64,000 bases of DNA, from assembly GCF_018143015.1 (NCBI RefSeq), contig NC_054752.1, positions 6,807,216 through 6,871,215 on the forward strand. Direction: 5' to 3'. Position numbers and translations under genes: made by a program. Of this stretch, positions 1 to 64,000 are shown piece after piece. Numbering within the stretch: the stretch's first letter is position 1; every line of letters begins with the position of its first letter. The notes below the pieces were generated by a model that did no database searches, was not told where the DNA came from, and saw only the letters and a list, made by a program, of their open reading frames with translations. The stretch comes from Lytechinus variegatus. Its lineage: Eukaryota; Echinodermata; Echinoidea; Temnopleuroida; Toxopneustidae.

Positions 1-3000
1 TTAATATAAAATATCACAAAAAATCATCTGAAGTGACAAAGACAGATGCACAACTAATTAATTATTTAATTCACAAAACCCCTTAGAATAAGACAAATAA
101 CATGCTATGCTAGCAAAGATAGCACTTTAATATAACCTAACCTCTTATTCAAAACAATAGAAAATACATTGTTAACCAACTTTATAAACTATTGTTCAAA
201 ACTAACAGAATTGACAAAATAAGATAAATATCTTACCTATAATTCTGACCCAAAAATGAAGAAGCCTCTCTGCCTGCCCCATGAATGGGGTGCAGTGCAG
301 GAGTGAATTGGAGCAAAATCCTCTCTCCCTTTTATGCAGTTATCACTCTCCATTCACAGATGCTAAGCCTTGACCATAATTATCTACGTCATACAAGCTT
401 ATAGCTCTGGAATGTGATGTTTTGACCCAAAGACCATTCAGCATCACTCTTACCCAGAAAGAGTGTGAATCATATTCCTTGAAAAGCATGAAGATTGTTA
501 AATATTTCTACTTTCTACTACTTCCTGTGCACTTCCTGTGAAGGCATCTATTACTTACAGACAAATGATTAAGAGTAATGAAAATATATGAATTTTCAAT
601 AAACAGTTCATTTTGACCTGTTACATACTCCCCTACTTAATTGAGTGACGTCCCGGCACTCACTATACCAAATTATTACAAATTAAAGTCCTACTTTAGA
701 TAACACTACCCGGAGATACTTGTTCCCAGTTACAGAACAAGTCAATTTACAATTAATCATGGCCCTAAATATATAAAGCAAGTTATCTCCCGATACAGAA
801 TATAAAAAATCTCGGCAATAACACGGTATTGGCGAACCCGCACCACTAATACGAAGTTCCTGGTCTCGTGACGAGAATAAACACAGAAAACATATCTAGT
901 GCAAAAACTCAACTGTTTCAGTTTTCAAGTACACTCCTTATTATGTAATACTAGTATCATGTTGAGGTTCCTAGCATTAAACATTCCAAGTGCTTCCTAA
1001 CTGATCCTAACAGCTCCAGAGTTTATATCAACCAATTGTTTAGTTATCGACATAGACCTTCACAATCCATGTATCTCAACGAATAACAGACCATTATATA
1101 ATTATAGCCAGTAAATCAATCACTACAATGTCGTCCTTAAACCTCCCAAAATATACCTACTTATACTTTAAGCTGATCCAAATTGTTAAAGAATTACAAG
1201 ACAATAAACAAATAACAACAATTACCAGATGTTCCCCCAAATCTTAGCAATTTCCAATGGAACAATGGTTCACCAATATAACATATTGAAAAATCTCATC
1301 ACTTTTGACTAATTCTCTCAACTACCAATGCGTCCTTTCCGGCCTCGAAGGTTAACAGAAAAACAAAGGTAAAGAGAAAAGCCTTACTGCCCCAATAGTC
1401 ACTCCAGTATCCCTCTAATGCAATCCCGGTCTCAGATTGAGGTTCTCGAAATTAACATTGATACTTTATCCTGACTAAACCTAGCAGTACTCCTAGCCAA
1501 ATCCCAGTTACAAATCAGAAAGATCAGCATATTACAATATGGTAACCATTATAACACACAGACACATAAAAGTAAAACACTTTCATCAACACGTGGGCTC
1601 CCCTTCTTTTTCCAAAGTAGCCCCTAAAACTATCAAATACACATTCTGGATCAAACAATTACCATTAATTCACGCCATAGCTTAATTAAACCGAAGATCC
1701 AAAACAAAAATTAAAAAGTTAACAAACTTCAAGTATCAGACAAAGAAACGCCTCAACTATTCATTAGTTAATCATGTTTGCCAAACCCAGAGCTTACTCT
1801 GCACATACTGTACTCCCTCCTATCAACATATAAAATACTGGTGTCTCTGGCCTCCTACACCCCAATGTGTGGTTCCCATCCAACCAGCCAAAATTACTTA
1901 AGAAAGGGGGCATGGACTGTTCCAAAACACAGCATTACCATGACAACACAAAATTAACCTTCAACAGTACTCAGTATTCCCTTGACCAAAGCCATTTGAT
2001 CTGAAAACTTACAGGGTATCTCATAAAATACCTTCCCACTAGTATAAATCCCTATCAAATACATTGTAGCCTCATATTACTTTCAAACAAACTACATTTT
2101 GGCTACAACATTCACACTATGCACACACACAAATACATCTTAAAGCTACGTTCATATTTACAAATTCAAGATGTCCACGGATGAGCTCCTCAGATTGTCA
2201 GGGTTTGAACTTGGTTGTATCCAACGACGAACATCGATCCTGCTGACAACGCCACTTTGTAACATGCGGAAACTGATGTAGAAAGATGACACACGACACC
2301 ATTCCTTGTGTTTCGGTTCGTTTAATATCGATGAGTCGTTATATACAAATTCCAAAATTTCCTAGTACAGGAACGAAAGATAAAGAAATAAAAAAACCTG
2401 CAAAAACCAATGAGAATAAAACAATTAACTAGAATGATGATAATGTTTGAAAAAATGCACAAAATAGAAATATACACATATTTGCTTGTGACTCTAAGAT
2501 ATAACATTCATCAATATGACGTCAAGTAGACTCGTAATAATAAATGATAAACATGTTGTCTATATCCATTCATTAAAACTTATTCAATATTGCCTGAATT
2601 CAACTCATCTAATCACAAATTCAGTTCCTCCATCGTTATGGATAACTCTTCCAACAAATAAATGTGAAATTTACCAAACAACAATTTAAATATGCCAACA
2701 AATTAGCATTGAAATACAGTGGTTTATAAATGATAACCACTCACCCTGGCAATCTGGCCTAGAGGACCATATTTCCTCTCGTGATAGCCTCACCCGCTAC
2801 ACGAATGTCATGTCAAATACCTTTAAAAGGAAAGTAACAATTATTACACATAGTAAGCAATTATTGTAACCCTTTACTCTGAAACACAGAACTGAAACAT
2901 TGCATTAACAATTCAATAACCAAAATCTTCAACTCTAAAGATCATTCTACTAAATCGTTTTACTTTACGATTAGAACCGAACACATTTTATGTTTATAAC

Positions 3001-3659
3001 TACATACTACAATCAAGTATACAAGTACAAGTAATTAATATAAAATATCACAAAAAATCATCTGAAGTGACAAAGACAGATGCACAACTAATTAATTATT
3101 TAATTCACAAAACCCCTTAGAATAAGACAAATAACATGCTATGCTAGCAAAGATAGCACTTTAATATAACCTAACCTCTTATTCAAAACAATAGAAAATA
3201 CATTGTTAACCAACTTTATAAACTATTGTTCAAAACTAACAGAATTGACAAAATAAGATAAATATCTTACCTATAATTCTGACCCAAAAATGAAGAAGCC
3301 TCTCTGCCTGCCCCATGAATGGGGTGCAGTGCAGGAGTGAATTGGAGCAAAATCCTCTCTCCCTTTTATGCAGTTATCACTCTCCATTCACAGATGCTAA
3401 GCCTTGACCATAATTATCTACTTCATACAAGCTTATAGCTCTGGAATGTGATGTTTTGACCCAAAGACCATTCAGCATCACTCTATCCCAGAAAGAGTGT
3501 GAATCATATTTCTTGAAAAGCATGAAGATTGTTAAATATTTCTACTTTCTACTACTTCCTGTGCACTTCCTGTGAAGGCATCTATTACTTACAGACGAAT
3601 GATTAAGAGTAATGAAAATATATGAATTTTCAATAAACAGTTCATTTTGACCTGTTACA
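1..3659 (-). mobile_element. Non-autonomous LTR retrotransposon, long-LTR copy (left end outside window)
   Basis: Layout on the + strand is an incomplete LTR (1-625), a non-coding internal region (626-2257) and a complete LTR (2258-3659, 1402 bp). The LTR starts TGTAAC and ends GTTACA. Orientation is minus: reading that strand, a TGG-starting primer-binding-like site (2238-2256, TGGCGTTGTCAGCAGGATC) follows the LTR, and a purine tract (AGTAGGGGAGTA, about 627-639) precedes the far LTR. No gag or pol reading frame is visible in about 1.6 kb, so it must have relied on proteins from elsewhere. Positions 1-625 and 3035-3659 differ at only about five places, so the insertion is young. It lies upstream of exon 3 of ARF gene 1, presumably in intron 2, and antisense to it. 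Ty3-like membership is a guess from the purine tract and the short duplication of the sister copy. Confidence 0.8.
2258..3659 (-). repeat. 1402-bp LTR with two intron-like blocks
   Basis: On the minus strand the LTR carries a TATA-like CATAAAAGGG (about 3361-3370). Two blocks absent from the 592-bp LTRs at 22401-22992 and 24630-25221 follow. Block A (3270 down to 2821, 450 bp) starts GTAAGA and ends TTTTAAAG. Block B (2744 down to 2398, 347 bp) starts GTGAGT and ends TTTTTGCAG. Removing block A leaves AATTATAG joined to GTATTTGAC; the short LTR has AATTATCG joined to GTATTTGAC. Removing block B leaves GCCAGG joined to a T-rich run, as in the short LTR, although sequence beyond that join is more diverged. 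This fits two introns in a 5' leader (R-U5). Confidence 0.65.
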
Positions 3660-4109
3660 CATGTAGCACCAACCAAAACCTTGACTACTCAAATCTGGCT
3701 AGGTTCCTCAGCCATAATGCAACATTCTAAGCCATGTAGTCTCTGAATATAAGCCCACTTGACGCATTAATTAACTTCTCAATACATTCATATTTTATAT
3801 AGTTACCAATAAGCATATCAATTACTTTTCCTTTCAAAATGTTAAAGATCCTCTATTCAAATGAAATGATATGCTAAGTTATTCTTTGTATTGTTCATAG
3901 TTATATTTTAAGACCATACATGTATTTCAAACACACAGTTTGCTCCCCTTTATTTGATACATTTGCCTGATTTCTGGCCCTGACAGCTCCATATTTCATT
4001 CTTTTTCAGGCAGGCTTCTATATTGTACTGGCCACATTGGGCTTTATCTACATGGGACCCCAAACCCTCTTTACCTGCATCTCCACCTTTGCCTTCCTCA
4101 TTTAAGGAC

Positions 4110-4415
4110 TTTTAGGCCCGTTTTCTGAGGTCAGACCATGGGCTAAAACTGTTTGAAAATTATGGGAAGCCACATTTCAATATTTTGTTTACATTGGATG
4201 TTTCTCATGTTTACCGCAGTGCTCTTTCCTCATTCTTTCCTATTTCTTAATTTATTTTCATCCTCCCCAGACAGTTTAGTATGTCATATGAGCCGATATA
4301 TCAAACCTCTCCCAATAGGGTTTTATGTCACAACTTGCTATCCATAGTTAAACCACAACTTTAAACCAGAGTTTTATTTAAACCTGAGTTTAGAATGCGA
4401 GCCTTAGAGACTGTT
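4110..4415. repeat. Dispersed repeat related to the sequence flanking the 43.1-kb fold-back element
   Basis: Includes a stretch reading AGACCATGGGCTAAA, later AAAATTATGGGAAGCCA, and ends near CTATCCATAGTTAAACCACAACTTTAAACC (broken here for description; 4338-4368). The sequence around the fold-back element (42890-43132 joined to 48121-48180) matches it in the same order. No coding potential was seen; a 64-codon frame across it is not convincing. Confidence 0.55.
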
Positions 4416-4454
4416 GATATGCTGGTTATTTCCTATTTTCATTTTTTTGTGTAG

Positions 4455-4579
4455 GTCTGATTTTTGTTGTAGACAGCAATGACAGAGAGCGCGTCACTGA
4501 AGCCAAAGAGGAGTTAAATCGTATGCTTAATGAAGATGAACTCAGAGATGCTCATCTACTGGTGTTTGCTAACAAACAG
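4455..4579 (+). CDS. ARF gene 1, exon 3
   Basis: 125 nt, starts in phase 1 and ends in phase 0. Encodes [14 protein letters not shown] through FANKQ. It differs from exon 3 of gene 2 at 11 of 125 bases, and at only one of the last 60. Confidence 0.88.
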
Positions 4580-5646
4580 GTAATATCTTGTAATTTCAAG
4601 GACTATGTTCAAGGGGGCGTGGAAATGGCGGGGGGGGGGGGGCTGCGGGGGCTTCAGCCCCCACACTTTTTTTTGACCAAACAGATATTAGATGAAATGG
4701 GTATAGCCTAAATGAAAATCAAACAAAGTGTGAAAGGGACTAAATGACAAGTATGACAAAAGTAGACAAATTTATTGTGGACGAACTAGGATTAGACCAT
4801 GAGATGAGAACACATGGAAAGAATACTCAACGGGTGTAGACCAATGGGCAAATTACCATTTAAAAATACTAGTAGCATATCCTTTTCTCAACATCAACGT
4901 AATGTCACACACACACAGTCAAGGTTTTGAGGAACTGCATGAGTAGGGTATATATCTCCTGTTTTGTATCCCCGTTGAGGACAGCTTGAAGCTTTAATCG
5001 AGTCCCCAGTTTTCTGAAAAGAGGGAAAAAAGGGAATTACACAATATCTGGAAATCTTAAGATTTCCATGAATACTTTCTGTTACTTTCTGATATTAAGT
5101 TTATTGTGATTTTGATTTGTTTACTTTTATGTATTTAGTATTTACATTTTTTTTCTCATATATGTTCATTTTGTTGACGATTTTTATGTGATATTGTTTT
5201 GTCATGTTTTTAATTTCTGTTGATACAGGGCCCCTTGGTCGAGCAGTTCTTGTAACTGAAAGGGCTACCCTGTTAAAATAAAACGACAAATAAATCTTCA
5301 AGAATCCTCAGGCACATAGTTTTTATTCAAACATGCAGATACTTTGCTTTTCGTTTTGTTGTATTCTAAGCGAACTTATTTTGAAATCATTGCCACAACC
5401 GACATTAATTACAGTCGTTTTTTTAGTAATGATGACATGTAAGAACATTTCTTCATTTTGTGTGTGTTATTATGTACGCTATTGCAGGATCTTCCCAATG
5501 CGATGAGTACATCCGATTTAAGTAATGCCCTTGGTCTGTCAAATCTGCACGGCCGAAGTTGGTACATCACCGGAACGTGTGCAACCACGGGGGACGGACT
5601 TTACGAAGGCCTAGACTGGTTATCGAGTCGAGTCAAACAGAAATAG
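4455..5646 (+). CDS. ARF-family small GTPase, gene 1 (partial: exons 3 and 4)
   Basis: Last two coding exons of an ADP-ribosylation factor, a small GTPase that recruits vesicle coats and lipid-modifying enzymes to Golgi and endosome membranes. Exons are 4455-4579 (preceded by TGTAG, followed by GTAATA) and 5488-5646 (preceded by TTGCAG, stop TAG). Together they encode residues equivalent to about 87-180 of a 180-residue ARF. The guanine-specificity loop NKQD spans the exon junction (FANKQ, then DLPNAM), and the TCAT motif that contacts the base is present near the C terminus. P-loop and switches would be in exons 1-2, which were not found in 1-4454 and presumably lie left of the window. An AATAAA at about 5719 may be the poly(A) signal. 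It could be a decayed copy if exons 1-2 are missing, but both exons seen are open with good splice sites. Confidence 0.85.
5488..5646 (+). CDS. ARF gene 1, exon 4 with stop
   Basis: 159 nt including TAG. Encodes [17 protein letters not shown] and onward, with [17 protein letters not shown] near the C terminus. About 54 of 159 bases differ from exon 4 of gene 2. Confidence 0.88.
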
Positions 5647-5724
5647 TGCATAACAGGCAATTACGGTGTGAACTTTGTGGCTGAATAACCAACCGCAAAG
5701 TTTTAAATGCATTCATGCAATAAA

Positions 5725-6438
5725 ATGACAAATAAACTCTTAAAAGGTATCTGATCAGGAATTCTAACTGCTTGAAGTATTATAGTAAAACATACATACA
5801 TGCAAAATCTTTGGCATACAGTATGTGTTGTCCATTGATTCAGTGTAGGGACTCATTTCCTAAAGAATTACATGTACAGCTGTGGTTACTTTGCCTTTGT
5901 TTAATACAATGGAAACCTTGATTGTGATTGGCTGCTGAACCCTGTTACCATGGTTACTGGACAGTGGCAAATTTACAATAACTTGTTATAAGGTAGGCCC
6001 CAGAACCCTGCAATATGAAAAAAATATAATCAATAATTACTAACTTTCGATACAAGGTATGACATAGTTACTGTCCTGATGAAGCCCTATGGGTGAAAAT
6101 TTGAACAAAATTTGTCTCTCTATGGTTGTTTTATTCACCTTCTATTTTGTGTGCCATACTTACATTGACAATCACATTTAATCGGGAATTGATTATTTCT
6201 TTCCTGCTACTTGGTGCAGGCATAATTACATATATGTTATTACATGTACCTTTAAACAACTTGCATGTAAAATGCAGGGAGATTATTCTTTATGGAAAGA
6301 GTACTACGCCCAGATAATGAAATATATAGTAGGACATACACATACATGTATGTCATTAGCGAAGTGTAATATTCAGATATTGTTGTAAGCTGATGCTATC
6401 GGCTTCTCTGCTCCGGTGACCACTGTGCTATGTTGTTA
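5725..6438. other. Intergenic, nothing recognised
   Basis: AT-rich sequence downstream of ARF gene 1. No coding exon, RNA gene or repeat boundary was identified. Confidence 0.4.
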
Positions 6439-7044
6439 TTAAAGGTCAAGTCCATCCCAGAAAAATGTTGATTTGAATAAATTTAGAAAAATCAAACCAG
6501 CATAATGCTGAAAATTTCATAAAAGTCGGATGTAAAATAAGAAAGTTATGGCTATTTAAAGTTTCGCTTATTTTTCACATAACAGTAATATGCAGAACTC
6601 GGTGTCATGCGAATGAGTCAGTCAATGATGTCCATCACTCACTATTCTGTTTTTATCATTTGAATTATACAATATTTCATTTTTTAAAGATTTGACAATA
6701 AGGACCATACTTTTTGCCTGAACCATATAGTATTAAACAATGCTAATTCCACATGTTCAGGGAGAAATTAATCATTGTTTCACTTGACAATGAGGAGAAA
6801 ATTAGAATATTTCATATAATGAAATACAAAAGAAATAGTGAGTGGATGACGTCATCAGTCTCCTCATTTGCATACTGACCAGGATGTGCATATAACTGTT
6901 TTGTGAAATTAAGCAAAATTTTAAATGTCATAAGTTTCTTATTTTACAATACATCTGATTTTGATGAAATTTTCAGTGTTATGCTCATTGGATTTTCTCT
7001 TTTTATTCAAATGAACTTTTTGTTGGGGTGGACTTGTCCTTTAA
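6439..7044. mobile_element. TTAA-flanked MITE, family A
   Basis: Long terminal inverted repeats begin AGGTCAAGTCCA on the left and end TGGACTTGTCCT on the right, bounded by TTAA on each side (6439-6442 and 7041-7044). The inverted arms extend inward more than 100 bp with some divergence. No transposase frame. TTAA duplications suggest mobilisation by a piggyBac-type transposase, by inference only. Related copies are at 29502-30103 and 39010-39526. Confidence 0.75.
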
Positions 7045-7140
7045 AGGGCCAAGCAACTGACAAATCATGGGGAAATACAAAACTTGCAAAAGGCCAATTG
7101 ACTTGCATAATATAAACCGTCCATCATGAGCGCCCGTCGG

Positions 7141-7245
7141 ACTAATGCGATAATAGTTCGGACAGCACGAATTTGACTAATGCGATAATAGTTCGGATAA
7201 TAGTTCGGACTAATGCGATAATAGTTCGGACAGCACGAATTTGAC
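7141..7245. repeat. Short tandem repeat
   Basis: Three partial units of about 35 bp containing ACTAATGCGATAATAGTTCGG and CAGCACGAATTTG, with a shortened middle copy. No function apparent. Confidence 0.7.
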
Positions 7246-7859
7246 CGAACTCGTGATGGTTATTACTTCGGATCATCGCTGTTCCAGTTTTCAACAATCC
7301 CAATTCCTAGACTCGTGGCAGGTCTCTTGATTGCAAAACCAAAATAAATAACCACTGTGAAGTTACATGATTCAAAGTGAAAACACGCAGTTTACATCTG
7401 GTCGGTTAGTCTATTACTCTCAAGACCTCCCAGACATGCCGGCGTCTATTACATAACACCCCCAGACATGCAGCCGAGTAGAATCCCTTCTCTGTTCTGA
7501 GATAAGCCTTGATTTCCCCATGATTTGTCAATGAAAGGTCGCTTTAATGTCAAGTGGGAATATGCTGAGTTCCAATACACTCGCAGCTTCCCTCAAGAAG
7601 GGGGAATGTATTGTAGGTATTTGTGCCAAACAGTGCCATACCATAGAAGATTAACTCTGATAAAATCTCTGCGAAGCCACGAATTTCAAACTTGCATTTA
7701 CATTGTATTATATAATATGTTTCCTATATGTTTCCTGTGGTTCTTTCATCATGTTTTAATGATGAAGAGAACTATTCCAGGCATTATTCCCAGTCAGGTA
7801 TGACTTATTTGAGTGTCAAATGAGCTGACTTCTTGAATTTGTAGGCCTAGAGAAGTTTA

Positions 7860-8240
7860 TTTCCAATCGATCTAATGCCAATTGGTCTATTTACCAAGTC
7901 GACTACTTTCATTTGGTCTATCATCAATTTGTCCAGTATCCACATGGTTTAATTGCCATTTCGTCCACTCACCATAATTTCATAATAACCGTTTCCAATA
8001 ACCATTTAGTCCATAAACCAGTTGGTCTAATTGGATAAGTATTAATGGGACAAAATGAATGAAAAGAAAATGGGTATTAGACCAACTGGCTAATAAGACG
8101 AAATGGTCATAGACAAACTGATGTTTAGACAAAGTGATTATTGGACCAACTGGTTGTTTATAGACAAATATTGATGGATGGAATGGCATTAGACGAAATG
8201 AAGGTAGACCATGTGATGAGTGGATGAGACGGTAATAAAC
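7860..8240. repeat. Degenerate fold-back of short motifs around GGTCTAAT / ATTAGACC
   Basis: The left half repeats loosely spaced copies of TTGGTCTA, CATTTCGTCCA and similar; the right half repeats their complements (ATTAGACCAACTGG, GACGAAATGG). The centre is near 8050. This resembles a diverged fold-back repeat and carries no convincing gene. Confidence 0.6.
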
Positions 8241-8260
8241 AAATCGGCAGTTTACGGTTT

Positions 8261-9320
8261 AACCTGTCATGATAGGCTATCCATAAATTTCAACCACAGT
8301 TTGAATTATACCATAAGAATATAGTTAAAGTTTAATATATATATTGTACAATGAAATTGTGACTCGCTTGACATTTATAACAAATTTCAATTTGGGTTAA
8401 ATACTCAAATCTTTTTTTTCCATTAGTTTAATTTGAATTATGGACAATCTAGATTGACACACAATAATTTTGAATTTACAGTCAGTTTTTGAGGGAGATA
8501 TTTTGATTTGTTTATGACTCGCTTGAGGTGACATTATTCAAGATTCCTCATCTTATATTTGACTAGAATTTCCTCACAAGCTGCTCATCAGATTTAGATA
8601 AAAAAAATTTGGAGATTATTTTGACCTTTGAGCATGAGAAAATACTGTGTGAGTTTCATGTGACTGGCCAGCTTACATTAACTTACCAACCACCTTTTAA
8701 GCGATTTTCAAAATGTTAGTTCTAAGACCCAAATTGCCTGCTATGGCTTCTAGATAGATTGATATTTTTTTCTGATGATTTATTATCAGTTTTGATAGAC
8801 CTAAATGTACACATATTATAAAGCATAATGTTTTGATATTTGATATTCTTAATATATTCACTTCTATTCGTGAGATAATTTTGAAAATTGAAATATATAT
8901 GTATAACAGTGATTGTCAATGATTACGGTATGTAGCGAAATTATTCTAATACAACTGTATGTTGTGGCTTGTAGAAATAATCCGGAAAGCAGCAATTGAA
9001 GCAAAACTGGAATAGAATATGTTTTTGCATTATTGACAAGTTATGTGATTGTATTACTTTTTGTTTGACTTTGATTATTTATCAAATGAAAAGGTTATGA
9101 CAGTCTCCTTATAGTTGCATTTTGGGGGGCACATAAAAAGTATATGGAGTAATTAAAAGGCATTCTTGGTTATTTTGCTTTAATTAGATAATAAACAGTG
9201 TATTTGTATCCTATTTTAAAAATAATATGTTCCCTTATTTGGAGAAAAGTTCTTCTAAGGGAAAGCATTCAATGAAAGGTGAGCAAAATCAAAAAGCGGA
9301 TTGGTGAAAGTTTGAATTAT
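8261..9320. other. Intergenic, nothing recognised
   Basis: AT-rich sequence. Short frames are not conserved-looking and no splice-bounded exon was found. Confidence 0.4.
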
Positions 9321-9328
9321 ACTGGATT

Positions 9329-9879
9329 CCCGGGGGGGCCACTTCCATTCACGAGTGGATACCATGCGCGACCATGGGGTCTCGAAAAGCACCCTAAACA
9401 CGTAATTTCCATATTTTGAAAATGCACCCCTTAACAAGTATTGGCGTGTGAAACCCTACCCTTAACAAGTATTGGAAACAAAACGATACTCTTGGCAAAT
9501 ATTCCCTGAAATGAACCCCTAAACAAGTACAGGAATGTTTTATTGTTACGTGTCCTTCGGTCGTCGGCTTTACCTTATTTGGTTTAGTGCGACCCCACCT
9601 TCTACACCTCGCACAAATAGGACTCTAAACACGTAGTGTTGGGGCAAAAAGGACATCCTTTATAAAACATTCTAATTTTGTTTTATCATCCCCGCAAATT
9701 CGACCCTAAACACGTAATTTTCCGAGCGAAATAGATACCCTTTTTTCATTATTTTTGTGTTTTTGACACCCTTATCACGTTACGTACGTAACGTGCCCTA
9801 TCGTGAAAAGGACATCCTTTTTACGTGTTTTTTTGGTCGCGCATGGTATCCACTCGTCAATGTAAGTGGCCCCCCCGGG
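9329..9879. mobile_element. Non-autonomous DNA transposon with 8-bp target duplication (copy 1)
   Basis: 551 bp. Termini are CCCGGGGGGGCCAC and its complement GTGGCCCCCCCGGG; similarity of the ends continues to about 45 bp (GAGTGGATACCATGCGCGAC). The flanks carry an exact 8-bp duplication ACTGGATT (9321-9328 and 9880-9887). The interior repeats phrases such as CCCTAAACACGTA and CCCTTAACAAGTATTGG. No transposase. Eight-bp duplications occur with hAT and P-type elements; the family is not assigned. A second copy is at 53111-57266 and a remnant at about 42605-42850. Confidence 0.85.
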
Positions 9880-9887
9880 ACTGGATT

Positions 9888-11357
9888 TAAGGTAAAAATT
9901 ATTTTTCAAGCAGCACATAGCTGTATATCACATGTAAACCAATCATTCATTGTTTTTCATATTCAGAAATACACGTTCCAGTAATTTACCTACTCCATCT
10001 TAAGTTGAAATATAACCCTGAAATATTCTGCCAATATGTTGAACTCTTGCCAGCTGATACAATCCCTATATTTCTTTTTTTTAAGCCAGGTATCTATTAA
10101 TGCAACTTTTTTTATTGGATTTTATCCCAAGCAGTAGTGAAATTGTTTAAAAAAATAAACTTTTTACCATTAAAAAAAAAGATAAAATACAAATTCTGCA
10201 CAGCACATTAGCGGACAAGCGGATGTATACAAATTATTGCACAGAATCTCCTGCAGGCAGTTTGCAATAAACCAGGATATTTTTTTTAATTGATTATTCA
10301 CAGACAGACTAAGCGATTGAGTGTCAAATGAGCTGATAAATGCACTTCCTGTGTTTGAGATCTTTGCCACCACTGGCTATCCACAAGATACAAGATTAAT
10401 TAAAAACATCTGATTGCAGCTAAAAAGCTGAATTGACAGATGTTTTACAATAAAAAAACCCAACAAAATTAACAAATAAGATGTATACCAAATCAATCAA
10501 GAAATTTACAGAAATTACAATTTAAATTCAAATTATTATGGTATTCTCAAGGAAATAGTGGTAATGTATGAAGATAATTTTTGAAAATCTATAAGAAGAT
10601 GCATATTAACTAAAGATTTGAAAGATGTTTGAGAAGGTTGAGCAGAACTATAGCAGAAATTATGATGCCAAATGTATATATAAAAATAACCAATGAATAA
10701 ACAAAATTTTGTTTGAACCCGTCTATTAGAAGCATTGTAAAACTTAAAGAAACCATAATGTAGGACCAGATTTTGAATTAACCCAAGTTCAGAATATGGG
10801 CCAAGATGATTGAACTTTTGATTTTTTTCTCTTTTTTTTTGTTTTGCTTGTTTTTGTCCTGCTTATATTTAGTATTTTGATTTACTTCACACAATAGGCT
10901 TCATTTTATTGTAGCTGTCTTTAGGGGCAAACAGCTTTTATATGACATTCCGTGTGTAGTGTGTACATGTGCATGTATAAATGTAATGTTCATTACGTTT
11001 GTCTTCATCTGTTGGCTTTATTTTACATTCACTTTCATCAATTATTTTTAGGCCTTTTTAAAGTAATAACCTGAAGTCATTTCCTCGTATTTTGGGCACC
11101 GTTCTCTCTCGAAACCCTTTTTTTTCCTATTGATGCTATTTTAATATATAGTGTATGTATGTCGGTGAAATGCCGACAGATTTGTATGCATATGTTGTAG
11201 CTGACTGTATTTTGAATTGAGGCTTATGTTTCTGGAAAGAAACATTTATTTGACATGTCCACTCAAAATAAAGATTGTTTTTATTAAACTCCAAGGCTGT
11301 AGTGTGATTGTGTGATGCCATGTTTTGGATAGTTCATTCTATTGTAGATCATTTGAA
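9888..11357. other. Intergenic, mostly unassigned
   Basis: AT-rich sequence with many A/T homopolymers. Positions about 10765-10805 resemble the end of the dispersed repeat seen at 4110-4415. No coding exon was identified. Confidence 0.4.
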
Positions 11358-11863
11358 TTAAAGGGGAAGTTCACCCTGAAGAAAACTTTGTTGTAAAAAT
11401 AGCAGAAAAAATAGTCAAAAATATTGGTGAAGGTTTGAGGAAAATCTGTTAAAGAGTAAGAAAGTTTTTAGAGTTCAAAATTTGGGATTTGTGACGTCAT
11501 AAACGAGCAGCTGCCCCATGTGTTATGTAATACAAAATGTATGAATTTCAAATTTTGTATGGTTCCTGATGACTTAATTTTGTTTTCTTATCATGATCGG
11601 GTGTGAAATGATTTGTCTATTGATATACAAAAGTTACAGTGAAAACCATTTTCAATTTTCTGAGAAAATGACATTTCATTGATTTTTTTACCATTCGCTA
11701 TGTAGGAATGCTGCTCGCATATCACGTCACAAATCAAATAATTGAAATTCTAATAACTTTTTAATTATTTGTTGAATTTTTCTCAAACCTTCGGCAATAT
11801 TTTTTATTATTTTTTCTGCTATTTTTACAATAAACTTTTTGTCAGGGTGAACTTCCCCTTTAA
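11358..11863. mobile_element. TTAA-flanked MITE, family B
   Basis: Terminal inverted repeats begin AGGGGAAGTTCACCCTGA and end GTCAGGGTGAACTTCCCCT, between TTAA at 11358-11361 and 11860-11863. The inner arms match for over 100 bp (AATAGCAGAAAAAATA; AAGGTTTGAG; GTGACGTCA). Frames read through the arms on both strands are inverted-repeat by-products. A truncated relative is at about 57275-57640. Confidence 0.75.
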
Positions 11864-11924
11864 AGCCTTTAGTTTTGGTAAAAATCCCCCCAAAGTGCAT
11901 GCCAAATTGATATCCCATTTCTAT

Positions 11925-12424
11925 AATACCATGTTATATGAATGGGTGCTTTTAAAATGGCTCTGGGATGAAATGTACGTATACGCACATCGTGGTCTGT
12001 ATGCAAATGAGGGGACTGATGACATCACTCACTATTGCTTTTGTATTTCACTGTATAAAATATTTGAATATTCTAATTATGCTGTGAAACAAAGTTTCAT
12101 TCCTCCCTTAACACGTGGAATTACCATTGTCTTTACATTTTATGGATCAGTTAAGTTGCTCCTTATTGTCTAATTTATAAAAAAGAAATTAAATGTTGTA
12201 TATTTCAAACAAAAGGCAAAAGAAATTGTAAGGGACATCATAGACTCTCATTTGCATGTCATTAATTGGTGCTTATAACTGTTTTGTGAAAAAAGCGAAA
12301 TCTGAAGTGTTATAACTTTCTTACTTTACATCCGATTTTTATTAAATTTTCAGTGTCATGCTTGTTTGAGTTTTCTCTGTTGATTCAAATTTACATTTTT
12401 CTAGGGTGGACTTGACCTTTTAAG
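11925..12424. mobile_element. Truncated TTAA MITE, family A
   Basis: The right part resembles family A, including GATGACATCACTCACTATT and the terminal GGGTGGACTTGACC before TTTTAA at about 12420. The left end is degraded and abuts the family B copy. Confidence 0.55.
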
Positions 12425-12494
12425 ACATTCTCAAACATGGAATGGGCTGCAAATTTCAGGGTACCTGTTAAAGATTTCTCATATCCAATTGATG

Positions 12495-12700
12495 AATATG
12501 TAAGTAAGTGTTCCAACAGAGCATGTTTATGTGTGTATTTCATTTTTTTCAGACGTGTATCAATCAGATGTGATAATTTACATCTAGGACCAACCTTTAA
12601 CATCACCATCTAAAATACATGACCATAGGGCTCGAACTGCATCAATTTCTACTTCCCCCACTTAGCTTGGATTACAGGCGCACGCTGCAACGCCTAGTTG
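12495..12700 (-). mobile_element. SINE with 7SL-like head, minus-strand copy
   Basis: On the minus strand it reads GGCGTTGCAGCGTGCGCC then TGTAATCCAAGCTAAG, followed by TTGATGCAGTTCGAGCCC (a pol III B-box-like motif), then a body also present at 32725-32900 (GATGTTAAAGGT; TGATTGATACACGTC). The head resembles the 5' domain of SRP/7SL RNA as in Alu (GTGGCG..GCCTGTAATCC.AGCT). The origin is inferred, not tested. Confidence 0.5.
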
Positions 12701-14328
12701 TCTCTGCATTAAAAATAATTAAATGACAATTAATGCAAAAAGAGGGCGCAAGATTTGATTTTAAATCATGATGGCTTGAAAATGTCCCAATTTAAATAGG
12801 TGAATATGCATTCAGCGAGTCACTCTTTGTAAAGTTGTAATATTATTATTGTATTGTTTGATGACACGAGACTCCCTCTTGGTTCTTTCAAGTGCCTTCT
12901 TTATTCTGCAGTTCAGTCGATCGTGGGTGGTGCATTCAGACCACTTTACACGAACGAACGGTAAAATTTGCACAGCAGACGATCCCCGGCCCCATTTGCA
13001 TGATGCTGTCGATCGAGTTCATTGTCGCTGTATTGATTGTGAATGGGTCTGAAACAGCTCGAGTTTCAGACAGATCGACCTATACAGGATTCCGACTTGC
13101 AATCGTGGAGTGCTCGACCGGACAGCGTTCGTCAACATAATTTTTGCCGTCTGACAAACTTTCGGCATCAGTGGCGGGCCAAAAATAAAAAATAAAGGGG
13201 GGGGGGGTTGAATTTGAAGGGCAATAGAAAATGTTGAGGAGGACAAGGTTGGATTACTCGTTCGAATTTTTTTTTTCATAGTTGTGCTTGCCCCATTTAG
13301 GCCTATCATAGATTCTTCATGTTATAATCGGCAAGAACATGAAGAAAGAAATGGGAAAATGTGGGGTCAAAAGTGATCAAGAACATGGTAATGATAATTT
13401 TTATCAAATGATACTTTGATTGTAAACTGTATGACTCGGAGTTGGTTTATAATTTGGTAAATCGGAACCACGTACTATCAGAACTAACTTTCCAGTTGTT
13501 CTAGCTGCACTGAGTAAAATCCATAATGATTTAACTCTCTGGGGAAAATCTTTGCTATTTAAGTGGCCCTCAGCTAAAGAGTGCCTGCCGTTTTTACCCG
13601 CGTTTTTTCTTTCAAAATGCCTTGGTTCAGGTCACGAATCATTAATAAATATTAGTACTCAATAATAATAATGGTTTTATTCATCATCGTAATCTCGAGC
13701 AAGCAGATGAATGATTTACAGAGTTGTAGTAACAATGTTTACACAATATCATATAGGTGGCCTGTAACAAATTCCAAATATGTATTACAATTTAATATTA
13801 AGAAGTATGAATGCGCACCGTTACAAAAGAAAAATAAATGAGAGGGAATGATCGAGAAAGAGAGTCGGGAAAATATAATAATAGGAGAGGGAGAAAGAGG
13901 GGGAGAGAGAAGGAGAGTGGTACTCAGGAGATAAAACAAAAAGTGTGAGAAAGCGGGTGAATCAAATAGAGCTATACAAGGTATAGGAAGATAAAGCGAG
14001 GGAAGCAGACAATTGCGAATAGAAAACATAATTCTCACAACTGGTAATACAATATACATGTCCACTGGATGGGTTAACTCGTGCTTAAATTGTTCGTTTT
14101 TCTTTTAAATAAAGATCCAATAATATTGATGGGTGAGTGAGTGATTTATCAAACTGTCCAGGGGGTCTAGTAAGTAACTAATAGTTGTAAAAATTGACTT
14201 TTATATTTAGCATGTTCAGTTGAATGCCAATGCCAATGATGCTTTTTGTAGCACAGATAAGAATTCAAATCGATGATTAGGATGAAAACAAAATTGTGTG
14301 TCAAGTAACAAGTTGCCAGAAAACTGCT
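12701..14328. other. Intergenic, nothing firmly recognised
   Basis: Contains a G run at about 13196-13208 and a purine-rich stretch at about 13840-13935. Frames at 13019-13309 and 13739-14065 (minus) are long for the region but read low-complexity sequence. No splice-supported exon. Confidence 0.35.
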
Positions 14329-14336
14329 CTCTATAC

Positions 14337-15225
14337 CAGGGGTTCTCAAACTACGGCCCGCGGGCCGGATCCGGCCCGCAGAGCTTCTCAATCCGGTCCG
14401 CGAGACTCTGCTGGGATTTTTTAATCACTTTTAAGTCACAATATGAAACATAGCTCAATATGATTACATTGTGTATCCACGTAGACCTAACCGTAATAAA
14501 AGTAATGGTAGTCAAACTAATTTGACTTTTAAACAAAGTTTAGTGGAGTCTTTATTGTCTGTTCGATCTACTTTCTTAATAGATGACCAGCGCTGTTGTC
14601 ACCATGTTTGGATCTACATATAGGTGCGAAAGTACATTTTCCATAATGAACATTTCAAAGAACTAACTCATACCGAAGTACCTTACCAAATGGGGGTCTG
14701 GTCATGCAAAAAATCACAATCATATGGTCAGTTTTAAGTTTTTGTACATGGTTTTTGAAAAAAGTGGGGGGCTGTCAGCCCCCCCCCCCCTCCACGGCCC
14801 CTGCTCGCCCCATCCTTGTTATAGTCTACAACAGACATGGTCTACTATTCATTCTACTTTGACTACAAAAAATATCATACTTCAAGACATTATCTGTCTC
14901 CCCAATACCAGGTATGTATTGGTACAATCTAGATTCGTTTTATGTTTTATAGTTGTACAATTTGTTATCATTAATATTGACTTTTGCTTTATTGTGAAAT
15001 CTTTTCTAATTTTGCCTGCGTTCCATATGAAACTTTTATAAATTTGTTAGATTAAATGTTCCCAAAATAAGGACAAGATTGCGCAAGAGGGCATCTAGGA
15101 CCCCGACCGCAAGGGTCATTGCGCTTCGCGCACAATTTTTTTCTAAGTATCCACTTCACCCTGGCCCTTTCAGGTTTACTTGGAGTCTCATCTGGCCCTT
15201 CAAAGAAAAAGTTTGAGAACCCCTG
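14337..15225. mobile_element. Non-autonomous hAT element with exact 8-bp duplication
   Basis: 889 bp. Perfect 16-bp terminal inverted repeat CAGGGGTTCTCAAACT. The target duplication CTCTATAC is exact at 14329-14336 and 15226-15233. Just inside the left end is a GC-rich CCCGCGGGCCGGATCCGG. The CAGGGGTT ends and 8-bp duplication are typical of hAT elements. No transposase frame, so it is non-autonomous. Confidence 0.88.
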
Positions 15226-15370
15226 CTCTATACCCTGTACAACGTAACCTGATCGAGCTGTCCAAGGTTTAGGTCGGGCTTTTTCACTTTCAGGACGGGC
15301 TGTCCGGTGGTCAGGTTATCTGGATCGCAGTGCAGTACAGTGCTGCAGTACAGTACGAGTGTACACTTCC

Positions 15371-15502
15371 ATGACTTCCACGTCGACGGATCTGGAGGAA
15401 AGCCGGGAGGAACGCCTTCTTACAAACGAATTCATCGCCAGATCTACCGGATTTCTCACTAAGTTATCAAATTTCCCGCACAGGGAGGACACACCGCTTA
15501 AG
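15371..15502 (+). CDS. Candidate first exon of unknown product, or upstream ORF in the ARF gene 2 leader
   Basis: An ATG opens 44 codons that run without a stop exactly to a strong donor (AAG then GTATGAG at 15503). The peptide is charged and ordinary in composition (starts MTSTSTDLEESREER, ends HREDTPLK), and the DNA is more GC-rich than its surroundings. I do not recognise a family. One reading is the first coding exon of an unknown gene. The other is a 5' UTR exon of ARF gene 2 spliced to the acceptor CTAG at 17191-17194; joined that way the frame stops four codons later, before the ARF ATG, making it an upstream ORF. Transcript data would decide. Confidence 0.35.
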
Positions 15503-15967
15503 GTATGAGCGACATTTTTTTATTTTACATGTTTTACTAAAAAAGTCATCTTGAATTGAAATACCAGTGGCAGTGCAGTCCATTTACGCCTGCCATTTGG
15601 ATTGCATGCGAGACAACAATGAACTGAACACGTCCGTCCACGCCACGGCACCCTTGCCATGGCCTGGGCATGGCGTGGACGTAGCCAGGACGTAGCCAGG
15701 AGGCGTTCTGGGGTAAAAATCATAGTACTATTCGTACCTTTTACCCCCTAACGCCAGGCACTTGCCCGTATAGGGCCGCACGTCGGAAAGGAAAATGCAA
15801 CTATACAAATGCACCAAACAGCGCCTTATATTTGAATCTGATGTTAACACTTCTGTACATGGGTATAAAAATCGGTTAGGAAAGTTTGGTATGATAGAAT
15901 TAAATGAAAGGGAACAAAAATCGCAGAAATGGGATGAAGAAATAAAAGTAGAAGAGAGTTTACTCAC

Positions 15968-15985
15968 ATTTGTTGTCTTCGCCAT
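15968..15985 (-). other. Possible minus-strand start exon (weak)
   Basis: On the minus strand CCAAGATGGCG gives a good start context, and six codons later a consensus donor GTGAGT follows. GTCACGTAAC lies about 30 bases upstream. No continuing exon was found, so this is only a possibility. Confidence 0.15.
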
Positions 15986-16085
15986 CTTGGATCCATTGTT
16001 AATGCAACCTAGTTACGTGACGCTTATAGAGGGCGGCAAAATCAAGTGCTAAAATGTCCCGCTTCAACCACTGAACCAGGGGGGT

Positions 16086-16153
16086 GTTTCATCAATATTG
16101 TCACGCGACAACTGTCAGCGCTGATAGTTGTCGCGCGACAATATTGATGAAAC
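16086..16153. repeat. 68-bp near-perfect palindrome
   Basis: Two 34-base halves without a spacer; the left half begins GTTTCATCAATATTGTC and the halves differ at two positions. Either strand would fold into a long hairpin. Probably a very short MITE; a small-RNA precursor cannot be excluded. Confidence 0.8.
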
Positions 16154-17186
16154 AATTACTTCTCCAAACCCCCTTCTATCGCTCTCTTTTTCCCTTTTTT
16201 TTCTTCTTCCGGTTGGTATGGTTGTAACTACATAGCCTTGAGGACTTCTTTTAAAACTGACCACCCACGATACACTAAGTTTACTGCTGATTCTTGTCGC
16301 AGTGGGCAAAATATTTTGACGCTTCCAAATCAATTCTATGATGTCAACATGCTAAATGATTAATGCGCGCAAGGTGGTCGGTTTCAAAAGAGGTGGTTAA
16401 TAATGTGGTGGTCTCACTATACTTGGATTCAAACCTCTCGCCGTAGAACAAGACATCTTCAGTCTGTCTCCTTACTCACTGAGCTAGCAGGAATTGTTGA
16501 AAACTACAGGCTTCATAATGGTTATGAACTGATATTATGTCTACTCTCCAAGAGTATTGGGTACAGGCGCGGGTTCAAGGGGGGGGGGCACAGGGGGCTC
16601 GTGCCCTCCCCCTTTGAGAAGCAAAATTTAAGATTTGTAATGTAAAAATGCTATTAAAACGGAGGTGGGCCCCCTCTTTTGAAATTGAATATAATTTTTT
16701 TTTGCTTGTCAAATTTTTTCTGGTATGAAATACCCTAATTTATGGTTGAAAACATTTTTTTTGTCAATTTTTTTCACTAGGAAATCCATATTTAGAGGGT
16801 GAAATCGGTTTGTTTCTTTTGATTTTATTTATCTATGAACCTTCATACGCAAATATATGCCTAATGCGCATGAAGGGGTTAAAAGGATTTTAGTATAAAT
16901 GTGATAAATAAGAGGTTCTTACTAGACAGACCTGGTGTAGATCCCTTGATCCATTTTTGAACACCGCAAATACGATAGGCTTGACCCTTGAACTGCTTCA
17001 TAATGACGTACCTTAGATAAGCGATGTTATAAATTGCCGTTTTGAAGAACAAATTATATTCAAAATTAAAGTTGATGCTTTATTTTAAATGATTATTATT
17101 AGAATAACAATTATTTATAATCAAGTTTCAAATGTTATTATTTGTTAAATAATAATTTACATGTAATGTATTCCACTTTACTTTGA

Positions 17187-26425
<9,239 letters not shown>

Positions 26426-27480
26426 AGTGAAGAATGAAAATACTTGCTGTCCATTAAATCAGTGTAGGTGTAATATTGTTCTGCTCCCCCCCCCCCTCCA
26501 CAAAAAAAGAAAAAAGGTCAAATTGAAATGGTGGTGAGATTTTTCTTTGTGCAAAGAGAGAGAGGGTTTTATAAATTATTTGTTTCTCCGTCGTACTCTC
26601 CTAAATCCAGACGATTAAAGATTATTAGGATATATATCAACTTTGCTCCAAAATGAGTCAACTAGAATGGATTTTTCTCTTACACAGACTGTGACATTTT
26701 CAGAAGGTACATGAAAGCCCATTTATTAGAACAAGCAGTTTGTAATCTGAGGTTTACTCAAATTCCCAGCGATCCCCTTGAAATATTCGATCTAGAAATA
26801 ATCTATTCCAAGGAACATTATTATCTTCCCATATTCCTATCATGTAAAAAGTTTTCCTCTATGTGAATGCAGGGAAGTTTTATTCTTGAATCATTTAATA
26901 TCCTTAGTAGTGTGTCGTACATTTGACGACTAAAAACCTCCAGCAAATGTATTTGCCATTTTGTAGCAGAAATGATTCTTATATGCTGTATGTTACATAT
27001 TGATTGTAGCACCGATCTATTGCCAACACGATGTGCTATTTCATCAATTTAAACAAAAATTAAAATGGACGAGAAATAAGTCCAAAGCAGAGATATACAT
27101 TTATTTATCAAGAGTCCTGACTTGCTAGTTCTTTATGTGAATTAAACAGTTTTTTGTACTACTTCTGGAGGTGTCCAAGTATAATACATGGTCCTTAGCA
27201 AAGGAAGTTGTAGACTTGTTTAATTTCTTATGTTCTCCAGTTACAGTTTGTTTCATCTCCATGTTAGGACATATTTATGGCAACACAACATGCATTGGTG
27301 TTTCAATTTTCAAAATATGAATTATTTAAAAGGTATATTGATCCCATAGTTTTAATGCATTAGAAATATACATTTACTTAGAAATTAAAGCTTTATTGAT
27401 TATATGGTTTATCATAATATGTGGCATTCGAATTGAAAAGGAACACATGTAGGAGAATGAAATATGTATTCTTATACCGG
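26426..27480. other. 3' flank of ARF gene 2, otherwise unassigned
   Basis: Presumed 3' UTR and intergenic sequence. An ATTAAA occurs near 26615, but no clear AATAAA lies close to the stop. No further exon was seen. Confidence 0.4.
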
Positions 27481-27482
27481 TT

Positions 27483-27662
27483 GGGTGTTTCATAAAGCTG
27501 TTCATAAGCTAAGAGCGACTTTAAGAATGACTGGTGATTCTTTCTTACTCGCTGAATAATCATCAACGAACATATAATGGTGAACATCATTTACCACAAG
27601 AAAGGATCACCGGTTGTTCTTAAAGTCGCTCTTAACTTACGAACAGCTTTATGAAACGGCCC
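27483..27662. mobile_element. MITE with about 60-bp inverted ends
   Basis: The left end GGGTGTTTCATAAAGCTG mirrors the right CAGCTTTATGAAACGGCCCC; both arms continue with AAGAGCGACTTTAAG / CTTAAAGTCGCTCTT and TCACCGGT-like sequence. About 180 bp, no coding sequence. Confidence 0.75.
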
Positions 27663-28558
27663 CAAGACGGTCAGTGGATTAAGAAAAAGTTAAGGTTCAA
27701 ATCTCACTACGCCTAGTATCCTCAGGCAGGATATTGTATTGAAATACAGTGGCATAAATCTATTTTTGCCACTCTCCACCCAAGGTTCTATGGCTACTAC
27801 TTGCATTTCCAGTCTGGTTCAGTCACCCAACATTCATTGATAAATGAAAATTACAACCTCTCTGCTTGATAAAACAGTTCCATGACATTTGCTCCGCCGA
27901 CAATTGCTCTGCTATGGATTCCACACACTTAATGGAATAACCAACTTTAACCATGGATTTTTAACACCATGCCCTATGCTAAGCCTAACCCTAAAGCCCT
28001 TTTGTAACCCTTACCTTAAATCTTAGACAAAATAAAGCCTGGAGCAATTGTCGCAGGAAAAAATGTTGTGGAAACGGAATGTTGGTCCATTTGCAACGAG
28101 AAATCTGAACCAGCCCCATGTTTTCAATTGTGTATTCCATGTGTGCAGTGATGCTCAATGATGCCAAAATTGGTTTTATTAAAAGTGGAGCAGACCAATA
28201 ATTTATTATTAAACGATCACATTGTTTATATGTCGTTTGATCATAAAGTCACGGTCTAAATCCTAGCAAAAAAAAGATATTTTATAGCCAAAGTAGACCA
28301 ACAAGACAGTTTCCAAACTTCCATTTCAACATCTTTTTAACATTTAAGATTGAATAGATGTTGGAAAACTTTATATTTATTTATTCATTCTTTTTCATCT
28401 TCTTGTATATGTATGTGTGGGACTTCATACAGTGTGATGCTCACTCTTATTACATTCCATGTGTATTATATAAATCATTAGTAACTGTTTTCGAAAGTGT
28501 ATTTCACTGTTTATCGTATATCACATAATTTTCCGTTTTGTAATTTTGTAGTGAAATT
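27663..28558. other. Intergenic, nothing firmly recognised
   Basis: AT-rich sequence with an AATAAA at about 28031. No exon or clear repeat boundary. Confidence 0.35.
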
Positions 28559-28790
28559 GGAACTACATGAAGGCAATAACTTTAATTCCATTAAGCCTGC
28601 ATTTGAACCTAACGCAGGAAAGTGGTTTGATTTCCTTCAGCAAGGAATTGATCCATATTGTGCTGAACTCGACCCAGTTGTGGTAAATGGGTACCCGATA
28701 GGATTAATTCCTTGAATATAAGTTACCGCTGCTGATAAAGTGGTAGCTCGAGCTAATGCCAGGTTAATGATAATAATATGGACGATTTAT
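28559..28790 (+). mobile_element. SINE copy, + orientation, degraded head
   Basis: Shares with the minus-strand SINE at 28845-29085 the blocks TTTCCTTCAGCAAG, CTGAACTCGACCCAG and GTAAATGGGTACCCGATAGG. The tRNA-like head is not recognisable. A 72-codon frame here is SINE sequence, not a host exon. Confidence 0.6.
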
Positions 28791-28844
28791 GTAGCACAGC
28801 TACTATATTGATATAACGTAATGCACTTAACATTTGGTATCATA

Positions 28845-29085
28845 TTAATTACCCGGCTGTACCTGAGCCGCCAAGCCCGCCATATGGGCGCTCAAGATTT
28901 GGAGGAATTCCGTCCTACCGGATACCCATTTACAGAGCACCTGGGTTGAGTGCAGCTCAATGTGAGTGAATATCTTGCTGAAGGAAAACATGCCATGGTT
29001 TGGGAAGCAAAGTGATAGCAAACCCATGTCCCTCAGATTGAAAGATGAAGAGTCCCAACCACTAGACAACCACACCCCCACTCAA
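28845..29085 (-). mobile_element. tRNA-derived SINE, minus orientation
   Basis: Read on the minus strand it starts GGGGGTGTGGTTGTCTAGTGG, an A-box-like tRNA head, with a diverged B-box region (GGGTTTGCTATC) about 40 bases on. The body follows with CTTCAGCAAGATATTC, CACTCAACCCAGGTG and AAATGGGTATCCGG. tRNA-type SINEs are moved by LINE machinery. Confidence 0.65.
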
Positions 29086-29501
29086 AATGACAGTTGTGCT
29101 TTGTATTCTCTGGCAAAAAGTGCTGCATGAATCCAGCTGTTATTATTACAATAGAATTAACATGACCATAACATTATTCTGAATAGAGACTCCTCTGTCT
29201 TCTCACGAAGAGCACCCTTTCAAAAACCTATATAGGACTTGTTATGTAGGATTTACTGATTTTGTATTCTGAAAAGTTGCCCTCATTTCATGAAGTCCTA
29301 TGGATTAGTGACAATCAATTGGATGTTTGTTTGAAAACTGGGGGTGTTCTACAGAGGGTGAAGTGTGTCTTAAAGTCATGCTTAGTGCTAACGCGCACAT
29401 TATATGCAACACACAGTCTTTTAACACACAGTAACACGGGTCCTCTTATTTATGATTTAACCAATGCAGTGATACCTTTTATTCGGCACCCTATTGGCCA
29501 T

Positions 29502-30103
29502 TTAAAGGTCAAGTCCACCTCAGGAAAATGTTGATTTGAATTAATAGAGAAAAATCAGACAAGGACAATGCTGAAAATTTCATCAAAATCGGATGTAAAA
29601 TAAGAAAGTTATGACATTTCAAAGTTTCGCTTATTTTCAACAAAATAGTCATATGAACGAGCCAGTTACACCCAAATGAGAGTCGATGATGTCACTCACT
29701 CACTATTTCTTTTGTTTATTATTGTTTTAATTATACAATATTTCCATTTTTACGAATTTGATTAGGACCTCCTTGCCTGAAGCACAAAATGTTAAAATAA
29801 TGGAATTCCATGTGTTCAGGGAGGAATGAAACTTCATTTCACATGACGATGACGAGAAAATCAAAATATTTTATATTTCATATAATAAAATGCAAAAGAA
29901 ATAGTGAGTGATGTCATCAGTTCTCTCATTTGCATACCGAACAAGATGTGCATATAACTGTTTTGTGAAGTGAAGCGAAACTTTAAAATGTCATAACTTT
30001 CTTATTTTACATCCGATTTTGATGAAATTTTCAGTGTTACGCTTGTTAAATTTGTCTCTTTTTATTCAAATCAAGTTTTTGTTTGGGTGGACTTGTCCTT
30101 TAA
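29502..30103. mobile_element. TTAA-flanked MITE, family A, intact arms
   Basis: Bounded by TTAA (29502-29505 and 30100-30103), with ends AGGTCAAGTCCACC and GGTGGACTTGTCC. The arms extend through AAAATCGGATGTAAAATAAG and its complement. The best-preserved family A copy in the window. Confidence 0.8.
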
Positions 30104-30999
30104 GTGTGACTCTAAGTCATACTTGATTCTGTGTGAAACACACCCAGTAGTCTGTACATGTTATACATGTAGGTACACATTATTTATTAAGTTCTCAAAC
30201 ATTAGTGACATCTTAATGTACAAAACAGTAAAGGAAGTATGGTACAAGGAAATATTAATATATTGTTATAATCAAATGTATATTCAGGCATAAGAATTTT
30301 ATTGGATTTGAATTACTGGCGTATCCTAAAGCCCTAATATGATATGCTTGTTTTGTTTTATTTATTTATTTTTTTTTCTTGTAGATGCATGTTGTACTGA
30401 GATGATGTATATACATTGAGGCAGTGGGGTATTTTGTTCTGTTTATATCTTTTAAGCATCTTGTAAATGTAGGTATTTTGATTTCAAATACCGTAAACAA
30501 AGAGTGTCACAATACAAAGTGCCACTTCTGCTATAAACTGATGACAACACATATTGTGCTTGCACCAGTAATCCTAACATATCCAATTTTAGGAGGGTTT
30601 CATCTTACATACAAGCATTTTTTTTGTTTTAAAAATACACATGTATGTACTATTAACTACTGTAGTTTAATCCCAATTATGTATGTACCACATTTTTGTC
30701 TTATGTAGATGATTTCCAGAATTTTAGGCAAATGTGATTAAAAAATTTCACTATTAAAAATGTTTAAAAAGTATTTCGAAAAGGGTTTATTCTTATCTTT
30801 TGTCTCGGTCTCTGGATTTTAAAATATAACTTGTATTTCTCATGTTATTTATAGTAAAAATGGGGAAGGGGAGAGAGAGCGGGGGGGGGGGGGGAGGATA
30901 CCGAGGAGGTGGGGGATCCCCTTTCCCTTTTCTCTTCCCTTATTTACTATCTCCCTTGCCATTCCTCTTTCTTTCCTGTTGAACCCCTTCTCGGTTTTT
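30104..30999. other. Intergenic; purine and pyrimidine runs at right
   Basis: 30104-30840 holds nothing recognised. From about 30855 a GA/G-rich run (G-tract at 30882-30895) switches to C/T-rich sequence that continues past the inserted repeat at 31000-31940. Confidence 0.4.
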
Positions 31000-31940
31000 G
31001 TCTCACCTGCGAAGCAAAGTGAGACTATAGGCGCCGCTTTTCCGACGGCGGCGGCGGCGGCGTCAACATCAAATCTTAACCTGAGGTTAAGTGTTTGAAA
31101 TGACGTCATAACTTAGAAAGTATATGGACCTAGTAAATAAAACTGGGCCATAAGGTTAATCAAGTATTACTGAACATCCTATTAGAGTTTCATGTCACAT
31201 GACCAAGGTCAAAGGTCATTTAGGGTCAATGAACTTAGACCATGTTGGAGGAATCAACCTCGAAATCTTAACCTGAGGTTAAGTTTTTGAAATGTCATCA
31301 TAACTTAGAAAATATATAGACCTAGTTCATGAAAATTGGACATAAGGTTAATCAAGTATCACTTAACATCCTGCATGAGTTTCACGTCACATGACCAAGG
31401 TCAAAGGTCATTTAGGGTCAATGAACTTTGGCCGAATTGGGGATATCTGTTGAATTCCCATCATAACTTTGAAAGTCTATGGATCTGATTCAAGAAACTT
31501 GGACATTAGAGTAATCAAGTATCACTGAACATCCTGTGCGCGTTTCAGGTCACATGACCAAGGTCAAAGGTCAATGAACTTTGGCCGAATTGGGTGTATC
31601 TGTTGAATTACCATCATAACTTTGAAAGTTTATGAATCTGATTCATGAAACTTGTACATAAGAGTAATCAAGTATCACTGAACATCCTGTTCGAGTTTCA
31701 GGTCACATGATCAAGGTCAAAGGTCATGTAAGGTCAATGAACTTTGGCCATGTTGGGGTTTTTTGTTGAATAACCATCATATCTCTGTAAGTTTATTGGT
31801 CTAGTTCATAAAAAGTGGACATAAGAGTAACCATGTATCACTGAACATCTTGTGCGAGTTAGAGTAGTATTCAAAGTCAGCACTGCTGCTATATTGAACC
31901 GCGTGATGCAGGTGAGACGGCCAGAGGCATTCCACTTGTT
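31000..31940. repeat. DR1-bearing dispersed repeat, copy 2
   Basis: Same family as 21034-21938: begins TCTCACCTGCGAAGCAAAGT, then CGACGGCGGCGGCGG, and ends GCAGGTGAGACGG...CCACTTGTT. AGGTCAAAGGTCA is perfect at 31206, 31398, 31561 and 31714. It interrupts a C/T-rich tract. Confidence 0.75.
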
Positions 31941-32440
31941 TTTTCTTTTGCCTCTATTTCTCTCTTTTTCTTTCATTTATTTCATCTTTCTTTTTTGGTG
32001 GATTCTTTTACATCTCCCCTTCCTTTTCTTTCTGCTTTCCCTTTTCCTTCTTTTGAATATCTTTCCTTTACTTTTTTACTTTCTCCGTTTCCGGCCTATC
32101 ACTTCACTTTTTCTCTCTTTCCTTCCTTTCATGACCAGACCCATTCCCCTTTTCTTAAATCCTCTTTTTATCATTCCTTAGTTTAATTAAATCTCCTTTC
32201 CTTCTCTTTCCCTTTTCTCCTTACTTTGCTTTCCTTCTCCCTAGTCATGCTTTTTCTTCTTCTCTCTCTCCACCTCTCTTCTCCCCTTCCCTCATTTCCT
32301 TTCCCTGACTCCCTTCTCTCCCATTTCATTTTTTTCTCTTCCTTTCCATATTCCTTTTCTCTGTCTCGTTTCTCTTCTTTTCCCTGTCCTTTTCCTTTCA
32401 TTTCCTTCCTTTTACTCTTCCCCTTCGGTTATTAAATAAA
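31941..32440. repeat. Polypyrimidine tract
   Basis: About 500 bp of strongly C/T-biased + strand sequence (TTTCC, CTCTTTCC). Open frames of 60-110 codons on both strands reflect composition only. Confidence 0.8.
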
Positions 32441-32579
32441 GAATAACTGAGAACTCCATTATTCCTTTTTTTGGTTGTACGCACCATAGGGTGAGAGAAT
32501 ATTGTTAGTAGCTTAAATCAAAGTTCACAAGAGCTTTCCTCCCTGAAGAAAATGTTGGTTTGGCCGAAAATTGTCTCTG

Positions 32580-32700
32580 CCGAAAATCGAACCCGAGGCC
32601 ATATATATAGGCCTATACACGTAGCTTAGAACGCCGATTCCTTATTTTAACCACGTACCCGACGACTGAGTTGGGTTATATAATTAGTGGCTCCGGCAAC
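32580..32700 (-). mobile_element. Possible tRNA-like SINE head
   Basis: On the minus strand GTCGGGTACGTGGTTAA (A-box-like) is followed at tRNA-like but long spacing by CGGGTTCGATTTTC (B-box-like). No body or tail was confirmed. Confidence 0.25.
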
Positions 32701-32708
32701 CCGATCTC

Positions 32709-32740
32709 CGCCACAACGCCCAAAACTGGGCGTTGTGGCG
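32709..32740. repeat. 14-bp-stem hairpin at the 5' edge of the 7SL-like SINE
   Basis: CGCCACAACGCCCA, spacer AAAC, then TGGGCGTTGTGGCG: a perfect 14-bp inverted repeat whose right arm is the first part of the SINE head. Confidence 0.85.
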
Positions 32741-32900
32741 TGCGCCTGTAATCCAAGCTGTGGGGAACTTACAAATTGATGCAGAGGTTCGAGCCCTGAT
32801 CACGTCTTTCGGATGGTTATGTTAAAGGTCGGTCCCAGACGTAAATAATCATACCTGATTGATACACGTCAGTCAAAAACTCGAAATACACACACCAGTG
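32725..32900 (+). mobile_element. SINE with 7SL-like head, plus-strand copy
   Basis: The head reads TGGGCGTTGTGGCGTGCGCC then TGTAATCCAAGCTGTGGGG, close to the 5' domain of SRP/7SL RNA and Alu. GAGGTTCGAGCCC matches the pol III B-box consensus. A body follows (GGATGGTTATGTTAAAGGTC; CTGATTGATACACGTC) shared with 12495-12700, showing a dispersed family rather than a lone SRP RNA gene. No SRP 3' domain was found. Confidence 0.55.
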
Positions 32901-32902
32901 TT

Positions 32903-35806
32903 GTAGTGCCTTGATGCTCGGCCTTGGCCTTAAGGCGCCTTAAGGCCTATTTTTTCAAAGCCTTGGCCTTGAACATTCAAGCCTTGGCCTTGAGAGGGCC
33001 TTGGCCTTGGCCTTGAGGATTTTGAGCCTTGAAATTTCAAGGCATTTTCAAGGCTTTTTCAAGGCATTTTGTATTTTTGTACTTTCATTTGTTTTATAAA
33101 AGTAATTATAAATGTTTCAATTGTTCTGTACATCTAATGACACTAAATACTACCAGTCAGCCGCAGCAGAAGCAGTAAGTGTACTTAGCAGTGCCATCAA
33201 TTGCAATTATCATCACATAATTATGTAACAAAGAGAAATGATGAAAATTAATATTATTTATTGGTAATATGATGTAATCATGACTAATAAGGATAATGAC
33301 AATATCAATAATAATGATAATAATTATGATTAGGATTATAGTCAGTGGCGTAATGACAGGGGGGGCATGGGGGCACATGCCCCCATGCCCCCCCCCTATC
33401 GGCTGACTAAAAAAAGGAGGAAAAGAGGGAGAAAGGAAGAGAAACGTAGTGGGAAAGAAGACATTAATGTTATTGTTCATTATAATGTCATAATTATGTT
33501 ATGTTACATTACATAAGAAACATTTTTTTCATATAAATGAAACATAATTGGCTCAGGGCATATATGTCTTCATTGTTCCTGGTGCTCCCATTGTCTGTTT
33601 ACCGAGATATATAATCTTGTTATACTAAAACCTCCCGTTTTCAAGTCAATATACACCAAACTACCAAATATATTTCCTCGCACTTTGAGTTATTCTTTTA
33701 CATGAACAATAGTATGCTTCTTTTTCATGAATACTTTAAGTGATTGTCCCATTTTAAGGTCTTAATATAAAACATTTCCTGTCCGTGCTTACGTTCGCAG
33801 TAGTGGATTGGTGAAAGATGTCTGCTCTCCATCAATTCCTAGAATGAGTCCTTAAAATGTCTCTTTTTCTGTTTTCTGATCTGAATATCAAAAATTTTCA
33901 GCTCGCGCTTCGCGCTCGCATCATTTGGTTAGTGAACTACGTAAGGTGTTCTTGAATTCCTACAAACAAGCCTTAAAATGCCACTCTTCAGGTCTGAATT
34001 TCCTAAATTTTCAGCTCGCGCTTTGCGCTCGCAAGATTTGATTAGTGAGATGGGTATGTTACTCATGATTACAAGTGCATTATGTGCATGTTTAGATGTA
34101 ATTCTAACAAAATCAGCAAGCGCTTATTGGCACTCCCATTAAATGACTATGGTGAGATGTGTATAATCTTAATAGATAAAAGATTCCTAAAATATAGTCC
34201 TTAAAATCTTCCTGTTTGGGGTCAATATTTACAAAAATTTCAGTTCGCGCTTCGCGCTCGCATTATTTAGCGAGACAGGTACGTATCATGATTACAAAAG
34301 ATTGATTGTAATGTCCCTTTTTAGGTTTGAATATCAAAAATTTTAAGCTCGCGCTTCGCGCTCGCATTATTTGACTAGTGAGATACATGTCCGTTTATTG
34401 GCACTGTCCTTATAAAAATATCTCTATTAGGTCAGTATACCTGGCAACTGGGCGCGCTTTGCGAGCTCACTAGGCAGTTCCAAGTTTTTGCTGGTGCCCC
34501 CCAATGCCGTGACCCACGGTACGCCACTGATTATACTGATTTTATGACAGGAATAATTCTGACAGATCTGACTGCAATTTTGACAACAATTTTCATACTT
34601 TAAAAATAGCTTACTCTAAAGAATGATAACAAGGTTGATTTCTATTCCATTAGGTTTTCCTTGTATTATTTTCTTTGACCAACAAGAATGTTTTAAGTCT
34701 TAATGATATTCTGAAAAGATTCGGTAAACTTGAACACAAACTTCAATTTCGTCATTTCCAAATGCTCTATGGCATCAATGGCATGATGAGCCAAAAATTT
34801 TGAGGGGCCAAGCATGGCATACAGAGCAAAATTGTAGGTTTCAAAATCAACAAATTTTGGATTGTGCTTGCATAAATTATTGTTAAGTAAGGTTCGCATT
34901 CAATTTACACAAAAAAAAATGCTTAGAATGTCTAGTTTTTATGTCGAAATAGTACAAATTTTGAGCTCGCACTTTGCGCTCGCATTATTTGATTGGTAAG
35001 TTATGTATCCTATTTATGAGTCACTAAATGCAGTCCAGAACAGCTTCCTTTTCTGGTCAGTAAAAATTTCAGCTTGTGTTTTGTGCTCGCGTTAATTTGT
35101 TTAGTAAGATGCACACCTTTTTCATGATTACAAAAACAGCTCAAAATATTTAAATTTCATTTCTTATTACATCTTATTACAACATCTCGCAAGGATGCCC
35201 TTTTAACAGTGATTAGCACCATAATTGACCCAAAATCAAGTTTTACAACTTCAAAATTGATTTTTTTTTTCAAAACCACTTGCTCGCTATGCTTTCTATA
35301 GCGGGAAATTAAAGCCTAAATCAAAATATCTGTCTTATCAATTAGAAATCCCTTATAAAAGCTTTGCTGAACTGCACCAAAATTCTCATTTTGACTTATA
35401 TTGTAAGTGCATTTTTGGCTTTGACCTCCCCCCCCCAAAAAAAAAAAATTACATTCTGCCTCCCCTGTACCAGGTAGAGGAGAAAGACATATGTTGAGAA
35501 TGGGCATGCCAGGATCAGATCACCTTGGTAATAATAATTATTGCAATGTGAATCTCGCTCACACCTTTTATACATTGGTCCTGTGTGTCATGTATGCCGC
35601 CTAAGCATTGTTGTCTATTTTTTTTCTTCCATGTATTGTACAATTGAAATGCCTTGGCCTTGGCCTTGAGGTTTTCAGGCCTTGGCCTTGGCCTTGGGTT
35701 TCCATGCCTTGGCCTCAGCCTTGGTTATTGAAGCCTTGGCCTTGGGTATTAAAGCCTTGGCCTTGGCCTTGGCCTTGGAGGTTTGAGCCTTGACTACAAC
35801 ACTGAC
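32903..35806. mobile_element. CCTTGGCC-rich element split by a nested insertion
   Basis: The left part (to about 33066) begins GTGTTGTAGTGCCTTG and the right part (from about 35648) ends AAGCC/GAGCCTTGACTACAACAC, an inverted pair. Between them are irregular copies of GCCTTGGCCTTGG. About 2.6 kb of different sequence, including the 33342-34530 element, separates the halves. Confidence 0.5.
33342..34530. mobile_element. Element with TCAGTGGCGTA ends and an internal 110-bp degenerate tandem array
   Basis: Starts TCAGTGGCGTA and ends TACGCCACTGA, with TTATA beside each end (33336-33340 and 34531-34535). Near the left end is GGGGGGGCATGGGGGCACATGCCCCC. Inside, AGCTCGCGCTTCGCGCTCGCA recurs near 33900, 34012, 34242 and 34346, about 104-115 bp or twice that apart. 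Diverged copies lie outside the right end at about 34963 and 35071. No coding sequence. Confidence 0.55.
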
Positions 35807-35809
35807 ACA

Positions 35810-36324
35810 CACACACCGGTCAGATCCCTCGTCAGATAACTAAATGGACCTAACTAAGGATCCATGGATAAACAGCTTTTCAATCGTACCAATCATGCCA
35901 TTTTTGTATTTGTCTGGTCATGGACCCATGGTCTGGTTTAGATTATAGTTTTTAACAATGACTATTAAATCATGCCTTATGCTAGATAAAAGGCGAATGC
36001 TTCGATACAGTGGCTTTGATCCAACTGAAGCATTTAACTGTTATCATTGTTCAAATCCAATCTACACCCAATATCCTGAATATGTTAAGCCTAGTCAGAC
36101 AAAACGAGGCGTGAGGGACCCGGGGGGGGGGGGCATGCCATTCCCACGTCTTCCATACATTCCATTTACTTACAGGGCGCAGCAATTGACCTGTTAATTT
36201 TCTTTATACCATTTTTAATACCCCTAAATAGCTCTATCATGCATGTGATCCCTCGATTCTCCACTGAATACGCGTCGACTTATCAATAGCGAGTTTTCCG
36301 TTTCACGATGCACGACGTACGGAT
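35810..36324. other. Intergenic, nothing recognised
   Basis: Contains a G run at 36121-36133. A 79-codon + frame at 35958-36197 has no recognisable domain and runs across the G tract. Confidence 0.35.
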
Positions 36325-36785
36325 TCATTCAGCAACATATAGAATTGGCCAGAATTGCTTTTCATGACAAAGAACAACCAAAACGTCATAGTTGAAAATT
36401 GGTACATCAAACCAGTGTAATTTCGTCCTGGCCTCTAGAAAAACAACATATTTGCATTTTTCGTCAGCTCTGATATTTAAATTTGGACGAAACTGCATGT
36501 TGTTGCGGTTCACCGATTTTCGACGAAGTCTTCTCCCTTGTTCATTGTCATCCTTGTCATTTGACGGGCATTGCCAATTATATTTACTTTGTTCTCGAAT
36601 TAGTCTCGGTACCAGTTGCGAAAACTCAATAGTGCAGATGGGAGCCATTAATTGACATGCACCTGCGATCAAGCATGAGTCCATAAAACGATTACCTCGA
36701 TATTCCCAATTTTGAGTTCTGGATTCATTACATACACAAACTTCTGGTCTATACTGACGCCATATACTTCTCTTCTGAAAATAAC
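36325..36785 (-). CDS. Unrecognised candidate exon on the minus strand
   Basis: An open minus-strand frame (36873 down to 36325, 182 codons from its ATG) has an AT-rich, intron-like first part. A splice acceptor-like TTATTTTCAG then precedes about 150 codons of balanced composition with several Cys and Trp (EVCVCNESRTQNWEY; DSCLIAGACQLMAPICT; KLHWFDVPIFNYD). A possible donor GTAATCG lies 78 bases into it. I recognise no domain and saw no companion exon. It may be a chance frame or part of an unlisted repeat. Confidence 0.25.
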
Positions 36786-36873
36786 TACGTATATATGTTG
36801 GTATTATATATATATATATTGGTAAGTTTCTTTTCTTTATTTTGTCTTTAATTATCAAATGAATAGAGAACAT

Positions 36874-38250
36874 GCTGCATGTTAGCTGGGAACTCCCTGT
36901 TTGTATAAGTCCGTACTATATTGGCTTACAGTGGATGTAGAAGTTGCCACAGAAATGAAAACTTGCATTTGGGTTTGAGTGCGTGTATGAGTGGTGAAGG
37001 TGGATGGGCCGGGGTGGCCGTGTGCGGGTGTGTCGGAGGGGGAGGGGTAGAATTGACATGGTTGCTGGTTAAAAGATCGATCGATATACACGAGGGGATT
37101 ATTCTGCAAATATGAAAGCTATATATGGGGTCATAATTATATCCGCAGCTGCACTGGGGGAGGGGTATACTAGGCTATCAAACCGCCCTTCATTGTGAAA
37201 AAAATATTTTTTTAGCTGAAAATGTTAAAATTCATAGAAGTGTGAACCATATTCTTGAATTTCACCATTTAAGATGTGATGTTTCCTCGTGTTGAGCTCT
37301 AGGTCTTCCCACTGTCCCCTCACTATGTTCACACCCTGTCCGAAATTAGCAAGATAGTGCCCTAATTAATTGCAACTGAAAATAAAAGTGCAAGGAGAAT
37401 TGTATGAGAAATGTTTCGCAGGGTAAGTTTGATTTCGCCCTTTCCCCTTGACAGAGCGTGAAAACGTGCATTTCTGCGCAAACAGATTTCTGCAAGCTTT
37501 ACAAAAATGGACAGTCCCCACTCAAGTGTAACATTCTGTCAAAACTTTTACTTTCATTGGATAGATGAGACCCAAACCCAAGATCATGCGAAAAAATTAC
37601 CCATATGTTGTATATTTTTTAATTCCCAGGACTTTTTCAAAGTGTAAACTTTTTTTGATACGCACTGTATAGTACTGCTCGAGCCAATAGGTGGCGTTGA
37701 CTCGACATAACCCATAACTGCCTTACGTGTTATAACTCATAAACCAAAATGTATGACCAATTGATGCTGAAGAGATATAGCTTATGTGGTTCCCTGTCCC
37801 GGTTTCCTGTAAACACAGACATTATTATTATCTTTATTACGCCTCTTATTTTTGCAGTGCGTGCATGCTACGGTTAAAAAACAACAACAAACAAACAAGC
37901 CCTATAGGCCTACCAACTAGAGCTTTAATGGGTGTATGAAATGTTGTTTACTTCAATACTCTCTTCCATGGACAATAGATCGGAGGCCTATTTTGCTCCA
38001 ATGATTTGAATCTGGTAGAAAAGCTGATTGACCTTGCATTTTTTGAAATTATATATGTTTCAACCAGAAAGGAAAACACTATGTGGTTGTCAGTTACAAT
38101 TATTGCCATTTTCTGGCGGAAATTGAGCTATTCATACCGTACGTCAGATGTAGTGTAAAACCTTGGTCAGTACTTTTTTGATGCATTTTTTGTAATCTCT
38201 AATTGACGTTTCCCCAATTGTTTTTTAAACAATTTTAAATTCAAACTGGA
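36874..38250. other. Intergenic, nothing recognised
   Basis: Mixed AT-rich sequence with a G-rich stretch near 37000-37050. Overlapping opposite-strand frames at 36882-37115 are not convincing. Confidence 0.35.
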
Positions 38251-38257
38251 CATCAGG

Positions 38258-38446
38258 AGCAGGGGCGGATCCAAAATTTTTCAAAGGGGGGGGATTTTTT
38301 ACTGGAAAATTTTGACCAGCAAAAAAAAAGGAAAAAGAAAAAGGAAGGTCCTCAATAGCGTATGCATAACATATTCCCCTTATTTTTGGTGTCTCTAAAA
38401 GGAGGGCACGGGCAGAATGTGGTCCTATATACACCTGGATCTGCCA
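38258..38446. mobile_element. Possible short MITE
   Basis: Left GCAGGGGCGGATCCAAAA and right CCTGGATCTGCCAG are imperfect inverted ends about 190 bp apart. A similar GGGCGGATCCAGGATT occurs near 52732. Confidence 0.4.
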
Positions 38447-39009
38447 GTTATTAGGGAGACTTATCCTTAGGGCGTTATATTCCTACCTACCTCAGATATT
38501 AATGATCTCATATATCATTTGTATACATAAAAAATTACTGAAAACTGTTTTTGCAATCTTCACTATATAAAATTTAGTGGTTGTTCAACGGTTTAACACG
38601 TTGATACAAGTGCGTATGCTGGTTTGAGCATGGAGAGGTACACATCCGGGGAATTGGGACTAAAGTGGCATGGGGTACACATCTTCATTGGAGAGGTGGA
38701 ACTAAAGTTTGGAAAATCAGCTGTTGAGAACAGAAGGGGTATAACTTTCGTTGTGCTTGGCAGTGTCGAAACTCCACTGCCTCAGCAGGAGGATGCACGC
38801 CGACAAAAAAAGTCCTTATAGCCAAAGGCTAGACATAATATATCCTCCTATAAATCGGTTTATGTCCCTACTTTAAAAAGCTTTCCACTGGCAAGAGAAA
38901 CCGTAAAAAAAGCCTCGTAATGTATACTTTAACTATATCTCCAAACCTACCAGGGGATCTGCCTCAGACCCCACGCAGTAGGGGCCCATTATCAGTTCTA
39001 AATGGCTCT

Positions 39010-39526
39010 TTAAAGGTCAAGTCCACCCCAGAAGAATGTTGATTTGAATCAATAGAGAAAAATCAGACAAGCACAATGCTGAAAATTTCATCAAAATCGG
39101 ATGTAAAATAAGAAAGTTATGACATTTCAAAGTTTCGCTTATTTTCAACAAAATAGTTATATGAACGGGCCAGTTACATCCAAATGAGAGAGTCGATGAT
39201 GTCACTCACTCACTATTTCTTTTGTTTTTTATTGTTTGAATTATACAATATTTCAATTTTTACGAATTTGACGATTAGGACCTCCTTGCCTGAAGCACAA
39301 AATGTTACAATAATAGAATTCCACGTAGGCAGGGAGGAATGAAACTTCATTTCACATGACAATGACGAGAAAATGAAAATATTTCATATTTCATATAATA
39401 AATTACAAAAGAAATAGTGAGTGAGTGATGTCATCAACTCTCTCATTTGGATGTAACTGGCTCGTTCATATAACTATTTTGTTGAAAATAAGCGAAATTT
39501 TAAAATGCCATAACTTTCTTATTTTT
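39010..39526. mobile_element. TTAA MITE, family A, right end lost
   Basis: Starts TTAAAGGTCAAGTCCACCCC. The right inverted arm stops after CATAACTTTCTTATTTT, where different sequence begins. Confidence 0.7.
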
Positions 39527-40297
39527 AGCTATATGTACCCACGATTTGATTAAAATGGCTGTAATATCAAGAGGTTTCGGGGGTTCTACCCCCGGACTTC
39601 CCCGCGTAGCACTGGCGTACAAAATAATGTAAGGGTTTGGGCCATGGCCCCCAAAGTTTCAACGACGAAAACCAAAAAAGAATAGGAAAGAAAAGCAATG
39701 GAAAATGCAAGATATGATGTTAATGTCTGTTTATCGTGTCAAAATCTATCTCAAAGTTAGATTCTCATGAAAAGGTGATTTTTCTCTCTCGCTTGCTTCG
39801 CTTGCTTGGGACTTATATTCAACGTTTTGTCACGCGCCATACTGTGCCCCCCTCTTTCTTTTTTTTTATAACTCATCACGCTCCTGCCGCATAGATCGTG
39901 TTCACAGTGGCGTACAGACCAGGAAAAATAAGCGAAAAGGAAAGAGAGAAGGGTGAAATGTGATATTATTTTAAAAACTTTGTTAGTTTATCACAAAATT
40001 TGATAGTAACGTAAAAATAATATAGAGGTTTTTGTTCCCTCCCCCTGGCCACCGACCCCTGTTAGGCCCCTGCCTGGAATGACGTGTAATCGAACTTGAA
40101 ATCATGACTCTTTGTAATTAAACTAGCATTACCGATATCTTTGGAATAAAGAGAAAATAATAATGTTGTCATGTATTTATATTGTTAAAGCTCGCATGCG
40201 TTACAATGAAGTGGCGTTGCACTGGCGTTAAAATACATTAATGCATTTATATAATATTACATTGCAGATATTTATCGCAAGACAAGGTTTCGCGAAA
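39527..40297. other. Upstream region of ARF gene 3
   Basis: Holds two CAGTGGCGTAC-type sequences (about 39611 and 39905), which are parts of a dispersed repeat. An acceptor-like ATTGCAG at 40261-40267, 30 bases before the ATG, suggests a spliced 5' UTR. No promoter motif was identified. Confidence 0.4.
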
Positions 40298-51541
<11,244 letters not shown>

Positions 51542-52086
51542 TAAAATAGCACAGGATTTTCTAACATTAAACATTTAGGCATATGCGCAGGCCTGTGTGC
51601 AGGCCTATTAAGTGCTCGTCTAACTCCAGAAATGAATTCTAAAAGATAGTGATTTTTTTTCGATGAGCTTGATCTTTTGGGGTGTTACAGAAAAACACTT
51701 GCACTTAATTGGAAAATCACCAAAGAAATTTACGATCGATAGATTAATTTCAACTATCAATTCGAACGTCTTGTTTCAGAAAAAAAATGAATGTAAATTT
51801 GCAATCAATTGCAAGACGGATTGATTTTGGGATGGGAAATGGACTAAAATGTATTGCAAGTTTCTTGCAACGCTCCATTAGGCATACATACACCACTCTC
51901 CCTCTCTCTCTCACTCACACACTCACCCCCCCCCACATTGTTCCCCGCCTGGATTCTTCGCGGGTTCACGGGTTGTAGTTTGCAACCGTTCGGAATATTC
52001 TACCTGTTCTTGCAAGGATTTTTTTGTTTGTTCTTTATTGTGGTGGTTTGGTGTGAATAACAGTAATGGATTATAGTATAATCATA
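51542..52086. other. 3' flank of ARF gene 3
   Basis: Presumed 3' UTR. Short CT and CA runs at about 51897-51935. No further gene. Confidence 0.4.
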
Positions 52087-52323
52087 CACTGTAAAAACTG
52101 TGGTGTTAAAACTGACACCAATTGGTGTTAATAGAGGACCACACCCTGAGGTGTTAAAATTACACCCTAAAGATTGAACCTAACACCAGAGTGTAAATGT
52201 AACAACCAAAGGTGTTGTAATAACACCTATAGGTGTAAAACTAACACCACCAATTTAACACCGGTGTAAAATAACTGGTGTGGTCCTCTATGTACACCGG
52301 TTAACACCACAGTTTTTGCTGTG
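52087..52323. mobile_element. MITE with CACTGTAAAAACTG-type ends
   Basis: 237 bp flanked by TA. Ends are CACTGTAAAAACTGTGGTG and CACCACAGTTTTTGCTGTG. The interior is filled with GGTGTTA / TAACACC motifs. TA flanks fit Tc1/mariner-type mobilisation. Confidence 0.8.
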
Positions 52324-52325
52324 TA

Positions 52326-53102
52326 GGATAACCTCGATACAATCGAAATAATGTATTGTCTGCAGTAAATAATAATGTCCAATAATTTTGGAACAGATTT
52401 TTGGAACGTGAAGTCAAGCTATACCCTCAGTAAATGTAACTTTTTCATACACTTATTTTATTATTAAGGCAATATACGCAGCCATAATGCTGACTCCTGA
52501 AATGCTCAAACAGTTGAATTCTTTACCCTCAGTAGGATATTTTCATCGCGCAGTTTCAGTTTCTATAATATTAGAATAGCAAATGACTGAATGAAATAAA
52601 ATGACATAAACAAAAGTATTTAGACTTTCAGTAGTTCTCATTTTTGTCACCGTTTCGAGTACACTTATATTTACTTCGACTAACTAAACTGTTGTCATTG
52701 ATCATAAGAAATTGTTCACCATACTGACATGGGCGGATCCAGGATTCGATAAATAACTAATAACCATATAAGGGGCTAAAGACTGTTCCACTTTGGCGAC
52801 AAATTATTTTTGAAAATTTATTCTCGTCAACATTCCCGTTTTTTATCATGTTTATTTTATCGCGAAACAGGTGAATTCCTGGGAAGCAATGGGCGCAATT
52901 AACTTTATCATGGCATGGCAAGTCGCCCCGATTGATATTAAAGAAATGTTTTTGTGATTTCAGAGGTTTCTATATACACTTGCAACATGTTGTCAGTGGG
53001 TGCTTCAAGGGCCTTGTATAGCCAACTTAGCAAAACTAACCAACTCTTGAATTGTTACTTATCTCTATCTGCAGGAACAGTGTTGAAGTAGGAGTTCGCC
53101 TT
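52326..53102. other. Intergenic, nothing firmly recognised
   Basis: A GGGCGGATCCAGGATTC fragment at about 52732 belongs to a dispersed repeat. No exon. Confidence 0.35.
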
Positions 53103-53236
53103 GATAAAAGCCCGGGGGGGGGGCACTTACATTGACGAGTGGATACCATGCGCGACCAAGAAAAACACGTAAAAAGGATGTCTTTTTCACGATAGGGCAC
53201 GTTACGTACGTAACGTGATAAGGGTGTCAAAAACAC

Positions 53237-56200
53237 ATGTAAATAACCCACGAGCAAAAGAGCAAGTAGACTACATGAAAACTGATTTGGATTTATGCGA
53301 CCCTTGGAGAGTTAGATTTCCAGATAAAAGATATTATACATGGCGACAATCCACCCCCTTTAAACAGAGTAGATTAGACTTCTTTTTGATTTCCTCTGAA
53401 CTCCTTTCACTTGTTCAGAAAGTTGGCATTTTCTCCGGTTATCGCACAGATCATTCTTTAGTTTGTCTGAGTCTCAACTTGAATAAGATTAAAAGAGGTC
53501 CTGGTTTTTGGAAATTCAACAATTCACTATTGAAAAATGATGACTTTGTTTCTAATATTAAAAAAGTAATAAAAGATACGATTGTGTTTTATGCGAAAGA
53601 CGAAGTAAATTTTGATGCAAATAATCGAATAGTAGGTGAGTGTGAATTCACTATAAACGATCAGTTATTTTTCGAAACTTTAATGATGATAATACGGGGA
53701 GAAGCAATATCACATGCTTCCTTTGTAAAAAAGCAAAATATAAACAGAGAAAAAGACTTAGAAAAGAAAATTGAAGAGCTGGAAAGAAAACTGGTGATTC
53801 ACGATGATAAGATATCTATTTTGGATCAAATTGAAAAAGCTAAATCAGAACTAGAAACATTCCGATTAAAAACTAATGAAGGGGTTGCGATTCGATCTCG
53901 GATTAAGTGGATGGAGTATGGTGAAAAGCCTTCTAAATTCTTTTTAAATTGAGAAAAACAAAATTACATTAATAAAGAAATACGTCAGTTATCCACTGAA
54001 AATGGTGATAATTTAGAAATGCAAAGTGACATAATCAATGAAATATTTAACTTTTACTCTAATCTTTATGCGGAAAAAGAAACCAACGCTAGCAACTTGG
54101 AATTATTGTTAAATTTTCCTGGCATTCCAAAGTTGTCCCCTCAAATGTCGTCCTTATTGGAGGGTCCTTTAAATGTTGATGAGGTCTTTTCTGTTTTAAA
54201 GCTCATGAAAAATAGTAAATCGCCCGGTCAGGATGGTTTTACAGTAGAATTTTATCGTTATTTTTGGGAAGACGTTAAACTTTTTTTGGTAAGATCATTG
54301 AATTATGCGTACTTTTCAGGACACATGTCTAATTCACAAAATATGGGAATAATTACTTTAATCCCGAAAGGAAATAAACCCAGACACTTGTTACGAAATT
54401 GGCGACCTATCTCCCTATTAAATGTTGTCTATAAAATAGCATCCAGTTGTATAGCAAACAGACTCAAAGGTGTTCTGTCTTTTTTAATACATCAAAACCA
54501 AACAGGGTTTTTGAATGGTCGCTTCATAGGAGAAAACATTCGTTTATTGTATGACACATTACTTTACAGTGAATTACATGATAATTTATAGCTGGCATGC
54601 TTCTCGTTGTTGATTTTGAAAAAGCTTTCGATTCTGTATCACATAATTTTCTTTTCAATGTTCTGGATTTTTTTCGCTTTGGTCCTTCGATTAAAAGGTG
54701 GATAAAACTTTTCTATACAGACGCAACCTCTTGTGTGTCAGTTAACGGGCATTGTACAAATAGATTTAATATAGGAAGAGGGTGTCGTCAAGGGGATCCT
54801 TTATCTCCCTATCTTTTTTTGTTAGTTAGTGAGGTTCTTGGTATTTTAATTCGACACTCAGACAAACTGGAGGGAATGCATATTAATGGGAAAACACTTA
54901 AAGTGTTACAATATGCAGATGATACCCTTTTGACACTCAATGGTTCAGAACAGGATTTAAAATGTGCCCTTGATACACTTGATGAATTTGAAAAAATATC
55001 CAACCTTAAAATTAACATAACTAAAACCCAGGTGATATGGATAGGGAAGAATAGAACTTTTAAAAAAGAGATTTTACACGAGTACAAACTGAACTGGATT
55101 TCGGAAGGGTATTTTAGGTACCTAGGTATAGACTTTTCTGTTGAACTATCAAAAATGGTTGATTACAATTATCAGGAAAAGTTTAAAGAAATAAAACGTC
55201 AGATGGCGGTATGGCGAAAAAGATCTTTGACTCCCTTGGGGCGGGTAACCATTGTTAAATCTATATTAATACCGAAATTAAATTACTTGTTTTTATCTTT
55301 TCCAGAACCAAAAATAGAAATTATGAATGATATTCACCGATGTTTTTACGAATTTATATGGGAAGGCAAACCTGATAAAATAAGTAGAAAACAAATGTGT
55401 CAATCGTATAGTGAGGGTGGTGTTAGGATGACTGATATTTTTATCCATTCCAAGTCATTAAAAATTTCATGGATAAGAAGGTTTATTTCTTGTTCTGAAA
55501 ATTTTACTTTTCATATGTTTCAGTCATTTTTGCCTACAGCACATACATCTTTTCAATTATTCATGGGGGCTGAGCATTATAAATCACTTGCCATATCAAT
55601 AAATAACCCATTTTGGGCACAGGTATTGTTTGCCTTTTCAGATCTTACCCGCCTTCTTGTTGATGACGTTGCATGTCAAGCCCTTTGGAATAATCCAAAA
55701 ATTAAAATGAATGATAATGTAATATTTTTCAGGTCTTGGTGTGTTAATGGGGTGCGTTTTGTTAATGATATTTTAGGAACAGATGGAAAATTTCTCTCAT
55801 ATTTTGATTTTCAACGCAAATACAATATACAAGTAAATTTTCTTCAATATTATGGCCTATGCAACGCCATTAGATACAGTTTCAATAAACATGTAATACC
55901 AAAATCTATGGAACCTATTATTCCAGAAGCACTGCTTTTGATAATAAAATTTAAAAAAGGTTGTGCTCACATTTACAATATTTTTTTAAAGTATAAGTTG
56001 AAAGATTGCAAAAGTCTCATAAAATGGAAACAGATGTTTGACTTTGACAACACTATATGGAGGTTTTACTATCAGTTACCCTTTTATTCTACTGCAGATG
56101 TCAACATGAGGTGGTTTCAGTTCAAAATAATGAATAGAATTATTTATATGAAAGATGCTTTATTGCGATTTAAATTAGTTAAGATAACTTATGCACTTTT

Positions 56201-56602
56201 TGTAATAATAATGAAGAAACTATTATGCATATGTTTTGCTTTTGTGCCCACACAAACGAAATATGGTCTCAACTCGAAATCTGGTTTTCTCGTAACAATT
56301 TGCACATCAAAATTTTAAATCAGAATAAATTATTCGGTTTTTACGGAAACAGTAATGGAGCTCTTAATTGTATTTTTATAATAGTTAGAAAACAAATTTT
56401 TGCAGCAAAATGCAAACACTGTCTTCCAGTTTTCGACCATATTTTGTCTGAAATAAAATCTTATTATAGTATGGAAAAGTATATATATAAAACAAATCTG
56501 AAAGAGAAGAAATTCATAAAAAGGTGGTCATCTTTCATTTTATTACATTGAATCTCTCAGATAACATTCTAAAACACACGCACGCACGCAAGCACATATA
56601 TG

Positions 56603-56634
<32 letters not shown>

Positions 56635-56849
56635 GGTATATATCTTGTATGAATTTTTTTTCTATCATTTGCATTTTGATTTTTCGTTTTTTATACAAAT
56701 ATTACGACAATTTCATGGAATATTGTAATGTACATATTTAACCTGTGTGTCATATACTGTGTTAATCATTCAATTATGTATTGTTTGAAAATATGTATTA
56801 TAATGATTTCAATAAAGGAACCCTGTGGAAGGGTTAAAAAGAAAAAAAA
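53237..56849 (+). mobile_element. 5'-truncated L1/Tx1-like LINE
   Basis: About 3.6 kb of non-LTR retrotransposon inserted at an A-rich point (CAAAAACAC / AAATAATG) of the host element. It begins partway through ORF2: ORF1 and the start of the endonuclease are missing, as usual for incomplete reverse transcription. The 3' end is a short untranslated region with a CA/TA microsatellite (56572-56645), AATAAAGGAACCCTGTGG and an A-rich tail. Confidence 0.88.
53270..56551 (+). pseudogene. LINE ORF2: endonuclease C terminus, reverse transcriptase, C-terminal zinc knuckle
   Basis: The endonuclease tail shows SRLDFFLIS and TDHSLVCLSL (catalytic Asp-His). A charged linker and KWMEYGEKPSKFFLN follow, then RT with KSPGQDGF, LIPKGNK, NWRPISLLNVVYK, QTGFLNGR, DFEKAFDSV, GCRQGDPLSPYLF and the active-site YADD (54912-54923). 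A CTFC...HMFCFC zinc-knuckle-like end is at about 56190-56240. An in-frame TGA near 53950, a frame change near 54590 and another near 56200 break it, so this copy cannot make a full protein. RT motifs match L1/Tx1-type LINEs better than CR1 or RTE. Only a few disabling changes over 3 kb suggest moderate age. Confidence 0.88.
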
Positions 56850-57274
56850 ATAATGAAAAAAAGGGAATCTATTTCGCAAGGAAAATTACGTGTTTAGGGT
56901 CGAATTTGCGGGGATGATAAAACAAAATTAAAATGTTTTATAAAGAATGTCCTTTTTGCCCCAACATTTCGTGTTTAGAGTCCAATTTGCGCGAGGTGTA
57001 TATAGAAGGCACTAAACCAAATAAGGTAAAGCCGGCGACCGAAGGACCCTTACAATAAAACATTCCTGTACTTGTTTAGGGGTTCATGTCAGAGAATATT
57101 TGCCAAGAGTATCGTTTTGTATCCAATACTTGTTAAGGGTAGGGTTTCACACGCCAATACTTTAAAGGGGTGCATTTTCAGAATATGGAAATTACGTGTT
57201 TAGGGTGCTTTTCGAGACCCCATGGTCGCGCATGGTATCCACTCGTAAATGGAAGTGGCCACCAGGGATAAAAG

Positions 57275-57640
57275 TTAATCGTAAAGATAGCAGAAAAAAA
57301 ATAATAATGAATATCGCCGAAGGTTTGAGAAAATCCATCAAAGAATTAGATAGTTATTAGAATGTCAATTATTTGATTTGTGACGTCATATGCGAGCAGC
57401 GTTAGGACATATCGTATGGTAAAAACTCAGTGAAATGTAATGTTTTCTCAGAAAAGTGAAAGTAGTTGTTACTGTTCCTTCAGTATATCAATAGACAAAT
57501 CATTTCAAACCAGATCCTAAAGAGAAGAAGAAAGTCATTATACGAACCATTGAAAAATATGAAATTCATGCACATCACATCACACATGGGGCAGGCAGCG
57601 GCTCATTTCTCCAAATCTTGATATTCTAATAACGTCTTTT
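57275..57640. mobile_element. Truncated TTAA MITE, family B
   Basis: GATAGCAGAAAAAAAATAAT, CGAAGGTTTGAGAAAA and TTTGTGACGTCATATGCGAGCAGC match the 11358-11863 element. The outer ends are lost. Confidence 0.55.
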
Positions 57641-58193
57641 AATCTTTAATGAATTTACCAATGTGTTTTTTAATGGATGACCGCGGCATAATTTAGCGTT
57701 ATAGTGTAATTTTCCATCATAATATTATGAAAGTTCATTGACCTTTACCTTTCCAGTCGTATGATTTTAAAGGGAGGTCAAGGGTAAATGATACTATACA
57801 CTTTTTTGTTCAGTATAACAAGTTAACAATCTGATGTTTCACTCGACTATCTCTACACGATCGGCACATTTTCAAAAATTGACCCCTAGTAACCTTATTT
57901 TGACCCTTCCCATGGTCAAGACGACCATTAGAAATTTGACACCAACTTGAAAATTCTTGAATTGGGATGTCACCAAAAGTGTAAGTGAAAAATCAAACTT
58001 TGCCAATTTGTCGAAGAAGATGACATGCTGCCTGACTTGACTAATAAACATGATGGAAGGCCTTCTTACTTTGATTTGTCGTCATAATTCAACGCAATGA
58101 TATCCTAGCTCTCATTGTATCACGCAATCTTCAGATCCGCTGCTCCTCGGAGCAACTTGGAGAACTGTGCATGTGTCCTTTATTGTTAAACAA

Positions 58194-58779
58194 TTAAAGG
58201 AAACCAAAACCCAAGAAAAGCAGCAATCTTATTGGAAAGAGTAAAATGAGAGGAACAAATTTTAAGAAAAGTTTCATCAAAATTGGTTATGAAATAAGCA
58301 AGTTATGGACGTTTAAAAAGTTTTGTTGTACTTTCTAGGGGGATCCTCATATTAGCAAACGTGCTTCAAAATGGCTGATTTTGTGGACAACTCTCCATTT
58401 GTTTTGTACACAAATTTTCAGATTTACCCCATTATTTTACATATTTCACATTATCTCCTACTGACCTTGACATATGTGGTGTGAATTGTATATGTCCCCG
58501 TTACATATGTTGTGCTCAGGAGGCAAGATGCAATTTGAAAGATAATGAGGAAAATCTAAAAATTTGTGTACAAAACAAATGGAGAGTTGTCCACAAAATC
58601 AGCCATTTTGAAGCCCGTTTGCCAATTTGAGGATCCGCATAAGGTACAACAAGAGTTTTCAAACTCCCATAACTTGCTTATTTCATAACCGATTTTGATG
58701 AAACTTTTTTTAAATTGTTCCTCTCATTTTACTCTAGCCAATAAGATTGCTTTTCTTCTTGGGTTTTGGTTTCCTTTAA
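58194..58779. mobile_element. TTAA-flanked MITE, family C
   Basis: Bounded by TTAA at 58194-58197 and 58776-58779, with ends AGGAAACCAAAACCCA and TGGGTTTTGGTTTCCT. Inverted arms over 150 bp meet around a spacer; inner arms include ACAAATGGAGAGTTGTCCAC and its complement. Confidence 0.8.
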
Positions 58780-59338
58780 AGATTCATAAAAATAGCAGGC
58801 CAACTGCAAATTTATACACGTTGATATCTCCTATAAAATCAAAATAGATATCTAATATACTGAAGGTTTTTTTTAAGTGTAGGCCCACGTACTTTTTTTT
58901 TGTGAAAACTTTTTCTTTTCTTTTTAATTTGCTTGCCATTTTTTTTCTCATCGAAAGCACCTTAGTTTTTGTAATGAAAACCTTTTCTTTTTTCCAGACC
59001 AGCACCTCCTAAAAATAGGACAGGGTCCATTTTTACCTCTGCCATTTTTACACCGAGCCTTGCATATTATTAGCCCCCTATTTACTTGAATCAAACATCT
59101 TTTTGTAGTCGATCTTCAAATAATACTTTAATTTTATTCCTTACTCATCGAATGAACCAGTCTACAATTACAAATCGTACAAATCAAGATTTTGTTCATG
59201 TATATTAAAAAAGAAATAGATCTTACTATTGTAGGGTGGCCTTGTATTGGGCGTGGCATATTCCTACAGAGGCATTGTACATAGTTATACACCGTGACTT
59301 GACTTTTTGAATGCCTGATGTGGTGATGGGGCCGATTG

Positions 59339-59639
59339 CACGAAAGGGTCTTTCCAAGGACCGTCTTTCGTGTCGCCCATCTTTCAAATGATGCGCTATA
59401 AGCGGAGTGTTTCTGAAATTTATGATAAACAAATAAAATTCCTAAGCTTGCTTTTGAATCAAATTTTATACAATTTCATGAGATATCACATCATTTAATA
59501 AAAATATATTTTGTTTATTTTAACGGACGAATAAAATATGTTTGCATAATTTATTTGAAATGCGTTTCACATGGCACATCATAAAAAATGGGCGACACGA
59601 AAGACGGTCCTTGCAAAGACCCTTTCGTGCAATCGGCCC
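59339..59639. mobile_element. 301-bp MITE with about 55-bp inverted ends
   Basis: Ends are GGGCCGATTGCACGAAAGGG and CCCTTTCGTGCAATCGGCCC; the arms continue through GGACCGTCTTTCGTGTCGCC. ATG adjoins both sides (59336-59338 and 59640-59642), possibly a 3-bp duplication. Confidence 0.85.
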
Positions 59640-59806
59640 ATGCATTAGGTGGTGTACCAACCGCAACCTCAGGGCTTATTTGCATGAATAATTTGTTTAA
59701 CAATAAATATTCAAATGAGATAATTTCTATACAAAAAGAATTACATGAATATAAAAGCTTTAAAATTGATATAAATGAGCTTTTATGAATAAACATTACT
59801 TCTACT

Positions 59807-62288
59807 CAGGGTGACCAGATTTCACAAAATGAAATACGGGACAATCAACAAAAAAGATCAAAAAAGAAGGTTACACATAGTGTTACACCTGTGAAATTTA
59901 TAAAGAATTGGAAGGGAGGGTGAACGAAAGAATGAAGGAGAGAAAGAAAAGGCGAAAGAAAAGAGATGAATTGAGAAGAAATAAAAGAAAAAAATAAGGG
60001 GAAAATGAAGGGAAAATTTGAAAAATAACAAAAGTTAGAATAAAAGGATGAACAAATAGAATAAAAGAGAGAAAAAAGTTTCCGTCATTCTTTGAATTGA
60101 TTACAGAAAGAAAGAAAAAGAAACGAATGGAAGAAGAATACATGTGTGAAAGACAAAACAAGGAGAGAAAGAAAAAGGAGGAGGAAAGAAAGTATGAAGG
60201 AAAGAAAAATGTTTCCTCCATTGAAACAAAGAAAGAAAGAAAACAGTATAAGGGATGAATTAAGGGAGGGAGAGAAAGAATAAGGGATAGAATTAAAAAA
60301 TTAGTAGTGAAAATAAAATAAAGAATGAAAGAAAGGAGGAAAGAGAGGGAAGTGAGGAGGGAATGAAAACATAATGGGAGAAAGAATTAAAAGAAAAAAA
60401 GGGAGGGGGGACTTTAAAAAAAGAAAGAATGAAGGAAATAAAAAAAGGGGAAATTTGATAAAGAGGGTAAGGAAAACGAGGAAAGAAAGAAAAATGAACA
60501 GAGAGAGAGAGAGAGAGAAAGGATCAGGGAAGTTCTTCAAGCTCGTCAGGGGGCAATAAAGGTCTACAAGCTCGTCAGGGGGGGGGGGGGCAAAAAAGGT
60601 ATTTCAAGCTCGTGGGGGGGGGGGGCAGGGATACGTCCTATGCATGGGTTGTGGCTCGTCAGGAGGGCAGACTGCCCCCCCCGTAGGTACGCTAGTGGCA
60701 AGCAGGAAGGATAGAAAAGAAAGAAAGAGGGAAAAAGTTCAAGCAAAAAATATCCAATCATCGAACAAAACTAATAATGATATTTGGTGTTTTTCAAATA
60801 TATTTTTAAACCATTTAAAACATATTTAGAAACGAATAAAAATTTCAAAGTGATTTTAAAAAAAATTCAAAGTGATTTTTTTTTATTTGAAAATTAGATG
60901 AAACATCGCGGCATAGTACACAACAAGACTCAAAACGAAAGCTGAAACAACTAGATCTAGTTATGAAAATTCAATATTTTGTTCCTCCGATTACCAATCT
61001 CCGATCTCCAAATCAGTAATCTCTTATACAAATTTACCGTCAATTTTGTGATCATTTTGGTATGTTTGGTGGAGAGAATCTGCTCCGATCCTACATGCCT
61101 AGCTCACAAGTAGCCTGTCACACATGGCAGGAGGACAGTTCGTTTGCGAACTTGCAAAAGTTTATTTATCGATTTTATTCATATGGATTTTACCCATACA
61201 CTTAAGCGTCAACCTCTTCAAACACACCGCGCGCCGCCGTGAAAAGCCGCAAAAATGTGCCATTTCCCCCATTTTTTCAACCATATCTTTTGATCTGATT
61301 GGCCTAGTTCACCACCGGAAAAAGCATTAGAAAATTTAACTCTTCTTCTTTATGGTGATGTAAAAATCACGATTTTTTGTTGTGCCATCGCACCGTCATT
61401 TTTTGGTTATTTTCCATCAATTTGGTCAAAATTTCTGTGGTAATGAACTTTTTGACTGAACGCTTCCGGCTATATCTGGTGGTTTCTTGCCGGGAGTGGG
61501 CTATTTTTTACCACCGGAAAAAGATTCAAGTCATTCAGTTCATTCTGAACATTTTGATATATAAATGATTCTCATTGGATGAAAAAAAACCCGTCAAAAT
61601 ATTAAACAAATTGGAGCCTCCGTCTGATTTGGGGAACTTTGCTACATTTGCGCATTTCATTTCTCCACGAGGGAGGGGAAGAGAAACCCGACACCGGGTA
61701 TCGATGAGATTGAATGAGAAAAAGATGAAGAAGAGAGGCGACATTTGTACTAATCTTCAGTAAATAATCACGTAGGCAGAGAGCGATGAGACAGCTAATG
61801 AATTGCATCTCACATTCCTTGAAAAGAAAATGACAAGAAACAATGCCTGCTGAAAATGAACAGTCTCAATAAATCGCCGTACGTGTCCCTCCCAACATGC
61901 CCACCTCCGTGTCACCCTTGCTCTAAATAGAACGGTCGCGAACCTAGCGTGATCCCATCCGATCCAATCAGATTCAACCGCACAGCTGAGCGAAATTGTA
62001 CGCTTAGTCGGTTCTGTGTGTGCGCGCAGCTGCCCGGGCTGATTAAAAGCTTCAAATTAGGTGAAAGAAATCGGGGGTTACAAATTCATATCAGTGGTTG
62101 TCTTTGTCTGGCTCTGCTTCGTCATCTGTTGTCTATTTTGATGAAAATTCGTCACTTTTAAATACATTTTGTTCAATATTCTGAAATACGGGACAAATAG
62201 GCGTCCCGGGAAGGGTTTGTCGGGACGCCGGGACAAAGAAGCAAAATACGGGACAATCCCGGGAAATACGGGACGTCTGGTCACCCTG
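59807..62288. mobile_element. 2.48-kb non-autonomous hAT element with exact 8-bp duplication
   Basis: Starts CAGGGTGACCAGATTT and ends GTCTGGTCACCCTG; sub-terminal GAAATACGGGACAATC repeats occur at both ends. The exact duplication CTTCTACT is at 59799-59806 and 62289-62296. The interior holds a 600-bp GA tract, G runs and a GC-richer segment at 61880-62040. No transposase domain was recognised. Confidence 0.88.
59920..60540. repeat. Polypurine tract inside the hAT element
   Basis: About 600 bp of strongly G/A-biased + strand sequence (GAAAGAAAGG, GAGAGA). Minus-strand frames rich in Phe, Ser and Leu are compositional. Confidence 0.85.
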
Positions 62289-62296
62289 CTTCTACT

Positions 62297-63640
62297 AAAG
62301 GTTAAACGAGTTAATCAACTGAACCAAATGGAATGAACATGAAGAAAAGAACATTGCAAAGGTTTTGTATAAGGAATGTAAAGCAGGAGATGAAAGGATG
62401 ACAATGAAGAGGGAATGTGGAGCATGATGAATTAGGAGTCAATGTAGAAGTGGGGGAGATCAAAGGAAAGGTATAACAACAAAGGAAATAGAATCATTCA
62501 ATACATTGTGTTCAAAATAAACTCGTACACTATCAAGATTACAAAATATTTCGGATAACAATTATTGAGGTATAACTGCTGTACAAAATAAAATAGGCCT
62601 AGAAAAAAAGATTTTGATTAGACCCCTCTTGTTAAATTCAAATTTAAAGATTACTCTTTTCCTTTCCATATGAGCACAAATATCAGTGTCACCTTTGACC
62701 AAAAGACCGTTTTAATTCATAATTAAACATATACCAAATTTCTTCTTGATAGAGAATTTAAAAAAAAGATATCAAATAAATCTTTTTTCTTTATTTAAAA
62801 AAAAGTGCACACCAAGTTACCAATAATGCACATAGCATACCCATTTATTTGAAAGCAGGATAAAAGAGCATTGTACATTGAATGCTTTGCTCACCATGCT
62901 CACGGGCAATCTGTTATTAATGTGTAGCGCCATCTGGAGAACCCACCACATCCTATCGGCTGCATCCTGACTTCGAGAAAGGTAAGAAATTAGAAAAACG
63001 ATTACTAACATGATAGTAGGATTTTTTTGAGATCAAGGAACTAAAAAAAGTTTTAAGCTTTAAGTTTATTGTATTGTAGATTCTTGGAGAAGCATGTTCC
63101 TCTTTATTCATAATCATACTAGGTAGGTAAGAATACGGCAACGATGGACCAAAGTTTCAGGCGAGATTGTATATCACATTGTCCCACCTGTTGACTTTTT
63201 TGCTGCCCCACTTCGTATGGCCTGCGCCAGTGCAGCTGGCAGCCGTCTGTTTCGAGGAGTTTTTAAAAAATTTTCGAGGAGTTTTTTAACATTTTTTTTC
63301 ATTTCTCCTCGTACACAGACGGCTCGCTATCGTGCAGCCATCATTAGGGGACTTGCAATGCAAATACCCCCGTCGGGGCTCTTCAATTTTTGTGTTTAAT
63401 GAATAAAATTTTAATTTGAAAATTAATGCGACCAAGGCAAAATGCAAATATTCCCTCTTGGCATTAATTGCCAAAAAACGGAGAAAAATCAAGTTAAAAG
63501 GAACAAAAACAGTGACTTACCTCGGCTGTCGCGCAAATTCACTTCCCCGTTTTATCCGATCTTAAGTACATAAACATATGGCCATTGAGTCCCCTGTAGC
63601 TGTACAGATCGCACTAGAACTTCGGTCTCTGCACTCATTC
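62297..63640. other. Intergenic, mostly unassigned
   Basis: No supported exon. Around 63238-63330 CAGCCGTCTGTTTCGAGGAG and CTCCTCGTACACAGACGGCT are inverted, suggesting a small fold-back. Confidence 0.4.
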
Positions 63641-63643
63641 AAT

Positions 63644-63670
63644 GAACAAGGTTATAATATAACCTTGTTC
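63644..63670. repeat. 27-bp perfect palindrome
   Basis: GAACAAGGTTATA, one base, then TATAACCTTGTTC. No flanking structure to identify it. Confidence 0.85.
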
Positions 63671-64000
63671 TCACTTATATCTCCATGTGTGGCAAAATAA
63701 GGGTGGCAATGTTTGGCTTATTTTCTCTTTCTTTGGGGCAAATGCTTGATTTTTTTACACTGACAGTTTCCATTACACCTATTAAAGTATTATTCATACA
63801 ACTTGACTCTTATTTAAATTTGATTCTTTAAATTATTTTTGCTTAATTAAAAATAGAGATCAAAAAATGAAAATTTTCTTGCCATATTACTTTCCACCAA
63901 TAGAGGGCGTACAAAAAAATATGCCCAAAATTCAAGTTTTTGAGTGCTCTGGTGAATACAAAAATTATTCCCAAGTTACTAATGAAAAATAAATTGCAAC

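Follow-up and report, generated by a model that had tools for sequence, protein, structure and literature searches.

The long terminal repeats (LTRs) of a small, non-coding retrotransposon family in Lytechinus variegatus appear to carry two leader introns that were often spliced out before reverse transcription and that were lost repeatedly and independently; the probability of this reading is put at roughly 0.9. The window, the whole stretch of 64,000 nucleotides that was analyzed (C13:6807216-6871215; the genome comprises 33 contigs that total 869.6 Mb), contains two copies of the family, one long and one short. The difference between their LTRs, described in the initial annotation of the window, was confirmed and is stronger than first described, and the proposal made there, that the leader is spliced before reverse transcription, appears well supported by genome-wide joins, discrete LTR classes and agreement between paired LTRs.

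Elements in the window

The long element (G000:C13:6806444-6810874, about 4.4 kb, LTRs of 1402 bp) extends 772 bp past the left edge of the window, and the short element (window 22401-25221) is about 2.8 kb with LTRs of 592 bp. Their features are given in Table 1. At its full length, the 3′ LTR of the long element contains both introns; the two LTRs of the short element differ at 1/592 positions.

Table 1. Features of the long and short elements (window positions; PBS, primer binding site; PPT, polypurine tract; TSD, target site duplication)
Feature	Position	Strand	Remarks
Long 5′ LTR, 1402 bp, intron-containing element	2258-3659	-	TGTAACA...TGTTACA ends, 4-bp TSD CATG
LTR exon 1, promoter region and first exon	3271-3659	-	
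TATA-like box CATAAAAG	3363-3370	-	putative function
Intron 1, 450 bp, GTAAGA...TTTTAAAG	2821-3270	-	LTR positions 390-839
LTR exon 2, 76 bp	2745-2820	-	
Intron 2, 347 bp, GTGAGT...TTTTTGCAG	2398-2744	-	LTR positions 916-1262
LTR exon 3, remainder of R and U5	2258-2397	-	putative R/U5 division
ATTAAA, putative poly(A) signal	2321-2326	-	putative function
Internal region, long element	626-2257	-	
PPT AAGTAGGGGAGTA, long element	626-645	-	
PBS region AAGTGGCGTTGTCAGCAGGA, long element	2238-2257	-	
3′ LTR of long element, in-window part	1-625	-	remainder left of window, to G000:C13:6806444
TSD CATG, long element, right side	3660-3663	.	left side beyond window
Short 5′ LTR, 592 bp, without both introns	24630-25221	-	joins 24832/24833, 24756/24757
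Internal region, short element	22993-24629	-	
Short 3′ LTR, 592 bp, without both introns	22401-22992	-	joins 22603/22604, 22527/22528
TSD, short element, right side	25222-25225	.	ATTT on element strand
TSD, short element, left side	22397-22400	.	ATTT on element strand

When aligned, the 1402-bp and 592-bp LTRs match end to end apart from two blocks and small differences: the T-rich stretch that follows block 2 is divergent and has a 16-base gap, and there are scattered substitutions and a small number of one-base indels. The initial annotation had placed the blocks at 3270-2821 and 2744-2398, each starting GT and ending AG, with a TATA-like box upstream of both; all of this holds on realignment, and the start of CATAAAAG precedes block 1 by 100 bp. 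The one-base mismatch reported at join 1 is real (ATCG vs ATAG), but it is an inherited variant and not noise. For intervals of 250-600 bp with every start in LTR positions 300-999 of the long LTR, a GT...AG placement was possible in 0.69% and a GTRAG...AG placement in 0.05%; with the blocks assumed independent, the chance that both can be so placed is ~5e-5 for GT...AG and 3e-7 for GTRAG. Short direct repeats (AGGTA, CAGG) flank both blocks and allow the breakpoints to be shifted across 6 and 4 positions, and any single join taken alone could be a repeat-mediated deletion.

Family characteristics

The elements are best described as non-autonomous LTR retrotransposons. They have paired direct LTRs with TG...CA ends, reading TGTAACA...TGTTACA in most of the ends read, and 4-bp TSDs were found at 34/40 insertions (three pairs among these share flanks and are segmental duplicates), including 8/10 doubly intronless elements and the element with intron 1 only. 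A primer site starting AAGTGGCG or AGTGGCG follows the 5′ LTR, and the polypurine tract precedes the 3′ LTR. The primer site occurs in the family as TGGCGTTGTCAGCAGG, TGGCGTTGTCGGCAGG, TGGCGTAGTCGGCAGG and TGGCGCTGCGAGCAGG; we take it to be tRNA-Ser-like, with versions that presumably resemble different serine tRNAs.

The interior is ~1.6 kb, its longest stop-to-stop frame in the long copy is 71 codons (tested on 659-2257), and it had at least 38 matches in the genome, from 37 candidates. Assignment to a superfamily (Ty3/Gypsy, Bel-Pao or Copia) rests on how pol domains are ordered and related, and no long coding frame is present in the interior. In a search with the LTR end and primer site, 27/27 places adjoined family sequence and no autonomous partner was seen in the flanks, which were read in part. 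Terminal-repeat retrotransposons in miniature (TRIMs) have LTRs of about 100-500 bp; the non-coding interior agrees with this type, but the LTRs (592 or 1402 bp) and the elements (~2.8 and ~4.4 kb) are too large for it.

LTR classes across the genome

LTR copies were gathered from the genome by using both LTR forms, join 1 and exon 2 as queries, and were assigned to classes by segment mapping and reading of the joins. The analysis covered the genomic sequence of one genome, ingroup only, and the best-scored candidates were taken, so that copy counts are lower bounds. At least 76 LTR copies were obtained. Both introns are present in 40 of them and both are absent from 31; three copies have intron 2 alone and two have intron 1 alone. 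Intron 1 is absent from 34/76, intron 2 from 33/76 and at least one intron from 36/76. The initial annotation had predicted two discrete length classes; the lengths are discrete, but the classes are four. A continuum of LTR lengths, which had been named as contrary evidence, was not seen among these at least 76 LTRs.

The LTRs with intron 2 only are C2:25406, whose partner LTR has neither intron; C7:15454, whose partner (3′) LTR was not found in the one 1251-base stretch in which it was looked for; and C8:30401, which has CATG on both sides. The two with intron 1 only are both LTRs of one C10 element, the 3′ LTR of which is split by an insertion of ~10 kb. Either intron can therefore be absent alone (intron 1 from three LTRs, intron 2 from the two LTRs of one element), in line with splicing. 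The TATA-like sequence is exact in 60/72 LTR copies, and ATTAAA, 71 bp past the end of intron 2, is present in 67/72.

All listed matches of intron 1 (40) and intron 2 (43) lie inside LTRs of this family; the block searches scored the best 40 of 46 candidates for intron 1 and the best 40 of 45 for intron 2, and weak or distant copies were possibly missed. Insertion of separate transposons into the LTR, an origin of the blocks considered in the initial annotation, was rejected because no listed match of either block falls elsewhere.

Exactness of the joins

Exon 1 runs directly into GTATTTGACA, the first bases past the acceptor, in 34/34 LTRs that lack intron 1. It ends in ATTATAG in 25/34, as the long copy in the window predicts. 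Among the other nine ends, eight carry donor-side variants also found in copies that contain intron 1; the exon 1 end of C8:30401 matches no long donor. ATTCTAG ends exon 1 in three intron-1-lacking LTRs and is also found at the donors of the long copies C19:5707, C19:5710 and C2:38003. ATTATCG, in the two LTRs of the short element in the window, recurs at the donors of C3:70528, C3:70533 and C10:15339, where the donor reads ATCG/GTAAGA (slash, splice point); both introns are present in the first two, and in C10:15339 intron 1 is kept and intron 2 lost. ATTATATAG ends exon 1 in three further intron-1-lacking LTRs and in the long copies C19:16443 and C19:16478. Together with CCAAG at the end of exon 2, the exon 1 ends ATCG, ATTCTAG and ATATAG are near-junction markers common to long and short copies.

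At join 2, the commonest acceptor of intron 2 (TTGCAG/GT, 33/43) leads to the prediction that splicing leaves CCAGGG. The 33 joins comprise CCAGGG in 15, more G in 8, CCAGG in 4, CCAAGG in 3 and other changes in 3. The three CCAAGG joins are in C10 copies and are exactly what splicing predicts from C18-type long copies (CCAAG/GTGAGT). Retained copies of intron 1 have the donor GT in 37/40, GC in 2 and CT in 1, and retained copies of intron 2 have the donor GTGAGT in 42/43 and the acceptor AG in 43/43. As expected of spliceosomal introns, GT...AG ends are conserved between copies on the putatively transcribed strand, and removal is exact in the genomic joins (34/76 and 33/76 LTRs), with join 2 variable in a G/T run. 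Block edges that differ between copies had been anticipated as a possible objection; the edges are constant at the splice points, with variation in the G/T run at join 2.

The C19 short copies lack a TA that follows the acceptor in the long copies nearest to them, and therefore were not derived from exactly those. In shuffled-fold tests the donor 1 region gave z = -2.74, with 2/200 shuffles folding as well, and the donor 2 region z = -0.23, with 84/200; the acceptor regions gave z = -1.11 and +1.46. There is only a hint of an RNA hairpin at the splice sites, for donor 1 alone.

Phylogenetic distribution of intron-lacking copies

A maximum-likelihood tree was made from the exon sequence of 71 LTRs, with the bases beside the joins excluded. 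The tree is unrooted and leaves out 5/76 copies, four without a nearby exon 1 or exon 3 and one with a short piece of exon 1. Intron 1 must change state 13 times on this tree and intron 2 must do so 14 times, and a single clade was rejected for the LTRs lacking both introns (p-AU = 1.6e-9), intron 1 (3.1e-44) and intron 2 (3.4e-5). If regain is disallowed, the best exon tree requires at least 14 losses of each intron; with strongly supported branches only, the numbers are at least 4 each for all exons and, for exon 1 alone, 6 for intron 1 and 7 for intron 2. The short element in the window groups with the long LTRs C3:70528 and C3:70533 at 99/96 and 100/90, and these have the same ATCG variant. 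The most diverged copy, C3:55390, is short.

The intron-lacking classes arose several times, independently. A shared phylogeny of two classes, as foreseen in the initial annotation, was not found: intron-lacking copies occur at separate places throughout the exon tree. This failure of the two-class, shared-phylogeny prediction strengthens the case.

A second tree was made from 20 internal regions >900 bp out of the 38 matches, of which only 4/20 belong to elements identified as long. Doubly intronless elements have a chance-like distribution on it (7 changes, against a mean of 6.0 after shuffling). It disagrees with the LTR tree; for example, the internal regions of the short element C1:96093 and the long element C5:25391 are sisters on it at 100/99. 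Recombination between copies thus occurs and may inflate tree-based loss counts. The internal tree was rejected as a loss counter, because it contains repeated class change but also recombination. For the same reason the near-junction markers are the stronger argument: in each case, a switch that imported a ready-made join from another short copy would need an endpoint only a few bases away from the splice point.

LTR pairs and hybrid elements

In replication of the retroviral type, R and U5 of both new LTRs derive from the 5′ end of the RNA. Since both are copied from the 5′ leader, a spliced leader would yield two intronless LTRs. LTR pairs are alike in class in 19/21 comparisons and in 20/22 with the C10 element; among the 21, two pairs come from tandem arrays (C10:650805/656399 and C19:16495666/16493410, the C19 array also having a long LTR), in the pair C2:38001/38004 internal sequence lies on the outer side as well, and the comparison excludes C7:7068-7091 (no exon 1 beside one LTR; insertion-split) and the 3′ LTR of C2:69153. 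Loss from both LTRs of one copy had been thought unusual, whereas agreement within 20/22 pairs is what reverse transcription of a spliced leader predicts.

Two hybrid elements have unlike LTRs. At C2:25405878-25409125, intron 2 is confined to the 5′ LTR, the exons are identical at 608/609 positions and the TSD is ATGT. At C19:16436057-16444786, the 5′ LTR is short and the 3′ LTR is long, with 11 mismatches/590 and the TSD TCAC; a rearranged second copy of this locus, with the same flanks, lies at C19:16477192-16496130. Strand transfer between two packaged RNAs and later gene conversion could each have produced such hybrids.

Probable splicing before reverse transcription and its alternatives

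The joins, classes and pairs would be explained as follows. The transcribed leader of the long LTR, from a putative start, would contain two spliceosomal introns. Both probably lie wholly in R, between the TATA-like box and the ATTAAA signal, if CATAAAAG is the TATA box and ATTAAA the poly(A) signal. Transcripts would be incompletely spliced, and spliced and unspliced RNAs, each retaining the primer site, polypurine tract and R, would both be packaged and reverse transcribed by proteins from elsewhere. From a spliced leader, the new copy would receive intronless LTRs at both ends, and from a half-spliced one it would receive LTRs with a single intron, in a process that was probably repeated independently across lineages. 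An extended form of this model, to which we give slightly less than even odds, is that the family acts as a natural retrotransposition reporter: insertions would store the splicing state of their source RNA, whether with both introns, the first alone, the second alone or none; the C2 and C19 hybrids would record strand transfer between differently spliced co-packaged RNAs, and the introns would persist via incomplete splicing, perhaps with the donor-1 hairpin.

One or a few ancient losses, followed by spread of the short LTR through template switching or gene conversion, would fit both the disagreement of LTR and internal trees (e.g., C1:96093/C5:25391 at 100/99) and the two LTR pairs unlike in class. 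ATCG, ATTCTAG, ATATAG and CCAAG, however, are within ~5 nt of the join, which would require a switch within a few nt in each lineage, and the single-intron classes require at least two further events. As the whole explanation this is very unlikely; recombination could account for part of the pattern by spreading one short allele, strained as this is by the near-junction bases. We consider it still less probable that the introns were lost by recurrent deletion between the AGGTA and CAGG repeats that bound the blocks, whether in the DNA or while the RNA was being reverse transcribed. The repeats exist and the breakpoints do slide over 6 and 4 positions, but such deletion predicts CCAGG at join 2, seen in 4/33, when the splicing-type CCAGGG is seen in 15/33 (the commonest acceptor being assumed, and the homopolymer run being slippery), and it gives no account of the repeated loss of these two intervals alone, which share a strand and GT-AG ends.

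The short LTR might instead be ancestral, with the blocks gained as intron-generating insertions or captured host introns, as an unrooted tree with a short most diverged copy (C3:55390) would permit. Repeated gain of homologous blocks would then be needed for the same two sequences to stand at the same sites in scattered lineages, and all listed matches of either block are in family LTRs; this origin seems a shade more improbable than repeat deletion, although a single ancient gain that preceded the losses is possible and compatible with splicing before reverse transcription. LINE-type machinery that copied spliced transcripts, as for processed pseudogenes, would likewise remove introns exactly, but the intronless elements read have two TGTAACA/TGTTACA LTRs, a primer site and a polypurine tract, with 4-bp TSDs in 8/10, and the likelihood of such an origin is close to negligible.

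Relation to known systems

It is known that LTR elements can carry introns and that spliced retroviral RNA can be reverse transcribed; repeated natural loss of LTR introns appears to be new here, as judged from the best-ranked matches in open-licence full text. Functional introns, with coexisting spliced and unspliced RNA, are described for Ogre, EVADE, BARE1 and copia in the available sections of two reports (PMC12786077, PMC3735527). The introns of these four elements serve to make subgenomic RNA, which is Gag-only for BARE1 and EVADE (same sections of PMC3735527 and PMC12786077), whereas 36/76 LTRs of the present family are without at least one intron. The BARE authors state, in the section available, that retrotransposons must avoid packaging or copying spliced RNA, and DNA copies of spliced BARE RNA could not be amplified (PMC3735527). 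In the 1985 experiment with a Ty element carrying an artificial intron, the intron was gone from the transposed copy, which pointed to an RNA intermediate (PMC12786077, as summarized in the section available). That intron was engineered, and this family has two natural introns within the LTR; because they sit there, both ends of a new copy are changed, unlike with the Ty marker intron.

Taeniid ta-TRIMs are small non-autonomous LTR elements of animals in which cis-splicing was sometimes detected; the available part of the report describes neither genomic copies that lack introns nor introns restricted to the LTR (PMC4558846), both of which are present in this family. In HIV-1, spliced RNA undergoes packaging and reverse transcription, and reverse transcription is described for the fully spliced form (PMC1868081); here, in contrast, the copies are integrated and inherited, and the event was repeated across lineages. 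No natural family with introns wholly in the LTR and repeated exact loss was found among the best-ranked matches in open-licence full text. Some retroviruses, such as HTLV-1, have a splice donor inside R. HTLV-1 thus has a donor in the LTR, whereas in this family donors and acceptors of two whole introns lie within one LTR.

Copying of spliced RNA seems to be frequent in this family, with 36/76 LTRs lacking at least one intron, and the LTR itself keeps the record. The rate at which spliced RNA is packaged, the re-transposition of intronless daughters and the frequency of strand transfer between RNAs become questions that can be addressed from sequence. One family also gives rise to discrete LTR length classes, which annotation might split into separate families.

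Genomic arrangement of the LTR family

Tandem arrays, and pairs of insertions with common flanks, occur in the L. variegatus genome assembly (see table). The three flank-sharing pairs are segmental duplications with the element inside, and the tandem arrays are as expected from LTR-LTR recombination. In the elements at C2:25405878-25409125 and C19:16436057-16444786, the two LTRs differ in intron content, and both elements are nonetheless flanked by a 4-bp target duplication. Several versions of the primer binding site occur within the family (window 2238-2257 and 26 other genome places), perhaps reflecting the use of different serine tRNAs.

Insertion pairs and tandem arrays in the assembly
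Feature	Location	Shared or repeated sequence
Insertion pair	C4:17288287 and C4:20224117	Flanking sequence
Insertion pair	C5:23343938 and C5:28489202	Flanking sequence
Insertion pair	C4:33018958 and C4:38092382	Right flank
Tandem array	C10:650417-656606	LTRs and internal regions
Tandem array	C19:16477192-16496130	LTRs and internal regions
Tandem array	C2:38000125-38004680	LTRs and internal regions

Other features of the window

The donor of intron 1 of the long LTR lies within a predicted RNA hairpin (window 3235-3290, z = -2.74), which might act as a brake on splicing. An Arf-family coding sequence (PF00025 match) lies at 25697-26425, and sequence related to it is present around 4.4-5.6 kb and at about 22.1 kb. 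A 159-nt stretch recurs at 4436, 22118 and 50228, which suggests duplicated gene copies around the LTR elements. Positions 43126-48117 form a large inverted array of 272-274-nt repeat units, with arms of up to 514 nt and 98% complementarity, and two frames at 54019-56318, split at approximately 54591, carry a reverse transcriptase domain (RVT_1).
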